64,000 nt of DNA from Halalkalicoccus jeotgali B3 (GTDB lineage Archaea; Halobacteriota; Halobacteria; Halobacteriales; Halalkalicoccaceae), in the NCBI RefSeq assembly GCF_000196895.1, contig NC_014297.1, positions 2,463,770-2,527,769 on the forward strand, given 5' to 3'. How positions within the stretch are numbered: the stretch's first letter is position 1; each line of letters begins with the position of its first letter. This document shows positions 1 through 64,000 of this stretch, in pieces. The notes below the pieces were generated by a model that was not told where the DNA came from, made no database searches, and worked only from the letters and a program-made list of their open reading frames with translations. A program made the position numbers and the translations under genes.

Positions 1-701
1 TCCGACAGGAGGTCGAACTGCTGTTCGGCTCGATCGGCCCGCCCGATCCCGCACAGTTCCTTCAGGCGCTCGTCCAGACGAGCGCCGACCGGGCCGAGGC
101 GCTCCGAGAGGCGGTCGCCGACAACGACGACGAGGAGCTTCGCGCCCGGACCGACCGGCTCGTCGGGAACGTCGTGGAGAACTCCGAGGAGATCTACGAG
201 CAGCTAGAGACGGCGGAGTTCGGGGAGTTCAGCGTGCTTCGCTCGGGGTTGAACTACAACTACTCCTGGAAGATCTACGCGGTGCGACGACTCCGGGACG
301 AACACGCCGACAGCCTCGAAGAGGAGGACTTCGAAGCGTTCGAGGACCTGGTCGAGATACTGACGCTGTTCGGCCCGGCGCTCGAACACTTCAAGTCACT
401 GTACTTCCAGTGGGAGCTCGTCAACCTCACGCGGTCGATCCTCTACGCCGCGATCCCGGCGCTGATCGTGTCGCTCGGGACGGTGCTCTACCTGGATCCG
501 GGATCGTTTCCGGGTGCGACGGGCGGCATCGACGACGTGGTCTGGGTCGTAAGCGCCAGCACGGCGCTCGGGCTCGTGCCCTTTTTCGTACTGGCCGCCT
601 ACGTGGTTCGGATCGCGACCGTCTCGAAGCGGACCGGCGCGCTGGGGCCGTTCATCCTCCGAAGTTCGGAGCGAACGACCGCCATCGACTGGGAGCAGTG
701 A
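1..701 (+). CDS. Membrane protein of unknown function, 5' end outside the window
   Basis: The reading frame is already open at the first bases (first full codon at position 3) and continues to a TGA at 699-701, so the true start lies upstream. At least 232 residues are present. The first 130 or so are acidic and helical, rich in Glu, Asp and Arg. Two hydrophobic segments follow, around the codons at 435-500 and 535-620, and a short charged tail ends in DWEQ. I do not recognise the family. A helical soluble domain followed by two membrane helices would suit a membrane-tethered haloarchaeal protein, but no catalytic motif is visible. Confidence 0.75.
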   Translation, partial: RQEVELLFGSIGPPDPAQFLQALVQTSADRAEALREAVADNDDEELRARTDRLVGNVVENSEEIYEQLETAEFGEFSVLRSGLNYNYSWKIYAVRRLRDEHADSLEEEDFEAFEDLVEILTLFGPALEHFKSLYFQWELVNLTRSILYAAIPALIVSLGTVLYLDPGSFPGATGGIDDVVWVVSASTALGLVPFFVLAAYVVRIATVSKRTGALGPFILRSSERTTAIDWEQ

Positions 702-809
702 GCCGCCGGTTGCGTCGTTCACGGAGCCCGACTGGTCGGGCGGGCTCGCCGGCGAGACGGTTGCCGCTGCCGGGCACAACCTTTTTCTCCCGTCCGGAGT
801 AGGGGCGGT

Positions 810-2093
810 GTGCGCCAGGTTCGGATTCTCGTCGACGAGGACGATCGTGAGACGATCGTGGACGTCCTCGAGGACAAGGACGTCGATTACGTCATCAGCG
901 GCGAGAACGCTACGGGAGATTCCGTCCTGATCGAGTTCCCCCTGCCGACCGACGCGGTCGGGGACGTGCTCGGATCGCTCGACGAGGCGGGCTACGAGGA
1001 CACGTATACGGTGATCAGTCAGGTCGAGAGCGCCCGGACGCCCAACGCCGAGACGCTGATGGAGCGGTACGCCGGCGACTTCGACCCGCTCACGACACGG
1101 GAACTGCGCTCGAAAGCCAGCGACATGAGCAACGACACCAAGTCCTTCCTCGCGCTGATGTTGCTTTCGGCGTGGATCGCGACCGCGGGGCTGCTGAGCG
1201 ATTCGCCGGCGATCGTCGTCGGCGCGATGGTGATCGCCCCCATCGTCGGGCCCGCGCTCACCGCCAGCGTCGGCGGGGTGGTGGGCGATCGCGAGATGCT
1301 CGCGGCGAGCATCCGGCTGCAGGCGATGGGACTCGTGGCGGCGATCGCCGGGGCGACGGCGCTCGCGGCCGTCATCCGCTGGGGGATGTTCGCCCAACCG
1401 GACCTCGCGCTGGGCTCGATCGAGCTCATCGGGGTGCGGACGGCCCCGACCCTGTTGGCGTTGATCGCCGGGACGGCGGCGGGGGCGGCCGCCGCCTTCG
1501 GGCTCACGACGAAGGGACCGATGTCGCTGATCGGCGTGATGATCGCCGCCGCGCTGATCCCGACCGCCGCCGCGACCGGCATCGCCATCGCGTGGCGTGA
1601 CCCGGTGATCGCCGCGGGTACGGCCCTGTTGCTCGTGATCACCCTCGTAGCCATCAACCTCGCGGGCGCGGTCGTCCTGTTCGGACTCGGCTATCGCCCC
1701 GATCGCTCCCTCTTGGGCGGGTCGTGGAGATCGGCGAAGACCCTCCTCGCGATCGCCCTGCTCGTTTCCGTGATCGGCCTGACGGGCGTCGCGACCGCCG
1801 AGCAGATCAGCCACGAGCGAACGGTAAACCAGGTCGTCCACGCGGAACTCACAGAGCACGAGAACGTAACGGCCGTCGCCGTCCGCAACGAGTACGGCGA
1901 CCTCTCCGCGCTCACCGGCCCCGAAACGGTGACCGTCGTCGCGAGCTACACCGGCGGGGGCGACCCGCCGAGCGACCTCGCGGCCGACATCGAGGAGCGC
2001 CTCGACGAGCGAAGCGATCGCCCGGCCTCGGTGCGGGTTCGCTTCCAGGAGTACCAGACGGCTCAGGACTCGAACGGCAGTTCCGGTTCGTAG
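810..2093 (+). CDS. DUF389 (TIGR00341-type) integral membrane protein
   Basis: This 427-residue protein starts with GTG at 810. Residues 1-75 look like a small alpha/beta (ACT-like) domain. A linker and six or seven hydrophobic segments follow between about residues 110 and 325, including LALMLLSAWIATAGLL, AIVVGAMVIAPIVGPAL and GVMIAAALIPTAAATGIAIA. A soluble C-terminal domain of about 100 residues ends the protein. The VVGAMVIAPIVGP and AALIPTAAATG stretches are typical of the DUF389 family, whose biochemical role is not established. The last 31 bases overlap the 3' end of the convergent NOG1-type gene. Confidence 0.9.
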   Translation: MRQVRILVDEDDRETIVDVLEDKDVDYVISGENATGDSVLIEFPLPTDAVGDVLGSLDEAGYEDTYTVISQVESARTPNAETLMERYAGDFDPLTTRELRSKASDMSNDTKSFLALMLLSAWIATAGLLSDSPAIVVGAMVIAPIVGPALTASVGGVVGDREMLAASIRLQAMGLVAAIAGATALAAVIRWGMFAQPDLALGSIELIGVRTAPTLLALIAGTAAGAAAAFGLTTKGPMSLIGVMIAAALIPTAAATGIAIAWRDPVIAAGTALLLVITLVAINLAGAVVLFGLGYRPDRSLLGGSWRSAKTLLAIALLVSVIGLTGVATAEQISHERTVNQVVHAELTEHENVTAVAVRNEYGDLSALTGPETVTVVASYTGGGDPPSDLAADIEERLDERSDRPASVRVRFQEYQTAQDSNGSSGS

Positions 2094-3019
2094 CCGATGG
2101 CCTCGATCGCACCGTCGAGGAGTTCCGCGACGCCCTCCCCGTCCTCGACGCTCAGATAGAAATCGGCCTCGATCTCGCGCGAGCGATCGGCCTTGCTACA
2201 GACGGTAAAGACGGGCACGTCGAACGTCGTGGTGATCTCCTCGCGGAGCGCGAGTTGGTCTTCGACCGGGTAGCCACACGCCCCGCTCGCGTCGACGAAC
2301 ACCAGAACGCAGTCGGCCAAATGTGTTAGAGCGCTGACCGCCTGGGACTCGATCTCGTTTCGCTCCGCCGGCGGTCGGTCGAGCACGCCGGGGGTATCGA
2401 CCAACTGATAGCGGATGTGATCGCGCGTGAGGTGGCCGACGCCGATCCCCTTCGTGGTGAAGGGATAGGTGGCCGTCTCGTGGCGGGCGTTCGTGACGTC
2501 GTTGACGAACGTGGATTTACCGACGTTCGGGTAGCCCGCGACGACGATCGCCGGTTCGTCGGGATGGATCTCGGGCAGCGTCTTCAGCTGATCGCGGGCC
2601 TCTCCGATCCGCAACAGGTCGTCCTCGACCTCCTCGAGGACGCTCGCGAGCCGCGCGAACGCCTGCTTTCTGTGTTTTCGCGCGAGGTCGGCGTCGGTTC
2701 TGAGACGGCCCTGGTACTCCTGGCCGATCTCCCGGGTCTTGCGGCTCGCCCAGCCGATCTCCGAGAGGCTCTTGCGGAGTTCGTCGACCTCGACGAGCGC
2801 GTCGGCCAGTTCGTAGTAGAACGGGTCGACCGTATCGAAGTCGGGCCAGGACGTGACGACGTTTTCTAAGTTATCAGAGAGGATGTTGGACGCCGTCTGG
2901 AGCATCGACTGCTGGGCCTCCGCGCCGCTTTTCGCCCGCCCCGACCGGGCCGCCCGCGAGAACGCCTTGTCGATGAGTTCCTCCGATCTCGGCGTCGTCG
3001 GAAGGTCCTCGAAAATCAT
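2063..3019 (-). CDS. NOG1-type (Obg/HflX-like superfamily) GTPase
   Basis: This 318-residue GTPase has an N-terminal helical bundle (about residues 1-150) typical of NOG1. The G domain follows, with G1 GYPNVGKST at 162-170, G3 DTPG at 208-211 and a G4 variant SKAD near 278 in place of NKxD. In eukaryotes NOG1 acts in assembly of the large ribosomal subunit; an archaeal ribosome-assembly role is inferred by homology. The protein is about half the length of eukaryotic NOG1 and lacks its C-terminal extension, as usual for archaea. A TATA box at 3042-3048 lies 26 bases upstream of the ATG, so the transcript is probably leaderless. Confidence 0.92.
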   Translation of the reverse strand: MIFEDLPTTPRSEELIDKAFSRAARSGRAKSGAEAQQSMLQTASNILSDNLENVVTSWPDFDTVDPFYYELADALVEVDELRKSLSEIGWASRKTREIGQEYQGRLRTDADLARKHRKQAFARLASVLEEVEDDLLRIGEARDQLKTLPEIHPDEPAIVVAGYPNVGKSTFVNDVTNARHETATYPFTTKGIGVGHLTRDHIRYQLVDTPGVLDRPPAERNEIESQAVSALTHLADCVLVFVDASGACGYPVEDQLALREEITTTFDVPVFTVCSKADRSREIEADFYLSVEDGEGVAELLDGAIEAIGYEPELPFES

Positions 3020-3041
3020 ACCCCGCGTTACGGCGGCGCGC

Positions 3042-3048
3042 TATAAAA
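3042..3048. promoter_or_regulatory. Shared TATA box between divergent genes
   Basis: TATAAAA sits between the NOG1 gene (start 3019, minus) and the small membrane protein gene (start 3104, plus). Its centre is 26 bases from the NOG1 start codon, the archaeal distance for a leaderless transcript. Read in the plus direction it would start transcription near 3072 and leave a leader of about 32 bases. Whether it serves both directions cannot be told from sequence. Confidence 0.6.
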
Positions 3049-3103
3049 GGCCGTGCTTTGGTCGAGCGGCGGGCTTTTCTCGGTTCATCACCAACTGACG
3101 GTC

Positions 3104-3476
3104 ATGACGGATTGGCGCGCGGTCGGGTACGGATTCGTGGTGACGTTGCTCGTGGGCGCGGTCGGGCTCGCGGTCCCCGGGCTGGGCCAACTCACGGCGG
3201 GGCTGCTCGGCGGGTTCGTCGCGGGCTACGTCGCCGGCGGCGGCCTGCTCGGTGGGTTCTGGCACGGGCTGCTTGGCAGGGAGTCTCGGCGGGCTGATCG
3301 TCGGGGTGCTGTTGTGGGGTGCGATCGCGCTCGTCGGGCTGGCGGGCGGGCCGGTCGGCGGGGCCGCGGGGGCGCTGGCCGGGTTCAGCGTCTTCGCCGT
3401 CGTCGTCCTGATCGCGCTCGTAATGGCCGCCGAAAGCGCGGTCGCCGGGGCGATCGGCGCGGTCCTGAACGACTAA
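3104..3476 (+). pseudogene. Small Gly/Ala-rich membrane protein (DUF5518-like) with a +1 frameshift
   Basis: The frame from ATG 3104 encodes MTDWRAVGYGF and about 55 residues of Gly/Ala/Val-rich membrane sequence, then loses its membrane character after FWHGLL near 3274. From that point another frame continues the same type of sequence (LAGSLGGLIVGVLLWG) to a TAA at 3474-3476. Removing one G of the GG at 3275-3276 joins the two into a protein of about 123 residues with four membrane segments. That composite resembles the small haloarchaeal DUF5518 proteins. A single-base insertion, either real or a sequencing error, is the simplest explanation. Confidence 0.7.
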
Positions 3477-3500
3477 CTGTACGCGGTCCCTCCCGGAGGT

Positions 3501-3821
3501 ATGGGAGAGATCGATCCCGAGGCGTTGCTGCCCAACGAGCACGTTCGAAACGCCGTCCGCGAGGGCGAGGTGACACAGCTCAGCCGCGGGGCGACGACCC
3601 GCTACGCCGAGACGGGCGATACCTTCGAGCTGGACGGCGAGGCTTTCGAAATCGTCGCCGTCGAGGAACGCACCCTCGGGGAGCTGACCGACGCGGACGC
3701 CAGACGCGAGGGATCGGCGGACCTCGAAGCGTACAGAGAACGGATGGTCGCGGTCCATCCGGGCGACTTCGAATGGGACGAGGAGAGCGCGATCGTCAGC
3801 TACCGCTTCGAGCGCCGCTAA
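3501..3821 (+). CDS. ASCH (PUA-like) domain protein
   Basis: This 106-residue acidic protein has a region LSRGATTRYAETGDTF and then FEIVAVEERTLGELTDADAR, the pattern of the ASCH domain, a PUA-like fold linked to RNA binding. The domain fills most of the chain, so it is a stand-alone ASCH protein; its RNA target is unknown. GGAGGT directly precedes the ATG, too close for normal ribosome binding. The stop overlaps the convergent hisE gene by four bases. The family is recognised by pattern only. Confidence 0.75.
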   Translation: MGEIDPEALLPNEHVRNAVREGEVTQLSRGATTRYAETGDTFELDGEAFEIVAVEERTLGELTDADARREGSADLEAYRERMVAVHPGDFEWDEESAIVSYRFERR

Positions 3822-4108
3822 CGTCGCTCCTCTAACTCTTCGCGCAGGTCGCCGAGATCCAGCCCGTTCATCGAGAGCACCACCAGCAGGTGATAGACGA
3901 GGTCCGCGGACTCGGCTGCGAGTTCGTCGGTCGCGTCGTCTTTCGCGGCGAGGATCACCTCGGTGGCCTCCTCGCCGAGCTTTTCGAGTGCCCTGTTCTG
4001 GCCCTTTTCGTGGGTGAACAGCGAGGTCGTGTATGACCCTTCGGGCAGGGTCTCCTTTCGGTCCTCGATGACCGCAAAGAGTTCGTCGAGGACGTCGGGA
4101 TCGCTCAC
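3818..4108 (-). CDS. hisE: Phosphoribosyl-ATP pyrophosphatase (HisE)
   Basis: HisE hydrolyses phosphoribosyl-ATP to phosphoribosyl-AMP and diphosphate, the second step of histidine synthesis. The 96-residue chain matches the usual single-domain length. It shows the MazG-like helical signature, with EKLGEEATEVILAAK (metal-binding Glu residues) near 42-56 and ESADLVYHLLVVL near 65-77. Its ATG overlaps the stop of the upstream DUF151 gene in an ATGA, which suggests translational coupling. No other his gene lies nearby, so the histidine genes are scattered. Confidence 0.95.
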   Translation of the reverse strand: MSDPDVLDELFAVIEDRKETLPEGSYTTSLFTHEKGQNRALEKLGEEATEVILAAKDDATDELAAESADLVYHLLVVLSMNGLDLGDLREELEERR

Positions 4109-4569
4109 AGCCCCTCCCCCACCAGGTCGCCCATCTCGCGGATGTCGGTGAGTTCCTCGAACTGCGCCGCGTCCTGGCGGCCCTGCTCGAAGACCTCGGA
4201 GGCCACCGCGATGGGCGCGTTCGTCCGGGCCGCGAGCGCGAGCGAGTCGCTCGGGCGGGCATCGACGACGACCGAATCGCGGGGGCCAGCGACGTGTAGA
4301 TCCGCGATGTAGGTCCCCTCCTCGCTGATCTCGCCGATCTCGACGCGCTCGATGCGTCCCCCGAGTTCCTCCATGACGTCGAGCAGGAGGTCGTGGGTCA
4401 GCGGGCGGCCGATGTCGTAGGCGTCCATTCCGTGGGCGATGCTGTTTGCCTCCTCGAAGCCGATGAAGATCGGCACGACGTCGGCTTCGTCGTCGACTGT
4501 GAGGACGACCACGGGGACCGGTCCGTCTGGCGTGCCAGCGACACGCACGGCGTCGATACTGGCGTTCAT
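4105..4569 (-). CDS. DUF151 / bifunctional nuclease family protein
   Basis: This 154-residue protein has the DUF151 pattern: VVPIFIGFEEANSIAHGMD near residue 30, RPLTHDLLLDVMEELGG near 55, and DARPSDSLALAART near 103. In plants and some bacteria members are described as bifunctional nucleases; in archaea the role is unproven. It is the first gene of a two-gene unit with hisE, joined by a four-base overlap. That pairing says little about function, since hisE is biosynthetic. Confidence 0.88.
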   Translation of the reverse strand: MNASIDAVRVAGTPDGPVPVVVLTVDDEADVVPIFIGFEEANSIAHGMDAYDIGRPLTHDLLLDVMEELGGRIERVEIGEISEEGTYIADLHVAGPRDSVVVDARPSDSLALAARTNAPIAVASEVFEQGRQDAAQFEELTDIREMGDLVGEGL

Positions 4570-4599
4570 ACCTCCTCGACGGGACCGACGACTAAAGGC

Positions 4600-5190
4600 C
4601 TACTGTGTACCGGCCGGCCCGTCGAAGAACGCGAGGCGGTGGATCCGGGCGTCGTCGGTGAGTTCCGGGTGAAAGGCGGTGGCGACGATCGGTCCCTGCC
4701 GCACCGCGACCGGTCGGCCTGCGACGCGGGCGAGCACCGCACAGTTCCCGGGGTTCGTTATCGCGGGTGCGCGGATGAACGCCGCCGGGAACGGCTCGTC
4801 GAGTCCCGTCACGTCGAGGGCGGTCTCGAAGCTGTCGTGCTGGCGGCCAAAGGCGTTTCGCTCGACGTCAACGTCGAGCACGCCGAGGGTTTCGACGCGA
4901 CCTGTGGCTCGCCCGAAGACGATCAGCCCCGCACAGGTCGCGAGCACCGGCTTGTCGTGCTCGACGTGGCTGTGGATCTCGGTGTCGATCCCCTCATCGT
5001 GAACCAGCCGGGAGATCGTCGTCGATTCGCCGCCGGGGACGAGCAAGAGATCACACTCAGGGAGAACGCCCCGCGAGCGGATCTCGCGGACCGCGACCGA
5101 ACGGCCGTGGTTCCTCGCCGCTCGTTCGATCGCGTGGGCGTGCTCGGAGACGTCGCCCTGAACCGCCAGAACGCCGGCGGTGAGCGTCAT
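4600..5190 (-). CDS. pdxT: Pyridoxal 5'-phosphate synthase glutaminase subunit PdxT
   Basis: PdxT releases ammonia from glutamine and passes it to PdxS for de novo synthesis of pyridoxal phosphate. The 196-residue length is normal. Visible motifs are GVLAVQGDVSEH at the start, LLVPGGESTTISRL near 50, the nucleophile Cys in ATCAGLIVFG near 86, and the His-Glu pair in TAFHPELT near 172. PdxS is not in this window. The gene lies just downstream of the Sec61-beta gene on the same strand, with 27 bases between them. Confidence 0.96.
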   Translation of the reverse strand: MTLTAGVLAVQGDVSEHAHAIERAARNHGRSVAVREIRSRGVLPECDLLLVPGGESTTISRLVHDEGIDTEIHSHVEHDKPVLATCAGLIVFGRATGRVETLGVLDVDVERNAFGRQHDSFETALDVTGLDEPFPAAFIRAPAITNPGNCAVLARVAGRPVAVRQGPIVATAFHPELTDDARIHRLAFFDGPAGTQ

Positions 5191-5217
5191 CGGCTGTCGA
5201 AACGGACCGCTCTCACG

Positions 5218-5379
5218 TTAGACGAGGACGTTGAGGAACTGAATGAAGACCCCGAACAGCACGCAAACGGCCATGACTGTCTTGGGATCGAACGTGACCG
5301 CGTTGCGGTCCTCGGAGTCGAAATACCGGACGAGCCCGGCACTCGACATCAGCCCGCCGCTGTTCTGTCCGCTGCTCAT
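5218..5379 (-). CDS. secG: Preprotein translocase subunit Sec61-beta (SecG)
   Basis: This is a 53-residue tail-anchored subunit of the SecYEG/Sec61 channel. It begins MSSGQNSGGLMSSAGLVRYF, has the conserved DPKTV just before the membrane helix, and ends in one hydrophobic helix of about 18 residues, as archaeal Sec61-beta does. I chose the ATG at 5379 because the protein family starts there and a TTTAGG element lies about 26 bases upstream, fitting a leaderless start. A longer frame upstream exists but is not supported. Confidence 0.93.
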   Translation of the reverse strand: MSSGQNSGGLMSSAGLVRYFDSEDRNAVTFDPKTVMAVCVLFGVFIQFLNVLV

Positions 5380-5474
5380 AAGTGAGGTCGGGAAGCCTCG
5401 CAACCTAAACCTTTCGACCGAAGCACGTCGGAGGAAACGCTTATCCGCACCGAGTGGGTAGCCTTCGGTGAACG

Positions 5475-5744
5475 ATGGCTGTAACCCTGAAAGACTTTTA
5501 CGCAGACTGGTGTGGACCATGCAAGACCCAGGACCCGATCCTCGAGGAGTTAGAGGAGGACTGGGACGGCCGCTTCCACGTCGAGAAGGTCAACGTCGAC
5601 GAGGACCAGGAGACTGCAAACGAATATCAGGTCCGCTCGCTCCCGACGCTGATCGTCGAGAACGACGACGGCGTCGTCGAGCGTTTTGTGGGGGTCACCC
5701 AGCGTAACGACATCGAAACCGCCCTCGAAGAAGCGGGCGCCTGA
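5475..5744 (+). CDS. Thioredoxin
   Basis: This 89-residue thioredoxin-fold protein has the active site WCGPC, with the redox cysteines at residues 13 and 16. It also has the cis-proline segment VRSLPTLIVEN and an acidic surface. It is shorter than bacterial thioredoxin because it starts almost at the first strand. It should reduce disulfides in the cytoplasm. The gene is divergent from secG and has no partner thioredoxin reductase nearby. Confidence 0.93.
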   Translation: MAVTLKDFYADWCGPCKTQDPILEELEEDWDGRFHVEKVNVDEDQETANEYQVRSLPTLIVENDDGVVERFVGVTQRNDIETALEEAGA

Positions 5745-5771
5745 ACGGCCCGCTCGGACCGTTTTTCGGAC

Positions 5772-6437
5772 TCACTCGAAGCGAACGCCCACGTCGTGGA
5801 GGTCGGTATGGGTCGCGAGGTTGATCAGCAACGGCGTCAGCGACTCGACCTCGGGGGCGTTCGCGAGCGGGCCCACCGAGAGCGCACGCAGCCCCTCGAT
5901 CTCCCCGGCGAGCTGCCGGACGACGTCGAGGGCGTCCTCGTCGTCGCCAACCAGCAGGGTGTCCTCCTCGAGGTCGCGCTCGAGGTCCGCGAGTTTACCC
6001 GCAGAAAGGCTGTGAAAGGCGCCGACGACGGGCACGTCGTCGGGGGCTGTCTCGGCGACCATCGCCGTGACGCTCCCCGCCGACGGACGGTTGTAGTGAA
6101 GGCCCGCCTCGTCGCGTTCCATTCCGACCGCGGGACTGACGAGCGTGGTCGAAGGATCGAGTCGGTCGGCGATCGACTCGACAGTGTCACGGATGTGATA
6201 CGGCGGCACCGCCAGCACGACGACGTCCGCCCGGTCGGCCGCCATCGCGTTCTCGAAGCCCTTGATCGTCGTCTCGACTCCCCGATTACTGAGTTCGGCC
6301 CCGTATTCGTCGGCTTTCGTCCGCGCTCTCTCGGGGTCCCGCGAGCCGATCAGGACCTCGTGATCGGTATCGCGGGCAAAGCGCAGCGCCAGCCCCGCCC
6401 CGATGTCGCCCGTGCCGCCACAGAGTGCGATTCGCAT
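5772..6437 (-). CDS. npdG: F420-dependent NADP reductase (NpdG)
   Basis: This 221-residue enzyme moves hydride between coenzyme F420 and NADP. It has the N-terminal Rossmann motif CGGTGDIGAGLALRFA, then IGSRDPERAR, where Ser and Arg fit NADP phosphate binding. VVVLAVPPYH and PSAGSVTAMVAE also match the family, and VPVVGAFHSLSAG fits the F420 pocket. Haloarchaea make F420, so the assignment is plausible. A CCTTTAGG element about 26 bases upstream suggests a leaderless start at 6437. Confidence 0.92.
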   Translation of the reverse strand: MRIALCGGTGDIGAGLALRFARDTDHEVLIGSRDPERARTKADEYGAELSNRGVETTIKGFENAMAADRADVVVLAVPPYHIRDTVESIADRLDPSTTLVSPAVGMERDEAGLHYNRPSAGSVTAMVAETAPDDVPVVGAFHSLSAGKLADLERDLEEDTLLVGDDEDALDVVRQLAGEIEGLRALSVGPLANAPEVESLTPLLINLATHTDLHDVGVRFE

Positions 6438-6533
6438 ACGGGCAGTGACGAGGGACGCGGCCTAAAGGTTCCGAGAGTCGGGGAGAACGGAGTCGGCCAC
6501 AAACTATACCAGCGTGTGTCGGGACGAACGGAC

Positions 6534-7010
6534 GTGAGTAGTGTCGAGACAGTCAACGTCCTGATCGACCCGCCCGACGGTCAGAAGAAGCCGGGACGGG
6601 TTTTCCTCGAACGCGGCGTTTTCCTACTCGCGCCGACGCGCCACGGCCCGCTCGCGCGGACCCTCGGTGCGTGGGCCAATGGGTTGTTCGCGCATCTCCC
6701 CGAGGAGATCGGGCTGTACGATCCGTTCGCGGTGACCCGCGAGGAGGCAAGGGCCGATCCCGGGACGGTGCGGGTGCGCTACGGCGACGTCGAGGCGATG
6801 GCACCGGTCGTTCGTCCGACGGGCTTCTCGCTTCACCTCCGCGTCGCCCGGCGCGAGGACGCGGTTCGACTCGAGTTTCGCTCGAACGAGGAACGGCGCG
6901 AACTCGTGACCCTCGCGCGGGCGATCCGCGACCGTGCGCGCGAGGCCGGACGGGACGTCGGGCGGTTCGACCCCGGCGGGCGGACGCGCCCGGTGTCGCT
7001 GGCCGAGTGA
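6534..7010 (+). CDS. Haloarchaeal protein of unknown function
   Basis: I place the start at the GTG at 6534, giving MSSVETVNVLIDPPDG and 158 residues. A much longer open frame upstream only reads antisense to npdG. An AAACTATACC element centred near 6507 lies about 27 bases upstream of this GTG, supporting a leaderless start. The protein is soluble, Arg-rich at the end (ERRELVTLARAIRDRAREAG), and has several predicted beta segments. I do not recognise the family. Its stop abuts the stop of the convergent HAD gene with no gap. Confidence 0.7.
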   Translation: MSSVETVNVLIDPPDGQKKPGRVFLERGVFLLAPTRHGPLARTLGAWANGLFAHLPEEIGLYDPFAVTREEARADPGTVRVRYGDVEAMAPVVRPTGFSLHLRVARREDAVRLEFRSNEERRELVTLARAIRDRAREAGRDVGRFDPGGRTRPVSLAE

Positions 7011-7886
7011 TCACTCCAGCAGCGCCGGCAGGTCGTTGACCGACGCCAGGACCGCAGCCGCGCCCTCTCGCTCGTATTTCTCCCTGCCGCGCTCGCCGGT
7101 CAACCCGCCCGTGAGGACGCCGACGCCGTGGTACTCCCTCGCCGAATCGGCCTCGGCGGCGTTTCGGGCCGTCCGCACGTCGTCGAGCGTGTCGCCGACG
7201 AAGACGACCGACGACGCGTCGAAGCGCTCGGCGAGGGTCACGAGCGCCCGGGGGTGGGGTTTGCCCTCCTCCCAGTCGTCCATCGTAAAGCGGTGGTCCT
7301 TGGGAACCGCGAGACCCACCCTCGAAAGGGCGATCTCGGCCTCGGCGGCAGGTCGGCCGGTCAGAACGCCCACCCCATAGCGGTCGCCGAGGCACTCCCT
7401 CGTACTCGCATCGAGCAACACGGGCTCGTCGTTGATGAACCCCGGGTGGTCGGTCGGGACCCCCGGCGGGGTTTCGCCTTCGAGGTCGCCGTAGAGATCG
7501 GCCCCGAGGTAGAGCCACTGGAACACCTCGCGGAGGCGTTCGCGGTCCCAGCGCCCGCGGACGCGCTCCGTGGCGTCCGGCGAGAGGGCCGCCTCGACGA
7601 CCGCTTGCGCCGCTTCGAGACCACCCCCCTGGGCTGCGATCCGGTCGGTGAACGCCTCGATCGAGTCGGCGTAGCCTTCCTGGCGGGCGAGGACGTAGAG
7701 CGCGGCAGCGTAGGTCAGCTCCCAGTCGTTGTTGAACCCGCCGGCGTCCTTGAACGCCTGTATCCCCTCCTTTTCGATGGTGTCGTCGTAGACCCGTTCG
7801 ACGGACTCGACGATCGCCCGGCGATACGAGCCCGCAACGTCGACGAGCACCCCGTCGATGTCGAGGACGACGCAGTCCGCGTGCAT
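7011..7886 (-). CDS. HAD-superfamily phosphatase (TIGR01548-like)
   Basis: This 291-residue hydrolase has all HAD motifs. Motif I is [10 protein letters not shown] (nucleophile Asp near 9), motif II is in [10 protein letters not shown] near 172, motif III is Lys in EEGKPHPRA near 208, and motif IV is [13 protein letters not shown] near 230. A large helical cap (about residues 20-140) separates motif I from motif II. The overall shape and length match the TIGR01548 group of archaeal HAD proteins, whose substrate is not settled. It probably acts on a small phosphorylated metabolite in the cytoplasm. Confidence 0.85.
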
Positions 7887-8006
7887 ACCCGAACGTACGA
7901 GTGAGGGGGTATGTGGCTATTGTTTCGCTCGGCGTGAGTGGACTGACAGCAGTATCGATTCCGTCTCTCCGTAGTAGGGAACCGGAGTCCCGCCGATGCC
8001 GAGGAC

Positions 8007-9650
8007 TCACGCCAGCGTATACGTATCGAACCGGCGGACGACGTACCGATACGCGACGGGCGGAACGACGGCCCCGAGCGAAACGGCGACGACACCGCCG
8101 ACGAGACGGAGCGTCGCAGGGGCTAGCTCGACGGGCGAGACGAGAAGCGTAGACCAGAACGCGATGGCGTTCGAGACGAGGGTCGCACCACCCGGAACCA
8201 GGGCGACCGCAGCACCGACAAAGCCCATCGCCACCACGAGCGTGTAGTAGACGAACGCCCGCTTGCTCGGAACCACGACGCGTCGGTTGTGGGTGATCCG
8301 GACCGTACCGAACCGGGGAAAGACGGTTCCGATCGCCACCGCAACGATCGGCCCGGTAACGCTGAGAAGGGCGCTCACAGCGGTCAACAGCACCCAGACG
8401 GTCGGTTCGAGCGGACTCAACGCGCCGGCGATCGCGGTCAGCGCAACGAGCACCGGGAGGCCCACGGCCGTCACGGAAAGGACGTGACCCCCGACGAACT
8501 GGGAGCCACGAACCGTCGAGGTCAGCGTCAACGGGAGCATCGGTCCCTCGTCCCCCAACGGGTTGAGCGCCGCCGCACCGATCGCCCACGTCCCGTAGAG
8601 CGCCACCAGGACGGGCAGCGATCCCGGGACCTGTCCCGATGTGACTGCTCCCCGAAGCGGAACGAACAGGAACAACAGGGGATACGCCACGTAGACGAGC
8701 CGGAACGGGGTGCGAGCGGTCCGCGACCAGATAGTCGCGGTCACGGTTCGCGTCGGCCCCGATGCGATCCGCGAGAGGAACGCAGCGTTCGACCCCGACG
8801 GGGCGCGCTTTCGGACGGTGGGCCGTGGCCCGTCCGTATACCAGAGCCCGGTCGCCGCACGGACGTCCAGCGCGACGAGCAGCGGAACGCCGACGGCGAA
8901 CAGGGCGGTCGCACCCGCGATCCGTATCGGGGAGGGATCGACGCCGGGAATGCCGAGGACGAGCAGGTCGCCGAACCACGCCATCGGGGCGTCCTGCAGG
9001 AGGACGAACAGCCGTCCCAGAAGCCGGCCAAAGGCCTGCGAGGAGACGGCGGCGAAGTAGACGAGGAACCCGACGACCGCGAGGACCGAGCGGTATCGCG
9101 TGAGCAGTTCCGAGCGGGCGAACAGGGTTTTCAACACCAGCCCGACGAGGTGGCCGACAAGCAGCGCCGTCGCGAGCAGTGCGAACAGCGCGCTGACGAC
9201 GCTCAGGAACGCCGCCGGCGCCCGAAGGCCGACCGACAGCGCCGCACTCACCGCGAGGAGCGGAACCGCGACGACCGAAACCAGACGGGCGAACTCGGCC
9301 AGCACGAGCCCGCCGACGACGTCGGAAGCGGGAACGGTCGTCAACAGCCCCGCCTCGTTGTCGATCCGCCCGGTCTTGCCGACGGCCCGTTGGGCGATCA
9401 GGACCGTCGAAACGAGCCATACGAGCGCGAGCGACCCGCGAACGACGCCGAGAACGGGAACGGCGTCGATGATCGAGCCGGCGAAGCGATACGCCACGTA
9501 CGAGCCCCCGATCGTCGGCCCCCCGACGAACAGCAGCGCGAAGAGGGCGACCCCGAGCAGTTGGATCGGGCTCGTGCTGATGGCCCGACGGCTCCGTAGA
9601 CACTCGATACGGGCGATTCGGGCGCTCGTACGTGGCGTCGGCCAGTTCAT
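8007..9650 (-). CDS. ABC-2-like multi-pass membrane permease, no ATPase nearby
   Basis: This 547-residue protein is almost entirely membrane-embedded, with about 12 hydrophobic segments in two halves separated by an Arg-rich loop near residues 270-310. It resembles the large haloarchaeal ABC-2-type permeases that carry two fused copies of a six-helix unit. No ABC ATPase gene is present on either side. The start codon overlaps the stop of a 36-codon upstream frame in an ATGA. I cannot name the substrate. Confidence 0.75.
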   Translation of the reverse strand: MNWPTPRTSARIARIECLRSRRAISTSPIQLLGVALFALLFVGGPTIGGSYVAYRFAGSIIDAVPVLGVVRGSLALVWLVSTVLIAQRAVGKTGRIDNEAGLLTTVPASDVVGGLVLAEFARLVSVVAVPLLAVSAALSVGLRAPAAFLSVVSALFALLATALLVGHLVGLVLKTLFARSELLTRYRSVLAVVGFLVYFAAVSSQAFGRLLGRLFVLLQDAPMAWFGDLLVLGIPGVDPSPIRIAGATALFAVGVPLLVALDVRAATGLWYTDGPRPTVRKRAPSGSNAAFLSRIASGPTRTVTATIWSRTARTPFRLVYVAYPLLFLFVPLRGAVTSGQVPGSLPVLVALYGTWAIGAAALNPLGDEGPMLPLTLTSTVRGSQFVGGHVLSVTAVGLPVLVALTAIAGALSPLEPTVWVLLTAVSALLSVTGPIVAVAIGTVFPRFGTVRITHNRRVVVPSKRAFVYYTLVVAMGFVGAAVALVPGGATLVSNAIAFWSTLLVSPVELAPATLRLVGGVVAVSLGAVVPPVAYRYVVRRFDTYTLA

Positions 9651-9757
9651 CGACTCACCGATACCCCACCAGACGACTGGGATCCGATCCCACGGTCGGC
9701 TCCCGGGTCGCGATAGCTTCGATCACCGATCCACCCACGGACACCGCCGATAATCAT
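9647..9757 (-). CDS. Possible leader ORF coupled to the permease gene
   Basis: A 36-codon frame starts MIIGGVRGWIG at ATG 9757 and ends in a TGA that overlaps the permease ATG (ATGA at 9647-9650). A TATA-like TTTTTATT at 9779-9786 lies 26 bases upstream of its ATG, so this would be the first codon of a leaderless transcript. The peptide is Gly/Ser/Arg-rich and has no recognisable domain. It could be a real small protein, or a translated leader that delivers ribosomes to the permease start. Confidence 0.4.
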   Translation of the reverse strand: MIIGGVRGWIGDRSYRDPGADRGIGSQSSGGVSVSR

Positions 9758-9778
9758 GCACAGTACATTCCTATCGAA

Positions 9779-9786
9779 AATAAAAA
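9779..9786 (-). promoter_or_regulatory. TATA box for the permease unit
   Basis: TTTTTATT on the minus strand stands out in an AT-rich patch (9771-9800) inside GC-rich DNA. It lies 26 bases from ATG 9757. The rest of the interval 9758-9898 shows no gene. Confidence 0.5.
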
Positions 9787-9898
9787 CGTTATCGTTCGGG
9801 CGGTCGGATCCAATCGGGTATGGACCGACGCGGTCCACGGTCGCCGGATTATCCCGCATGGTCGGTGTGACCAGGGGTTCATCCATCGTCGCCCAGGG

Positions 9899-10303
9899 TT
9901 ATCCCTCCGATCCCGGCCACGTCGTGACGAACAGCGTCTCGCCGGGCAGGGTTCGCCGCGAGACGGGAACTACAGGACCGTCCCCGCCGAGCGTGGTAAA
10001 GAGACAGTCGGCGCCGACCCGGCGGGCCAAATCCCGGATCGGACGATGGAGCTCCGGCGGGCAGTTGAGCGCGTAGATCGCCTCCGCGTCGGCGAAGTTC
10101 CCCAGGTCGGGGTCGGTGACGTCATCGAGGACGAAGGCGACGCCATCGGGTACCTCACGGGAATAGATGTCGAGCGCCGTAACTCGACACCCGCGGGCGA
10201 CGAGCGCGCGAGCCACGTCGGTCCGACGGCCGATACCGACCTCGACGAGCGAATCGTATCCCGCGAGTTCGTCGGCAAGCGCCTCGCAGGTGTCGAGTTT
10301 CAT
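9899..10303 (-). CDS. UPF0146 family protein (methyltransferase-like fold)
   Basis: From ATG 10303 this is 134 residues: MKLDTCEALADELAGYDSLV and so on. It resembles a shortened class I methyltransferase: VEVGIGRRTDVARALVARG takes the place of the SAM-binding Gly-rich loop, VTALDIYSREVPDG carries the acidic residue, and AIYALNCPPELHRP follows. This matches the archaeal UPF0146 group, whose substrate is unknown. It is divergent from amzA with 40 bases between starts. Longer upstream frames would read through the amzA gene and are rejected. Confidence 0.82.
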   Translation of the reverse strand: MKLDTCEALADELAGYDSLVEVGIGRRTDVARALVARGCRVTALDIYSREVPDGVAFVLDDVTDPDLGNFADAEAIYALNCPPELHRPIRDLARRVGADCLFTTLGGDGPVVPVSRRTLPGETLFVTTWPGSEG

Positions 10304-10343
10304 GGCCGTGATATTTATGATTCGGTACGTCATACCCCTTTTC

Positions 10344-10865
10344 ATGCATGTCGACATCGTGCCGATCGGGGAGCTCTCGGGGGCGGTCAAACGGGAAGCC
10401 TCCGCGGGGCTGCGAGCGGTGTATGACTGTGACGTGACCGTCCACGACGAACAGTCCGTTCCCGCCGGCGCGTACGACGCGAAGCGAAACCAACACCGCG
10501 CCGAGGAGTTCATCGAACTCGCCGGCCGGGTCGGAAGCGGCGAGAAGAACATCGCCATCACCGCCAAGGACCTCTTTTACCGGCGGCGAAACTACGTCTT
10601 CGGGCTGGCCTATCTCGACGGTAACGGCAGCGTGATCTCGACCTACCGCCTGCAGACCTCGAGCGACGGCGGCTTTTCCGAGAAGAGCGCAAGCGAGATC
10701 TTCGGCGACAGAGTGCGCAAGGAGGTCGTCCACGAGATCGGCCACACGATGGGGCTCGAACACTGCGACAACAACCGCTGTGTGATGAACTTCTCGCCGA
10801 CGGTTCGGGAGGTCGACATCAAAGAGCAGAACCTCTGTGGGACCTGCCAGCGCTCGGTTCTCTAA
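10344..10865 (+). CDS. amzA: Archaemetzincin (zinc metalloprotease)
   Basis: This 173-residue protease contains the family signature. Zinc ligands are H130, H134 and H140 in HEIGHTMGLEH, with catalytic E131. It is followed by C141, C146 and the Met-turn CVMNFS, then CGTC at 165-168 for a second structural zinc. This spacing is diagnostic of archaemetzincins, which are cytoplasmic proteins with no signal peptide; the physiological substrate is unknown. The start at 10344 gives the normal length. The stop overlaps the stop of the convergent SDR gene by two bases. Confidence 0.95.
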   Translation: MHVDIVPIGELSGAVKREASAGLRAVYDCDVTVHDEQSVPAGAYDAKRNQHRAEEFIELAGRVGSGEKNIAITAKDLFYRRRNYVFGLAYLDGNGSVISTYRLQTSSDGGFSEKSASEIFGDRVRKEVVHEIGHTMGLEHCDNNRCVMNFSPTVREVDIKEQNLCGTCQRSVL

Positions 10866-11623
10866 CGCACCGTCCAGCCCCCGTCGACGCCGAGACACGC
10901 CCCCGTAACGTAGCTCGCGGCCTCGCTCGCGAGGAAGACGACCGGCGCGGCGATCTCTTCGGGTTCGGCGAACCGCTCTAATGGCGTGCGCGAGAGCAGC
11001 GACTCGCGGAGTCCCTCGTTTTCCATCGCCTCTTTGGTCAACTCGGTCGCCACGTAACCGGGCGCGACGGCGTTGACCCTCGTCTCCGGGGCCCAATCGA
11101 GCGCCATGCTCTTGGTGAGGCCAACTAGCCCGTGTTTCGAGGCGACGTAGGGGTGCTGGCGGGGCAGTCCCACGAGCCCGCCGACGCTGGCGACGTTGAC
11201 GACCGACTCCACCGAGCCCTCGCCGGCGACTGTCGCACACAGGAAGGCACCGCGAAGGTTCACGTCGAGGGTGCGGTCGTACCCGTCCATCTCGATCGTC
11301 TCGGGTTTGCCGAGGGCGTCCTCGGGGTTGATCCCGGCGTTGTTCACGAGCACGTCGGGGGGTCCGATCTCCTCGCCGACCCGCTCAAACAGCGTCCGGA
11401 CATCGTCCTCGTCGGTGACGTCGGTGGGGTGGAGCAGGGAGTCACCGCCACGCTGTTCGATCTCGCCGACAACGGTTTCGAGCGAGTCTGCCGACCGGGC
11501 AGCAGGCACCACGTCCGCACCGGCCTCCGCGAGCGCGAGTGCGATCGCCCGGCCGATCCCGCGGCTCGCACCCGTGACGACCGCCGTGTTCCCCGTACAG
11601 TCGAACGCGTCGAGAACGGACAT
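10862..11623 (-). CDS. Short-chain dehydrogenase/reductase
   Basis: This 253-residue SDR has the cofactor motif VVTGASRGIGRA near 16, NNAG near 93, the catalytic Ser in VNVASVGG and the YxxxK pair in YVASKHG near 158. APGYVATELT and a C-terminal ASYVTGACLGVDGGW are typical of FabG-like oxidoreductases. The Arg at VPAARSAD suggests NADP use. The substrate cannot be read from sequence. A CTTAAGC element about 27 bases upstream of ATG 11623 suggests a leaderless transcript. Confidence 0.93.
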   Translation of the reverse strand: MSVLDAFDCTGNTAVVTGASRGIGRAIALALAEAGADVVPAARSADSLETVVGEIEQRGGDSLLHPTDVTDEDDVRTLFERVGEEIGPPDVLVNNAGINPEDALGKPETIEMDGYDRTLDVNLRGAFLCATVAGEGSVESVVNVASVGGLVGLPRQHPYVASKHGLVGLTKSMALDWAPETRVNAVAPGYVATELTKEAMENEGLRESLLSRTPLERFAEPEEIAAPVVFLASEAASYVTGACLGVDGGWTVR

Positions 11624-11664
11624 ACCGGGCGTGTGGCGGGCGGGGGCTTAAGCGCTCGGTCGGG

Positions 11665-12084
11665 TCAGCGAACGACGGTAACGGGAACCGGCGACCGCCG
11701 GACGACGAGTTCGGCGACGTTCCCGATCAAAAGCCGCGAGGAGAGGTCCCGACCGTGGCCCCCGATGACGACGACGTCGAACCCCTCTGCCCGCTCGACG
11801 ATGGCCCGCGATGGATTGCCGACCGCGACGGCGGTTTCGACCGGGGTGGTGTGGTCGGCGGCCACCTCGCGGGCGCGATCGAAGACGGACTGGGCATGAT
11901 TTCTCGCCGCCTGCGAGACGTCCTCGGAAAGCGAGATTCCCGCTGCCTCGCCCATGAACCAGCTCGGCACGCCGACAACCGTCAGAACCGTTATTTCGGC
12001 GTCCGGATAGGCCTCGACGGCGAATTCGAGCGCTTTTACGGATAGCTCAGAGCCGTCCATCGGGACGAGGATGCGGGCGGTCAT
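11665..12084 (-). CDS. Universal stress protein (UspA family)
   Basis: This 139-residue single-domain Usp has ILVPMDGSELSVKALEFA at the N-terminus and the nucleotide loop GGHGRDLSSRLLIGNVAE near the C-terminus. The loop follows G-2x-G-9x-G but has Asn where the ATP-binding consensus has Ser or Thr. Many haloarchaeal genomes carry dozens of these genes. Nucleotide binding is likely but not certain with the Asn variant. Confidence 0.93.
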   Translation of the reverse strand: MTARILVPMDGSELSVKALEFAVEAYPDAEITVLTVVGVPSWFMGEAAGISLSEDVSQAARNHAQSVFDRAREVAADHTTPVETAVAVGNPSRAIVERAEGFDVVVIGGHGRDLSSRLLIGNVAELVVRRSPVPVTVVR

Positions 12085-12142
12085 ACCGGATCTACGCGCC
12101 GCGAGTCGATAACCGTGGCCGATCCCGAGGACCGCGAGGCGC

Positions 12143-12616
12143 TCAGCGCGAGAGGGCGAACCCGGCCGTCATGAGCGAGGTCGTGATCCCGAACAGACCG
12201 AGGAGCGCCAACTGAATAAGGGTCCGAGGGCTCCCTTCGATGAACGGGATCGCGGCGAGCGCGCCGAGGCCGATGACTGCGAACACGACCGCGAGGATCG
12301 GGTCGTACGTTTCGTCGTAGCGTTCGTCGAGGGCCACGGAGAGTCGGACCCACCGGTTTCCCTCGGGGGAGTCGTCGACCTCCGTGAGCCGGCGTTCGAT
12401 CCCCTCGTCTGTGCGAACCGCATGGAACAGCCGCCGGTAGCCGACCAGCATGGCGCCGAACATCGCGCCGAGGAACGACCCGGCGAGGAGGTTCTGGCGC
12501 CCACCGAGCGCGAGGACCGCGAGCCCGACAGTGAGCGTCGGGGCGAGAAAGAGCGCGAGATACTCTCGGAGGTCGACGAATGGCGCTCGCGTCTCTCCGC
12601 TGTCCGCCGATTGCAC
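12143..12616 (-). CDS. Four-helix membrane protein of unknown function
   Basis: Starting at GTG 12616, this 157-residue protein has two hydrophobic segments near 25-60, a charged middle (RTDEGIERRLTEVDDSPEG) and two more segments near 107-155. I do not recognise a family. TATAAAA on the minus strand at 12641-12647 is about 28 bases upstream, so a leaderless transcript is likely. Next to it lies ATAAATTTCAT, an 11-base string also found in the promoter of the aldo/keto reductase at 41019. Confidence 0.7.
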   Translation of the reverse strand: MQSADSGETRAPFVDLREYLALFLAPTLTVGLAVLALGGRQNLLAGSFLGAMFGAMLVGYRRLFHAVRTDEGIERRLTEVDDSPEGNRWVRLSVALDERYDETYDPILAVVFAVIGLGALAAIPFIEGSPRTLIQLALLGLFGITTSLMTAGFALSR

Positions 12617-12676
12617 TGTCGTTCGTGATCTACTCGCCCGTTTTATATGAAATTTATGTAGAGAATCCGCGATCAG

Positions 12677-14491
12677 CTACGGCGCGTAGTAGTACTCGCC
12701 CTGTTTTTTCTGCTGGCGGTCGAGCTGGCTGTCGGGCTTGTTGATGCGCGGGCGACCCGTACGCTCGTCCCGGCGGAAGGTCACATCGAGGTTCGCGAGG
12801 AACTCGTTCATCCCCTCGCGCATCCCCTGTGGCTGGCTCGCGTGGCCGTGGTGGGCGGGTTCGCCGTCGAAGACCAGCAGGCGGTCCGCGAGCAGGTCCA
12901 TCATGTAGATGTCGTGGTCGATCACCATGACGGTCGCGTCCTGCGTCTCGGCGTACCGGCGGATCGCGCGGGTCGCGAGCACCCGCTGTTCGACGTCGAG
13001 ATGTGCGGAAGGCTCGTCGAGCAGGAACAGGTCGGCGTCCTTTGAGAGACACGCCGCGATGGCGACGCGCTGGCGCTCCCCGCCCGAGAGGTCGACGAGG
13101 TTCTGCTCCATGATCCGCGAGAGCTGGAGGGGTTTTGCGATCTCGGTGTTCCAATGGGAGGAGCCGAAGTCGTCGGTGATCGACGAGAGGAAGACGTCGA
13201 CGCGCATCGGCTGGTCGATCTCGATGTACTGGGGCTTGTACGCGACCTCCAGATCGGTCTCGAACTCGCCCTCGTCGGGCGCGAGCTTTCCGGCGACGAG
13301 CTTCGCGAAGGTGGATTTCCCGATCCCGTTCGGACCGACGATCCCCAACACTTCCTCCTCGCGGATCGTGCCGCGTTCGACCGCAAGCGAGAAGGCGTCC
13401 TCGCCGTAGGACTTCTCCATTGCGGGGTATTCGACCAGCGAGTCCGCCCGGCTCACCGTCCGGGGAGCGTGCTGCTCGAAGCCGATGGCTTCGGGGCGGA
13501 TTCGCATGTTTTCGTTGTCGAGATAGCCCGCGAGGTACTCGTTGATACCATTACGAACGGATTTCGGCGAGGTGATCACACCGTAGGCACCGGGCTCACC
13601 GTAGGCGACGTGGAGGTTGTCACAGAGCAGGTCGAGGATCGCCAGATCGTGTTCGACCACGAGCATGGATCGGTCGCCCTCTTCTGCGAGTTCGCGGACG
13701 ATGCGAGCGACGGTGACGCGCTGGCCGATGTCGAGGTAGGGCGTGATCTCGTCGAGGAAGTAGAAGTCGGCGTCCCGCGCCAGACAGGCGGCGATGGCCA
13801 CCCGCTGGAGCTCCCCGCCCGAAAGCTCGTCGATCCCCTGATCCATGACGGGGGAAATCGAGAGCCGTTCGACGAGTTCGTCGAGCGCACCGCGCTCGTC
13901 GGTGTGTTCGAGCAGCTCGCGGGTGTTGCCGTCGAACTGCTTGGGGATCTGATCGACGTACTGGGGTTTGCGTGCCACGCTGACCTCGCCGTCGCGCACC
14001 TCGCGGATGTAGTCCTGGAGTTCGGTGCCCCGATAGGCGTCGAGGACGGCGTCCCAGCCCGGGGGCTCCTCGTGCTGGCCGAGGTTCGGCGTGAGCTCGC
14101 CGGCGAGGATCTTCACCGCGGTGGACTTCCCGATCCCGTTGGGACCCAAAATCCCGGTGACCTGGCCCTCGATGGGGATCGGCAGGCCGTAGAGTGAAAA
14201 GGCGTTCTCGCCGTAGCGGTGAACGGGCTCGTCCTGCAGTTCCTGGGGCAGGTTGATGATCTCGATGGCGTCGAAGGGACACTTCTCGACGCAGATCCCG
14301 CAGGTCTCGCCCAAACAGATCTCCTCGGAGATGCGGATCTGGTCGGGACTGCCCTCCTCTGTGTCCTCGCCTCGTTGGGTGATGCACTCCTTTCCCGTCC
14401 GGTTTGGCGGACAGTAGTTCGCACACTCGTAGCTACAGCGATCCGGCTGACACCTGTCGAGGTCGACGACGGCGATGCTGTCGTCGGCCAT
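12677..14491 (-). CDS. abce1: ABCE1 / RNase L inhibitor homologue, ribosome-recycling ATPase
   Basis: This 604-residue ATPase splits ribosomes after termination and takes part in initiation. It has two N-terminal [4Fe-4S] clusters (Cys 14, 19, 23, 27 and Cys 59, 64, 67, 71). Twin ABC domains follow: Walker A GPNGIGKST at 116-124 and again in the second half (VGPNGIGKSTFAK), with signatures LSGGELQR and LSGGERQR. Order and length match ABCE1 across archaea and eukaryotes. A one-base gap separates it from the small membrane protein gene upstream, so the two are very likely one operon. Confidence 0.97.
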   Translation of the reverse strand: MADDSIAVVDLDRCQPDRCSYECANYCPPNRTGKECITQRGEDTEEGSPDQIRISEEICLGETCGICVEKCPFDAIEIINLPQELQDEPVHRYGENAFSLYGLPIPIEGQVTGILGPNGIGKSTAVKILAGELTPNLGQHEEPPGWDAVLDAYRGTELQDYIREVRDGEVSVARKPQYVDQIPKQFDGNTRELLEHTDERGALDELVERLSISPVMDQGIDELSGGELQRVAIAACLARDADFYFLDEITPYLDIGQRVTVARIVRELAEEGDRSMLVVEHDLAILDLLCDNLHVAYGEPGAYGVITSPKSVRNGINEYLAGYLDNENMRIRPEAIGFEQHAPRTVSRADSLVEYPAMEKSYGEDAFSLAVERGTIREEEVLGIVGPNGIGKSTFAKLVAGKLAPDEGEFETDLEVAYKPQYIEIDQPMRVDVFLSSITDDFGSSHWNTEIAKPLQLSRIMEQNLVDLSGGERQRVAIAACLSKDADLFLLDEPSAHLDVEQRVLATRAIRRYAETQDATVMVIDHDIYMMDLLADRLLVFDGEPAHHGHASQPQGMREGMNEFLANLDVTFRRDERTGRPRINKPDSQLDRQQKKQGEYYYAP

Positions 14492-14492
14492 C

Positions 14493-14792
14493 TCAGACCG
14501 ATGCCCCGGTGGTCAGCAGGATGCCCCAGGTGACGAACCAGAGACAGAAGCTCATAAAGACGACGAACACCCTGTCCTTGCCCGAGAACTCCTCGACGAT
14601 TCCCGTCATCTTGAGCAGCGGGAACTGGATTACGATGAGCGCGCCCAGCACGGCGAGCGCGATGGGATCGCCGGCGTCGCTCGCGAGCGCGGAGGAGGCG
14701 ATCCCCGCGCCGATCCCCGCGAGCGAGGCGACCGCGGTGACCGACACCGCCCGGACGTGGGCTGCGCGCTGTTCGACCGCTTCGGTTGCCAT
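14493..14792 (-). CDS. Small three-helix membrane protein, possibly EMC6-like
   Basis: From ATG 14792 (MATEAVEQRAAHVR) this is 99 residues with three hydrophobic segments: near 20-40, 47-62 and a C-terminal VFVVFMSFCLWFVTWGILL. The pattern resembles haloarchaeal proteins described as EMC6-like, which would link it to membrane-protein insertion; I hold that only tentatively. It directly precedes ABCE1 by one base. A ten-residue longer start exists at 14819 but looks less likely because of its GC-rich, Pro/Ser start. Confidence 0.65.
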   Translation of the reverse strand: MATEAVEQRAAHVRAVSVTAVASLAGIGAGIASSALASDAGDPIALAVLGALIVIQFPLLKMTGIVEEFSGKDRVFVVFMSFCLWFVTWGILLTTGASV

Positions 14793-14868
14793 GGGCGAGG
14801 ATCGGCCGCCGGGACTCAAAAGCCGTTCGCTTATCCCCGCCCAGACGGTGTGAGACGGATGCTCAACC

Positions 14869-14874
14869 TTTATA
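14869..14874 (+). promoter_or_regulatory. TATA box of the winged-helix gene
   Basis: TTTATA at 14869-14874 is centred about 29 bases upstream of ATG 14901. This supports the short start of the regulator and a leaderless or nearly leaderless transcript. Confidence 0.6.
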
Positions 14875-14900
14875 CTCGTGGCGCGTTTCGATTCGTAGTG

Positions 14901-15179
14901 ATGACTGGCTCAGAGACGGAGACCGTCGAGGATCTCCCCCCGAGCGCGAAACTCGTTTTCAAAGTGCTCGAATACAACGGCTCGCTCACGCAAAAACAGA
15001 TCGTCAACGAATCGATGCTCTCGGCACGCACGGTACGGTACGCGCTCGAACGCCTCGAAAACATCGACATCGTCGAGGAGGACATCTACTTCGCCGACGC
15101 CCGACAGAACCTCTACACCCTCGACGAGCAGGCGGTCGTCGCCGACGGCGGCCCCGACGAGGCCTGCTGTGCGGAGTAG
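14901..15179 (+). CDS. Winged-helix (MarR-like) transcriptional regulator
   Basis: Residues 15-75 of this 92-residue protein form a winged helix: LPPSAKLVFKVLEYNGSLTQ, then VNESMLSARTVRYALERLE as recognition helix, then the wing up to ARQNLYTLDE. It has no ligand or dimerisation extension, so it may be a small DNA-binding protein or an RNA polymerase-associated factor. The promoter TATA position supports the start at 14901. It is followed by a convergent PIN-ATPase gene, so its targets cannot be guessed from context. The tail ends DEACCAE, with two adjacent cysteines. Confidence 0.82.
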   Translation: MTGSETETVEDLPPSAKLVFKVLEYNGSLTQKQIVNESMLSARTVRYALERLENIDIVEEDIYFADARQNLYTLDEQAVVADGGPDEACCAE

Positions 15180-15262
15180 TCGGCCCCGTCGGTAGTCCGA
15201 CTCCGCTCGGGACGTTCGTTGATCTGCGCGTGAAACGCCTCGAAACCCGGACGCCCAAGCGA

Positions 15263-17104
15263 TTACGCTCCGGCGACCGTGATCTGCTGGCTGCGGTCGA
15301 TCGCCCGCTCTAACTCCTCTGCGATGGCGCTGCCCCGCGAGACCTGGATGTCGCCGCCGCGACCCACCGTGGCCGTAAAGAGGTACTCCCCACCTGCCTG
15401 GACCTCGACGGTCTGGCCCGTCTGGGCGCCGTCGACGGTGAGGCGGATGTGCCGGGAAGTGATGTCGGGGGTGACGACCTGTCCGCGCTCGGTCCCCGTC
15501 GACCCGTCTGACCCGCCGGGGTTGGGGTTCTCGTCGTGGGTCCGGACGTCGATGTCGATCCCCAGTCGATTCTCGACGTCGGTGATCCGCCCGCCGCCCT
15601 TGCCGATCACGGAGGAGATGTCGTCGTCGTCGACGTAGACGACCGCCTTGTTCGAGCCCTGAAGCTCGACGTCGACGTAGCCACGGGCGATCGAGCGGAT
15701 CTCGCGTTCGATCTCCTGGCGGGCGATCCGGTCGACGCCGCCCTCGCTTTCCTCGGTTTCGTCGAGCGGGACGGTGACGACCTGGCGGTTGAACGTGTAG
15801 ATCTCGTAGGCCGGCGTGCCCGTCTCGAAGTCCTCGATAACGATAACGGGACGGGCGAGGTCCTCTTCGGTGAGCCCTGCTGGTACCTTCACCTCGGTGG
15901 TGACGTCGTAGACCGTGTGGACCTCCCCGGCCTCGATATATACTACTGTATCGACGACCTGTGGGATCATCCCCAGCTCGACCCTGCCCACCAGCCGCTG
16001 GAGGGCGTCGATCGCGCGGGTCGCGTGGACGACCCCGATCATGCCGACGCCCGCCAGCCGCATGTCCGCGAAGACCTCGAAGTCGTCGGTCTTCCTGACC
16101 TCGTCGTAGATGGTGTAGTCAGGCCGGACCATAAGTAAGGAATCGGCGGTTTTGGCCATCGACCCACCCAGTGCGGTGTACTGGGTGATCTCGGGGCCGA
16201 CCTGCAGGTCCCGTGGTTTCTCCATCGTCTTCACCGAGTAGCCCGAGTCGTTGAGGAACTCGGCGACCGCCTGCGCGAACGTCGATTTCCCCGCGCCGGG
16301 CGAGCCCGAGATCAGGATGCCGCGCTGGCGTTCGAGCATCCGATCGCGCAGCTCGTCGGCCGAGTCGTAGTCGTCGAGGTCGGTCTTGACCAGCGGGCGA
16401 ACCGCCGTGATCTCGATCGCGTCCGCGAAGGGCGGGCGGGCGATGGCGATCCGGTAGTCCCGGAACTGGACGATCTTCATGCCCGGTTCCGAGAGCTCGA
16501 TGAAGCCCTCGCTCGATTGTTTCGCGCCGTTTTCGATCTCGCGGGCGATCTCCTCGATCTCGGCTTCGGTCTGGACCTCCTCGCGGACGCGCTCGAAGCG
16601 CATCTCCCCGACGTCGCCGCGTTTGGCCATCGGCGCCACCCCGGCCTTGAGGTGGACGCTCATCGTCGTCTCGTCGAAGAACTCCTCGACGTCGAGGGTG
16701 CCGACGTCCTCGACCTCGGGGGAGATGTACTCCACGTCGAGCCCTTTGGCCTCTGCGACCTCGCTCTGGACGATGTCGCTCGTGACGAACGTCGCCTCCT
16801 GCTCGGCAGCCAGATCCCGAATGAGGGCGTCGATCTCGCCTTCCGCCGCTTGCCCCTTCTCGATCGCGTCGGGTCTTCGGCCGACGTATTCGAGTTCGAT
16901 CTCGCCGGCGTCCGCGAGTTCGGCGAGCGTTTTGAGCTCTTCTAAACCACTCCACCCGCTGTCGATGCCCTCGTTGGCCTGGTGTTCGAGCTCGCCGACG
17001 ACCGCCTCCGGGATCAGGACGGTCGCGTCCGCAAAGTCGCCGTCGCGGACCCGCCTGGAGACGCGCCCGTCGATGACGACGCTGGTGTCCGGAAGAACCT
17101 TCAT
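15263..17104 (-). CDS. PIN domain - ATPase - KH domain protein
   Basis: About 613 residues. An N-terminal PIN nuclease domain (LPDTSVVIDGRVS with its Asp, then acidic residues near 100-115) leads to a VirB11/PilT-like ATPase with Walker A ISGSPGAGKSTFAQ near 270. A C-terminal KH-like domain carries VIGKGGGRI near 505, followed by a beta-rich tail. This PINc/VapC-ATPase architecture is widespread in archaea and points to RNA processing, but its target is not established. Two ATGs are possible (17113 and 17104); a TTATC element centred near 17133 places a leaderless start at 17104. Confidence 0.9.
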   Translation of the reverse strand: MKVLPDTSVVIDGRVSRRVRDGDFADATVLIPEAVVGELEHQANEGIDSGWSGLEELKTLAELADAGEIELEYVGRRPDAIEKGQAAEGEIDALIRDLAAEQEATFVTSDIVQSEVAEAKGLDVEYISPEVEDVGTLDVEEFFDETTMSVHLKAGVAPMAKRGDVGEMRFERVREEVQTEAEIEEIAREIENGAKQSSEGFIELSEPGMKIVQFRDYRIAIARPPFADAIEITAVRPLVKTDLDDYDSADELRDRMLERQRGILISGSPGAGKSTFAQAVAEFLNDSGYSVKTMEKPRDLQVGPEITQYTALGGSMAKTADSLLMVRPDYTIYDEVRKTDDFEVFADMRLAGVGMIGVVHATRAIDALQRLVGRVELGMIPQVVDTVVYIEAGEVHTVYDVTTEVKVPAGLTEEDLARPVIVIEDFETGTPAYEIYTFNRQVVTVPLDETEESEGGVDRIARQEIEREIRSIARGYVDVELQGSNKAVVYVDDDDISSVIGKGGGRITDVENRLGIDIDVRTHDENPNPGGSDGSTGTERGQVVTPDITSRHIRLTVDGAQTGQTVEVQAGGEYLFTATVGRGGDIQVSRGSAIAEELERAIDRSQQITVAGA

Positions 17105-17193
17105 ACCGTCCATAGTAGCCGGGACGTTGATAAGGGTATTTCATCCGGAGGGCGGCCGGAAGCGATACGTATTCGAGATCCGATACGTCGTGT

Positions 17194-17601
17194 ATGTCGA
17201 CGACCCGACCCGTCCACGTCGCCGAGCGCCCGCGGGTGTGGCTCGGCGTGTTCCTGCTCGCGACGGCGGCGATCGGCCTGCTAATCATACGGACTTCCGG
17301 ACCGCTCGTCTACGCGCCGCTGAGCGGGGCAGCGGTGACTCTGTGCGGATTTCTCGCGGCCAAAGCCAATCAGGCCTTCTTCGGCGAGCGGACCGAGCAC
17401 GTCGCGACGCGCCAGCGTCTCTGGGCCGGCGTCCTCCTCGGGATCACGGCGGTCGTCGCGGCGTTCGAAGTGGTGGACGGTGAGTCGGTGCTGTACGGAG
17501 CCTTCCTCGGGTTGTTCGTCGCGCTGCCGATCACGACCGCTTGCCTCCTCGCTGCGAAAGTCAATCAGGTGATGGTTTCTCCGGGCCGGCGGAACGTGTA
17601 A
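17194..17601 (+). CDS. Four-helix membrane protein of unknown function
   Basis: This 135-residue protein has four hydrophobic segments in two similar halves: WLGVFLLATAAIGLLII and AAVTLCGFLAAKANQAFFGE, then WAGVLLGITAVVAAF and ITTACLLAAKVNQVMV. The repeated AAKxNQ string at the end of each half suggests an internal duplication. No family is recognised. Its last 37 bases overlap the convergent gene that ends at 17565. Confidence 0.68.
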   Translation: MSTTRPVHVAERPRVWLGVFLLATAAIGLLIIRTSGPLVYAPLSGAAVTLCGFLAAKANQAFFGERTEHVATRQRLWAGVLLGITAVVAAFEVVDGESVLYGAFLGLFVALPITTACLLAAKVNQVMVSPGRRNV

Positions 17602-17858
17602 GTGATTTCCTCGCTTTCGGCCGAGATCGTGCCGCCTACGTGGTCGAATTCGAGGGTCTCGATCACGCCGTCGAACTCGTGAAGCGGCATACTGCCCGCG
17701 ACCCGACCGTCCGCGTGGATCTCGATCGTCGCATCACCGATCGTGCAGTGGGCCATGTCGCTTTCGACGTGGGTCATCCCGTCGACACAGAAGCGATCGA
17801 GTTCCGAGACGATCGCCTCCCAGTCGGCGATGTCGACGGTGCGACTGTGCTCGTCCAT
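17565..17858 (-). CDS. Small soluble haloarchaeal protein of unknown function
   Basis: From ATG 17858 this is 97 residues, acidic, with alternating beta-type segments: HCTIGDATIEIHADGRVAG, FDGVIETLEFDHVGG and EEITYTFRRPGETIT. It has one pair of Cys/His residues but no clear metal site. I do not recognise it. A 14-residue longer version is possible. It is convergent with the membrane protein gene at 17194 and divergent from the M20 peptidase gene. Confidence 0.6.
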   Translation of the reverse strand: MDEHSRTVDIADWEAIVSELDRFCVDGMTHVESDMAHCTIGDATIEIHADGRVAGSMPLHEFDGVIETLEFDHVGGTISAESEEITYTFRRPGETIT

Positions 17859-17928
17859 GCTTCCCGTAGGCCGCCCACCCCGATAGCGTTTCGTGGCCAC
17901 TTATGCACCCGGCGGTCGGCGGGCGTGC

Positions 17929-19059
17929 ATGGACGACGTGACCGAACTGACCCGCGACCTCGTCGCGATCCCGAGCCACGAGGACGAGACGCGGGCGGGC
18001 GAGTTCATCGAGGCATGGCTGTGCGAGGAGACCGACGGCGAGGTAACCCGCGACGAGGCCGGCAACGTCTTCGCCCGGAAAGGATCCCGGGAGGGGGCGT
18101 CGCTCGCGCTCGTGGGTCACCACGACGTGGTACCGCCCGCCGGAACACAGATCGAAGACGGCGAGTACGTCCTCGAGGAGCGCGACGGGCGCCTCTACGG
18201 TCGGGGCACCGCGGACATGAAAGGCGCCGTGGCGGCGGCGATGTGTGCGTTTCGGGACAGCGAGGTGTCGGGTAGCTCGGACCGGTCGGGCGGCTCCCGA
18301 GCGCGAGACAGCGCCCCAGCGGGCGAACTCGTCTTCGCGAGTTTCGTCGGCGAGGAGTCAGGCGGCGTCGGCGCGCGCTTCGCCATCGAGGCGGGCTTCG
18401 TACCCGACTACGCCGTCGTCTGTGAGGGTTCGACGAACTACTCGAAACCGGGGGTAACCGACGTGGTCGTCGCCCACAAGGGTCGCCGTGGTAGCACGAT
18501 CACCGCCCGCGGGGCGGCGAGCCACGCGAGCGAGCCCGAGGCCGGCGAGAACGCGATCTACCGGGCCTGCGAGGCCGTCGACCTCGTTCGGGGACTCGAC
18601 GCGCCGACGGCGACGGTCCTCGAGAACCGGCTCTCGGGCTCGGTCGCGGTCACCGAGATCGACGGCGGGTCGGCGATGAACGTAATCCCGGATCACTGTA
18701 CGGTAACGGTCGACGAACGCACCGTGCCCGGCGAGCGCACGTCGCTCGAGCGGACGGGCGAGATCGGCGGCGTCGAGTGGGCGGTCGATCAGGACCTCCC
18801 GCCGATGGCCTGTTCGGACGAGGGGTTCGCACGGGCGGCGCTCGAAGCCGCCCGCGAAACCCAAGAGGGAGCCCCCGAACTGGTCTCGAAGCCCCACGCG
18901 ACGGATGCGGGCTGGCTCGCGGAAGCCGGGACCGTCTGTGTGGTCTGTGGGGCCTCCGAGCCGGGCGAAGCCCACACCGACGACGAGAGCGTCTCGCTTT
19001 CGGTACTGGAGCGGTGTTACCGGCTGTACCGGGCGCTCGCGTCGAAACAGGTCGGATGA
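17929..19059 (+). CDS. M20 family metallopeptidase / deacylase
   Basis: This 376-residue enzyme carries the M20 dimetal signature: LVGHHDVVPP near 63, GRGTADMKGAVA with the bridging Asp near 92, and the Glu pair in FVGEESGGVGA near 143. A lid/dimer domain with RGAASHASEPEAGENAI follows. Such enzymes remove acyl or aminoacyl groups, as in DapE, ArgE and carboxypeptidases. The exact substrate is not readable. A loop of about 20 residues (near 107-130) is rich in Ser, Arg and Gly. The start at 17929 gives the expected N-terminal helix. Confidence 0.9.
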   Translation: MDDVTELTRDLVAIPSHEDETRAGEFIEAWLCEETDGEVTRDEAGNVFARKGSREGASLALVGHHDVVPPAGTQIEDGEYVLEERDGRLYGRGTADMKGAVAAAMCAFRDSEVSGSSDRSGGSRARDSAPAGELVFASFVGEESGGVGARFAIEAGFVPDYAVVCEGSTNYSKPGVTDVVVAHKGRRGSTITARGAASHASEPEAGENAIYRACEAVDLVRGLDAPTATVLENRLSGSVAVTEIDGGSAMNVIPDHCTVTVDERTVPGERTSLERTGEIGGVEWAVDQDLPPMACSDEGFARAALEAARETQEGAPELVSKPHATDAGWLAEAGTVCVVCGASEPGEAHTDDESVSLSVLERCYRLYRALASKQVG

Positions 19060-19119
19060 AAACCACTTTCGCGGCGAGAGGGACAGGACTTTGGAGGTCG
19101 GCGCGCAACGAGGGGTGAC

Positions 19120-20595
19120 GTGAGTCGCTCACAGTCCCCCGGACCACCGAAACCGAGATCCCAGACGGACACCGAAACCGGCGAGAACACCGACTGGAAA
19201 CGGCCACAGCAGATCCTGCTGGTGGCCGGGATCGGCCTGTTCGTGATCGGGCTGATCGCGACCCTCGGGCTGCCGTCGCTCGGCGTGGGCCCGTTTGGCA
19301 CCGACAGCCCCGGCGACGGCTCGCCTCCCGGCCTCTCGGACAACGGCTCGGACACGGGGGACGGCGGCGGAAACGACACTGCCGACGACGGAGCGAGCGA
19401 TAGCAACGCCGACGACAGCAGCGACGGGGACGACGACAGCGGCGGCGATGCCGGTTCGTCCGACAGCGGTGACGCCACCGAGGAGCAAACAGACGGGAAC
19501 GACGGCTCGAACGACGACGACGACGGGCAGGACTCGTCCGACGAGAGCGCGAACGACGACGGAAACGCCGACAACACCGGCGATGAGTCGGGTGGTCTCC
19601 CGGTCTTCGGAGGCGGTAGCGATGACTCCGGCGGGGACGACAGCGACGACTCGAACGCCGACGAGTCCACGGACGATACCGGCGACGAGAACGCCGACGG
19701 CGCGCAGGACGAGTCCGATGACGCTGGGAACGACGGGGGAGATGCCGGCGGAGACGACGGGGCCCAGGACGACAACGAAAGCAGCGAAGACGAACAGACC
19801 GACGAATCCACGGACGAGAGTGCCGGCGACGGGAGTGCGGATGATGGAACCGACTCGGCGGACGACTCCAGTTCGGACGGCAGCGAGTCCGACGAGAGCC
19901 AGAACGCCGACGACACTAACAACGACACTGAAGCGCCAGCAGGCGACGATAACGGCTCGAGCGAGCCGGAGAGCGGCGAGTCGGCGCCGGACTCGGCCGA
20001 GAACGGCGATCAGTCCGACGGCGGGACGGCCGGCGACGAATCCGGTGAGAACGGGACGGCCACCGACCAACCCGGCGGAAACGAATCCAACGAAGCTTCC
20101 CCGGAGGCCGATTCGGGAAATGAACCCGGCGGCGTGAGCGACGGCCAAAACGGTGAGGGCGGCGACGACGGAACCAATGGCGAAACGAACCAGACCGAAG
20201 AGGGCGACACCCAGCCCACCGGTGACGGGGGCCAACCCGAGGCCGGTTCGGGAAATGAAAGCAACGGTCAGGGTGGGAACGCGGACCAGACCAGCGGGAC
20301 CGATGGCGGTGAGACGGGAAATGAGACCGGTGGGGCGAGCGATAACCAGACCGACACTACTGGGGCTGGTTCGGGAAATGAATCCGGCGGCGTGAGCGAC
20401 AGCCAAACCGACACCGACGGCATAGACGGATCCGACACGAACGGAACGGTCACCAACGACACCACGGCAAACGACACGGAGCCGGCCGAGCCGAACGAAA
20501 CGACCGGGAACAACAGCGAGAACGCGACCGGGACCGACAACGGGTCCGCGGACGGGAACGACACCGACGGCGGCTTGCTGGAGGTCGTCGGCTGA
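19120..20595 (+). CDS. Membrane-anchored, extremely acidic, N-glycosylation-site-rich protein
   Basis: This 491-residue protein starts at GTG 19120. Residues 1-30 are polar, one membrane helix follows at about 32-52 (ILLVAGIGLFVIGLIATLGL), and the remaining 430 or so residues are almost only Asp, Glu, Gly, Ser, Asn and Thr. The tail holds many N-x-S/T sequons (NGS, NDT, NGT, NQT, NES, NET), most dense near the C-terminus, plus imperfect GSGNESGGVSD repeats. With the helix as anchor, the tail is probably outside the cell and glycosylated, like a stalk or surface coat. There is no recognisable catalytic domain. Confidence 0.7.
   Translation: MSRSQSPGPPKPRSQTDTETGENTDWKRPQQILLVAGIGLFVIGLIATLGLPSLGVGPFGTDSPGDGSPPGLSDNGSDTGDGGGNDTADDGASDSNADDSSDGDDDSGGDAGSSDSGDATEEQTDGNDGSNDDDDGQDSSDESANDDGNADNTGDESGGLPVFGGGSDDSGGDDSDDSNADESTDDTGDENADGAQDESDDAGNDGGDAGGDDGAQDDNESSEDEQTDESTDESAGDGSADDGTDSADDSSSDGSESDESQNADDTNNDTEAPAGDDNGSSEPESGESAPDSAENGDQSDGGTAGDESGENGTATDQPGGNESNEASPEADSGNEPGGVSDGQNGEGGDDGTNGETNQTEEGDTQPTGDGGQPEAGSGNESNGQGGNADQTSGTDGGETGNETGGASDNQTDTTGAGSGNESGGVSDSQTDTDGIDGSDTNGTVTNDTTANDTEPAEPNETTGNNSENATGTDNGSADGNDTDGGLLEVVG
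20112..20414 (+). repeat. Imperfect internal repeats in the acidic surface protein gene
   Basis: Four copies of a unit built on TCGGGAAATGAA and GGCGTGAGCGAC occur at about 20112-20147, 20246-20260, 20314-20357 and 20370-20414. They encode GSGNEPGGVSDGQN, GSGNESNGQGG, TGNETGGASDNQTDT and GSGNESGGVSDSQTDT. The unequal spacing and shared silent bases suggest recent duplication inside the gene. Confidence 0.7.
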
Positions 20596-20653
20596 TCCGC
20601 ACCACGCTCGCCGCGACCATCGGGTTCATGTCGAGGCGTTTCGAATCGTAGGT

Positions 20654-22159
20654 ATGGCGCAGTCGACGACGGAAAACGATACCTACGAGCGGTTCGTCGA
20701 GAAGGTCAGACGCATCGAGAACCTGGGGGCCGGAGCGGGCGTCCTCCAGTGGGACCAAGAGGTGAAGATGCCCGACGAGGGGATCGAAGCCCGCTCCCAG
20801 CAGCTCTCGACCCTCTCGGCGGTGATCCACGAGGAGTTCACCGACGAAGAGATGGGGACGTACCTCGACGAGCTCGAATCGACCGATCTCGACGGGAAAG
20901 AAGAATCGGTCGTGCGGGAGATCCGCCGCCAGTACGAGCGAAAGACCCGCGTCCCGACCGAACTGGTCGAGGAGATCTCCCGGACGACCTCCGAAGCGCT
21001 CCCGAAGTGGAAGGAGGCGAAAGCCGAGGACGACTTCTCGGTCTTCGCGCCGATCCTCGAGGAGCTGATCGAGCTGAAAAAGGAGTACGCGGAGCACATC
21101 GATCCCGATGCCGACCCCTACGCGGTGCTCTTTGCGGACTACGAACCCTACATCGAACTGGAGACGGCGGAGGAGATGCTGACTCGACTGCGCGAGGAGC
21201 TCGTTCCGCTGATCGATTCGGTCGCCGACTCCGAGGCCGACCTCGCGGTCGACGCCTTCGCCGGCGAGTTCGACCCCGAAACCCAGGAGGAACTGGCACG
21301 CGACGCGCTCGATACGCTGGGGTATGACTGGGATCGCGGACGCCTCGACACCGCACCACACCCCTTCTCGACGGGCACCCAGTTCGACGCCCGGGTCACC
21401 ACGCGTTTCGACGAGACGGACCTGCTGGGCGGGCTGACGAGCACGATCCACGAGTTCGGCCACGCGACCTATACCTTAGGACTGCCCGACGAGCACTACG
21501 GCACCCCATTGGGCGATTCCCGGGATCTCACCGTCCACGAGTCCCAGTCCCGGCTCTGGGAGAACCACGTCGGGCGCTCACGGGCGTTCTGGGAACTGTT
21601 CCTCCCGCAGGTCGAAGAGCGCTTTCCCGATGTCGACGCGGGTACCGAGGAGGCCTACGAGGCAGCCAATCAGGTCTACGATGACAACCTCATTCGCGTC
21701 GAGGCCGACGAGCTGACCTATCACATGCATATCGTCCTGCGCTTCGAGATCGAGCGCGAGCTCATCGAGGGCGACCTCTCGGTCGAGGAGATCCCAGAAA
21801 CCTGGAACGAGAAGATGGAGGAGTACCTCGGCGTCAAGCCGGAGACCGATGCCGAAGGGTGCTTACAGGACATCCACTGGTCGCACGGTTCCTTCGGGTA
21901 TTTCCCGACGTACTCGCTCGGAAGCGTGCTCGCCGCCCAGCTGTACGCGAACGCCGACGAGGACATCGAGGACCTCGACGGGAAGATTCGAGCGGGGGAG
22001 TTCGACCCGCTTCGCGACTGGCTCGTCGAGAACGTCCACCGCCACGGCGCGCGCTACACCACGCCCGAGTTGATCGAACGGGCCACCGGCGAGTCGTTCA
22101 CCGCCGATCACTTCCTCGAGTACGTGACGGAGAAGTACGGCGAACTGTACGGTATTTAG
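20654..22159 (+). CDS. M32 family (Taq-type) zinc carboxypeptidase
   Basis: This 501-residue enzyme removes C-terminal residues from peptides. The zinc motif HEFGH lies near 266-270 in TIHEFGHATYTLG, and a downstream glutamate is in ESQSRLWENHVGRS near 297. The N-terminal LGAGAGVLQWDQEVKMP and the C-terminal GSFGYFPTYSLGSVLAAQL are also conserved in M32. The length is as expected. It is probably cytoplasmic, since no signal peptide is visible. No operon partner is evident. Confidence 0.95.
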   Translation: MAQSTTENDTYERFVEKVRRIENLGAGAGVLQWDQEVKMPDEGIEARSQQLSTLSAVIHEEFTDEEMGTYLDELESTDLDGKEESVVREIRRQYERKTRVPTELVEEISRTTSEALPKWKEAKAEDDFSVFAPILEELIELKKEYAEHIDPDADPYAVLFADYEPYIELETAEEMLTRLREELVPLIDSVADSEADLAVDAFAGEFDPETQEELARDALDTLGYDWDRGRLDTAPHPFSTGTQFDARVTTRFDETDLLGGLTSTIHEFGHATYTLGLPDEHYGTPLGDSRDLTVHESQSRLWENHVGRSRAFWELFLPQVEERFPDVDAGTEEAYEAANQVYDDNLIRVEADELTYHMHIVLRFEIERELIEGDLSVEEIPETWNEKMEEYLGVKPETDAEGCLQDIHWSHGSFGYFPTYSLGSVLAAQLYANADEDIEDLDGKIRAGEFDPLRDWLVENVHRHGARYTTPELIERATGESFTADHFLEYVTEKYGELYGI

Positions 22160-22210
22160 GAAGCACTCGCCTGCAGAGGCGTTACCCGGCCGGCGCCACG
22201 ATGGATCGAC

Positions 22211-22420
22211 ATGGTGGATATCGGCAACCCTTTCGGCGTCGATCTGGCGACCACGGTCTTCGGTGCGGGATTGTCCCTCCTGCTCTCGGCGGCGGTCATG
22301 GAGTACGGCTACCGGGTTCCCGAGTACAATAGCACGGAACTGCTCGGGCTCGCGGGAATCGGGCTCGCCGCGGCCGGCTTCCTGCTGGGGATCGTCATGG
22401 TCCTTCGAGGGCTTCGCTGA
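22211..22420 (+). CDS. Small two-helix membrane protein
   Basis: This 69-residue protein (MVDIGNPFGVDLATTVFGAG) has two hydrophobic segments: about 10-30, and 46-66 (LGLAGIGLAAAGFLLGIVMVL). I do not recognise a family. It lies 51 bases after the M32 gene on the same strand and may be co-transcribed. Confidence 0.6.
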   Translation: MVDIGNPFGVDLATTVFGAGLSLLLSAAVMEYGYRVPEYNSTELLGLAGIGLAAAGFLLGIVMVLRGLR

Positions 22421-22458
22421 TCCGGTCGGCGACGGCCCGTCGGACGGACCCGGAGGGA

Positions 22459-22473
22459 TATATAATTATAAAC
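22459..22473 (+). promoter_or_regulatory. Strong AT-only promoter of the 42-residue microprotein
   Basis: A run of 14 A/T bases (TATATAATTATAAA) at 22459-22472 stands in GC-rich DNA. If TATAAA at 22467-22472 is used, transcription starts close to ATG 22496 and the transcript is leaderless. If the upstream TATATA is used, a leader of about 8 bases results. In either case the GGGAGG at 22482-22487 would be at or before the transcript start. Confidence 0.6.
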
Positions 22474-22495
22474 AATTGGTCGGGAGGAAGAAGCG

Positions 22496-22624
22496 ATGAT
22501 TCCCGACAGCGAACTGCGGCCGATCCCAACGCCGTGGGGACACTTCGGAATGTTCGGGCTCGATGCTGCGGACAAGGAGTTCATCGACGAGACGATCGGG
22601 GAGTTGCTCAAGGAACCAGTCTGA
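22496..22624 (+). CDS. 42-residue conserved-looking microprotein
   Basis: ATG 22496 opens a 42-codon frame ending in TGA at 22622-22624. The peptide starts MIPDSELRPIPTPWGHFG and then MFGLDAADKEF, and closes with FIDETIGELLKEPV. It has a Pro/aromatic N-terminal half and an amphipathic acidic C-terminal helix, with no membrane segment. The very strong TATA box just upstream suggests high expression. I do not recognise a family. The composition (WGHFGMFGLD) does not look random. It could be a small regulator or binding partner of a larger protein. Confidence 0.6.
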   Translation: MIPDSELRPIPTPWGHFGMFGLDAADKEFIDETIGELLKEPV

Positions 22625-22677
22625 TCCGATCGGTCGGACAATCGGCACGTCGATGACCTGTCCGACACGGGTGGGAG

Positions 22678-23094
22678 TCATTCGACGGCGATGAGGTAGA
22701 TCGCGAGCGCGGCGAAGGCGATCCCCAGCAGTTTCCGGGCGGTAAGCGGTTCCCCGAGGACGGTGACGCCGAGCAGCGAACTCGTCACGACGAACATCCC
22801 GAAGACGGGAACGACGACGCTGACGGGACCGACCGACAGCGCGTAGTAGTACGCGAGCAACCCCACGGTGAGCGTGATCCCGGCGGCGTACATGTAGATC
22901 GCCTCGCCCGAAAGGAGGTACGGCGCGACGCGCTCGCCCCGATAGACGACGACGCCCGCTGCGCCCAGCGCGAACGTCGAGGCCGCGACCAGCGTCACGA
23001 CCGCGCTGGGGACCGTCCGGGTCGAGAGGTTCACCAGCGGCGGGAAGACGGTGTACGCGAGCAACGCCAGAAGCGTCCAGCCGACGTAGTTCAC
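22678..23094 (-). CDS. EamA/DMT-family transporter, single repeat
   Basis: From GTG 23094 this gives 138 residues with five hydrophobic helices, ending in LLGVTVLGEPLTARKLLGIAFAALAIYLIAVE. The GEPLTARKLLGIAFA segment is the hallmark of the EamA (drug/metabolite transporter) fold. It is half the length of the usual ten-helix member, so it probably works as a dimer. The substrate is unknown. Upstream extensions read through the esterase gene and have no membrane character. Confidence 0.82.
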   Translation of the reverse strand: MNYVGWTLLALLAYTVFPPLVNLSTRTVPSAVVTLVAASTFALGAAGVVVYRGERVAPYLLSGEAIYMYAAGITLTVGLLAYYYALSVGPVSVVVPVFGMFVVTSSLLGVTVLGEPLTARKLLGIAFAALAIYLIAVE

Positions 23095-23152
23095 ACGGGG
23101 CGGTCGTGGGCGGCCGACAGAAGCGTTGTGGATCCGGCGATCGGTACCGTAC

Positions 23153-23803
23153 TCAGAGCCGCTCGGCCACCCACGCCGAGACTGCCCGGATCTCCTCGGG
23201 GTGGGTACCGTGGCCCACTGGGTAGACCTCGAGGCGCACGGCCGCGCCCGCTTCCTCCAGCAGTTCAGCGGCGCGCTCGGCGCGCTCGGCGGGGATGATC
23301 TGATCCGCCTCGCCGGCACCGAGGAACACCGGCTTATCGCGGGCGTTGCCCGCGCTGTCCTCGTGTGAGGCGGCGAGATAACCGTTCAGCGCGACGATCC
23401 AGTCGTAGTTCTCGGGGCGCTCTGTGAGTGCCGCGAGGCTCGCGATCGCACCCTGGCTGAAGCCCAGCAGGCCGACCCGCTCGGGATCGAGGTCGTACTC
23501 CCCGACAGCCCACTCGACGAACCCGTGGAGGAGGTCGAGGCTGCGGCGGAACTCCTCGGGGTGGGGCTGGCTCGCGTGGAGGCCGCCCGCCGAGAGGTCG
23601 AGTTCGTACCACGTGTACCCGCCCTGCAGCGGGTCGGGCGCGCGAACGCTGAGGACGTGCAGTTGGTCGGGCAGACGCTCGGCGATGGGCAGGAGATCCC
23701 GTTCGTTCGTCCCCCGGCCGTGGATCAACACGACCGCCGGGGCGGGACCGTCGGCCGGGGTATCGGGTGCGCTGCTGACGTGTTCGAGCGGGGCGTCGGC
23801 CAT
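23153..23803 (-). CDS. Alpha/beta hydrolase, phospholipase/carboxylesterase type
   Basis: This 216-residue enzyme has the oxyanion segment VVLIHGRGTNERDLLPIAE near 26, the nucleophile Ser in GLLGFSQGAIAS near 122, Asp in GAGEADQIIPAE near 168 and His in YPVGHGTHPEE near 200. This fits the YpfH/carboxylesterase-2 group, which splits small esters. Start at ATG 23803; longer frames are not supported. It is divergent from the zinc-finger microprotein gene. Confidence 0.9.
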   Translation of the reverse strand: MADAPLEHVSSAPDTPADGPAPAVVLIHGRGTNERDLLPIAERLPDQLHVLSVRAPDPLQGGYTWYELDLSAGGLHASQPHPEEFRRSLDLLHGFVEWAVGEYDLDPERVGLLGFSQGAIASLAALTERPENYDWIVALNGYLAASHEDSAGNARDKPVFLGAGEADQIIPAERAERAAELLEEAGAAVRLEVYPVGHGTHPEEIRAVSAWVAERL

Positions 23804-23853
23804 GCCCGCCCTACGGACGCCCGACGTAAACTCGCTGTCGTTTCCGGCCCGAA

Positions 23854-23880
23854 ACGTTATGTACTGTCGTGGTATAACGT
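23854..23880. promoter_or_regulatory. Inverted repeat in the promoter of the zinc-finger microprotein gene
   Basis: ACGTTAT (23854-23860) and its exact reverse complement ATAACGT (23874-23880) are separated by 13 bases. The whole element covers the likely promoter, 8 to 34 bases upstream of ATG 23888, so a bound protein would compete with the transcription machinery. Confidence 0.5.
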
Positions 23881-23887
23881 ACCATGT

Positions 23888-24064
23888 ATGGCCACCGCAC
23901 CCGACGGCGACGACATGTTCGACCAGTTCCTGTCCGAGCGTGGACACGAGACGGAACCGGCAGGGTGGGACACCGACTATAACAAAAAGCAGTGTCCCGA
24001 CTGCGGCGGCCTTCACGATCAGTCCGCCTCGGACTGTACGGTCTGTGGGTGGGCACCACGCTAG
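23888..24064 (+). CDS. HVO_0416-like zinc-finger microprotein
   Basis: This is a 58-residue acidic protein starting MATAPDGDDMFDQFLSERG. The motifs YNKKQCPDCGGLHD and CTVCGW form a four-cysteine zinc finger (CPDC at about 38-41 and CTVC at about 52-55). The YNKKQCPxCGGLHD string matches the haloarchaeal HVO_0416 zinc-finger group as I remember it. These microproteins have been linked to regulation and stress, but this member has no known role. A second CxxC microprotein gene follows 42 bases later. Confidence 0.82.
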   Translation: MATAPDGDDMFDQFLSERGHETEPAGWDTDYNKKQCPDCGGLHDQSASDCTVCGWAPR

Positions 24065-24076
24065 GGACCGAAACCG

Positions 24077-24082
24077 TTTATT
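24077..24082 (+). promoter_or_regulatory. TATA box of the second zinc-finger gene
   Basis: TTTATT at 24077-24082 is centred 27 bases upstream of ATG 24107, indicating a leaderless transcript and a promoter separate from the preceding gene. Confidence 0.6.
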
Positions 24083-24106
24083 GCTCGCGACGAATGTTCC
24101 GAACGA

Positions 24107-24265
24107 ATGCCAGAGTGTCAGAACTGTGGCTCGTTCGTGACCGAGGCGTACGCTCGCGTGTTCACGCCGACGGACATCGAGGAGCCACGCGTCTGTCCGG
24201 ACTGTGAGGACCTGATCCGTGACGGTGCGGACGTGCGGAAAGCGCGTTCCTCGCGGGGTGGCTGA
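24107..24265 (+). CDS. DUF7563-like zinc-finger microprotein
   Basis: A 52-residue protein, MPECQNCGSFVTEAYARVF and so on. It has CQNC at 4-7 and CPDC at 33-36, a four-cysteine zinc finger, with an Arg/Lys-rich tail (DVRKARSSRGG). This matches the haloarchaeal DUF7563 type from memory. No function is known. It is too short to be found by ordinary length cut-offs, but the TATA box 27 bases upstream and the cysteine spacing support it. Confidence 0.8.
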   Translation: MPECQNCGSFVTEAYARVFTPTDIEEPRVCPDCEDLIRDGADVRKARSSRGG

Positions 24266-24310
24266 GCGAATCCACGGGGCTTATCAGGTATAGGCCCGTG
24301 AGTTCGTGCA

Positions 24311-26149
24311 ATGGCTGAGACACAGGTCACCCGACTGTTCGGTGGACCCGGCAGCGGGAAGACGACCGCCCTACTCGACCGCGTCGAGGGGCTCCTTGAA
24401 CGCGACGAGGTCGCCGTCAACGACGTATTGGTCGTCTCCTATACGCGGGCCGCCGCCGCCGAGATCCGCGAACGACTGGCCGAACGCCTCGACATCTCCC
24501 CACGGAGCCTGCAGGGCAACGTCTGTACGATGCACGCGAAGGCCTACGAACTGCTCGACCTCTCGCGTGCGGACGTCGTCGGCGAGAAACAGAAAAAGGC
24601 GTTCTGTGAGGACTACGGCCTGGAGTTCGAAGACGAGTACAGCGGCGCCGGCCGCCGGACCGCGCGCTCAACGACGCTCGGCAACAAGATCATCGCGACG
24701 AGCCAGTGGCTCCAGCGCACCAACAGGGAAGTCGGCGACTGGTACGACGTGCCCTTCCAGTGGAACGACGAGGAGGTCCGTCTGCCCCCCGAGATCGACG
24801 AGAACTCGCTGTCGGGCAACAAGTACACTCCGACGTGGCCCTCGGATGACGACCGGATCGACATCCCCGAGGCGATCCGGGCGTGGCGCGCGTTCAAGGG
24901 CGAGGAGGGGCTGGTCGGCTTCGCCGATATGCTCGAACGGGTCGAACAGCGCTCGCTGGTTCCGAACGTCGACTTCCTGGTCATCGACGAGTTCCAGGAC
25001 ATCACCACGCTGCAGTACGCCGTCTACGAGGAGTGGAAACCCCACATGGAGGGTGTGTTGATCGCCGGCGACGACGACCAGGTCGTCTACGCCTGGCAGG
25101 GTGCGGACCCGAACCTCCTCTTGGACGCCGAGGTCGACGACGACAACGTCCTACCGAACTCCTATCGGCTCCCCTCGCGGATCCTCGACGTCGTCAACCG
25201 CGAGGTCCGACACATCGAAAAGCGCCAGGAGAAGGACCTGAACCCCCGCAAGGAGGGCGGCAAGGTCGAGGCCGTCGAGAGCCCCTCGATGCTCGATCTG
25301 GTGCGAAACGTGCGCGCAACGGTCGCCGAAACCCCCGACGAGACGGTGATGGTGCTCTTTCGGGCGCGCTATCAGATGTTCCAGTTCCTCGATGAGTTCA
25401 TCTCCGAGGGGATGCCCTTCCGGGTGCTGACCGACCAGCGGATGTGGACCGACCGCCTCCAGCAGTTCATCGCCGCCGTCGAGAAGATCGACGCGGGCGA
25501 GGAGATCAACGGGTTGGAGGCCCGGCGCCTCGCGGACATGCTCGCCGATTCCGCGTTCAGCACGAACGACCGGGACGACCTCTTCGACGAGATCGACGAG
25601 CGAAAGGAGGCCGCGGGCGTCGACAACGTCGCGGAGATCACGATCGGGCCCGAGACCATCCGCGAGTACGCGCCCTTCGTCCCCGACCCGGTCTCGGCCG
25701 CGGACATGTCCCGGAAGATCACCAGTTTCCAGCGAAAGAGCGTCAAGTCTTACTTCGCGACGGGGACCTACGAGGGTGCGGACCCAGAGCGCGTGCGCGT
25801 CGGGACGATCCACTCCGCGAAGGGCCGCGAGGCCGACCACGTCTTCGTCGCGACCGATCTCACTGAAAAGGTCGTCGAACAGATGGCCGCGACGATCGAA
25901 CAGGAAGCGGTGCCCATCGAGGAGGAGTTTACCCGGACGACCAGCCCGGTGCCGATGCTGACCGACAACGAACGGCGCGTGTTCTACGTCGGGATGAGCC
26001 GCGCACGGGAGCGACTCGTCCTGATGGAGAACCTCGTCAACGGCGCGCCGACGCTGCCACTCGACGTGTTGCTCTGTAACGAACCCCGCGAGGAGCCCAT
26101 CGAGGAGCTGATCGCCGAGGCCAACGCCCCCGAGGCCGAAGTCCACTAG
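24311..26149 (+). CDS. UvrD/Rep-like superfamily 1 DNA helicase
   Basis: This 612-residue SF1A helicase has Walker A GGPGSGKTTALL (11-18), motif Ia VVSYTRAAAAEI, motif II DEFQD near 227, motif III GDDDQVVYAWQGA near 258, motif IV/V regions with TIHSAKGREADHVFV near 500, and motif VI YVGMSRARERLVLME near 560. It is shorter than bacterial UvrD (about 720) because subdomain 2B is reduced. It should unwind DNA 3'-5' in repair or replication restart. The M24 peptidase gene starts at the base right after its stop codon. A TTATC element about 28 bases upstream gives a leaderless start. Confidence 0.93.
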   Translation: MAETQVTRLFGGPGSGKTTALLDRVEGLLERDEVAVNDVLVVSYTRAAAAEIRERLAERLDISPRSLQGNVCTMHAKAYELLDLSRADVVGEKQKKAFCEDYGLEFEDEYSGAGRRTARSTTLGNKIIATSQWLQRTNREVGDWYDVPFQWNDEEVRLPPEIDENSLSGNKYTPTWPSDDDRIDIPEAIRAWRAFKGEEGLVGFADMLERVEQRSLVPNVDFLVIDEFQDITTLQYAVYEEWKPHMEGVLIAGDDDQVVYAWQGADPNLLLDAEVDDDNVLPNSYRLPSRILDVVNREVRHIEKRQEKDLNPRKEGGKVEAVESPSMLDLVRNVRATVAETPDETVMVLFRARYQMFQFLDEFISEGMPFRVLTDQRMWTDRLQQFIAAVEKIDAGEEINGLEARRLADMLADSAFSTNDRDDLFDEIDERKEAAGVDNVAEITIGPETIREYAPFVPDPVSAADMSRKITSFQRKSVKSYFATGTYEGADPERVRVGTIHSAKGREADHVFVATDLTEKVVEQMAATIEQEAVPIEEEFTRTTSPVPMLTDNERRVFYVGMSRARERLVLMENLVNGAPTLPLDVLLCNEPREEPIEELIAEANAPEAEVH

Positions 26150-27283
26150 ATGGACTACGAGGCGCTCGAGGCCGAACTCGACTCGCGGGATGCAGCGGCA
26201 TTCGTCCACGTCGGCGACCGCTTTGACGACGACCTCAGGTACCTCACACGTTTTTCGGGCCCCGACCGCGAGTACGCCTTCGTCTACGACGGTGAGGACG
26301 GCGAGGCGGTCCTCTGTGCGCCCCGACTGTTCGAAGCGCAGGCTCGACGGGAGTTCTCCGGGACCGTCGTGAGCGCCGCCGAACAGGACGCGACGACCGC
26401 GGGACAGCGCGCCGCAGAACTCGTCTCGGGAACGGTCCTGGTCCCCCGATCGATCCCCCACGCCGCCGCCGTCTGGCTCGAAGAGGGGGGTTGTGACATC
26501 GAATCGAGCGCCATCGTGAGCCGAATGCGTGCACGGAAGACCGAGGGTGAAATCGACCGGATCCGGGCGGTACAGGGGTCTGCCCGGGTCGGGATGGCCC
26601 GCGCGGAGACGGTGCTGGCCTCGGCGGGGATCAATGGGGAAGCCCTCGAATGGGAAGGCGAGGCGCTTACGACCGAGCGCCTGCGCCGTGAGGCCGACGC
26701 CGCGATGGCACGCGAGGGCGTCGCGCCGGCTGGAAACACCGTGATCGGCGCGGGAGAGAGCTGTGCGGACCTGCACTTTACCGGCGACGTCCCGATAGAG
26801 GCGGGCGAGACCGTCCTGCTGGACCTCTCGCCGCGCGGACCGGCGGGCTACTACGGCGACCTCTCGCGGACCTTCGTCGTCGATCCGGAGGGGGGGTGGG
26901 AGCGCCGGGCGTACGTCGCCGTCGAACGCGCCCGGGAGGCCGCCCTCGACGCCCTCTCGGAGGGTGCGGGAACGCTCGCGACCGCGGTCCACGAGGAGAC
27001 CGCCGCGGAGATCGCCGCCTACGGCTTCCGGCCCGACGGATCGCCCGGATTCACCCACGGGACGGGCCACGGCGTCGGGATGAGCCTGCATGAGGCCCCG
27101 TCGCTGCGCACGGACACCGAGTTGGCGGCAGGAACGGTGCTGACGGTCGAACCGGGCGTCTACGACCCCCGAGAGGGGGGTGTGCGGATCGAGGACCTCG
27201 TCGTCGTCCGCGAGGAAGGGATCGAGATCCCCGTCGAGTACCCCCGGTCGCTCGTCCCGCAGGTCAGGTCGTTCGGCCCGTGA
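26150..27283 (+). CDS. M24 family metallopeptidase (Xaa-Pro dipeptidase-like)
   Basis: This 377-residue protein has a creatinase N-terminal domain (about 1-130) and a pita-bread catalytic domain. Metal ligands are visible: Asp in LLDLSPRG near 225, Asp in GDLSRTFVVD near 236, His in HGTGHGVGMSLHE near 304, and Glu in TVEPGVY near 338 and GVRIEDLVVV near 351. It most resembles Xaa-Pro dipeptidase/aminopeptidase. The ATG follows the helicase TAG with no base between, so the two are co-transcribed. The last 20 bases overlap the convergent oxidase-like gene. Confidence 0.92.
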   Translation: MDYEALEAELDSRDAAAFVHVGDRFDDDLRYLTRFSGPDREYAFVYDGEDGEAVLCAPRLFEAQARREFSGTVVSAAEQDATTAGQRAAELVSGTVLVPRSIPHAAAVWLEEGGCDIESSAIVSRMRARKTEGEIDRIRAVQGSARVGMARAETVLASAGINGEALEWEGEALTTERLRREADAAMAREGVAPAGNTVIGAGESCADLHFTGDVPIEAGETVLLDLSPRGPAGYYGDLSRTFVVDPEGGWERRAYVAVERAREAALDALSEGAGTLATAVHEETAAEIAAYGFRPDGSPGFTHGTGHGVGMSLHEAPSLRTDTELAAGTVLTVEPGVYDPREGGVRIEDLVVVREEGIEIPVEYPRSLVPQVRSFGP

Positions 27284-27707
27284 CCGTTTCGATCGCGAGT
27301 TCGTAGACCGTCGGTTCGATCGACTCGATCGACTCGTCGAACACTCTGAGAGGGGTAAACAGCGCGTTGATCGTCGCGTCGTCGAGGTCCCGTTCGGCGG
27401 GCCGGATCGGCCCCCGGAGCACGATACTCCAGGAGTCGTCGGGCGGTGCAGTATCGTAGACGACGAACGCCGCCCGTGCGGTCGATTCGAGGGACGCGGC
27501 CTTCTCGCTGCCTTCGTGGACGGCCAGCCGGAAGTAGACCCGCTCGCCCTCGCGGTGGAACGCCACCGGGATCGCGTAGGCGTCGTCGCCGACGGCGAGC
27601 GCGAGCACGCCCGTCTCCGCGCCCGCGAGACGCTCGTCGACCGCCCCCTCGTCCATCCCCCGCGTGTAGGTATACTCGACGTCCCCCATCCCCGGGCGCT
27701 CGCTCAT
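27264..27707 (-). CDS. Pyridoxamine 5'-phosphate oxidase-fold flavin-binding protein
   Basis: From ATG 27707 this is 147 residues. The split-barrel pattern is clear: GVLALAVGDDAYAIPVAFHREG, YFRLAVHEGSEKAASLESTAR and AAFVVYDTAPPDDSWSIVLRGPI. The family binds FMN or F420, and sometimes haem. It is not the PLP-synthesis enzyme PdxH, which is longer. A second in-frame ATG at 27689 (MGDVEYTYTRGM) is also possible. Its role is unknown. Confidence 0.85.
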   Translation of the reverse strand: MSERPGMGDVEYTYTRGMDEGAVDERLAGAETGVLALAVGDDAYAIPVAFHREGERVYFRLAVHEGSEKAASLESTARAAFVVYDTAPPDDSWSIVLRGPIRPAERDLDDATINALFTPLRVFDESIESIEPTVYELAIETVTGRTT

Positions 27708-27756
27708 AGGGGTCGTACGCCGAGCCGGCGAATAGCTCTTGTGTCCCTCGGGACCG

Positions 27757-27987
27757 TCAGTCCCCGCGCCGGAAGGGAAGCCGGCCGAGAACCCACTCGC
27801 GCGGGCTACCGACCCGACGGGCGACGTACTCGGGCAACAGGAGCATCGCGGCGGCGACGAGCAGGAATCCGGCACCGAAAACCGGCCGACCGTTCGTCAG
27901 AAACTCGATACCGATGATACCGAGCGGGATCGCGAAGATCAGCCCCGAGCCCAGCTGGATCATGCTTAGGATACCGGGGAGTTTCAT
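27757..27987 (-). CDS. Small two-helix membrane protein (DUF7533-like), paralogue A
   Basis: This 76-residue protein starts MKLPGILSMIQLGSGLIFAI. Two hydrophobic segments follow, and then LLLPEYVARRVGSPREWV. It is clearly related to the next gene (28055-28318): both have an I-L-x-M-I-x-L start, a PxGxxG turn, a short loop with GR/GQ, and LLLP followed by a polar tail. The group resembles haloarchaeal DUF7533, tentatively. The role is unknown. Confidence 0.68.
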   Translation of the reverse strand: MKLPGILSMIQLGSGLIFAIPLGIIGIEFLTNGRPVFGAGFLLVAAAMLLLPEYVARRVGSPREWVLGRLPFRRGD

Positions 27988-28054
27988 GCCTCGGACTGAT
28001 CGCCGGCGGCCCAAAACCCTGCCGGCCCCTCGTGGGCCAGTCGGTCCGCCGGAA

Positions 28055-28318
28055 TCACTCCGAGCGGTCGCGCTCTTCGTCCTCCTCGGGCGTTTTGGCG
28101 ACCGTTCCGACGGCGGCTCCGGCGAGGTCCGCGGGGAGGTCCATCGGCGTCGTGAGCTTTTGAGGGAGCAGTACCATCGCCACTGCGACGACAACCAGCC
28201 CGCCGCCTAGAACCGTCTGCCCATCGAGAAGCCGGTTCAGCCCGAACACGCCGACTGGAAGGGCAAAGACGAGCGAGGCCGCCAACCCGATCATATCCAG
28301 AATCCCCAGGTTCGCCAT
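28055..28318 (-). CDS. Small two-helix membrane protein (DUF7533-like), paralogue B
   Basis: From ATG 28318 this is 87 residues: MANLGILDMIGLAASLVFAL, then PVGVFGLNRLLDGQTVLGGG, a second helix and VLLPQKLTTPMDLPADLAG, ending in an acidic tail EEDEERDRSE. It aligns along its length with the downstream paralogue and lies 67 bases upstream of it. Much longer frames through this region are antisense to the riboflavin synthase gene and are rejected. Confidence 0.68.
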   Translation of the reverse strand: MANLGILDMIGLAASLVFALPVGVFGLNRLLDGQTVLGGGLVVVAVAMVLLPQKLTTPMDLPADLAGAAVGTVAKTPEEDEERDRSE

Positions 28319-28423
28319 CGGGCGTCCGTAAACGCCCGGTGGATATAACGTATCTGGCCGTCCGGGCAGACGCCGACGGCTTCCCGACGGAACCCTTTCG
28401 TGTCGATCCCTCCAAGTCGGGGT

Positions 28424-29026
28424 ATGTTCACCGGGATCGTCGAGGCGACGGGCGAGGTCCTCGCGAGGACCGAGACCGACGACGGACTCCGACTGCGGAT
28501 CGGCTGTCCGTTCGCGAGCGAACTCGAGGGCGGCCAGAGCGTGAGCGTCAACGGGGCCTGTCTGACCGTCGAGGACCACGACGAGGCGGGGTTCTCGGTC
28601 TTCCTCGCCGCCGAAACCGTCTCGCGGACCTATCTGGGCGAGCTGCGGGAGGGCGAACGGGTCAACCTCGAACGCGCGATGCCCGCAGACGGCCGGTTCG
28701 ACGGCCACGTCGTCCAGGGCCACGTCGACGGCGTGGGCGAAGTGGTGGGGATCGAGGCGGTCGGCGAGGACTGGCGCTTTACCTTTTCGTTGCCGGACGA
28801 CCTCGCGAACTACGTCGTCGAGAAAGGGTCGATTACAGTCGACGGCATCAGCCTCACCGTCGCCTCCCTCTCGGCGGGGGAGTTCACGGTCGCGATCATC
28901 CCGACCACGTACGGGGAGACGACGCTTTCGGGAAAGGAAGTCGGCGATCCGGTGCATCTCGAAGCGGACGTGATCGCCAAGTACGTCGAGCGGGTCACCG
29001 ACCCGTATCGGGATCGAACTCGGTGA
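28424..29026 (+). CDS. ribE: Riboflavin synthase, two-domain (bacterial-type) enzyme
   Basis: This 200-residue enzyme turns two 6,7-dimethyl-8-ribityllumazine molecules into riboflavin and a pyrimidine. It has the N-terminal MFTGIVEATGEVL signature, SVNGACLTV near 45, RFDGHVVQGHVDG near 100 and ITVDGISLTV near 140. These are tandem lumazine-binding domains. Many other archaea use an unrelated riboflavin synthase. A 32-base overlap with the convergent PrsW gene is present at the end. Confidence 0.95.
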   Translation: MFTGIVEATGEVLARTETDDGLRLRIGCPFASELEGGQSVSVNGACLTVEDHDEAGFSVFLAAETVSRTYLGELREGERVNLERAMPADGRFDGHVVQGHVDGVGEVVGIEAVGEDWRFTFSLPDDLANYVVEKGSITVDGISLTVASLSAGEFTVAIIPTTYGETTLSGKEVGDPVHLEADVIAKYVERVTDPYRDRTR

Positions 29027-30014
29027 GTTCGGGCATCGGGTCGCCATCACCGTCGCGGATCCCGGCGTCGGCGTACGCGCGCCGGTAGGCCGAGAGCTTC
29101 CGATAGAGGAAATAGGCGACGAGTCCGTCGTAGACGAGGATGAAGCCGATCAGCGCGACGGGGGGCGTGATCCAACTCGCGGCCGCGACGAGTAGGCCCG
29201 GGACGATCCCCGAGAGCGTGTTGTACAGCCCGTGGAAGAAGGCGGCGATCAACACCCCCTTGATGACGATCGGGCCGGCGTTCTCGCGGTTGAACTTCGC
29301 AAGCCCGAGGTAGTAGCCTGCGATCGCCGAATAGAGCACGTGCCCCGGTCCCGCCAGCGCGCGGGTCGCAGCGGTCCCGCCGGCGGCGCCGACGACTTCG
29401 ATCCCGGCGAGACCGGCCTCCAGGCCCCGCGTGATGTAGATCGCGTTCTCGATGGTCGCGAATCCCAGTCCGGCGGCCGCGCCGTAGACCGCCCCGTCGA
29501 TGACGGCGTTGAATCGCGGATCGCGGTAGGCAAACAGACGCACTGCGAGCAGTTTGACCGTCTCCTCGACGGGGCCGACCACGAGGAAGAAAAACAGCGG
29601 CAGCCCGATCAGCGCCGGCAGCGAACTGAACGCCGGCTGGAGAAACGAGTTGACGATCGCGGCGAACATCGCAAACAGCACCGCCAGCAGGAAGGTCGCC
29701 ACCAACAGCGAGAGGGGCTCGCCCGTCGTCACGTCGCTGCGCCAGATGTAGGCCGCGATCGCGAAGGCGGGCACCACCGAGAGAACCACCAGAACGCCGA
29801 CCACGGGATCCGAGACCGCACCCAGTCCCCCGAGGACGAACTGCGCGATCAGGAAAACCAGCGCCAAAAGCACGACAAACGCCTTCGTTCCCGCGACGCC
29901 GACGCGATAGAGCCCCGCCGCGAGCTTATCGACCGCCGACCGACGCTCCCACGTCGAGACGTCGTACAGGTCGCGTTTTCCGCGCGTCTCGCGATCGACC
30001 GGGTCCCGTTGCAT
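28995..30014 (-). CDS. PrsW-family intramembrane metalloprotease
   Basis: This 339-residue multi-pass protein has the PrsW motifs: EE at 150-151 in VVGPVEETVKLLAVR, the GLGFATIENAIYI segment near 185, HVLYSAIAGYYLGLAKF near 220 and AFFHGLYNTLSG near 252. The Glu and His residues are the presumed metal site within the membrane. In Bacillus PrsW cuts an anti-sigma factor; archaea lack sigma factors, so the substrate here must differ. An AATTAGG element is placed for a leaderless start. Confidence 0.92.
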   Translation of the reverse strand: MQRDPVDRETRGKRDLYDVSTWERRSAVDKLAAGLYRVGVAGTKAFVVLLALVFLIAQFVLGGLGAVSDPVVGVLVVLSVVPAFAIAAYIWRSDVTTGEPLSLLVATFLLAVLFAMFAAIVNSFLQPAFSSLPALIGLPLFFFLVVGPVEETVKLLAVRLFAYRDPRFNAVIDGAVYGAAAGLGFATIENAIYITRGLEAGLAGIEVVGAAGGTAATRALAGPGHVLYSAIAGYYLGLAKFNRENAGPIVIKGVLIAAFFHGLYNTLSGIVPGLLVAAASWITPPVALIGFILVYDGLVAYFLYRKLSAYRRAYADAGIRDGDGDPMPELTEFDPDTGR

Positions 30015-30180
30015 ACGCCACCTACAGAATCGTCCTTCCTAATTCTTCGGACCCGGGACCGATCGACCGGTAGGTCGTGAGCGCTCTACGGACCGCGGCA
30101 TCGCCCCAGCGACCCGTCGAAACCGAGCCGCCCGCCGACGACTAGTCAGAGTAAAACGGGCCGCGACCCGATGGAGCGAT

Positions 30181-30555
30181 ATGCACTTCGATCAGCGCAC
30201 CCAGCAGGCGCTCCGCGAGGCCGGACTCGAGCGCGAGGCGATCGTCGCGGCCTCCGACCGGGTCGCCGAACTCGTCGCGGCCGACGCCGACGATCTGGTG
30301 GGATTTTTCGAGGCCCACGGGACCGTCTACTCCGATATGGACCTCGCCCACAGCCGCGAGGAGTTTCCGGAACACGCCGTCGAGTACTGCGATCTGTTCA
30401 CCCACGGCGCGGACATCCGGGGGTATCTGCGATTCGACTCGTGGGGCGTGCCCGTCGAGGGTGGGCGGGTGCTGGACGAGGGCCTCGTCGAACTCTCCTT
30501 GGGACCGACCGTCGACGCCCGGGTGAAGTTCGCCGCCTCGCGCGACGCCCTATGA
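30181..30555 (+). CDS. Conserved haloarchaeal protein, possibly DUF7532
   Basis: 124 residues, MHFDQRTQQALREAGLERE and so on. The N-terminal half is helical and the C-terminal half beta-rich (GYLRFDSWGVPVEGGRVL, VELSLGPTVDARVKF). I associate it tentatively with DUF7532. Its TGA overlaps the ATG of the FAU-1 gene (ATGA at 30552-30555), so it is translationally coupled and may act with that ribonuclease. A GTAAAAC element 27-28 bases upstream of the ATG suggests a leaderless transcript. Confidence 0.7.
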   Translation: MHFDQRTQQALREAGLEREAIVAASDRVAELVAADADDLVGFFEAHGTVYSDMDLAHSREEFPEHAVEYCDLFTHGADIRGYLRFDSWGVPVEGGRVLDEGLVELSLGPTVDARVKFAASRDAL

Positions 30556-31901
30556 GGGTCGCGATCCGGGGGATCTACACGACCGCGCTCACCCGGCTGT
30601 TCTCCGAAGCGGGCCACGAGGTCGTCCAGGCGACCGCCCCGATCGAAGAGCGATTCGAGCGCGAGTTTTCCGACGGCCCCGCCGACCTCGCCTGCGAGAC
30701 GAGTCGCGACCGACAGGGCGTCTCGTTGTCGGGGGTTCCGGAGGCAGTCGAGGAGGCAAAAAGGCTGCTCGCGGTCGGTCGCGACGCGTTCATCTGGGAG
30801 GACCCCACCCCGTTGGGTGCGGTTTTCGAGGGACGGGTCGAGGGGACCCGTGGAGGCGGGGCGGTCGTCTCGCTTCCCGAGGGACGGGGCTACCTGCCCT
30901 TCGACGACGCCGAGGGCTACGTCGAGGCGGGCGACGAACTGCGCGTGCAGGTCACGGAACTCGCTGCGCCGTGGGACGAGGACGATCCCCGACTGACGAC
31001 GACGATACGCGCGCGGACCCCCGGCGGGCTGGCGGCGCTCGAAAAGGGCCAGTCGGGGATCGACGCGCCCGACGCCGAGACGGCGGGGCTGGTCGACCTG
31101 CTCTCGGTCGAGATCCCTGAGGAGTGGGGCGTCTCGCTCGGACGGCGCGCCCGCGGGGCGAGCCTCGACGACCTGAACGAGGCTCTCTCGCGGGTGACAA
31201 CCCTCGCCGAGGAGTACGGGGACGGCGGGGCGAACCCGTACGCGAGCGCGTGGTGCTGGTTCGGCCGCGAGAGCCGGTTCTCGCTCGATGGGGTTCGGAG
31301 GGAAATCACGGCGACGATGGCGGGCCACCACCGGATCAAGGCCGGCTCGAATCGGGCGAGCGACGCCGTCGACTTCGCGGAGGCGCTCTGTGAACCCACG
31401 GCGTTCCCCTTCGACGCGGTCGCGAGCCAGTTCGGGCCCCGGGCGGGCGACGAACTCGCCATCGAACACGGGAAACCCGGCGGGCGGGTGATCACGCTGG
31501 GACGCGGCGAGGTGATCGAGTACGACCCCGAGGGCTCGATCACGCTGCGCCGCGAGATGACCCCTGGGGGGAGCTACGACGCGCTGGGCACGTCTCGCGA
31601 GTCCGGCGATGTCGCGATCACCACCCTGAAGGAGGGGCGGTGGTGGTATCCGACGGTCTACCGGGACGATGACGGCGAATCGAAGGGAACCTACGTCAAC
31701 GTGTGTACGCCCGTCGAACTCTTTCCGACGAGTGCGAGATACGTCGACCTCCACGTCGACGTGATCAAACACCCCGACGGGCGTGTCGAGCGCGTCGACG
31801 ACGACGAGCTAGCCGAGGCGGTCGGTGCGGGCCTCGTGGGCGAGGAACTGGCCGAGAAGGCCCGCGGGGTCGCGGCGGCGATCGAGCGCGCGCTGGATTA
31901 G
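30552..31901 (+). CDS. FAU-1 type ribonuclease (RNase E/G-like S1 domain plus DUF402)
   Basis: From ATG 30552 this is 449 residues. An N-terminal domain (1-80) is followed by an S1-like segment (GAVFEGRVEGTRGGGAVVSL) near 95-135, a middle region, and a C-terminal DUF402 domain (PGGRVITLGRGEVIEYDPEG, then WWYPTVYRDDDGESKGTYVN near 375). This is the layout of archaeal FAU-1, which binds AU-rich RNA and has ribonuclease activity. The four-base overlap with the preceding gene shows co-translation. The stop overlaps the convergent DUF5611 gene. Confidence 0.9.
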   Translation: MRVAIRGIYTTALTRLFSEAGHEVVQATAPIEERFEREFSDGPADLACETSRDRQGVSLSGVPEAVEEAKRLLAVGRDAFIWEDPTPLGAVFEGRVEGTRGGGAVVSLPEGRGYLPFDDAEGYVEAGDELRVQVTELAAPWDEDDPRLTTTIRARTPGGLAALEKGQSGIDAPDAETAGLVDLLSVEIPEEWGVSLGRRARGASLDDLNEALSRVTTLAEEYGDGGANPYASAWCWFGRESRFSLDGVRREITATMAGHHRIKAGSNRASDAVDFAEALCEPTAFPFDAVASQFGPRAGDELAIEHGKPGGRVITLGRGEVIEYDPEGSITLRREMTPGGSYDALGTSRESGDVAITTLKEGRWWYPTVYRDDDGESKGTYVNVCTPVELFPTSARYVDLHVDVIKHPDGRVERVDDDELAEAVGAGLVGEELAEKARGVAAAIERALD

Positions 31902-32290
31902 GCGTCGGGGACGTCGGCGTCTTTGTCCTCGACGTCGCGTTTCATCGATTCGCGCCGGGATTTCGCGTCCCGGCCCGTCGCTTCGAGCAGAAAGCTGTTT
32001 TTGGCGTCGACCGCGTCGGCGGCGGCGTCGGCGTTGCCCTCGGCGATGACGTCTTCTGCGGGGCGCTCCTCGAAGTGGACCGCGAGCTTGTCCTTCTTGC
32101 CGCTGTAGGCGACCGCGCCGGCGACGATCCGCTCGAAGACGGGGTTGTCGGGCTCCTCGACCACGAAGAGGTCGCTGCCGTTGTGCTCCTCGGAGTCGGT
32201 AATGGAGCCGAAGTACTCCTCGATGGTCCCCTCCATGTCGGGGATCCGCTCTTCGAGGTGCTCGCCGCGTCGCATCTTGTATTCGCGCAT
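31898..32290 (-). CDS. DUF5611 family protein
   Basis: 130 residues, MREYKMRRGEHLEERIPDME at the start, with FVVEEPDNPVFERIVAGAVAYS in the middle and a charged, Lys/Asp-rich tail (SRRESMKRDVEDKDADVPDA). This matches the archaeal DUF5611 family from memory. No function is established. The last four bases overlap the end of the FAU-1 gene. Confidence 0.78.
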   Translation of the reverse strand: MREYKMRRGEHLEERIPDMEGTIEEYFGSITDSEEHNGSDLFVVEEPDNPVFERIVAGAVAYSGKKDKLAVHFEERPAEDVIAEGNADAAADAVDAKNSFLLEATGRDAKSRRESMKRDVEDKDADVPDA

Positions 32291-32329
32291 TGGGCCCCGT
32301 TCGACAGCGCCGGATTTACGGGTTTCGTC

Positions 32330-33130
32330 TCAGCGCTCGCCCTCGGCCAGATAGCCCCGGTGACACTCCGGACAGATGTCGCCCGCCCGCAGCGAGTCGC
32401 GCTCGTCGAGCGATGCGGCCTCGCAGTGGGGACAGTACAGTCCACCGCCGACGTTGGGTGGCGCCGACCGGCCCGGCGACTGCGACGAACCGGCGTCGAC
32501 GAAGGTCGGTTCCGCCCCGCCCTCGACGTCCGATTCGCCGGCCGAATCGATGATCTCCGCGCCCTGATCGGCCTGTGGGGTCAGCCCGCCGCCGAAGTCG
32601 ATGTCGGTCGGCCCGTCGGGAGTCGTCGCGTCGAAGCCCTCGTCCTCGCCGTCGGCTTCGGGCCACGCGCCCGGGTCGCGCCCCTCGTCGGTTCCGGGCC
32701 CGTCCTCGATGATCTCCGTGTCCTCGCGGTCGGGGTCGGCCTCGACGACCGGGTCCCGTCGGCGGGTCGTTTCCGAGTTCGCGGGGTTGGCCGTCGAGTC
32801 GGCCGGGTCGCTCGTCTCGCGGGGCTCGATACCCGGTCCCGAGGGGTCGGCGATCTCGCCGGGCTCGCCGGGCTCGTCGGGCTCGTCGGGTTCGTCGGAC
32901 TCGGCTGGCGACGGGCGGGCCCGGGCTGGCCCCGGTTGGACGGTCCCGGATCGGGGACCCGAGAGCTGGGTGACCTCCGTGTTCTCGCTGATCGTCCGCG
33001 CCGTACCACAGTGGACGCAGCGTTCGAGTTCGACGACGCTGATGACCACCTCGTTGCCGCGTTCCTCGCGGTCGCGCTCGATCTCGCTTTCCCCGTACTC
33101 GTGACCGAGGAGTGAACAGCGGAGACTCAT
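32330..33130 (-). CDS. Zinc-ribbon protein with long disordered acidic linker (DUF7093-like)
   Basis: From ATG 33130 this is 266 residues. An N-terminal MSLRCSLLGHEYGESEIERD segment with Cys5 and His10, plus CVHC at 38-41, forms one possible zinc site. About 170 disordered residues rich in Pro, Glu, Asp, Gly and Ser follow. A C-terminal ribbon has CPHC and CPEC near 235 and 256. It resembles haloarchaeal DUF7093, tentatively. The linker holds a tandem run of E-P-D/G triplets encoded by a 9-base repeat. It may bind nucleic acid or a protein partner. Confidence 0.75.
   Translation of the reverse strand: MSLRCSLLGHEYGESEIERDREERGNEVVISVVELERCVHCGTARTISENTEVTQLSGPRSGTVQPGPARARPSPAESDEPDEPDEPGEPGEIADPSGPGIEPRETSDPADSTANPANSETTRRRDPVVEADPDREDTEIIEDGPGTDEGRDPGAWPEADGEDEGFDATTPDGPTDIDFGGGLTPQADQGAEIIDSAGESDVEGGAEPTFVDAGSSQSPGRSAPPNVGGGLYCPHCEAASLDERDSLRAGDICPECHRGYLAEGER
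32855..32899 (-). repeat. Tandem 9-base repeat encoding (D/G)EP
   Basis: Five adjacent 9-base units (CTCGCCGGG twice, CTCGTCGGG twice, TTCGTCGGA once) run from 32855 to 32899. On the coding strand they give the DEPDEPDEPGEPGE run of the zinc-ribbon protein. Such arrays change copy number by slippage, so the linker length may vary between strains. Confidence 0.85.
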
Positions 33131-33204
33131 GGCTGTACCTACCCCGACAGGACCAAAAGAGTACTGCTCGCGGGGAATCGGCGGCCGGTCGGGTCGGCCC
33201 ACAG

Positions 33205-33211
33205 TATAAAT
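33205..33211 (+). promoter_or_regulatory. TATA box of the DUF6432-like gene
   Basis: TATAAAT at 33205-33211 is centred 26 bases upstream of ATG 33234, a textbook leaderless haloarchaeal promoter. Confidence 0.75.
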
Positions 33212-33233
33212 CCCTCGCCGTCGGAGTGGGAGT

Positions 33234-33524
33234 ATGGGCGCAAAGCGGGCGTACCGGAATCGCACCGACAGCGAGGTTGCCGTTCTCGACGCACTTATCG
33301 AGCGACCCGAAGGCGGAATGACGGTGCTGGAACTGCGGACCCGCGCCGACGTGACCATCGACGAACTCGAGACCGCACTCGCCGATCTGAAGCGCGCGGA
33401 CCTGATCACCGTCGAGAAGAACGGCGATCGCACCGTCATCCTGCCCGACGAGTCGGTCGTTCCCGACCCCGAGAGCGAGGAGCCGTCGTTTTTCGAACGA
33501 CTTCGGGAGCGACTGCCGTTCTAA
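33234..33524 (+). CDS. Winged-helix protein (DUF6432-like)
   Basis: This 96-residue protein has a clear winged-helix region: RNRTDSEVAVLDALIERPEG, then MTVLELRTRADVTIDELETA, and LKRADLITVEKNGDRTVIL for the wing. The tail ends FFERLRERLPF, with an aromatic motif that may contact a partner. It fits haloarchaeal DUF6432 from memory. It is probably a DNA-binding regulator; its targets are unknown. Confidence 0.8.
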   Translation: MGAKRAYRNRTDSEVAVLDALIERPEGGMTVLELRTRADVTIDELETALADLKRADLITVEKNGDRTVILPDESVVPDPESEEPSFFERLRERLPF

Positions 33525-33561
33525 GCGCCACGCTTTACCGGCGCGACCCCCGATCAGCGGT

Positions 33562-33588
33562 ATGAACACGGAGCGGAGCCGAGGATGA
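33562..33588 (+). CDS. Eight-codon leader frame coupled to the GcvT-like gene
   Basis: ATG 33562 opens MNTERSRG and ends in TGA at 33586-33588, which overlaps the downstream ATG 33585 in an ATGA. A CTTTACC element at 33533-33539 is 26 bases upstream of ATG 33562. By the rule used elsewhere in this window, that ATG and not 33585 would be the first codon of the transcript. It may be only a way to load ribosomes for the next gene. Confidence 0.4.
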   Translation: MNTERSRG

Positions 33589-34661
33589 CCGTCCTCGAGA
33601 CCTTCCACGCGAACCACGGCGCGACCTTCGAAGAGCGCGGCGGACGGCGGCTAGCGCGCCACTACGGCCGCCCCGAGCGCACCCATCTGGCGGTCAGAAA
33701 CGGCGTAGGGATCACCGAGATGGCCTACGGCGTCTTGGTAATCACCGGCGACGATCGGGTGGAGTACGTCGACAACGTCGTCTCGAACCGCGTGCCCGAC
33801 GACGACGGCGAGGGCGCGTACGCCCTGCTGTGTGATCCGCAGGGCCGGATCGAACTCGACATCTACGTCTACAACGCCGGCGAGCGCCTCCTGCTTTTCG
33901 TCCCGCCCGGCCGTGCGCGAGGACTGGCCGAGGAGTGGCGCGAGAAGGTGTTCATCCAGGACGTCGAGATCGAGGTCGCCAGCGACGATCTGGCGGTGCT
34001 CGGCGTTCACGGACCGAAAGCCACCGAAAAGGTCGCGAGCGTGCTCAACAAGATCGGCGTTCCGGAGGGCGAACTGGTCTTCGACCGCGGGACGATCAAC
34101 GACATCGGCGTGACCGTCATCGCGAGCGACGACCCGACCGGCGAGGACGGCTACGAGATCGTCTGTAGCGCCGCCGAGAGCGAGGCGGTGATGGACGCAC
34201 TGATCAACTACGGGACCGGGGCGATCCCCTTCGGTTCCCGGACGTGGGAAACGCTGACGCTCGAGGCAGGCACGCCCCTCTTTTCGAGCGAACTCGAAGG
34301 CCGGGTACCGAACGTACTGGGGCTTCGAAACGCCGTGGACTTCGAAAAAGGCTGTTTCGTCGGTCAGGAGGTCATCAGTCGCGTCGAAAACAGGGGCCAG
34401 CCGAGCCAACGGCTCGTCGGTCTGCGGTGTTCCGAACTACCGGCGGCAGGCACGGCGGTCCTCGGGGACGACGAGACGGTCGGGGAGATCACCCGCGCGG
34501 TACAGAGCCCGTCGCTCTCCGAGCCCATCGCGCTCGCGCTCGTGGAGTTCGGGTTGGAGAGCGAGGACGTAACGGTCGGGGACGAGTCGGTGCCCGCAAC
34601 CGTCACGGAACTGCCGTTCGTCGAGGGAAGCGGGCGCTCGGCGCGGGTGCCGTTCTACTAG
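33585..34661 (+). CDS. Folate-binding GcvT/YgfZ-like protein
   Basis: This 358-residue protein has the T-protein (GcvT) fold, but the segment VDFEKGCFVGQEVISRVENR near 248-267 holds KGCFVGQE, the YgfZ/IBA57 signature with its conserved Cys. GcvT itself lacks that Cys. YgfZ-type proteins use folate in repair or assembly of iron-sulfur proteins. No other glycine-cleavage genes are nearby, which supports the YgfZ-like role over aminomethyltransferase. The stop overlaps the convergent geranylgeranyl reductase gene by four bases. Confidence 0.88.
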   Translation: MTVLETFHANHGATFEERGGRRLARHYGRPERTHLAVRNGVGITEMAYGVLVITGDDRVEYVDNVVSNRVPDDDGEGAYALLCDPQGRIELDIYVYNAGERLLLFVPPGRARGLAEEWREKVFIQDVEIEVASDDLAVLGVHGPKATEKVASVLNKIGVPEGELVFDRGTINDIGVTVIASDDPTGEDGYEIVCSAAESEAVMDALINYGTGAIPFGSRTWETLTLEAGTPLFSSELEGRVPNVLGLRNAVDFEKGCFVGQEVISRVENRGQPSQRLVGLRCSELPAAGTAVLGDDETVGEITRAVQSPSLSEPIALALVEFGLESEDVTVGDESVPATVTELPFVEGSGRSARVPFY

Positions 34662-35743
34662 GACCGCGAGAGAAGCGCCTTCAACTGGGCGCGCGAGAAC
34701 AGTGAGGTGGGACGGTCCATATGGACGCCGATCTCGCCCGAGAGCGCGCCCAGTCCCGCGTTCTGGATCGGCTTCGGGAGCGAGTACGCCCGCCGGAGTA
34801 CGCCACCGAGGCGGATCTCGCGGGCGAGGTCCGACCGCCATGTTTTCTCGTAGCGTTGGAGGGTCTTCGGGTTCTCGGGATCGACGGTGTCTGCGGCGTG
34901 GTCGGCGGCGGTCATGCCATACAGGATCCCCCCGCCGGTGAAGGGCTTTGTCTGGGCGGCCGCGTCCCCGAGGAGGAATCCCCGGTCGCTCGTGATCCGC
35001 TCGGGTGGGCCGATGGGGATCATCCCCGAGCAGACGTTCTCGGTCTCGACGCCGTAGCCGGCGGTGAACTCCTCGAACAGCCCGCGGACCTCGCGTCCGG
35101 GCGGGGCGGCCAGCCCGTACTCCACCCCGGCCTCGCCCCGCGGGATGCGCCACGCGAAAAAACGCGGGACGGTGAGGTGGACGTCGACCCGGTCGCCGTG
35201 GTCCGGCGTCGGATCGAACCCGAGGACGCCGTGGAGCAGTTCGTCGGGTTCCTCGATATCGAGATCGCGACGGGTACGGGAGACGGGCCCGTCACAGCCC
35301 GCGACCATCCGCGCGCGAAACTGCGCGCTCCCCTCGGGCGTGCTGGCCGAGACGAGGACGTGATCCGGTTCCTCCGAAACGTCCGTGACGGTGTGGTGCT
35401 CCCGGAGGTCGGCGCCGGCCTCGCGGGCGGCCGCCGCGAGGTGCTCGTCGAGGCCGACCCGGTCGATCACGTTCGAGATCGGGTCGTCGGTGTAAAAGGG
35501 GTGGGCCTCGCTTTCGGGCCCCCCAACATGAAAGCGCGCGCCCGTGATCTCGTTCTGGAGGAGGTCCTCGCGGGCGCCCTCGGTCGTGTACTCCCAGACG
35601 TCGGTGCTGACGTGTCCCGAACAGGCAAGCGGCTCGCCGACCGATCCCTGCTCCAGGGCGAGCACGTCGTAGCCCCCCTCGGCGGCGCGGTGGGCAAAAC
35701 GCGAACCGGCGGGGCCGGCCCCGACCACGACGAAGTCGTACAT
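34658..35743 (-). CDS. Geranylgeranyl reductase family flavoprotein
   Basis: This 361-residue FAD protein has GAGPAGSRFAHRAAEGG at 8-24, the second FAD motif GFLLGDAAAQTKPFTGGGI near 265, and an N-terminal CSGHVSTDVW where family enzymes bind the substrate. Members saturate the isoprenoid chains of archaeal lipids or menaquinones. Haloarchaeal genomes carry several paralogues, so the substrate of this one is open. GGTATTTAATC (minus strand, 35767-35774) gives a leaderless start at 35743. Confidence 0.9.
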   Translation of the reverse strand: MYDFVVVGAGPAGSRFAHRAAEGGYDVLALEQGSVGEPLACSGHVSTDVWEYTTEGAREDLLQNEITGARFHVGGPESEAHPFYTDDPISNVIDRVGLDEHLAAAAREAGADLREHHTVTDVSEEPDHVLVSASTPEGSAQFRARMVAGCDGPVSRTRRDLDIEEPDELLHGVLGFDPTPDHGDRVDVHLTVPRFFAWRIPRGEAGVEYGLAAPPGREVRGLFEEFTAGYGVETENVCSGMIPIGPPERITSDRGFLLGDAAAQTKPFTGGGILYGMTAADHAADTVDPENPKTLQRYEKTWRSDLAREIRLGGVLRRAYSLPKPIQNAGLGALSGEIGVHMDRPTSLFSRAQLKALLSRS

Positions 35744-35843
35744 CGGTCGAGTCTACCGGACCGTCGATTAAATACCTTCCCGGTTTCGCGGCGGAAACGA
35801 ACGCGACCCGACGGCCTGCCGAGCGACTTGCCTACCGGGACCC

Positions 35844-36833
35844 TCAGACGACCGTCAACCCACGTGGAGCCTGGCGCTCGAATTCCGGGGTCCACTCGAC
35901 CGGGAGTCGGTCCCACGAGTCGCCCGCGTCGCGCGATCGAAAGAGACCGCGGTTGGTCGCGGCGTAGAACTCCTCCCCGTGGGTCGCGAGGGTCGCCCGG
36001 AGGACCCCTTCCCCCATCGGAAGTCCACGGCCTGCGAGGCGGTCCCATCGTCTACCCCGGCGGCGGTAGACGTACGACTCGGCCGAGCCGACCGAGTGTG
36101 CCGAGCGCGCCCCGCTCGCACAGGAGACGAGGACGGTATCGGGGTCGGTCGGGTCGGGCCGGACGCTCCAGCAGTAGCGATGGTCAAGCCCCTCCTGTGG
36201 GTGGGTCCAGGACTCACCCCCGTCGTGGCTCTCGGCGTAGCCGTCGCCCGCCGCGGAGTAGACGCTCCCGGACTCGTCTGGATGGGTCGCAAGCGAGTGG
36301 TTGTCCCGGCGCGATCCGGGGGGACGCTCGCGCCACGTTTCCCCACCGTCGTCGCTGATCAGCAGCGCGCCGAGTTCGATCCCGACGTAGATCCGACGAG
36401 GGTCGTGGGGATCGATCTCGATCCATCGGACGTGGTGGGTGTCGGGTCTGGGCGGAAAGTACCACTCGGGCTCGGAAGGCAGGTCGACGATTCCCTCCAT
36501 GTGTTCCCAGCTATCGCCCGCGTCCCGCGAACGGTAGACCGCGCTCGGCTCGGTACCGACCCAGACCTCCGCAGGATCGTGGGGGCTGACAGTCGCACTC
36601 ATGACCCGATCGGAGCCGATCGAGCGGCCTACCCGTTCGAAGGACTCCCCGCCGTCCGCGCTGCGAAGGAGGCCGTCCTCGGCGGTGCCGACGAACACGC
36701 GTTCGTCGGCCTCAGGCGAGACGGCGAGACACTGGAGGTCCCGCCCTCCCAGTCGGTGTGTGAGGGCCCAGTCCCCGGATCCCGCTCGTGCGACGATCAG
36801 GGTGTTTCGCATGGCCGTGTAGACGGTGTTCAT
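35844..36833 (-). CDS. BNR/Asp-box beta-propeller protein
   Basis: This 329-residue protein has at least five Asp-box repeats of the type S-x-D-x-G-x-S/T-W/F: RSADGGESF, RSRDAGDSW, ISDDGGETW, ESHDGGESW and RSRDAGDSW. They are spaced about 45-60 residues apart, each after a predicted beta hairpin. This makes a six- or seven-bladed propeller, as in sialidases and photosystem assembly factors. There is no signal peptide, so it is probably cytoplasmic, and no sialidase active site is evident. It follows uvrA by 36 bases on the same strand and may be co-transcribed. Confidence 0.88.
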   Translation of the reverse strand: MNTVYTAMRNTLIVARAGSGDWALTHRLGGRDLQCLAVSPEADERVFVGTAEDGLLRSADGGESFERVGRSIGSDRVMSATVSPHDPAEVWVGTEPSAVYRSRDAGDSWEHMEGIVDLPSEPEWYFPPRPDTHHVRWIEIDPHDPRRIYVGIELGALLISDDGGETWRERPPGSRRDNHSLATHPDESGSVYSAAGDGYAESHDGGESWTHPQEGLDHRYCWSVRPDPTDPDTVLVSCASGARSAHSVGSAESYVYRRRGRRWDRLAGRGLPMGEGVLRATLATHGEEFYAATNRGLFRSRDAGDSWDRLPVEWTPEFERQAPRGLTVV

Positions 36834-36869
36834 ACGCGAGCTACGGGATGCAACCGGAAGAAGGTCGGG

Positions 36870-39815
36870 TCAGTCGTCGTCCGCGATGGCGGGCTTTCGC
36901 TCCTCCGAACGGGGCCCCTCGATATCGACCGCGGGAAGCAGGTCCCTGAGATACCGGCCCGTGTGGGAGGCCTCGACCTCGGCGACCGCCTCGGGGGTCC
37001 CCTCGGCGACGACCTCGCCGCCGTTCTCGCCGCCCTCCGGTCCGAGGTCGATTATGTGATCGGCGTTTTTCACCAGGTCGAGTTCGTGCTCGACGACGAC
37101 CACCGAGTTCCCGCTGTCGACCAAGCGCTGGAGGACGCTGATGAGTTTGCGTTCGTCCTCGCTGTGGAGTCCGGTCGTCGGTTCGTCGAGCAGATAGAGC
37201 GTATCGCCGGTGTTGCGCTTGCCGAGTTCTTCGGCGAGCTTGATTCGCTGGGCTTCCCCGCCCGAGAGCGTGGTCGAGGGTTGGCCCAGTCGCATGTAGT
37301 CCAGTCCGACGTCCGAGAGGAGTTGGAGGCGACTCGTGAGCCGAGTGTCGTGGTCGAAGAAGTCCAGGGCCTCCTCGACGCTCATCTGAAGGACGTCCGC
37401 GATGGTCTCGCCCTTGTATTCGACATCGAGCGTCGCGTCGTTGTATCGCGATCCCTCACACGCCTCGCAGGGCACGTAGACGTCCGAGAGGAAGTTCATC
37501 TCGATCTTGACCGTCCCCTGCCCGCCACACTCCTCACAGCGCCCGCCCTTGACGTTAAAGGAGAAGCGCCCCTTCTCGTAGCCCCGCTGTTTGGCGAGGG
37601 ACGTCTCCGCGAACAGCTCGCGGACGTAGTCGAAGACGCCGGTGTAGGTCGCCGGGTTGGATCGGGGGGTGCGCCCGATGGGCGATTGGTCGATCAGCCT
37701 GACCTTCTCGATGTTCTCGATACCCCGCACGTCGTCGTGCTCGCCGGGGTCCACACTCGTATTGTCGTTCATCCGGCGGGCAAGCGCCTTGTAGAGGATT
37801 TCGTACATCAGGGTGGACTTGCCCGACCCCGAGACGCCCGTGATCGCGGTAAAAGCCCCGACGGGGATCCCGACGTCGAGGTCCTTCAGGTTGTGCTGGC
37901 GGGCCCCCTCGATCGTCAGCGTCGAGTCGAATCCCCTCCGTTCCTCGGGCACCGGAATCGCCTTGCGCCCCGAGAGGTAGTCGCCGGTAACCGAGTCCTC
38001 GGAGTTACAGATCGCCTCGAAATCGCCCTGGGCGACGACCTCGCCACCGCGCTTGCCGGGGCCGGGCCCCATGTCGACGATGGTGTCGGCCCGTCGCATC
38101 GTCGCCTCGTCGTGCTCGACAACGATCAGGGTGTTGCCCAGATCGCGCAACCCTTCGAGGGTGTCGAGCAGGCGGTCGTTGTCGCGCTGGTGCAGGCCGA
38201 TGGAGGGCTCGTCGAGGACGTAGAGAACGCCCACGAGCCCGCTGCCGACCTGCGTCGCGAGGCGGATGCGCTGGCTCTCCCCACCGGAAAGCGTCGCCGC
38301 CTCCCGATCCAGCGTGAGGTACTCCAGTCCCACTTCCTCCATGAAGCCCAGACGGGCGCGGATCTCCTTGAGGATCTCTTCTGCGATGGTCAACTGGCGT
38401 TCGGTGAGGTTCGCCTCCATCCCCTCGAAGTGCGAAAGGGCGTCCCCGATGCTCATGCGGTTGACCTCGGTGATCGAGGTGCCGTCGACGAGCACGTGTC
38501 GGGACTGCTCTTTCAGACGGGTGCCCTCGCAGGCGGGACACTCGGTGACGGCCATGTACTTCTCGATGTGCTCGCGCGTCGAGTCCGAGTCCGTCTCGAC
38601 GTGACGGCGCTCGAGGTTCGGGATCACGCCCTCGAAGCGCTTTTCCTTGCGTCGGGTACCGTTTCGCGTCGAGCGCTCGAAGACGACCTGCCGGTCGGTG
38701 CCGTAGAGGAACTGCCGGCGCTCGTCCTCCGAGAGCTCCTCGAAGGGCGTCGAGGGGCTGACACCGAAGTGATCGGCCACGGAGTCGATCCGCGTCCGGT
38801 AGTACGAGCGCTTGTAGCTCCACGGTTCGAAGACGTTCTTCAGGGACTTCGAGGGGTCCCGAACCACGAGATCAGCGTCGACCTCCTTGGTCTTACCCAG
38901 TCCCTCACATTCCGGGCAGGCTCCGTAGGGACTGTTAAAGGAGAAGGAGCGGGTCTCGATGGCCGAAAACTGGAAGTCGCTGTTGGGGTTGCCGAGTTCC
39001 TCGGAGAACTCGATCACCACGCGCTCGTCGCCCTCGCCGCCGAGCGAGCCCGTCGAACGGGAGTTCGACCCCAGGTCCATCCCCTCGGGCGGGTCCGGGA
39101 CGATGAGTTTGAGGGCGCCGTCGGCCTCCTCGAGTGCGGTCTCGACGCTGTCGGCGATCCGGGGGCGCGCTTCCGGCGAGATCTCGATCCGGTCGACGAT
39201 CACATCGATCGTGTGGTCGTAGTTCTTGTCGAGATCGGGCGTCTCGACGGTGAGATCGTAGCTCTCACCGTCGACTTCGACCCTCGAATAGCCCTCCGAG
39301 ACGAGTTCGTCGAACAGGTCCTCGAAGGCCCCCTTCTGGTCGCGGGCGACCGGCGCGGCGATCATCGCCCGGGTGCCCGCCGGCAGCGAGAGGATCGATC
39401 GGACCATGTCCTGTGCGCTCTGTTCGCCGACCTCCTCGCCGGTGATGGGATCGTACTGCGTGCCCACCCGCGCGTAGAGCAGTCGGAGGTAGTCGTGGAG
39501 TTCGGTGACGGTGCCGACGGTCGAGCGGGGGTTGTTCGCGGCGTTCTTCTGATCGATACTGATCGCTGGCGAGAGCCCCTCGACGCCCTCGACCTGCGGT
39601 TTATCCATCTGTCCGAGGAAGTTCCGGGCGTAGGCCGACAGGGATTCGATGTAGCGTCGTTGGCCCTCGGCGTAGATCGTCTCGAAGGCCAGCGAGGACT
39701 TCCCCGACCCTGACAGCCCGGTGACGACCGTGAACTCCTCCCGGGGGATCGACACGTCGAGGTCCTTGAGGTTGTGTTCCTCCGCGCCTCGGACCTCGAT
39801 GAAATCCCGACTCAT
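36870..39815 (-). CDS. uvrA: Excinuclease ABC subunit A (UvrA)
   Basis: This 981-residue subunit recognises bulky DNA damage with UvrB. It has two ABC ATPase halves (Walker [14 protein letters not shown] near 34 and [13 protein letters not shown] near 650). Signatures [12 protein letters not shown] and [14 protein letters not shown] are present, as are zinc-finger cysteines [18 protein letters not shown] and [11 protein letters not shown] with CEACEG. It is full length and intact. uvrB and uvrC are not in the window. A TATA-like CTATACC element (39844-39852) sits about 31 bases upstream. Confidence 0.98.
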
Positions 39816-39943
39816 TGGGTGTTTCGTATGGGTGCGAGGGGGGTATAGCCATCGGTTTCAGAGGCAAGCACTGGGAAACGATGGCACATACCGGCGACGA
39901 ACGAAGACGAGAAATACGAACGCAGGGGGAAAACACGATCCAT

Positions 39944-39958
39944 GTCCCGTAGCGGGAC
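39944..39958 (-). terminator. Possible hairpin terminator after rio2
   Basis: GTCCCG and CGGGAC pair around a three-base loop (39944-39958), 25 bases after the rio2 stop. On the minus strand a short T run follows about 13 bases later. Archaeal termination depends mainly on T tracts, so this is only a candidate. Confidence 0.3.
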
Positions 39959-39982
39959 CGATTGTATATCGCCGTATAGGAT

Positions 39983-40888
39983 TTATTCGAGATGGGCAAG
40001 GCGTTCGAACGAACCGTCGCGAACGGCGTCGACGAGCGCGAACTCGTCGACGTCGGGAACCTGACCGGGATATTTGCGCTCGAAATACCCGAAGAGGTTG
40101 CGGACGTCGCGTCCCAGGAACTCCACCGCGTTCTCGTGTTCGCGCGACACCGCCTGTGGCCAATCGAAGATCGTGATCCCGTCCTCCGCGACGAAGACGT
40201 TGTACTGGCTCATATCGGCGTGAACGTAGCCCCGTTCGTAGGCTCGTGTGAGTTCCCGGAGGATCATCTCGAGAATGGGGCGGACCTGCTGGGATTCGAG
40301 TTTCGTCCGCGAGAGTTCGACCCCGTCGATCTTCTCCATGACCAGGGCATGGCGGTTCTGATCCTCCGGGCGCGGGACCGAGACATCCGGATAGAGCGCC
40401 TCCAACGTCTCGTACTCACGTTCTGCGGCCTTGCGAGCGGTGTAGAACCACGAGAGGTGCTCCTTTTCGGCAGTGTAATCGCGCTCGCGGCGGACTTCTC
40501 TGAAATTCGTATAGCCCTCGCGGTGGAACTTCAGCGCCATCGGGCGGTAGGATTGGACCTCGAAGACGTCACTCTCCTTGCCGACACCCAGCGGAACCCC
40601 GAACCCCTCGATGGTGTTACGCTCGGCGAAGGTCCGCAACGCGAGGGCATCGTAGCCGTCCATTCGGAGACGGACCCCCTCGTACTGGATGGTCTTTCGT
40701 TCGACGAGCTCGCGGTCCAGACAGCGCTCCAGCCGGAAGTCGACCTCCTCGGGTGTGAGACGCGAGAACTGGGGAAGCTTCTCGCGGTTCACCCATTCGC
40801 TAAAGCGCATCCCGTGTTCGACCCCCGAGAGGAGGTGAAAGTCCTCGGGCGCGAGGTCCTGCATGACGCTCGCGACGTTTTGTACCAT
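39983..40888 (-). CDS. RIO2-type serine/threonine kinase
   Basis: This 301-residue kinase has the RIO2 N-terminal winged helix (about 1-90). The kinase core follows: [11 protein letters not shown] near 102 as the nucleotide loop, Lys in [10 protein letters not shown] near 119, the catalytic Asp in [10 protein letters not shown] near 220 and the metal Asp in TIFDWPQAV near 238. RIO2 acts late in maturation of the small ribosomal subunit; that role is inherited from family knowledge. A TTTTAGG element 26 bases upstream gives a leaderless start at 40888. Confidence 0.95.
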
Positions 40889-40934
40889 TGGCTCCGGTAG
40901 GGGCGACGCGCCTAAAAGTCCCGCGAGGAACGGG

Positions 40935-40960
40935 TATAAATTTCATGTGACGATATGAAA
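40935..40960 (+). promoter_or_regulatory. TATA box with an adjoining operator-like palindrome
   Basis: TATAAA (40935-40940) is directly followed by TTTCAT, eight bases, then ATGAAA (40941-40960), a perfect 6-base inverted repeat. A repressor bound there would block the pre-initiation complex. The transcript would start near 40964 and have a leader of about 55 bases before the aldo/keto reductase ATG at 41019. Confidence 0.6.
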
Positions 40961-41018
40961 CCCCGCTCGGCGGAACCACCGTCGGTAGCTTGATTGTGCC
41001 CCTCCCGGTGGATGGGAC

Positions 41019-41828
41019 ATGGCAGGAAACCTCCCGCGGGTGGGACTCGGTACCTACTCGGAGACGAACCGCGAGCAGTGGGTCGAGTGCGTCAAGACGG
41101 CCCTCGAAGCCGGCTATCGGCACATCGATACCGCACAGGTCTACGGAAACGAGGAGTACGTCGGTGAGGGGATCGCCCGCTCGGACGTCCCCCGCGAGGA
41201 GGTGTTTCTCGCGACCAAGACGGTCCACGTCGACGTGCCCGGCCCCACGCAGACGGAGATCGTCGAGTCGGTCGAGGAGAGTCTCGAAAAGCTCCGGACG
41301 GAGTACGTCGATCTGTTGTACGTCCACTGGCCCGCAGGGTGTTACGAGCCGGAGACCACCTTCGGCGCGTTCGACGACTTCCACAGGGAGGGGCTGGTCC
41401 GCAACGTCGGCGTCTCGAACTTCGAGCCCGAAACCCTCGAGGAGGCCCGTGAAATGAGCGAGGCACCGATCTTCGCGAACCAGGTCGAGTGTCACCCGTT
41501 CTGTCAGCAGGCGGAACTCCGCGAGTACGCCGTCGAACACGACCACTGGCTCGTCGCGTACTGCCCGCTAGCACGCGGCGAAGTCTTCGACGACCCCGTA
41601 CTCGGCGAGATCGCAGAGGACCACGGGACGACCGAGGCACAGGTTTCGCTTGCGTGGTTGCTCTCGAAGGAGAACGTGGCAGTCGTCCCGCGCTCGACGG
41701 GCGAGAGACACATCCGTGAGAACCTCGCGGCCCGCGACCTCGATCTGAACGACGAGGAGATCGAGCGGATCGACGGAATCGAGCGCGAACACCGGCTCAT
41801 CGACCGCGACTACGCGCCGTGGAACTGA
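41019..41828 (+). CDS. Aldo/keto reductase
   Basis: This 269-residue NADPH-dependent oxidoreductase has RHIDTAQVYGNEEYVG near 35-48 (catalytic Asp and Tyr), Lys in FLATKTVH near 68, and His in LLYVHWPAG near 102. The C-terminal cofactor segment is VPRSTGERHIRENLAA near 228. It reduces aldehydes or ketones; the exact substrate is unknown. An operator-like palindrome sits at its promoter, so expression is probably regulated. A methyltransferase and a TrmB-type regulator follow on the same strand. Confidence 0.94.
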   Translation: MAGNLPRVGLGTYSETNREQWVECVKTALEAGYRHIDTAQVYGNEEYVGEGIARSDVPREEVFLATKTVHVDVPGPTQTEIVESVEESLEKLRTEYVDLLYVHWPAGCYEPETTFGAFDDFHREGLVRNVGVSNFEPETLEEAREMSEAPIFANQVECHPFCQQAELREYAVEHDHWLVAYCPLARGEVFDDPVLGEIAEDHGTTEAQVSLAWLLSKENVAVVPRSTGERHIRENLAARDLDLNDEEIERIDGIEREHRLIDRDYAPWN

Positions 41829-41867
41829 TCCCGGTACGGTGAAACGACCGCGAACCGACCGGGAGGT

Positions 41868-42482
41868 ATGAGCGATTCACAGCCGGTCTTCGCGGCACTG
41901 TACGACCCCGTGACCCGACTCGCGGAACGACGCTTCGGCCCGGAACGCGAATGGCTCACCGAGGGGCTCTCGGGGCGAGTCCTCGATCTGGGGTGTGGGA
42001 CCGGCGCGACCTTCCCGTACCTCTGTGACCGGGACCTCGATCTCCACGCCGTCGAACCGGACCCCCACATGCGAAAACGGGCGAGACGCCGGGCCACCGA
42101 CGTCGGGTGTTCGGTCGAGATCCACACAGGAACGGCCGAGTCGGTGCCGTATCCGGACGGGTCGTTCGACGCGGTGGTCGTCTCGCTGGTGTTGTGTTCG
42201 GTCTCGGACGTCGAGGAGAGCGTCGAGGAGATCGCACGCGTGCTCGCGCCCGGCGGGGAGTGTCGCTTCCTCGAGCACGTCCGGGCGGACGGTCGGCAGG
42301 CGAGGATACAGGAGGCGTTGACACCCTGCTGGCGACGTGTGGCGGGAGGCTGTCACCTCGACCGCGAAACCCCCGCGGCGTTCGTCTCGAACCCCGATCT
42401 CCGAGTCGAGACGCTCCAGCGCGTTCCCATCGGTTTCCCGCCGGTCGCACCGATCCTGCGGGGGCGAGTCGTTCGCGAGTAA
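41868..42482 (+). CDS. Class I SAM-dependent methyltransferase
   Basis: This 204-residue enzyme has motif I VLDLGCGTGATFPYL near 38, acidic motif VEPDPHMRKRA near 62, and SFDAVVVSLVLCSV near 100 with EEIARVLAPGGECRFLEHV near 118. This is the UbiE/METTL7-like pattern. The substrate is unknown. It starts 39 bases after the aldo/keto reductase gene and may be co-transcribed with it. The extra Cys residues in the C-terminal third are not part of a visible metal site. Confidence 0.9.
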   Translation: MSDSQPVFAALYDPVTRLAERRFGPEREWLTEGLSGRVLDLGCGTGATFPYLCDRDLDLHAVEPDPHMRKRARRRATDVGCSVEIHTGTAESVPYPDGSFDAVVVSLVLCSVSDVEESVEEIARVLAPGGECRFLEHVRADGRQARIQEALTPCWRRVAGGCHLDRETPAAFVSNPDLRVETLQRVPIGFPPVAPILRGRVVRE

Positions 42483-42509
42483 TCGGAATACCCTTCTACG
42501 CTCGTCGTG

Positions 42510-42521
42510 TCCGTACACGGA
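42510..42521 (+). promoter_or_regulatory. Short palindrome before the TrmB-type regulator gene
   Basis: TCCGTACACGGA is an inverted repeat (TCCGT and ACGGA around AC) that ends 12 bases before ATG 42534. It could be an autoregulatory operator. It could also be coding if the GTG at 42507 is the true start. Confidence 0.35.
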
Positions 42522-42533
42522 ACGGATATCGTC

Positions 42534-43292
42534 ATGACGACCGATGAAACGGCAGCACTCGACGCGTTGGAGCGACTCGGACTCTCGAACTACGAGGCGA
42601 AAGTGTTCATCGCCCTCCAGACGCTCGGGACGGGAACCGCACGCGACGTCTATCGCGTCTCCGAGATCCCCCGATCGCAGGTGTACGGTGCCGCTGAAAA
42701 CCTCGCCGAACGCGGGCTGGTCGAGGTCCAGCACTCGACGCCGATGCAGTATCGACCGGTGAGCCTGGCGGAGGCCGAGGAACTGCTCGAAGAGCGCTTC
42801 GAGCGCGAGCGCACGCAGGCGTTCGAGTACCTCGAATCCGTCCGCGAATGCCACGAACCCGGCCCCGAGGAGCGCGAGGACATCTGGTCGGTCAGCGGCG
42901 CCGAGCAGGTGAGCGACCGGATCGAACACCTCGTCAGGGGGGCCGAACGTCGCGTCGTCTTCGGTGCGCGGGCGACTGAACTGGTACGCGACTCGCTTTA
43001 CGAGACGCTCACCGAGACTGCCGACGACGGGATCGAGGTGGTGATCGTCAGCGAGGACCCCGCGGTCAGATCGCTGTTTACCGACGCACCCATCGAGGTT
43101 CACGCACCGCCCGAGAACCTCCGAAACGAGCGGGCCGCTCGGATGCTCGTGGTCGACGACCGGGCGGTGTTACTGAGCGTCCGGGGCGATAGCGACGAGC
43201 AGGAGGCGGCCTTCTGGAGCGAATCGAGCGGCTTTGCGACCGTGCTCGTCGAGATCCTCACGGGGTGGCTCACGACCGCCGTCGCCGAGTAA
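42534..43292 (+). CDS. TrmB-family transcriptional regulator
   Basis: This 252-residue regulator has an N-terminal winged helix (about 8-75: LERLGLSNYEAKVFIALQ, GTARDVYRVSEIPRSQVYGA, ERGLVEVQ), the TrmB signature. A short coiled-coil follows, then a phospholipase D-like effector domain (VSGAEQVSDRIEHLVRGAE, VVFGARATELVRDSLYE and ARMLVVDDRAVLLSV near 200). Haloarchaeal TrmB proteins control sugar and redox metabolism. I chose ATG 42534; GTG 42507 is an in-frame alternative adding nine residues. The neighbouring aldo/keto reductase and methyltransferase genes are plausible targets. Confidence 0.9.
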   Translation: MTTDETAALDALERLGLSNYEAKVFIALQTLGTGTARDVYRVSEIPRSQVYGAAENLAERGLVEVQHSTPMQYRPVSLAEAEELLEERFERERTQAFEYLESVRECHEPGPEEREDIWSVSGAEQVSDRIEHLVRGAERRVVFGARATELVRDSLYETLTETADDGIEVVIVSEDPAVRSLFTDAPIEVHAPPENLRNERAARMLVVDDRAVLLSVRGDSDEQEAAFWSESSGFATVLVEILTGWLTTAVAE

Positions 43293-43330
43293 GCGACGCG
43301 GCGGACCGGCGAAACGACGCGGGACCGAAG

Positions 43331-43474
43331 GGCTTAACCGTGATTCGGGGGTAGATCCTCCACTCGCTGGGAAACGGGCACCAGCAGGCACCTGCTACCG
43401 TCGGGTCGCAGGCAGGAATGTGGTCCGCGCGACCGGGCGCGGACTGAACCACCCAACGCCCGTGGTGATACCCA
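43331..43474 (+). promoter_or_regulatory. Promoter and structured 5' leader of rpl15e
   Basis: A GGCTTAACC element at 43331-43339 would start transcription near 43357, giving a leader of about 118 bases, long for a haloarchaeon. Hairpin 1 pairs AGCAG (43383-43387) with CTGCT (43392-43396). Hairpin 2 pairs GTCCGCGC (43423-43430) with GCGCGGAC (43437-43444). ACCAC at 43448-43452 can pair with GTGGT upstream (43420-43424) or with GTGGT downstream (43462-43466). The downstream partner overlaps GGTGAT at 43464-43469, a good match to the 16S 3' end five bases before ATG 43475. Confidence 0.55.
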
Positions 43475-44047
43475 ATGGCACGAAGCTTCTATTCACACAT
43501 CCGAGACGCATGGAAGAACCCCAAGGAGGGGGCACTGGGCGAACTCCAGTGGCAGCGAAAACAGGAGTGGCGCGAACAGGGCGCAATCGAGCGCATCGAG
43601 CGACCCACACGCCTCGACCGCGCGCGGGATCTGGGCTATAAGGCTAAACAGGGCGTCGTCCTCGCACGCGTCAGCATTCGCAAGGGCACAGCCCGCAAGC
43701 AGCGCCACAAGGCCGGACGGCGCTCGAAACGCCAGGGCGTCACCCGCGTGACGCGCAACAAGAACCTTCAACGGGTGGCCGAGGAACGGGCGACCCGGAC
43801 GTACCGCAACCTGCGAGTGCTGAACTCCTACGGCGTCGGCCAGGACGGCTCGCAGAAGTGGTTCGAGGTGATCCTCGTCGATCCCGAGCACCCCGCGATC
43901 GAAAACGACGACGATCTGGGCTGGATCTGCGGTGACAGCCAGGAGAACCGCGCGCTGCGCGGGCTGACCAGCGCCGGTCAGCAAAACCGCGGGCTCGGGA
44001 CGAAAGGCAAGGGCACCGAACACACCCGTCCGAGCCGCAACAGCTAG
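43475..44047 (+). CDS. rpl15e: 50S ribosomal protein L15e
   Basis: This 190-residue protein (MARSFYSHIRDAWKNPKEG) has the basic L15e core: RARDLGYKAKQGVVLARV, KGTARKQRHKAGRRSKRQG and LRVLNSYGVGQDGSQKWFEV. The C-terminal NRGLGTKGKGTEHTRPSRN is also conserved. It belongs to the large subunit and has no bacterial counterpart. A TTTTT tract at 44061-44065 follows the stop. The unusual structured leader suggests regulated translation. Confidence 0.98.
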   Translation: MARSFYSHIRDAWKNPKEGALGELQWQRKQEWREQGAIERIERPTRLDRARDLGYKAKQGVVLARVSIRKGTARKQRHKAGRRSKRQGVTRVTRNKNLQRVAEERATRTYRNLRVLNSYGVGQDGSQKWFEVILVDPEHPAIENDDDLGWICGDSQENRALRGLTSAGQQNRGLGTKGKGTEHTRPSRNS

Positions 44048-44060
44048 ATCGACTGGTCCG

Positions 44061-44065
44061 TTTTT
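44061..44065 (+). terminator. T-tract terminator candidate after rpl15e
   Basis: TTTTT occurs 13 bases after the L15e stop codon, a rare T run in this GC-rich DNA. Archaeal polymerase and aCPSF1 end transcripts at such tracts. The next gene has its own TATA box (GCTTAATAGCC, about 27 bases before ATG 44103), so termination here makes sense. Confidence 0.45.
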
Positions 44066-44102
44066 GCCGCGCGCTTAATAGCCACGACGCCCGAGTGAGC
44101 GT

Positions 44103-44942
44103 ATGGCGGACCTCTCGCTCGGCCCCACGCAGCTGGATCGCTACTCCAGACACATCATCATGGACGAGATCGGCCCCGAGGGCCAGGCGAAGCTGCTCGA
44201 TTCGCGCGTGCTCGTGATCGGCGCTGGCGGGCTCGGCGCGCCGATCATCCAGTATCTGGCCGCCGCCGGAATCGGGACCCTCGGCATCGCCGACGACGAC
44301 GTCGTCGAGCGCTCGAACCTCCAACGCCAGATCGTCCACGGCGACGCGGACGTCGGCGAGCCGAAAGTCGAATCGGCCAAACGGTACGTCGAGCGGCTCA
44401 ACCCCGACATCACCGTCGAAACCCACGAGGTACGAGTAGAACCCGAGAACGTCGAGGAACTGATCGCGAAGTACGACGTCGTGGTCGACGGCTCCGATAA
44501 TTTCAGAACCAGATACCTCGTCAACGACGCCTGTACCCTCTCGGAAACGCCGTTTTCCCACGGTGCGATCTACAAGTTCGAGGGCCAGGCGATCACGTTT
44601 CCTGCAGGGGAGGGCGAGGATCGAGGACCCTGCTACCGGTGTCTGTTCCCCGAGGCACCCCCCGAGGACGCGGTCGCGGACTGTGCGAGCACGGGCGTGC
44701 TTGGCGTCCTTCCGGGTACCGTCGGTTGCATCCAGGCGACGGAGGCGATGAAGCTCGTCCTCGGGTTCGGGGAGGTACTCGACGGGCGGTTGGTAGCCTA
44801 CGACGCCGCCGACATGAGCTTCGAGGAGGTTCCCGTGCGGAGGAACCCCGACTGTCCGATCTGTGGTGAGGACCCGATCGAGTCCATCGAGAACGTCGAG
44901 TACGCCGCCGAGGGCTGTCGAGTGAGCGCCGACGCCGACTGA
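44103..44942 (+). CDS. ubaA: E1-like SAMP-activating enzyme (UbaA; ThiF/MoeB/HesA family)
   Basis: This 279-residue adenylyltransferase has VLVIGAGGLGAPIIQYLAAAG near 38, SNLQRQIVHG near 75 and VVDGSDNFRTRYLVNDAC near 125. The likely catalytic Cys is in DCASTGVLGVLPG near 195, and the zinc cysteine pairs are CYRC near 178 and CPIC near 259. In haloarchaea UbaA activates the ubiquitin-like SAMP proteins for protein modification and for sulfur transfer to tRNA and molybdopterin. No samp gene is near it. A TATA-like TTAATAG gives a leaderless start. Confidence 0.95.
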   Translation: MADLSLGPTQLDRYSRHIIMDEIGPEGQAKLLDSRVLVIGAGGLGAPIIQYLAAAGIGTLGIADDDVVERSNLQRQIVHGDADVGEPKVESAKRYVERLNPDITVETHEVRVEPENVEELIAKYDVVVDGSDNFRTRYLVNDACTLSETPFSHGAIYKFEGQAITFPAGEGEDRGPCYRCLFPEAPPEDAVADCASTGVLGVLPGTVGCIQATEAMKLVLGFGEVLDGRLVAYDAADMSFEEVPVRRNPDCPICGEDPIESIENVEYAAEGCRVSADAD

Positions 44943-44943
44943 C

Positions 44944-45723
44944 TCAGACGAACTGGTCGGGGTCGTACGCCGTCGTCAATACCTCGAAGGGCGCACCGGC
45001 GTTGGCCTCGTCGTCGTTGACCTCGTCGGCGTTGAATCGGAAGGCAAGATCAAGGCGCTCGGCGATCGCGTTCAGGTTGTCGGTCTCGTCGAGCCCGCGG
45101 AAGGTCGCCTGATCGTGGAGGAACAGGGCACCGCCCCGGTCGACGAACGCCGCGAGCGCGTCGAGTTCCTCGGGGTCGAACGCCCGCGGCGGTGTCGTGA
45201 CCACGAGGCCGTCGGCGTCCGCGAGCGTCGACCGGTCGACGGCGTCGGCCGACCCGAGTTCGTAGCCCTCGCGTCCGGCGAGGTCTCGAAACCGCCCGAA
45301 CGCGTCCAGACTCCAGTACTGATCGTGGGTGGCGTCCCAGCGGACCCGCGTTCCGTCAACGAGGGCGTCCCACAGCGCAAGCAGCGCCCGGCCGTTCGAG
45401 TCGGCGTAAGTCGCGTGACCGCCCTGTCGGGCGGGATCGGCGACGAGCATCGATCCGATCCCGGCGACGCGGCCGTCGATCGAAACCAGCGGAATCGACC
45501 CGTCGTACCGTACGGGTTCGCTCCGGCCTGCGGTACGGTTGTAGGCGGTCGGTTCGGCCCACGCCGCCACGACCGAGTCGTCGGTCAGCGGGGAGCCGTC
45601 GGCGGCCAACTGGCTCGCCGGCGAGTACAGCCGGATCGGGGGGCGGGTAGGGGGGGCGGCGCTCGCGATCCCGGGACCGGAGAGGGCCACTCCGGCGGTC
45701 GCGAGGAACGTCCGTCGGTTCAT
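44944..45723 (-). CDS. Tat-exported protein, DUF4350-like
   Basis: 259 residues starting MNRRTFLATAGVALSG, a twin-arginine signal (RRTFLA) with a cleavage region near SAAPP. The mature part holds SWAEPTAY-like and LVVTTPPRAFDPEELDALAAFVDRGGALFLHDQATFRG regions, the last resembling the DUF4350/ThuA-like glutamine-amidotransferase fold. The end, GAPFEVLTTAYDPDQFV, is abrupt, so the protein may lack a C-terminal domain seen in longer relatives. It is convergent with ubaA. GGATAAATA at 45744-45752 gives a leaderless start at 45723. Confidence 0.72.
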   Translation of the reverse strand: MNRRTFLATAGVALSGPGIASAAPPTRPPIRLYSPASQLAADGSPLTDDSVVAAWAEPTAYNRTAGRSEPVRYDGSIPLVSIDGRVAGIGSMLVADPARQGGHATYADSNGRALLALWDALVDGTRVRWDATHDQYWSLDAFGRFRDLAGREGYELGSADAVDRSTLADADGLVVTTPPRAFDPEELDALAAFVDRGGALFLHDQATFRGLDETDNLNAIAERLDLAFRFNADEVNDDEANAGAPFEVLTTAYDPDQFV

Positions 45724-45743
45724 ACGTGACCATCCGCGGAACC

Positions 45744-45752
45744 GGATAAATA
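45744..45752 (-). promoter_or_regulatory. TATA box of the Tat-exported protein gene
   Basis: GGATAAATA (minus strand TATTTATCC) is centred 26 bases upstream of ATG 45723. A second AT-rich patch, TTTATATT at 45777-45784, probably serves the divergent lipoate ligase-like gene, whose ATG is at 45836. Confidence 0.6.
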
Positions 45753-45835
45753 CTTTCAGGTATTTCTAGTATTGAATTTATATTCTTCCCGATGGTGAGC
45801 GCAACCGCTTTGAGCGGGTCGGCGTATGGGGAGGT

Positions 45836-46669
45836 ATGGATCGGCGAGGAAGCGAGTGGCGACTCGTCCACGAGGAGTCCTACCGGGGGCCGATGAACAT
45901 GGCGCTCGACGAGGTCGCGGCCGCGAGTGCCGCCGCGGGCGGCCCGCGGACCCTGCGGGTCTATCGGTGGGAGCCGAGTACGCTCTCGCTTGGCTATCAT
46001 CAGGATCCCACGACCGTCGACTGGGAGTTCTGCGAGTGCGAGGGGATCACCGTCACGCGCCGTCCGACCGGCGGCGGCGGGATCTATCACGACTCGTACG
46101 GAGATATCTCCTATTCGATCGTCGCGCCCGCCGACGAGCTCCCGGGCGATCTGATGGAGACGTACGAACTGCTCTGTGAGCCGATCTTCGACGCCTTCGA
46201 CCGGCTGGGCGTCGCGGCAGAGTTCGCAGACGAGCCTCGACCGGAGATCCACCGGCCCGCCTGCTACCTGCGGGAGCTACATCCGGCCCACGACGTGGTG
46301 GCGGGCGGGCGGAAACTGAGCGGGAACGCCCAGTACAGGAGGAGGGATGCGGTCATCCAGCACGGCTCGATCACCTTTGAGTCGCGCCCCGAGCGCCACC
46401 TGTCGACCTTCTCGAAGCCGGAGACGACTCCGAAGGAGTTCACAGAGCGGGTGACGAGCCTGAAAGAAGAGGGCGTCGGCGAGCGCGAACGGGCCGTCGA
46501 GGCACTCGAAGGCGCTCTAAAGGAGTGGGTCGACGCCGAGGACGGGGCGTGGACCGACGACGAGATGGCGGCCGCCCGCGAACGCGCCGACGGAAAGTTC
46601 GCGAGCGAAGCCTGGAATCACAACGGCGAGGATCCACTCGCCAGAAGTACCAAGAGCAAGGAGGGGTGA
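45836..46669 (+). CDS. Lipoate--protein ligase A family protein
   Basis: This 277-residue protein has the LplA/LipB fold: TLSLGYHQDPTTVDWEF near 50, RRPTGGGGIYHDSYGDISYS near 75 (the ligand loop), and VVAGGRKLSGNAQYRRRDAV near 155 with the catalytic Lys. It should attach lipoate or octanoate, or possibly biotin, to carrier proteins. The C-terminal 60 residues are helical and charged. The DUF371 gene follows one base after its stop. Confidence 0.9.
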   Translation: MDRRGSEWRLVHEESYRGPMNMALDEVAAASAAAGGPRTLRVYRWEPSTLSLGYHQDPTTVDWEFCECEGITVTRRPTGGGGIYHDSYGDISYSIVAPADELPGDLMETYELLCEPIFDAFDRLGVAAEFADEPRPEIHRPACYLRELHPAHDVVAGGRKLSGNAQYRRRDAVIQHGSITFESRPERHLSTFSKPETTPKEFTERVTSLKEEGVGERERAVEALEGALKEWVDAEDGAWTDDEMAAARERADGKFASEAWNHNGEDPLARSTKSKEG

Positions 46670-46670
46670 C

Positions 46671-47093
46671 ATGGAGGAAGTCGTCCGCGCGAAGGGCCAC
46701 GAGAACGTCAGCGCAGAGCACGCGAGCACCTTCGAGGTCACGACCGACGACTGGCTCACGCCCGCCGGCGACTGCATCCTCGCCGTCGAGGCCGACCGCG
46801 CGCCCGCGGAGTTCGATCCTGAGTTCGTCGCAGCCTGCCGCGAGGAGGGAGCGAGAATCACCGTCAGATTCGAGGCCGACGGCCACGTCGAGGACGTCGT
46901 CGGGCAGGGTCATCCCGACCTCGCCTTCGAGAGTGAGCGCAGCATGGTCGGGCGCACCAGCGAGTACGTCGACGAGCGGACCGTCGTCGTCGGCACGGAC
47001 CAAGCGGCGGCGGGGTTCGATCGCGACCTGGTGGAAGCACTGGCCGCGGGCGCGGAGCTGACGGTGACGCTGCGGGTCGAGCCCGCCGAGTAG
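46671..47093 (+). CDS. DUF371 family protein
   Basis: This 140-residue protein begins MEEVVRAKGHENVSAEHAST and shows the DUF371 pattern FEVTTDDWLTPAGDCILAVEAD, ITVRFEADGHVEDVVGQGHP and MVGRTSEYVDERTVVVGTDQAA. The family is almost confined to archaea and has no known function. Its ATG lies one base after the lipoate ligase-like gene stop, so the two are co-transcribed. The next gene has its own start after a TTTTT tract. Confidence 0.85.
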   Translation: MEEVVRAKGHENVSAEHASTFEVTTDDWLTPAGDCILAVEADRAPAEFDPEFVAACREEGARITVRFEADGHVEDVVGQGHPDLAFESERSMVGRTSEYVDERTVVVGTDQAAAGFDRDLVEALAAGAELTVTLRVEPAE

Positions 47094-47130
47094 ACGACGG
47101 TTTTTGTACGATGCGGGCCCACAACCGGGT

Positions 47131-47934
47131 ATGGGCGACGAGTCGGAGCCGACGGAAAACATCAGCGGCGGCCCCGGTGGCGGCGGAAGCGAGGCGACGT
47201 TCGACCCGGGCGAGGCCGCCACCCGCGCGGAGGCGGTCGTCGACGTGCTGGGCGAGCGCTACTGGCAGAAAACGTACGGTGGCCAGGACGCCTTCGAGTG
47301 TCTCGTTCGCACTATTCTGAGCCAGAACACCTCGGACAAAGCGAGCCAGCCGGCCCACGAGTCGCTGATGGAGCGGTATGGCGGCGGTGACCTAGTCGAG
47401 GCGCTCGCTGAGGCGCATCGGGACGAGCTCGCCGAGACGATCAGTTCCGCGGGGCTGTACAACCAGAAATCGGACGTGATGATCGCCGCGGCCGAGGAGA
47501 TCCGCGAGGAGTTCGGCTCGGAGGCCGAGTTCGACGCGTTCGTCCGCGAGAGCGAACCCGAGACGGTGCGCTCGCGCCTGTTGGAGATCAACGGCGTCGG
47601 GCCCAAGACGGCCGATTGTGTCCTCCTGTTCTCGGGCGGCCGGGGCGGCGTCTTCCCCGTCGACACCCACGTCCATCGGATCTACCGGCGCATGGGGATT
47701 GCGCCCCCCGAGGCCGACCACGAGGCGGTACGGGAGGTTCTGGAGGAACAGGTCCCCGCCGAGAAGTGTGGCTTTGGCCACACCGCGAGCATCCAGTTCG
47801 GTCGGGAGTTCTGTTCGGCGCGCAAACCCGCCTGCCTCGACGGGCCGGAGGCCTGTCCGCTGTACGACTGCTGTGAGCGGGTCGGGGTCGACGAAGTGAG
47901 CGAGACGGTGGTCGACCCCGCGGAGGCCGATTAG
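47131..47934 (+). CDS. nth: Endonuclease III-like DNA glycosylase/lyase
   Basis: This 267-residue repair enzyme has the helix-hairpin-helix segment LLEINGVGPKTADCVLLF (catalytic Lys) and VFPVDTHVHRIYRRMG (catalytic Asp). The C-terminal cysteines follow C-x6-C-x6-C-x4-C-C (CSARKPAC, EACPLYDCC), wider than the usual C-x6-C-x2-C-x5-C of the [4Fe-4S] loop. It is therefore a variant Nth; a cluster is still likely. The first 30 residues are a Gly/Glu-rich extension. The stop overlaps the convergent hydrolase gene by four bases. Confidence 0.9.
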   Translation: MGDESEPTENISGGPGGGGSEATFDPGEAATRAEAVVDVLGERYWQKTYGGQDAFECLVRTILSQNTSDKASQPAHESLMERYGGGDLVEALAEAHRDELAETISSAGLYNQKSDVMIAAAEEIREEFGSEAEFDAFVRESEPETVRSRLLEINGVGPKTADCVLLFSGGRGGVFPVDTHVHRIYRRMGIAPPEADHEAVREVLEEQVPAEKCGFGHTASIQFGREFCSARKPACLDGPEACPLYDCCERVGVDEVSETVVDPAEAD

Positions 47935-48677
47935 CGCGGCTCCGTCACGGGTTCGACCCAGTCGATCAGAACCGTCGAGAGCCGCTCTCTGGCCTCTTCG
48001 TCGGTTATCTCTGGGGGGTTATCGCCTCGCTGGGGACCGTACGCACCGAACTGGGCGTGGTTCATCCCTTCGATCTCGACGACTTCCGTATTGGGCGGGA
48101 GGTTCACACGCGAGTCGCGCTCGCGCTCGGCGTCGATCACGCTGTCGGCGGTGCCGAGGACACTCAGACCACTGATCTCCCCGTCGCTCAGGTCGCTCGC
48201 ACAGTAGGAGGCGAAGAGGACGAGGCCCTCGACCCTCTCGCCGTCGGCGTACTCGCAGGCCATTGCCCCGCCGAGCGAGTGCCCACCGACGTACCAGCGC
48301 TCGATGTGGGGGTTCGCCACCATCGCCTCGTCGGCGGCGCCGGTATCGAAGACCGCGAAGTTGAGCGGCATCTCCGGGACGATCACGATTACGTCGCGCT
48401 CGGCGACGAGCGGCGCGAGATGCGGGAGGTAGCTCTCGGGGGCGACGCGCGCGCCGGGGTAGAAGATCACCCCGACGGCGTCGTCGGTGACGGGACCGTC
48501 CGAGAGGACGTAGCCCGCGTCGGTTTCGCTGACTTCGACGTCGGGCACGAGGCGCTCTGGGTCCTCGTCGGGTGTGTAAGGAGTCTCGGCGTAGACGAGG
48601 CCGACGAGCGCCGCGGCGACCAGCAGCATGGCGAGGGTGACTACCGTGGCGCGGGCGAGCCCGCGGATCGAGGTCAT
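47931..48677 (-). CDS. Membrane-anchored or secreted alpha/beta hydrolase
   Basis: 248 residues with an N-terminal hydrophobic helix (VVTLAMLLVAAALVGLVYA, about 11-29), a signal anchor. The hydrolase core has YPGARVAPESYLPH, the nucleophile Ser in YVGGHSLGGAMAC near 132, Asp in VLGTADSVIDA near 170 and His in GMNHAQFGAYG near 205. It looks like the dienelactone hydrolase/YdeN group of small-molecule or lipid esterases acting outside the membrane. It lies 52 bases after dsbB on the same strand and may share its transcript. Confidence 0.88.
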   Translation of the reverse strand: MTSIRGLARATVVTLAMLLVAAALVGLVYAETPYTPDEDPERLVPDVEVSETDAGYVLSDGPVTDDAVGVIFYPGARVAPESYLPHLAPLVAERDVIVIVPEMPLNFAVFDTGAADEAMVANPHIERWYVGGHSLGGAMACEYADGERVEGLVLFASYCASDLSDGEISGLSVLGTADSVIDAERERDSRVNLPPNTEVVEIEGMNHAQFGAYGPQRGDNPPEITDEEARERLSTVLIDWVEPVTEPR

Positions 48678-48729
48678 ACGCCGAGAGCGCGCCCTGAGAG
48701 AATAAAGACGGCGTCGGCTCGGGTGGGGC

Positions 48730-49131
48730 TCAGGCGGATCGGCCTGCGGCGACCACCGCCCCGATCACGAGAAGGAAGGCAACGAGCGCCATGTTCGGGA
48801 TCGAGAGGCCGAGCAGTTCGTACTGGATCGACGTACAGCCCCCGCCGATAGAGCAGGTCCCCCCGCCGACGCGCTGAATGGCCGAGTGATACGCCGCAAC
48901 CGTCGCGCCGGGGATCGCGAGCGCGAGCGCAGTCGGGTAAACCCTCGTGTTTCCTTCGAACGCGGCGATCCCCAGTACGGGGACCAGCGGATACATGAAG
49001 ACCCGCTGGTACCAGCACAGCTCACAGGGGACGAACCCGAGGCCCTCGCTGAAGTAGAGGCTGCCGGCGGTCGCGACCGCTGCGAGGAAGGTTCCGAGGG
49101 CGAGCCACTCCCGCGAGCCGAGTCGGGGCAT
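48730..49131 (-). CDS. dsbB: Disulfide bond formation protein B (DsbB)
   Basis: This 133-residue protein has four membrane helices and the two cysteine pairs of DsbB: CELC (C36, C39) in [10 protein letters not shown] and C93/C99 in [13 protein letters not shown]. The CELCWYQR string is diagnostic. It passes electrons from exported DsbA-like proteins to quinone. A DsbA-like partner is not in this window. It is in the same direction as the alpha/beta hydrolase gene after it. The 345 bases upstream form the hairpin array. Confidence 0.94.
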
Positions 49132-49218
49132 TGGAAGGGGTTTCGCACCCCAGTGTGAGAACGGTTACTGTTCGTCGGTTGTGCAGTTCGACTGTGTGGG
49201 TGCGGTGGCCGGCGCGAA

Positions 49219-49467
49219 CGCGGGCGGCACTTCCGCCGCCCGCGTGAGCGGAGCGGGGAAAGGCTGGTACCCTACGCAGCTGGCCGATCGGCCAGCTGCG
49301 CACGCTGTCTGGCGGTCTTCGGAAATCTTCGATTTCCGGGACCCAGAAAGGGCGCTCCGCGCCCTTTCTGATGGACATGCAAAGGGCGAGCAGGGCGAGG
49401 TTGCGAAGCGACCTCGCTTGCGAACGGGACGCTTCGCGTCCCGTGAAGCTGACCCGCCAGGGTCAGC
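49219..49467. repeat. Array of seven consecutive hairpins between aCPSF1 and dsbB
   Basis: Seven hairpins sit almost end to end in 249 bases. Their coordinates are 49219-49244 (9 bp stem), 49275-49300 (26-base perfect palindrome, no loop), 49314-49343 (8 bp inner stem GGAAATC/GATTTCC plus outer GGTC/GACC), 49345-49369 (11 bp, loop TCC), 49395-49417 (10 bp with one wobble, loop GAA), 49424-49444 (9 bp, loop TTC) and 49448-49467 (8 bp, loop GCCA). Stems differ in sequence, so this is not one element repeated. The array starts 10 bases after the aCPSF1 stop. Function is unknown. Confidence 0.85.
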
Positions 49468-49476
49468 CGAGGGCGT

Positions 49477-51393
49477 TCATTTGAAACGGAACGTTTCGAG
49501 GTTCTTCGGGGCGAAGGTGCGCATGTTGTAGTTGTGATAGAGCGCGCTCGAGAGGTCCTGCACCGAGCGTTCGTCGCCGTGGACACAGAGTACCTTCTCG
49601 GGGCGGGGGTTCATCGTCTTGACGAAGTTCTCCAGTCCCTGGCGGTCGGCGTGGCCCGAGAAGCCGTCGACGGTTTCGACGTCGAGGTTCAGCTTGAGCC
49701 GGTTCGAGCGCCCGCGGCTGTCGTTCATCGGGATCTCGTCGCGACCGCTCTGGATCCGCCGGCCCATGGTCCCCTGGGCCTGATAGCCGACGAAGATCAT
49801 GGTGTTGTCCGGGTCGGGACCGAGGTGTTCGAGCCAGGACATGATCGGGCCGCCGGTGACCATCCCCGACGTCGACAGGATGATACACTGCTCGTCATCG
49901 GCGACGCGCTGGCGTTCGTCCTCGCCGCCGTCGATATGGTTGAAGTAATCGGCGAGAAACGGGTTCTGGTCGTCGTGGAAGATCCGATCCCGGACGTCGT
50001 CGTTCAGGTACTCGGGGTAGGTGGTGTGGATCGCGGTCGCCTCCCAGATCATCCCGTCGAGATGGATCGGCATCTCGGGGATCTTACCCGTCCGCATCGC
50101 CTCCTCCAAAACGAGCATGATCTCCTGTGAACGACCCACCGCGAACGCGGGGATCACGATCTTCCCGCCGCGGTCGTAAGCCTCGCTGATCGTCTCGATG
50201 AGCTTTTGCTCGGAGTCGCTCTGGTCGGTCTGGTAGTCGTTTCGGCCCCCGTAGGTGGATTCGAGCACGAGCGTCTCGACTCGGGGGAAGTCGTTGACCG
50301 CGCCGTTGAGCAGGCGCGTCTCGTCGTAGTGGATGTCCCCCGAGAACGCGACGTTGTACATCCCGTTGCCGATGTGGAAGTGTGAAACGGCCGAGCCGAG
50401 GATGTGACCCGCGTTGTGCATCGTGAGTTTGACGTCGGGCGCGATGTCGGTGACGTCGCCGTACTCGATGGGGATGGTGTGTTTGATCGTCTCCCGGACC
50501 ATCTCCGAGGCGTAGGGCGGGGTCCGGCCCTCCTTGGCAGCGACGTCAAGGTAATCGAGCTGGAGCAACCCCATCAGGTCACGGGTGGGCTCGGTGGTGT
50601 AGATCGGGCCGTCGTAGCCGTACTTGAAGAGGAGTGGAAGGAGCGCCGAGTGGTCGAGGTGGGCGTGAGTCAGGACGACGGCGTCGATCGAGTTCGCGCC
50701 CGAACCGAGCGCTTCCGGGACCTGGAGGTACGGAACGTCGTCCGAGCCGGGCTTGTCCCCACAGTCGATCAGGATGCGGGTGTCGGCCGTCGAAAGAACG
50801 AAGGCGGCCCGCCCGACCTCGCGACAACAGCCGAGCGTACTGATACGAACCCACTGCTCTTCGGAGAGCTGTTCGCGGTGGATCTGGCGGCCGACCCGTT
50901 CGAGGATGTCTCGACGGTCGTCGCGTTCCTGTTTGAGGAAGCTCCGGACGTTCGAGACGGTTGGCGATTCGATCGGCGGCGTACGAACGACCTCGGGCGT
51001 CCAGCCGACCTTCTGGGTGATCTCCCGGAGCGTCGATCCGCGCCGGCCGATCACCATCCCCGGTTTCTGGGCCTCGATAACGACCTCGCCGGTGTCGGCG
51101 TGGAAGTCCAGATCGGTGACGCCGGCGTCTTCGGGGATGACCGATCGGATCTGCTCGCGGGCCTTCGCCGGCGGCGCGAGGACGTCGGGGTCCGGGCGGA
51201 CGGTGATACGTTTGCGGAGCTTGCTCGCGAGCTGCCGGACGAGATCGCCCTGCTGGGCGAATTTCTTGGGCTCGCGGGTGTAGACGACCAGCTCCGGTCC
51301 CTCGTAGGTCACATCGGAGACGGAGATATCCGCGGGGATCTCGTCTTTGATCGTTTGCAGTGCGTCGTCGAGTTTCTGATCTACCGTGCTCAT
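49477..51393 (-). CDS. aCPSF1/FttA, KH and beta-CASP ribonuclease
   Basis: 638 residues from ATG 51393. A KH-like N-terminal part (about 1-180, with PGMVIGRRGS at 111-120) precedes a metallo-beta-lactamase domain (HAHLDHS at 243-249) with an inserted beta-CASP domain, closing with HxxH-type residues and LYHNYNMRTFAPKNLETFRFK. Archaeal aCPSF1 (FttA) is the general transcription-termination and 3'-end endonuclease. It is complete. A long open frame continues upstream (51394-51699) but reads as Pro/Arg/Ser-rich noise. The hairpin array follows 10 bases after the stop. Confidence 0.96.
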   Translation of the reverse strand: MSTVDQKLDDALQTIKDEIPADISVSDVTYEGPELVVYTREPKKFAQQGDLVRQLASKLRKRITVRPDPDVLAPPAKAREQIRSVIPEDAGVTDLDFHADTGEVVIEAQKPGMVIGRRGSTLREITQKVGWTPEVVRTPPIESPTVSNVRSFLKQERDDRRDILERVGRQIHREQLSEEQWVRISTLGCCREVGRAAFVLSTADTRILIDCGDKPGSDDVPYLQVPEALGSGANSIDAVVLTHAHLDHSALLPLLFKYGYDGPIYTTEPTRDLMGLLQLDYLDVAAKEGRTPPYASEMVRETIKHTIPIEYGDVTDIAPDVKLTMHNAGHILGSAVSHFHIGNGMYNVAFSGDIHYDETRLLNGAVNDFPRVETLVLESTYGGRNDYQTDQSDSEQKLIETISEAYDRGGKIVIPAFAVGRSQEIMLVLEEAMRTGKIPEMPIHLDGMIWEATAIHTTYPEYLNDDVRDRIFHDDQNPFLADYFNHIDGGEDERQRVADDEQCIILSTSGMVTGGPIMSWLEHLGPDPDNTMIFVGYQAQGTMGRRIQSGRDEIPMNDSRGRSNRLKLNLDVETVDGFSGHADRQGLENFVKTMNPRPEKVLCVHGDERSVQDLSSALYHNYNMRTFAPKNLETFRFK

Positions 51394-51704
51394 AGGTGAG
51401 ACTGAAGTTGCGGGTGCGTCGCCACGCCGGGGAAACGTCGGTGAGCGATCGGCTCGCTCGCAACGATCGATCCGGTCGGACGTGGCATTGGAGACATCGT
51501 CGGTGACACGAGACGGCGACACCGTCGGTCGGACGTCAGTACCCGAGTTCGAGGCAACGGGCCGCGAACTGGCGTACCACAGGTACGGCCGGTGGTGTAC
51601 CAGTGGTGAGACTGGATTTCGGACCCCGGACGGCGCCGAGGAAAACCCGCTTGTCCGACGGTATGACGCCGGGATTATAAAATCCCTTCGGCCGAACACA
51701 CACT
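51394..51704. other. 310-base gap between aCPSF1 and its divergent neighbour
   Basis: I find no gene here. TTATAAAA at 51675-51682 is the clear promoter for the plus-strand gene (start 51705), and read in the other direction it could also serve aCPSF1. In that case aCPSF1 would have a leader of about 250 bases, which is long for this group. Some dyad symmetry is present around 51571-51600. Confidence 0.5.
51675..51682 (+). promoter_or_regulatory. TATA box of the gene at 51705
   Basis: TTATAAAA is centred 26-27 bases before ATG 51705, a leaderless promoter. The reverse strand reads TTTTATAA and might drive the divergent aCPSF1 gene. Confidence 0.65.
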
Positions 51705-52196
51705 ATGCGGCTCTCACCGTCCACCGTCGCCGACCAGTTCGAGTGGATCCACACCCGCCACGAGATCGTCGTCCCGCTGGTAAACGAGGTCCGCGCGGGC
51801 CTCGGGGAGGCGTTCGCGACCGAGGTCGATCCGATCTCGACCGAGGGGTACCACGCCGCGATCGACGCGGTCGGGTCCGAGGGCGACCTCGCGGTCAACG
51901 TCGCCGCGCTCGTGGCGATCCTCAGGGAACTCGACGTCGAGGGCGACTACCCGGGGTTCGTCGTCGACGAGCTGCTGGGACGGGAACTGGCCGCGATGGT
52001 CGCCGGCACCCAGCCCCGCCGTCTGCTCGCGGAGGCAACGTTCCACTACGCGGACGTCCACCACCATACCGACGGGCCCGCGGGTGCGGACGACCTCGAC
52101 GCGGCGCTGGCCGCGGGCGTCCAGACCCGCCTCCCGGGTTGGGACTGGACCGAAACCGAGAGTCCGTTCGATATCGAGAGGCCGTCAGGTCAGTAA
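51705..52196 (+). CDS. Soluble haloarchaeal protein of unknown function
   Basis: 163 residues, MRLSPSTVADQFEWIHTRHE and so on, acidic and largely helical. His-rich ATFHYADVHHHTDGPAG near 108-124 could be a metal site, but there is no known motif. I do not recognise the family. The start is set by the TATA box 26-27 bases upstream. It is divergent from aCPSF1. Confidence 0.7.
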   Translation: MRLSPSTVADQFEWIHTRHEIVVPLVNEVRAGLGEAFATEVDPISTEGYHAAIDAVGSEGDLAVNVAALVAILRELDVEGDYPGFVVDELLGRELAAMVAGTQPRRLLAEATFHYADVHHHTDGPAGADDLDAALAAGVQTRLPGWDWTETESPFDIERPSGQ

Positions 52197-52493
52197 TCGT
52201 TGAGATCACGAAGAGCGGTAACTTGTTAGTGAACCAGCCGATTCGCTCGCATGATATCGATTCCCGTCCGGAATCCGACTGGTGAGAACACGGCGTCCGC
52301 TTCGGGTCGGATCGAAACCCGTTGTTCGAGGACGAAATACGATCGAACCGACCGGTCGCGAACACCTGCCAACTCGTTTTCCAGTTGCGAGTGAACGACC
52401 CAGAGACGAACTACAACGCCTCATACACGAACTATTTTCTTCTTCAGAATTATCGACCAGTAGATATATTTCTCGAACCGGCGCCCTCAGAGT
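52197..52493. other. Intergenic gap of about 300 bases without a gene
   Basis: Frames here are short or antisense and I see no convincing coding pattern. Its second half is AT-richer than the surroundings and holds the promoter of the Tat-exported protein, TATATT at 52465-52470. Confidence 0.5.
52465..52470 (+). promoter_or_regulatory. TATA box of the Tat-exported acidic protein
   Basis: TATATT is centred 26 bases before the GTG at 52494, supporting that start codon and a leaderless transcript. Confidence 0.55.
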
Positions 52494-53531
52494 GTGCGCC
52501 GAACCGACCACAACGCAGCCGACGTATCGCGACGAACCGTCATCCGAACCGGCACCGCAGGGCTTCTGGCGCTGGGCGGAGTCGGCACCGTCTCGGCCCA
52601 AGACGACGGGGACGAAGAGGAATCGGAGGCCGACGGATCGGACGAGGGCGCCGAACCGACCGCGGACGTCACGTTCTCGGATCAGACGGTCGCCGACAAC
52701 GACGACGCCCCGACCGTGACGGTCGACCGTTTGGAGATGAACGAGGGCGGGTATCAGTCGATCCATCAGTACAGCCGCTTTCAGTTCGCCGACGGGGAGG
52801 ATCCCGACGAGTACGACGTTCCGGTCCCCGATGAACTGGAAAACCCCATCTGCGAGTCACTGATCGGTATCACGGAGTACCTCGAACCCGGCGTCTACGA
52901 GGACTTCGAGGTGCCGCTGTTCCGAGAGGACTCGCCGGCCGTAGAGCTCGGGGCGGCTGAGGTGGGACCGCTCGAGGAGAGCCAGGTCATGATCGCCATC
53001 CCGCACCACAACACGACCGACGAGGACACGTTCAACTGTCCCGACGACCCCTCGACGCCGGATCTGTTCGAGGACCCCGAAGCGGTCGACGGCGCGTTCC
53101 AGAACGGCGACCGCGACGTCGAGGACATCGGCGTCTCGCACGACCTCGCGACGGTGCTCGTCGAGAGCGACGACGAGGAGCAGAAAGAAACCGCCGAGCG
53201 GCAGACGGAACTGGTCAGAGAGGGCGTGCTCGTCCCACAGCCGATCGGTCCCGATAGCGAAGAGCAAGAAGAGGCAGACGAAGGGGACGAAGAACAACAG
53301 GAAGACGAGGACGAAGAGAACGACGACGAAAAAGAGCAGGAAAGCGACGACGAAAAAGAGGAAGAACGCGAGGACGAGGAGCGAGACGACGAGAGGGACG
53401 GGAAAGGAAACGACGACGACGATGACGATGACGACGACGATGACGGTGAGAAGAGCGACGGCGACGACGATGGGAACGACGAAAACGGGGACGACGACCG
53501 AAAGGACCGCGACGACGAGGACTCCTCGTAG
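52494..53531 (+). CDS. Tat-exported DUF7282-like protein with long acidic tail
   Basis: 345 residues from GTG 52494. A Tat signal (SRRTVIRTGTAGLLALGG, about 12-29) leads to VSAQ and an acidic mature protein. Residues about 60-200 hold VTVDRLEMNEGGYQSIHQ, LIGITEYLEPGVYEDFEV and HHNTTDEDTFNCPDDP, a beta-rich unit resembling haloarchaeal DUF7282 (tentative). The last 110 residues are almost only Asp, Glu, Lys, Arg and Gly, with a run of ten or more Asp near 305. There is no membrane anchor at the C-terminus. Confidence 0.75.
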   Translation: MRRTDHNAADVSRRTVIRTGTAGLLALGGVGTVSAQDDGDEEESEADGSDEGAEPTADVTFSDQTVADNDDAPTVTVDRLEMNEGGYQSIHQYSRFQFADGEDPDEYDVPVPDELENPICESLIGITEYLEPGVYEDFEVPLFREDSPAVELGAAEVGPLEESQVMIAIPHHNTTDEDTFNCPDDPSTPDLFEDPEAVDGAFQNGDRDVEDIGVSHDLATVLVESDDEEQKETAERQTELVREGVLVPQPIGPDSEEQEEADEGDEEQQEDEDEENDDEKEQESDDEKEEEREDEERDDERDGKGNDDDDDDDDDDDGEKSDGDDDGNDENGDDDRKDRDDEDSS

Positions 53532-53618
53532 TCGATAGGAACGAGGAGCCGCCCGGTCGCTCGTGGTCACCCTTTTCGACCCGGGATTCAAATACACGCG
53601 AGAGCGTAGCGGCGGGCG

Positions 53619-53828
53619 ATGCGGTCACTCGGAGTCCTCACGGCGGTCGCGGTCCTCGGGAGCGTCGCGCTGACGACAGCGGTGTCGACGCTCGGTCCCG
53701 ACGCGCCGCGGGCGGTCGTCGCCGCGTACAACATCTGGTTGCTCGCGACCGTCGCGCTGGTCGTCGCGACGGGGATCGTCCTCTGTGTCCGGTTCTTCTC
53801 GGCGATCACGGGCGGACATCGGGGCTAG
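53619..53828 (+). CDS. Small two-helix membrane protein
   Basis: 69 residues, MRSLGVLTAVAVLGSVALTT and so on, with two hydrophobic helices and a short polar end (ITGGHRG). No family is recognised. A CAAATACA element about 26 bases upstream of ATG 53619 supports the start and a leaderless transcript. It is convergent with the asparagine synthase-like gene, whose stop is 17 bases away. Confidence 0.62.
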   Translation: MRSLGVLTAVAVLGSVALTTAVSTLGPDAPRAVVAAYNIWLLATVALVVATGIVLCVRFFSAITGGHRG

Positions 53829-53844
53829 ACGGACGGCCGGACGA

Positions 53845-55668
53845 TCAGCGCTCGGCGATCGCCTCGACGGCGGGCATCTCGAGGATCGTAAACAGCGTAT
53901 AGAGCGCGGCGGTGTGGTCCTCGCCGTCCATATGGGCCTCGTAGCAGGCGTAGGCGGCCTCGCGGTCGAGAAACGGGAGCGCTTCGAGGAGCGCGTCGTT
54001 GCGTTCGAGGACCTCCCGACCGAACCCTCGCTCCCGGAGGACGACGCCCCGGTCGCGCCACGGTCCCCGCGAGTAGTACGGCTTGGGCGAGCGTTCGTCC
54101 GTGACGTGCTTTCGCCAGAACAGCGAGGCATATCGCTTCGCGTAATCGAGCGGGAACCGACTCGCGGGCCGGACGCCGGTCTCGGAGTGGGGAACTGTTG
54201 CGAGGGCGGGCGACAGGGCGCTCAGTGCGGCGTTGACGACGTCGCGCCGGAGGTGATAGCGCACAGGCATCGAGCGCGCGAGGTCGACAAAGCGGTTGTC
54301 GAGAAACGGCGTCCATTGAGGGACCATCTGCGTGAGCCCGAAGTAGTGGTAATCGCTGTCGTTCGAAAGCGGGTAGTACGGCCCGAAGAGCGCGAGTTCG
54401 TAGAGGGAGGCGTACTCGATCCCGTGAAACGACACCGACCCGTCCGGGCGCTCCTCGAGGTTCGCACGGAGGACCGCCCCGAGTTCCGGCGGGGTCTCAA
54501 TGAACGGGGGAAGCGATCCGTCGAGCACGTCGAGGTAGTCGTCGACGGACTCGATATCGCGTTCGATCGGCGGCGTGACCGACCCGACCGGACCCAGATC
54601 GAGGTCGAAGGCGGGGACCAGCCCGCCCTTGAAAAAGGAGTCGCCGTACAGACCGGTGGCAAGGACGTCACACTCCTCGCGCAGTCGGGCGTCGAACCCA
54701 TGGAGGTGAGCCTGGTCGAACCGCCCGTTGAAGTTCATGTGCCGGGGGACGTGATCGAGCATCCGCTCTACGTGGTCGTCGAGGCGTTCGAGCAGTCGAA
54801 AATCCGCGTCGGCGAGGAAGGCGATCCGTTCGGCGGTACGGGCCTCGCGGCTCATCCAGTCTGCGAGGTGGTAGGCGACGGGAAACTCGCCGGCCGCAAG
54901 CAGCAGTCGAGAATCGCTGCCCCCCGAGAGCAGTAGTCCGTACCGCCGGTCGTCGTCGGCCCGTTCGGCGAACACCTGCTGGAGGAGTTCGACGAACCGA
55001 TCGACGAAGTAGGAAAACGACCGGTCGAGGGGCTCGTACTCGAGGTGCCAGTACCGTTCGGTGTCGAGGTCTCCGGTCGCGAGATCGACCGTCGTGATCG
55101 CGCCCGGCGGCAGGGTCGAGACCGCCTCGAAGGGCGTGTCGACGCCCGGAACGCGGTCGAACGCCAGATACGAGTACAGCCCGTGGGTGTCGATCGCGGG
55201 ATCGACGGCCGGATGGGCGAGGACGGCCTGAATGCTGGTCGAGAAGACGATGCCGTCGTCCGTCTCGGCGTAGTAGACGGGATGGGTACCGAGGCGGTCG
55301 GTGACGATCGCCAGCCGATCGTGTTCGCGCTGGTGGACGAACACGCTCGCGGTAGCGTTCATCCCCCGGGCGAAATCGAGGCCGTGTCTGCGATAGAGAT
55401 GGGCGGCGTACGTCGAGTCCGTATAACAGCCCGCATAGCGGTTCTCGTAGGTGTCCCCCTCGAAGCCGTGGATCTCGCCGAACGTCCAGATCGCGTCGTG
55501 GCCGTCGGTCCGAACCGGATCCTCGACCGCCCCGTGAGAGGACTTCGTTACGAGCACCTCGTCGGCGACGGTCGTCTCGACGACCTCGTCTCCGTCCCAA
55601 CACAGCGTCTCGATCGGGGCCTCCGATCGCCGCTGTCTGCCACCGATCACACCCCACACACCGACCAT
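53845..55668 (-). CDS. Asparagine synthase-like protein lacking the N-terminal Cys
   Basis: 607 residues with an N-terminal class II amidotransferase-like domain (about 1-200) and a PP-loop synthetase domain with SGGSDS at 248-253. The chain starts MVGVWG, so the catalytic Cys that should follow Met is Val, and glutaminase activity is unlikely. Other family features remain (VTDRLGTHPVYYAE, LLSGGSDSRLLLAAG). Such proteins may use ammonia or modify cell-surface glycans; no glycosylation gene is adjacent. It is flanked by a small membrane protein gene and proS. Confidence 0.85.
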   Translation of the reverse strand: MVGVWGVIGGRQRRSEAPIETLCWDGDEVVETTVADEVLVTKSSHGAVEDPVRTDGHDAIWTFGEIHGFEGDTYENRYAGCYTDSTYAAHLYRRHGLDFARGMNATASVFVHQREHDRLAIVTDRLGTHPVYYAETDDGIVFSTSIQAVLAHPAVDPAIDTHGLYSYLAFDRVPGVDTPFEAVSTLPPGAITTVDLATGDLDTERYWHLEYEPLDRSFSYFVDRFVELLQQVFAERADDDRRYGLLLSGGSDSRLLLAAGEFPVAYHLADWMSREARTAERIAFLADADFRLLERLDDHVERMLDHVPRHMNFNGRFDQAHLHGFDARLREECDVLATGLYGDSFFKGGLVPAFDLDLGPVGSVTPPIERDIESVDDYLDVLDGSLPPFIETPPELGAVLRANLEERPDGSVSFHGIEYASLYELALFGPYYPLSNDSDYHYFGLTQMVPQWTPFLDNRFVDLARSMPVRYHLRRDVVNAALSALSPALATVPHSETGVRPASRFPLDYAKRYASLFWRKHVTDERSPKPYYSRGPWRDRGVVLRERGFGREVLERNDALLEALPFLDREAAYACYEAHMDGEDHTAALYTLFTILEMPAVEAIAER

Positions 55669-55825
55669 ACGGAGATATAAGAGTGTGGACAGGAATAGTT
55701 ACCGACACGCTAATCGGGAACGGGGATCGAGTAGTGGTGGCCTATAGGTCGGAGGGGCGTTGCGGAACGCGACCGGCCCCCTCGAATACGTCGGGTTTAA
55801 GCGAGTCGTCGGGCACCAACGAAGT

Positions 55826-57274
55826 ATGAGCGACGATCAGGAACTCGGCATCACCGAGTCGAAAGAACACAGCCCCGGCGAGTGGTACGCCGAGGTCGTC
55901 CGGAAGGCGAAACTCGCCGATTACGCCCCCATGGGCGGCTTTATCGTCACCCGTCCCCGTGGCTATGCCCTCTGGGAAGCCATTCAGGACCGACTGGACG
56001 GCTGGTTCAAGGAGACGGGGGTCCAGAACGCCTACTTCCCGCTTTTCATCCCCGAGAGCTACCTCGAACGCGAAAAGGACGTCGTCGAGGGGTTCGACCC
56101 CGAGGTCGCGTGGGTCACCCAGGGCGGCCACGACGAGTTAGAGGAACGCCTCGCCGTGCGCCCGACCAGCGAGTCGATCATCGCACCGTTCCTGAGCCAG
56201 TGGGTCCGCAGCCACCGGGACCTCCCTCTCAGAGTCAACCAGTGGTGTTCCGTGGTTCGATGGGAAGCGACGGAAACGAAGCCGTTCTTCCGCACGAAGG
56301 AGTTCCTCTGGCAGGAGGGCCACACCGCCCACCGCGACCATGACGACGCCTGGGACGAGACGATGCTTCGATTAGAGCAGTACGAGCAGGTCTATGAGGA
56401 CGTGCTCGCGATCCCGGTGATGCGTGGGCGCAAACCCGAGCACGACAAGTTCCCCGGTGCCGACACCACCACCACGGTCGAGGCGCTGATGCCCGACGGT
56501 AAAAGCGTCCAGGGCGGCACCAGCCATCACCTCGGCCAGTCGTTCGCGGAAGCGTTCGACATCACCTACGTCGACGAGGACGAGGAGGAGACCGTCGCCC
56601 ACACCACCTCGTGGGGCCTTTCGTGGAGAGCGATCGGCGCGCTGATCATGACTCACTCGGACGATCAGGGGCTCGTCCTCCCGCCCACTGTCGCCCCCGA
56701 GCAGGTCGTGATCGTCCCGATCTGGCAGGAGGAGAACCGCGAGGAAGTCTTGGAGTACAGCGAGGGCATCGCCGACGACCTCGAGGAGGCGGGTTTCAGA
56801 GTCGAACTCGACGACCGCGACGAGCGAAACCCCGGCTTCAAGTTCAACGAGTGGGAGCTGCTCGGTACCCCGCTTCGACTCGAAATCGGCCCCCACGAGG
56901 TCGAAGACGGCGAGGTAACGGCGGTCCATCGCCCCGACAGCGAGAAGTCAGTCGAAGGGCGCGAGGGGATCGTCGAGGCAGTCGAGGGACACCTCGAGAC
57001 CGTCTACGCGAAGCTGTACGCCGCCGCCGAGGAGAACTTAGCGGAGAACGTTCGCGAGGCCGACAGCCGCGAGGAGATCCTCGGGACGATCGGCCGGTTC
57101 GGTGGGTACGTCCGTGCGCCGTGGTGTGGCGAAGAAGCGTGTGAGACCGCCATCAAAGAGGAGATCGCCGCCGAGATCGTGATGGTCCCGATGGAGGACG
57201 AGAAACCCGAGGGCGACTGTGCGGTCTGTGGGGAGGAAGCCGAGGAAACGGCTTACTTCGCGAAGTCGTACTGA
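55826..57274 (+). CDS. proS: Prolyl-tRNA synthetase, archaeal/eukaryotic type
   Basis: 482 residues from ATG 55826; a 22-codon upstream extension is not supported. Class II motifs are visible: LAVRPTSESIIAPFLSQWV (motif 2 region), SVVRWEATETKPFFRTKEF and TSWGLSWRAIGALIMTHSDD (motif 3). C-terminal cysteines CGEEAC and CAVC fit the zinc-binding extra domain of archaeal ProS. A TTTAAG element near 55797 is about 28 bases upstream. It charges tRNA-Pro. Confidence 0.97.
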   Translation: MSDDQELGITESKEHSPGEWYAEVVRKAKLADYAPMGGFIVTRPRGYALWEAIQDRLDGWFKETGVQNAYFPLFIPESYLEREKDVVEGFDPEVAWVTQGGHDELEERLAVRPTSESIIAPFLSQWVRSHRDLPLRVNQWCSVVRWEATETKPFFRTKEFLWQEGHTAHRDHDDAWDETMLRLEQYEQVYEDVLAIPVMRGRKPEHDKFPGADTTTTVEALMPDGKSVQGGTSHHLGQSFAEAFDITYVDEDEEETVAHTTSWGLSWRAIGALIMTHSDDQGLVLPPTVAPEQVVIVPIWQEENREEVLEYSEGIADDLEEAGFRVELDDRDERNPGFKFNEWELLGTPLRLEIGPHEVEDGEVTAVHRPDSEKSVEGREGIVEAVEGHLETVYAKLYAAAEENLAENVREADSREEILGTIGRFGGYVRAPWCGEEACETAIKEEIAAEIVMVPMEDEKPEGDCAVCGEEAEETAYFAKSY

Positions 57275-57443
57275 GAACACTCTCGACGCGCTACTGCTCG
57301 GTTTTTCGAGAAGATATTGATAGATTATCGACAAAACTGCCTCCAGCGGTGGACAATCGAAACCCCCATGAGAATCCCGACGAACGTTCGATAGAAAGCC
57401 GAGAACCTATCGGAACGTCCCACTCATCGGAGCTCCGCTAAAC

Positions 57444-57459
57444 GGATGTTAATACATCC
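57444..57459. promoter_or_regulatory. 16-base inverted repeat upstream of gltB
   Basis: GGATGT and ACATCC are perfect complements around TAAT. The element ends 67 bases before the TATA-like box of gltB, a position suited to an activator or Lrp-type regulator. No factor is known to bind it here. Confidence 0.5.
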
Positions 57460-57525
57460 TGGTTGTTCATGAGTGACATAAGGATCATAATATGGCATTA
57501 ACAGACCCTTAGTCCTTCAGGAGTA

Positions 57526-57536
57526 CCTTAATAAGG
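57526..57536 (+). promoter_or_regulatory. Palindromic TATA region of gltB
   Basis: CCTTAATAAGG is a perfect palindrome around one A and contains TTAATAAG. Its centre is 27 bases upstream of ATG 57558, so the transcript is leaderless. The symmetry would let a repressor cover the TATA box, or may be chance. Confidence 0.55.
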
Positions 57537-57557
57537 GAGTGATCCCCCTGTGACTGT

Positions 57558-60500
57558 ATGACCAACCACGCTAGCGGGACGACTACCCAGCAGGGGCTCG
57601 CGAACCCGACCGACGAGCGATCAAACTGCGGGGTCGGTGTCGTGATGGATCTCGATGGAGGGGCCGATAACGGGGTCGTCGCAGAGGGACTCGAACTGCT
57701 CTCGAACCTCGAACATCGGGGGACGACCGGCGCCGAGGAGAACACCGGCGACGGGGCGGGCGTGTTGCTTCAGCGACCCGACGACTTCTTCGAGAGCGTT
57801 CTCGACTGTGATCTGCCGGATACCTACGCGGTCGGCTCCCTCTTTCTCCCGCAGGACCAGACGGCACGCGAGGAGCTTCAAGAACTGGTCGAAGGGACGC
57901 TCGCCGACAACGATCTGGATGTCTTGGCGTGGCGGGACGTCCCGACCGATAACACCGAGATCGGCCAGACGGCACTCGATTCCGAACCCGATGTCTGGCA
58001 GTGTTTTGTAGAACCCCGAGACCTCTCCGAGGAGGAGTTCGACCGCGCGCTCTACGTCGGTCGTCGGGCGCTCGAAAATCGGGTCAAACAGGAGGGAAAC
58101 GAGGAGTGGAGTCGGTTTTACGTCTGCTCGCTGGACCGAAAGACGGTCGTCTACAAGGGACTGTTGAAGGGTGAGCAGGTTCCGGATTACTACCCCGATC
58201 TGACCGACGAGCGGGTAACGTCCACGTTCGTGATGGTCCACGAGCGCTTTTCGACGAACACGCTCGGCGCGTGGCACCTCGCACATCCCTACCGGAACAT
58301 CATTCACAACGGCGAGATCAACACGATCCAGGGCAACATCAACTGGATGCGCGCCCGCGAGACCGACATCGCACACGAGGAACTCGACACCGAGACGATC
58401 AAGCCGATCATCGACGACCTCGAACAGTCCGACACCGCGAGCGTGGACAACGCCCTCGAACTCCTCTTGGAAGGCGGCCGGGACCTCCCCCACGCGCTGC
58501 GAATGTTGATTCCCGAGGCGTGGCGTGACGAGGCCAACGACCTCCCCGAGGACCGGAAGGCGTGGTACGACTTTCATGCCAATTTGATCGAGCCGTGGGA
58601 CGGCCCCGCGCTGGTGGCCGCCACGGACGGCGAGCGGGTCGGTGCGGTGCTCGACAGGAACGGTTTCCGACCGTGTCGCTACGACATTACTACTGATAAC
58701 ACGCTGATCATGGCCAGCGAGGCCGGCGCGGTCGACCGCGATCCCAGCGAGATCGAGGAACGCGGGCGCCTCCAGCCCGGCCAACTGTTCCTCGCCGATC
58801 CCGCGGAGGGTCGAGTCATCCCCGATGCCGAGGTCTTCGACGGCCTCGTCGACGAAAAATACGAAGAATGGGTCGACGAGAACCAGGTAAACGTCAACGA
58901 CCTCGCGGACGATCTGACCAACCAGGGCGCGACCGACGAGCAGCCCCGGCCCGATGATCTGACACTCGCGGAACTCGACGGCGATCTCCGGGGCCTGCAG
59001 GCTACCTTCGGGTACACCCACGACGAGTTCGACAACCTGCTCGAACCGATGGCGAAGAAGGGCAAGGACCCGGTCGGGTCGATGGGTGACGACACCCCGC
59101 TGTCGGTGCTGTCGGATTTCAACCGTCCGCTGTTTTCGTACTTCAAGCAGCTGTTCGCACAGGTGACCAACCCGCCGCTGGATTACATCCGCGAGGAGCT
59201 GGTCACCTCGATGGAGAGCCGGTTGGGCTTCCAGCGCAACCTCCTCGACGAGTCGCCCGAGCACGCCCGCCAACTGGTCGCGGACTCGCCGATCCTCTCG
59301 GACCGCCAGACCGCAGAGATCAGAGCCCTCGATCGGGAGGGGCTCTCCTCGAGCGTTGTCGATATCACCTACGACCCCGAGACGGATCTCGAGAGCGCCG
59401 TCGAACGAGTGCGTGAGCAGGCCGTCGAGGCGATCGAATCGGGAGCACAGATCCTCGTGCTCTCCGACCGAAACACGGGTCCCGACCGGGTAGCGATCCC
59501 GAGCCTGCTGGCGACGGGGGCGGTCCACCACGACCTCGTGCGAAACGGGCTTCGCAATCACACCGGATTGGTCGTCGAGTCGGCCGACCCCCGGACGGTC
59601 CACCAGGTCGCGACGCTCGTGGGCTACGGCGCGGGTGCGGTCAACCCTTACCTGGCCTACCGGACCATCGCGGATCTCGTGGCGGGACCGGACGGTGCGA
59701 ACGAGGAGGCGGCGATCGCGGGATACATCGGCGCGCTCGAGGACGGCCTGCTGAAGGTGATGTCGAAGATGGGGATCTCGACGGTCGAGAGCTACCAGGG
59801 CGCCCAGATTTTCGAGGCGGTCGGGCTGGACTCGGAGTTCGTCGCGGAGTATTTCGAGGGGACCGAGGCCCGAACGGAAGGGATCGGCCTCGAGGAGATC
59901 GAGGAGGACCTCCGGACTCGCCACACCGTCGGTTTCGGCGAGGACCCCGACATCGAACGGCAGGGCGAGTTCGAGAACCGCTCTGGAGGCATCCACCACC
60001 AGTGGAACCCCGAGACGGTGGGCATCCTCCAACAGGCGGTTCGGGCGGGCGATTACGAGCGCTACGGGGAGTTCGCCGAACTCATCAACGATCAGGACGA
60101 GGAGCTCCAGACCCTGCGTGGACTGCTGGAGTTCGACTCCGAGGGCAGGGACTCGATCCCCATCGAGGAGGTCGAACCCGTCGAGGAGATCGTCACACGC
60201 TTCTCGACGGCGGCGATGAGCCTCGGCTCGCTGAGCCCGGAGGCCCACGAGAACAACTCGATCGCGATGAACCGCATCGGCGGGAAATCGAACACCGGCG
60301 AAGGGGGCGAACCGCCCGAACGCTTCGGCACCGAGAAGGCGTGTAACGTAAAACAGGTCGCTTCCGGACGATTCGGCGTCACCAGCGAGTACCTCAGCTC
60401 CGCCGAGGAGATCCAGATCAAGATGGCCCAGGGGAGCAAACCCGGCGAGGGCGGCCATCTCCCCGGCGAGAAGGTAAACGAGATGATCGCGCACGTCCGG

Positions 60501-62114
60501 TACGCCACGCCCGGCGTCGGGTTGATCAGCCCGCCGCCGCTGCACGACATCTACTCGATTGAGGACCTGAAACAGCTGATTCACGACCTGAAGGCCGCAA
60601 ATCCCGAGGCCGACATCAACGTCAAACTCGTCAGCGAGGCCGGGATCGGCACCATTGCGGCGGGCGTCGCGAAGGCCAACGCTGACGTGGTCCACATCTC
60701 GGGTCACTCGGGCGGGACCGGCGCCTCGCCGAGAACCTCGATCAAACACGCGGGCCTCCCGTGGGAACTCGGCCTCGCAGAGGCCAACCAGATGCTTCAC
60801 GCGACCGGGCTTCGCTCGCGGATCCGCGTCACGGCCGACGGCGGGATGAAAACGGGTAGAGACGTCGCGGTCGCCGCGCTTTTGGGCGCCGAGGAGTACG
60901 TCTTCGGGACCGCGTCGCTGGTGACTTCGGGCTGTGTGATGGCCCGCCAGTGTCACAACAACACCTGTCCGGTCGGGGTCGCGACCCAGGCGATGAAGCT
61001 GCGCGAGCGCTTCCCCGGCCAGCCCGATCACGTCATCAACTACATGACGTTCATCGCCGAGGAGCTCCGGGAGATCATGGCCGAACTGGGCTTCGAGACC
61101 GTCGAGGAAATGATCGGGCAGGTCGAACACCTCAAACAGCGCGAGGACGTCACCCAGCCCAAAGCGAAGAAGCTCGACCTTTCGACCGTTCTCGCCCCGC
61201 TTTCGGGCGACGAACACACCAAAACCCGCGAGCAGACCCACGAGATCGACGAACAGCTCGATCACGAGTTGATCGCGGCAGCCGAATCCGCACTCACCGA
61301 CGAGGAACCGGTCGCGATCGAGACGGAAATCTCGAACGTGGATCGTGCAGTCGGTGCGATGCTCTCGAATCGCGTTTCGAACGAGTACGGCGGCGAGGGG
61401 CTGGCCGACGGCACCGTCTCGGTCGGGCTCTCGGGCACTGCGGGCCAGAGCTTCGGAGCCTTCCTCGCGCCGGGGATTTCGATGCATCTGACTGGTACCG
61501 CGAACGACTACGTCGGCAAGGGGCTTTCGGGCGGGAAGATTGCGGTCGAGACCCCCGAGAACGCCGGCTACAGCGCCGAGGAGAACATCGCGATCGGCAA
61601 CGTCGCGCTCTACGGCGCGACCGACGGCGAACTCTACGTCAACGGGCAGGCCGGCGAGCGCTTCGGGGTCCGAAATTCGGGCGTCAAGGCCGTCGTCGAG
61701 GGCGTCGGCGATCACGGCTGTGAGTACATGACCGGGGGCGTCGTGGCCGTCCTCGGGGAGACGGGCAAGAACTTCGCCGCCGGCATGAGCGGCGGGGTTG
61801 CCTACGTCCTCGACGAGTCCGGCGAGTTCGAGCGACGGGCCAACACCGGCATGGTGACGCTTTCGCGGGAACTGGGCGAGCGCGACGAGCGCATGCTCCG
61901 GCGGCTCGTCGAAAACCACGCGACGTACACCGACAGCGAGCGCGCGAGCGAACTCCTCGAGAGCTGGGAGGAGTACGTCGAGTCCTTCGTGAAGGTCATG
62001 CCCGACGCCTACCACGAGGTCCTCTCGGAGGGCGCAGAAGACGTCCGGGACACCCCACCCGCCCGCGCCGAGTCGATCGACACGGTCACGACCGGCGGCG
62101 TCAGCGCCGACTGA
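57558..62114 (+). CDS. gltB: Glutamate synthase, large subunit
   Basis: This 1518-residue enzyme takes the amide of glutamine to 2-oxoglutarate. A short N-terminal propeptide is followed by the catalytic Cys24 in NCGVGVVMDL, the class II amidotransferase nucleophile after processing. Then come the central domain, the FMN/synthase domain (GGHSGGTGASP region near 1050) and the [3Fe-4S] cysteines C1126, C1132 and C1137 in CVMARQCHNNTC. The C-terminal beta-helix has repeated Gly turns. No gltD-like small subunit follows, so electrons may come from ferredoxin. Confidence 0.97.
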   Translation: MTNHASGTTTQQGLANPTDERSNCGVGVVMDLDGGADNGVVAEGLELLSNLEHRGTTGAEENTGDGAGVLLQRPDDFFESVLDCDLPDTYAVGSLFLPQDQTAREELQELVEGTLADNDLDVLAWRDVPTDNTEIGQTALDSEPDVWQCFVEPRDLSEEEFDRALYVGRRALENRVKQEGNEEWSRFYVCSLDRKTVVYKGLLKGEQVPDYYPDLTDERVTSTFVMVHERFSTNTLGAWHLAHPYRNIIHNGEINTIQGNINWMRARETDIAHEELDTETIKPIIDDLEQSDTASVDNALELLLEGGRDLPHALRMLIPEAWRDEANDLPEDRKAWYDFHANLIEPWDGPALVAATDGERVGAVLDRNGFRPCRYDITTDNTLIMASEAGAVDRDPSEIEERGRLQPGQLFLADPAEGRVIPDAEVFDGLVDEKYEEWVDENQVNVNDLADDLTNQGATDEQPRPDDLTLAELDGDLRGLQATFGYTHDEFDNLLEPMAKKGKDPVGSMGDDTPLSVLSDFNRPLFSYFKQLFAQVTNPPLDYIREELVTSMESRLGFQRNLLDESPEHARQLVADSPILSDRQTAEIRALDREGLSSSVVDITYDPETDLESAVERVREQAVEAIESGAQILVLSDRNTGPDRVAIPSLLATGAVHHDLVRNGLRNHTGLVVESADPRTVHQVATLVGYGAGAVNPYLAYRTIADLVAGPDGANEEAAIAGYIGALEDGLLKVMSKMGISTVESYQGAQIFEAVGLDSEFVAEYFEGTEARTEGIGLEEIEEDLRTRHTVGFGEDPDIERQGEFENRSGGIHHQWNPETVGILQQAVRAGDYERYGEFAELINDQDEELQTLRGLLEFDSEGRDSIPIEEVEPVEEIVTRFSTAAMSLGSLSPEAHENNSIAMNRIGGKSNTGEGGEPPERFGTEKACNVKQVASGRFGVTSEYLSSAEEIQIKMAQGSKPGEGGHLPGEKVNEMIAHVRYATPGVGLISPPPLHDIYSIEDLKQLIHDLKAANPEADINVKLVSEAGIGTIAAGVAKANADVVHISGHSGGTGASPRTSIKHAGLPWELGLAEANQMLHATGLRSRIRVTADGGMKTGRDVAVAALLGAEEYVFGTASLVTSGCVMARQCHNNTCPVGVATQAMKLRERFPGQPDHVINYMTFIAEELREIMAELGFETVEEMIGQVEHLKQREDVTQPKAKKLDLSTVLAPLSGDEHTKTREQTHEIDEQLDHELIAAAESALTDEEPVAIETEISNVDRAVGAMLSNRVSNEYGGEGLADGTVSVGLSGTAGQSFGAFLAPGISMHLTGTANDYVGKGLSGGKIAVETPENAGYSAEENIAIGNVALYGATDGELYVNGQAGERFGVRNSGVKAVVEGVGDHGCEYMTGGVVAVLGETGKNFAAGMSGGVAYVLDESGEFERRANTGMVTLSRELGERDERMLRRLVENHATYTDSERASELLESWEEYVESFVKVMPDAYHEVLSEGAEDVRDTPPARAESIDTVTTGGVSAD

Positions 62115-62141
62115 TCGCCGTCGATCCCAGTGATCGGAGGG

Positions 62142-62148
62142 TATAAAT
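62142..62148 (+). promoter_or_regulatory. TATA box of the symporter unit
   Basis: TATAAAT at 62142-62148 is centred 27 bases before ATG 62172, giving a leaderless transcript that starts with the 47-codon gene and continues into the symporter. Confidence 0.7.
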
Positions 62149-62171
62149 CCGCGACCCGGCATGGGTGGTGT

Positions 62172-62315
62172 ATGCCACCACTGAGCGCACTCGACTGGAT
62201 CGGGCTGGTCGTCCCCTTTGTCGTGTTTTTCCTCATGCTGATCGTTTATTACGTCTGGGAGGGACGGCGCGAACGACGGTTGCGACGGGAGTACGAGGTC
62301 GAGAATGTGGAGTGA
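62172..62315 (+). CDS. 47-residue single-helix membrane protein, partner of the symporter
   Basis: MPPLSALDWIGLVVPFVVFF continues through one hydrophobic helix of about 22 residues and ends in a highly charged tail (WEGRRERRLRREYEVENVE). The start at 62172 fits the TATA box 27 bases upstream. The TGA overlaps the symporter start region by 11 bases (62305-62315), so the two are translated from one transcript. Small membrane proteins of this kind sometimes stabilise or tune a transporter. No family is recognised. Confidence 0.72.
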   Translation: MPPLSALDWIGLVVPFVVFFLMLIVYYVWEGRRERRLRREYEVENVE

Positions 62316-64000
62316 ACTCCCGCTCCAGACGGGCGGGATCGCCGGCGGGGCCGGCGTCTGGGTGCTCGCCACCTTCGGGACCTACCTCCTCGTCCTCATC
62401 GGCATCGGGCTGTACGCCTCGCGCCTGACCGACTCGGTGGGCGATTACGTCATCGGCGGCCGGCAGATCGGCCCGGTCGTGACGGGCTTTTCCGAACGCG
62501 CCTCCGAGATGAGCGGCTGGCTCACGCTGGGGGTCCCCGGCGACGCCTACAACACAGGGATCATGGCCTTCTACAACGGGCTGGGGATGATCCCCGCCGA
62601 CCTCTTCGCGTGGGCGGGGATCGCGAAACGACTACGGAAGTACACCGAGATCGTCCGGGCGGTGACGCTGCCGACCTTCTTCGAGACGCGCCTGCAGGAC
62701 GATTCGGGACTGATCAAGGCCACCTCGGCGGCTGTGTTGTTGATCTTCGAGGGCGGGTACGTCGGCGCACAGATCGTCGCCGCGGGCGTTCTCCTCGAAG
62801 TGCTGACCGGTGTCGCCCCCTGGATCGGGATCGTAGTCGGCGGGATCATCGTCGTCGGCTATACGATGCTCGGAGGCTACTTCGCGGTCGCGTGGTCGGA
62901 TTACTTCCAAGGGGCGATCATCCTCGCGGCCTTCATCGCGCTGCCGGTACTGGCTTTCGGGGCCTACGGTCTCCCCTTCGAGGGGGTCGTCCAGAACGGC
63001 GGCGAGGCGATGGTGAGCATCACGGCCGGCGCGACCGGTTGGGCAGCAGTATTTGGAATCATCAGCTACGCCGCGATCGGGCTGGGGATCCCCGGCAACC
63101 CCCACGTGATGGTCCGGTTCATGGGCATCGATCGGGTGAAGAACATCCGGCTGGCGGCGGTGGTCGCCCAGCTGTTCATGTTCGTTGCCTACATCGGCGC
63201 CGCCTTCGTGGGCCTGTACGCCTTCGCCGTCTTCGGCGGCGGGATCGCCGGCGACGACGTGATGCCCCGGCTCACGCTGGAACTCTTCCCCGGCGTGATC
63301 GCGGGGATCGTCCTCGCGGCGGCGCTGGCGGCGATGATGTCGAGCGCCGACTCGCAACTGCTGGTCGCGACCAGCGCCGTCGTCGAGGACGTCTACCACG
63401 GCTTTCTCGACCGGGAGGCGACCGAGGCCGATCTCGTGAGATACTCCCGGATCACGACGCTCGCGCTCGGGGCCGCGAGCATCGCGTTTGCCTTCCTCGC
63501 CCGGGACACGCCCGTCTACACGCTGGTGCTCGATTACGCCTGGGGTGGACTGGGCGCGGCGATCGGGCCGACGCTGGTCGCGGCGCTGTGGTGGAAAGGC
63601 GTCACCGCCGAGGGATCGGTCGCGAGCATGATCGTCGGCGCGACGACGATGATCCTCTGGACCCAGCTCTCGACGGTCCTCGGGGCGCTGGGCGCGATGC
63701 CCGCCGAGTCCTCGGCCTTCCTCTACGGGCTGGTCACCGTCTACGGGCTGTTTCCGGCCTTCGTCCTCTCGGTGCTGACGTTGGTCCTCGTCTCGCTGCT
63801 CACGAGACCGCCCGAGGGCGTCGACGAGCAGTTCGAGATCTTCGATAAACCTCTCTCGGCGATCACCGCCGAGGGAAGTGCCGGCGCCACGCCGGAGTAC
63901 GTCACCGACGGCGGGACGCGGGCAAAGGCCGTCACCGAGGCCGACGTCGTCCGCGCGCACGTCCGGGCGTCGGGCTACTGGGACGATGACGGGCGAGACG
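62305..64000 (+). CDS. Sodium:solute symporter, PutP-like (3' end outside the window)
   Basis: From ATG 62305 (MWSELPLQTGGIAGGAGVW) the frame stays open to the window edge, 565 codons. It has the SSS signature YVIGGRQIGPVVTGFSERASEMSGWLTLG near 45-75 and about 12-13 hydrophobic helices. Family landmarks such as AAALAAMMSSADSQLLVATS near 345 are clear. PutP-type symporters import proline or similar compatible solutes with sodium, which suits a halophile. The last 60 visible residues are soluble and acidic, and probably close to the true C-terminus. Confidence 0.92.
   Translation, partial: MWSELPLQTGGIAGGAGVWVLATFGTYLLVLIGIGLYASRLTDSVGDYVIGGRQIGPVVTGFSERASEMSGWLTLGVPGDAYNTGIMAFYNGLGMIPADLFAWAGIAKRLRKYTEIVRAVTLPTFFETRLQDDSGLIKATSAAVLLIFEGGYVGAQIVAAGVLLEVLTGVAPWIGIVVGGIIVVGYTMLGGYFAVAWSDYFQGAIILAAFIALPVLAFGAYGLPFEGVVQNGGEAMVSITAGATGWAAVFGIISYAAIGLGIPGNPHVMVRFMGIDRVKNIRLAAVVAQLFMFVAYIGAAFVGLYAFAVFGGGIAGDDVMPRLTLELFPGVIAGIVLAAALAAMMSSADSQLLVATSAVVEDVYHGFLDREATEADLVRYSRITTLALGAASIAFAFLARDTPVYTLVLDYAWGGLGAAIGPTLVAALWWKGVTAEGSVASMIVGATTMILWTQLSTVLGALGAMPAESSAFLYGLVTVYGLFPAFVLSVLTLVLVSLLTRPPEGVDEQFEIFDKPLSAITAEGSAGATPEYVTDGGTRAKAVTEADVVRAHVRASGYWDDDGRD

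Follow-up and report, generated by a model that had tools for sequence, protein, structure and literature searches.

The window, a stretch of 64,000 nucleotides from Halalkalicoccus jeotgali B3, carries a dense array of hairpins directly behind the gene for aCPSF1, and the locus raises the question of whether this array belongs to aCPSF1 or is one instance of something more widespread. The sequence-only reading of this DNA had left both options standing, proposing either a structured 3′ UTR, stability element or feedback target of aCPSF1, or a genomic palindrome family. All seven stem-loops that it had described were found in the window, and the observation proved stronger than stated. The array has a folding energy of −168.7 kcal/mol, compared with −125.2±5.6 kcal/mol for shuffled sequences (RNA-fold z −7.78 over a 272-nt stretch), and none of 200 dinucleotide shuffles of that stretch folded as well. 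The array also holds 6 of the 32 perfect hairpins (stem of at least 8 bp) in the window, and the runner-up 250-nt bin holds two. The 26-base perfect palindrome at 49275-49300 was confirmed. The hairpin that had been given an 11-bp stem and a 3-base loop is real and has a TCC loop, but its stem is 12 bp long; likewise, the location 49219-49467 was right, but the element is slightly larger and reaches the aCPSF1 stop codon. The features of the locus are as follows.

48730..49131 (−): dsbB-like gene on the other side of the element (open reading frame list; name from the sequence-only reading)
49199..49478 (+): whole composite element, long form, delimited by homology within the genome and the genus; putative folded strand +
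49199..49215 (+): 5′-end box GGTGCGGTGGCCGGCGC, complement GCGCCGGCCACCGCACC in other copies; conserved in the same-genome copies
49213..49250 (unstranded): hairpin 3, variable stem; perfect core 49218-49245 with 11 bp and a 6-nt loop, GGAAGT/ACTTCC
49253..49267 (+): conserved box GCGGGGAAAGGCTGG, complement CCAGCCTTTCCCCGC, from own-genome pattern search and by-eye alignment
49275..49300 (unstranded): hairpin 2, 26-nt perfect palindrome with 13-bp arms; swapped between copies
49309..49317 (+): box CTGGCGGTC, half of the mini-hairpin GTCC-RCCA-GGAC, here split by extra hairpins
49319..49341 (unstranded): extra triloop hairpin b, 8-bp stem-loop at 49320-49338 with TTC loop, of the GGAAATC-NNN-GATTTCC type
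49344..49370 (unstranded): extra triloop hairpin a, 12 bp, TCC loop
49373..49390 (+): core box GGACATGCAAAGGGCGAG, complement CTCGCCCTTTGCATGTCC; the family's most conserved part
49395..49417 (unstranded): extra triloop hairpin, 10 positions with one mismatch, 3-nt loop
49424..49444 (unstranded): extra triloop hairpin ACGGGACGC-TTC-GCGTCCCGT, 9 bp, TTC loop
49448..49467 (+): hairpin 1, 8-bp stem; loop GCCA on +, TGGC on −
49468..49478 (+): 3′-end box CGAGGGCGTTC, consensus CGAGGGCTTTC; overlaps the aCPSF1 stop codon
49477..51399 (−): aCPSF1, the host gene, left of the element

The element opens at 49199 with the box GGTGCGGTGGCCGGCG, and the 3′ end of its + strand lies at the aCPSF1 stop codon, which it overlaps (TCA on +, 49477-49479). 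The aCPSF1 protein of the window is 95% identical to that of H. paucihalophilus. Some of the extra hairpins recur as modules: triloop hairpin b is found at the same place in genome G005 (L364) and in genomes of family f8, a module like the hairpin at 49395..49417 is present in G060 (L314), and the hairpin at 49424..49444 resembles L068 of G005. A known Rfam RNA family was rejected, as there was no relevant match for the window element at the gathering threshold or for six copies at E ≤ 1. Elsewhere in the window, positions 43391-43455 (+) match the eL15 ribosomal protein leader of Euryarchaeota (RF03144, 35.3 bits).

A search of the same genome with the array returned additional copies on the main contig, one of them matching at 74% over 166 nt, and pattern searches raised the count for the Halalkalicoccus genome to about 13. 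About 12 of these, besides the copy in the window, adjoin unrelated genes. The array is thus one long copy of a dispersed element family, and a device private to aCPSF1 is ruled out by the same-genome copies beside other genes. Read in the aCPSF1 direction, the constant skeleton consists of GAAAGCCCTCG, hairpin 1 (20 nt, 8-bp stem, TGGC loop), CTCGCCCTTTTCATGTCCACCAGG, hairpin 2, CCAGCCTTTCCCCGCC, a third hairpin and CGCCGGCCACCGCACC. The architecture is best explained by a minimal unit of approximately 70 nt, which comprises the mini-hairpin GTCC-RCCA-GGAC and a hairpin with tandem G.A pairs and a GNNA loop on the folded strand; in full copies hairpins 2 and 3 are added to it, and in long copies, like the one in the window, triloop hairpins are added within the unit. 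Across many genera the single-stranded boxes hardly vary, and hairpin 1 is constant in length, with a GNNA loop on the complement.

The core pattern matched 34 of 293 Halobacteriales genomes in 13 of 87 genera, and the reversed control pattern matched none. A covariance model built from 42 copies extended the family to 123 of 392 Halobacteriales genomes (51 of 95 genera), leaving two thirds of the genomes without the element. The model found no match outside Halobacteriales among the 247 genomes of a phylum sample. The suggestion of a genomic palindrome family was therefore right, and the search for similar hairpin runs elsewhere, which had been proposed along with it, was strongly positive. 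No copy was found in the phage, plasmid or viral-contig collections searched, and carriage by viruses or plasmids was rejected accordingly. The family is apparently undescribed until now: our literature searches, whose reach mostly excluded subscription journals, returned no description of a hairpin-box family of this kind. In some haloarchaeal MAGs (L155, L161, L109, L137), other hairpin-rich sequence without the family boxes lies behind aCPSF1 and may represent a second family.

The stems differ between copies, yet they stay paired. In the 18-pair structure we counted 144 two-sided compensations, compared with 45 in shuffles, and nearly all of them fall within hairpin 1. The covariation score was 0.505, compared with 0.129 for shuffled and at most 0.07 for slid alignments. 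The box pair flanking the stem covaries too, changing from G-C to A-U in five sequences. Compensating changes in the stems had been named beforehand as a check, and the answer is strongly positive. Strong intergenic covariation is nevertheless no proof of a functional RNA, and here the gene context does not imply that the folded strand is transcribed.

The mismatches point to the strand that folds. Among 45 distinct hairpin-1 stems there are 36 non-Watson-Crick cells, on which this strand assignment rests, and in the aCPSF1 mRNA sense 23 of them are C.T or T.C and 8 are C.A or A.C. On the complement these read as G.A (CGAG/CGAG tandems) and G.T, and the hairpin-1 loops TGGC, TGAC and TAGC become GNNA. 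DNA loops of the d(cGNNAg) and d(GNA) types are exceptionally stable. The complement of the mRNA strand folds more stably in 48 of 49 copies with RNA parameters and in 47 of 49 with DNA parameters, and the hairpins other than hairpin 1 show little strand preference. From the mismatch types, the GNNA loops and the greater stability of the complement, we infer that the folded strand is the complement of the aCPSF1 mRNA, which is the + strand of the window. The form that is recognised is most likely a folded single strand, read through its boxes and shape and not through its stem sequence. A kissing interaction of the TGGC loop of hairpin 1 with the RCCA loop of the mini-hairpin was dropped, since copies with a TGAC loop keep RCCA unchanged. 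An independent small-RNA gene on the + strand was also rejected, as the flanks, read by eye, contain no evident promoter upstream of the 5′ end.

Copies at one and the same site within the genus may carry entirely different stems. Identical hairpin-1 stems occur at different sites in 19 pairs, compared with 0.6 expected from column shuffling, although a few of these pairs are probably one site split by clustering; for hairpin 2 there are 40 such pairs, compared with 0.4 expected. No pair of copies has both hairpins in common, which indicates that exchange is piecemeal. All congeners read at the gyrB-gyrA site have the element; in one of them the mini-hairpin is interrupted by two additional hairpins (about 57 nt), and another contains even more inserted sequence. 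Inserts of this type are found at the same position in f8 genomes and in the window copy. Tandem hairpin-1 units with a 51-nt period occur at L187, L188 and L192, in two different families. Three-base loops read GAA or TTC in otherwise similar hairpins (the window triloops; L316-L318, L322), and this alternation suggests frequent inversion between the arms.

The copies adjoin genes in a characteristic way. Of 112 parsed copies, 66 begin no more than a few nucleotides from the stop codon of a co-oriented gene. In another 31 the left neighbour is read away from the element and mostly starts 37-48 nt off; the spacer resembles a core promoter, with which the element is flush in most of these cases. 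Right-hand neighbours are tandem and convergent in similar numbers. These neighbour counts depend on heuristic, composition-based calling of open reading frames. By homology of the left neighbour, at least 11 sites hold a copy in two or more families, and some of the gene names given here come from sequence inspection alone: aCPSF1, gyrB (gyrB-gyrA), IleRS, RpoL, IF-2B-like, glutamate dehydrogenase, S19e (S19e/PDCD5), and SWIM-like, TPR, FNR-like and small RRYQ proteins. Further copies adjoin EF-1beta, SRP54 and PAN. Old inheritance or selection would account for this recurrence across families no less well than active spread. At L009 (G000:C1, about 1221490) and its orthologues L059 and L062, the element supplies the last codons and the stop of a beta-aspartyl-peptidase-like gene, which at L009 ends QTKAL... 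with TGA within hairpin 1.

The aCPSF1 stop codon is the most recurrent site of the family, occupied in four families (f1, f6, f7 and f8). The element lies behind aCPSF1 in all seven Halalkalicoccus genomes checked, in one of them only as a fragment at a contig end, and in most of the f8 (Natrialbaceae-like) genomes checked the copy behind aCPSF1 is the only one found. Within one f8 genus about 20 of 29 genomes carry it, and in the others it is decayed or absent. Old inheritance with loss, decay and internal turnover explains this pattern best.

Mobility could be seen at one site, the acyl-CoA dehydrogenase gene. In five such genes from four families (L061, L162, L163, L170, L179), direct copies of the 3′ end of the gene flank a short unit. 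In genome G025 a 69-nt unit is flanked by 42-bp direct repeats differing at one base; in G129 the repeats are 31-33 bp, and the last codons of the gene-attached copy are changed synonymously only. Overall, the duplications at these sites are 31-48 bp. In the ten congeners read at this locus, the same tail runs straight into the downstream sequence, with no unit and no duplication. In most copies, that of the window among them, no duplicated target sequence was found within 300 nt. At the CGAGGGCTTTC end, every inserted case except L179 has a precise junction, whereas the other end varies, and the short units keep only the 3′-proximal part of the element. These few examples suggest that the folded strand inserts with its 3′ end leading.

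What has to be explained is a family with this distribution, covariation and hairpin exchange, and one insertion site with empty congeners. Taken as a whole, we consider it probable (about 0.7) that the array belongs, as a long copy, to a family of composite elements of haloarchaea that are miniature, non-coding and mobile. The folded single strand, complementary to the aCPSF1 mRNA, would be recognised through its boxes and shape. On insertion, that strand would be joined to the target by its precise 3′ end, with a possible duplication of 31-48 bp of target. Only copies in neutral gaps, directly abutting stop codons or core promoters, would persist; these would then be inherited, decay and trade hairpins by recombination. 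Mobilisation by an IS200/RAYT system was rejected. The HUH (Y1) transposase PF01797 is absent from the high-copy genomes G001, G004, G006 and G014 and from other carriers, and it is present in 72 of 123 carriers compared with 187 of 269 non-carriers (odds ratio 0.62), so that the association is not positive.

A regulatory role in the aCPSF1 mRNA, whose hairpins would act on termination, stability or self-cleavage, draws on the occupation of this stop codon in four families and on its holding the only match in most f8 genomes checked. The mRNA strand also carries a CCCTTTTC tract, and a T-stretch ending at C has been described for Haloferax terminators (PMC7237163). However, the element is neither restricted to aCPSF1 nor conserved with it: many copies lie at unrelated genes, and about 70 of 80 aCPSF1 loci fetched by name are without the element. 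Furthermore, about a third of the copies lie upstream of promoters, and in 48 of 49 copies the mRNA strand is the less stable one, carrying C.U mismatches in place of the G.A pairs of the other strand. As a general explanation, the structured 3′ UTR, stability element or feedback target proposed by the sequence-only reading is unsupported, and we consider it improbable even for aCPSF1. Some local role at its stop codon may exist, given that this is the most recurrent site and the sole one in most Natrialbaceae-like genomes checked. A terminator in the sense of the left gene is similarly unsupported as a general function by the copies upstream of divergent promoters, and is further weakened by the even mix of right neighbours.

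A host-serving DNA site, comparable to the BIMEs of E. coli, is a serious rival. Such a site would form a topological or transcriptional boundary at highly used genes, as a gyrase or nucleoid-protein site or an insulator, and the individual sites would be kept by selection. The at least 11 orthologous sites, many beside core genes, the position flush with stop codons and core promoters, and the lack of copies in the plasmid collection are in line with this proposal. Against it, there is no clear orientation rule (by eye, about 18 distinct stop-codon sites versus 13 divergent-promoter sites), presence is patchy and accompanied by decay even inside one genus, two thirds of the genomes have no element, and recurrence across families is visible only beside core genes, which biases the list of sites. 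We regard a host-serving site as unlikely, but it deserves to be taken seriously. Passive DNA palindromes whose perfection is maintained by template switching and cruciform repair, with no selection on their shape, would account for triloops of GAA or TTC in otherwise similar hairpins and for the swapping or insertion of whole hairpins, but not for single-stranded boxes that are near-invariant across genera, or for a hairpin 1 of fixed length with a GNNA loop and mismatches of one kind; this explanation is very improbable. There is also a doubtful variant of the mobile reading, in which the family would be an archaeal SINE-like retroposon: a + strand RNA would be reverse-transcribed in trans and inserted by its 3′ end, and the copies would then swap hairpins. 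It rests on the variable target duplications, the precise 3′ end and the variable other end, all in few cases.

With a mobile composite element, haloarchaea would gain an order-wide family of miniature mobile elements whose boxes are nearly frozen and whose hairpins are replaced wholesale, so that shape and boxes, and not stem sequence, seem to be kept. The family accounts for hairpin clusters beside core genes, aCPSF1 and gyrB-gyrA among them, that would otherwise be puzzling, and it includes a recent insertion for which the target duplications are unusually long and no enzyme is obvious.

Among known systems, archaeal aCPSF1/FttA-dependent terminators are similar in that the strand of the upstream gene has a T tract behind the stop codon in many copies, but about one third of the copies precede divergent promoters, at positions that transcripts of the left gene do not cross. 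The REP, BIME and REPIN sequences of enterobacteria and pseudomonads are closer: like BIMEs, the family is an intergenic mosaic of several short palindromic modules, dispersed over the chromosome in multiple gene-adjoining copies. Unlike them, it is order-wide, combines constant single-stranded boxes with freely replaced stems, has no positive link to Y1 (RAYT/TnpA) transposases, which REPIN/RAYT systems would place in many-copy genomes, and shows the long target duplications at some sites. Inspection beside the hairpins found no GTAG- or CGTC-type tag, the tag types named in PMC3733652; the boxes GAAAGCCCTCG and CTCGCCCTTTTCATGTCCACCAGG stand there instead.

MITEs are also small, non-coding and mobile in trans. 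The haloarchaeal element differs in its internal hairpins and in having neither a recognised parent IS, nor terminal inverted repeats (the window copy has only a 77% 13-nt pair inside the variable hairpin 3, and the consensus ends are unrelated to each other), nor a short fixed target duplication, the duplications being 31-48 bp at acyl-CoA dehydrogenase and none elsewhere. Integron attC sites, which often lie just behind stop codons, have variable stems and a folded single-strand shape that is recognised, as is probably the case here; no cassette array or integron integrase was noted for the present family, and the box sequences differ. SINE-type retroposons are known from eukaryotes, and variable-length target duplications are an established feature of target-primed reverse transcription. 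In a few cases the haloarchaeal elements show what may be comparable features, in their long duplications, a near-constant 3′ end CGAGGGCTTTC, a variable 5′ extent that leaves short 3′-proximal units, and a structured strand.
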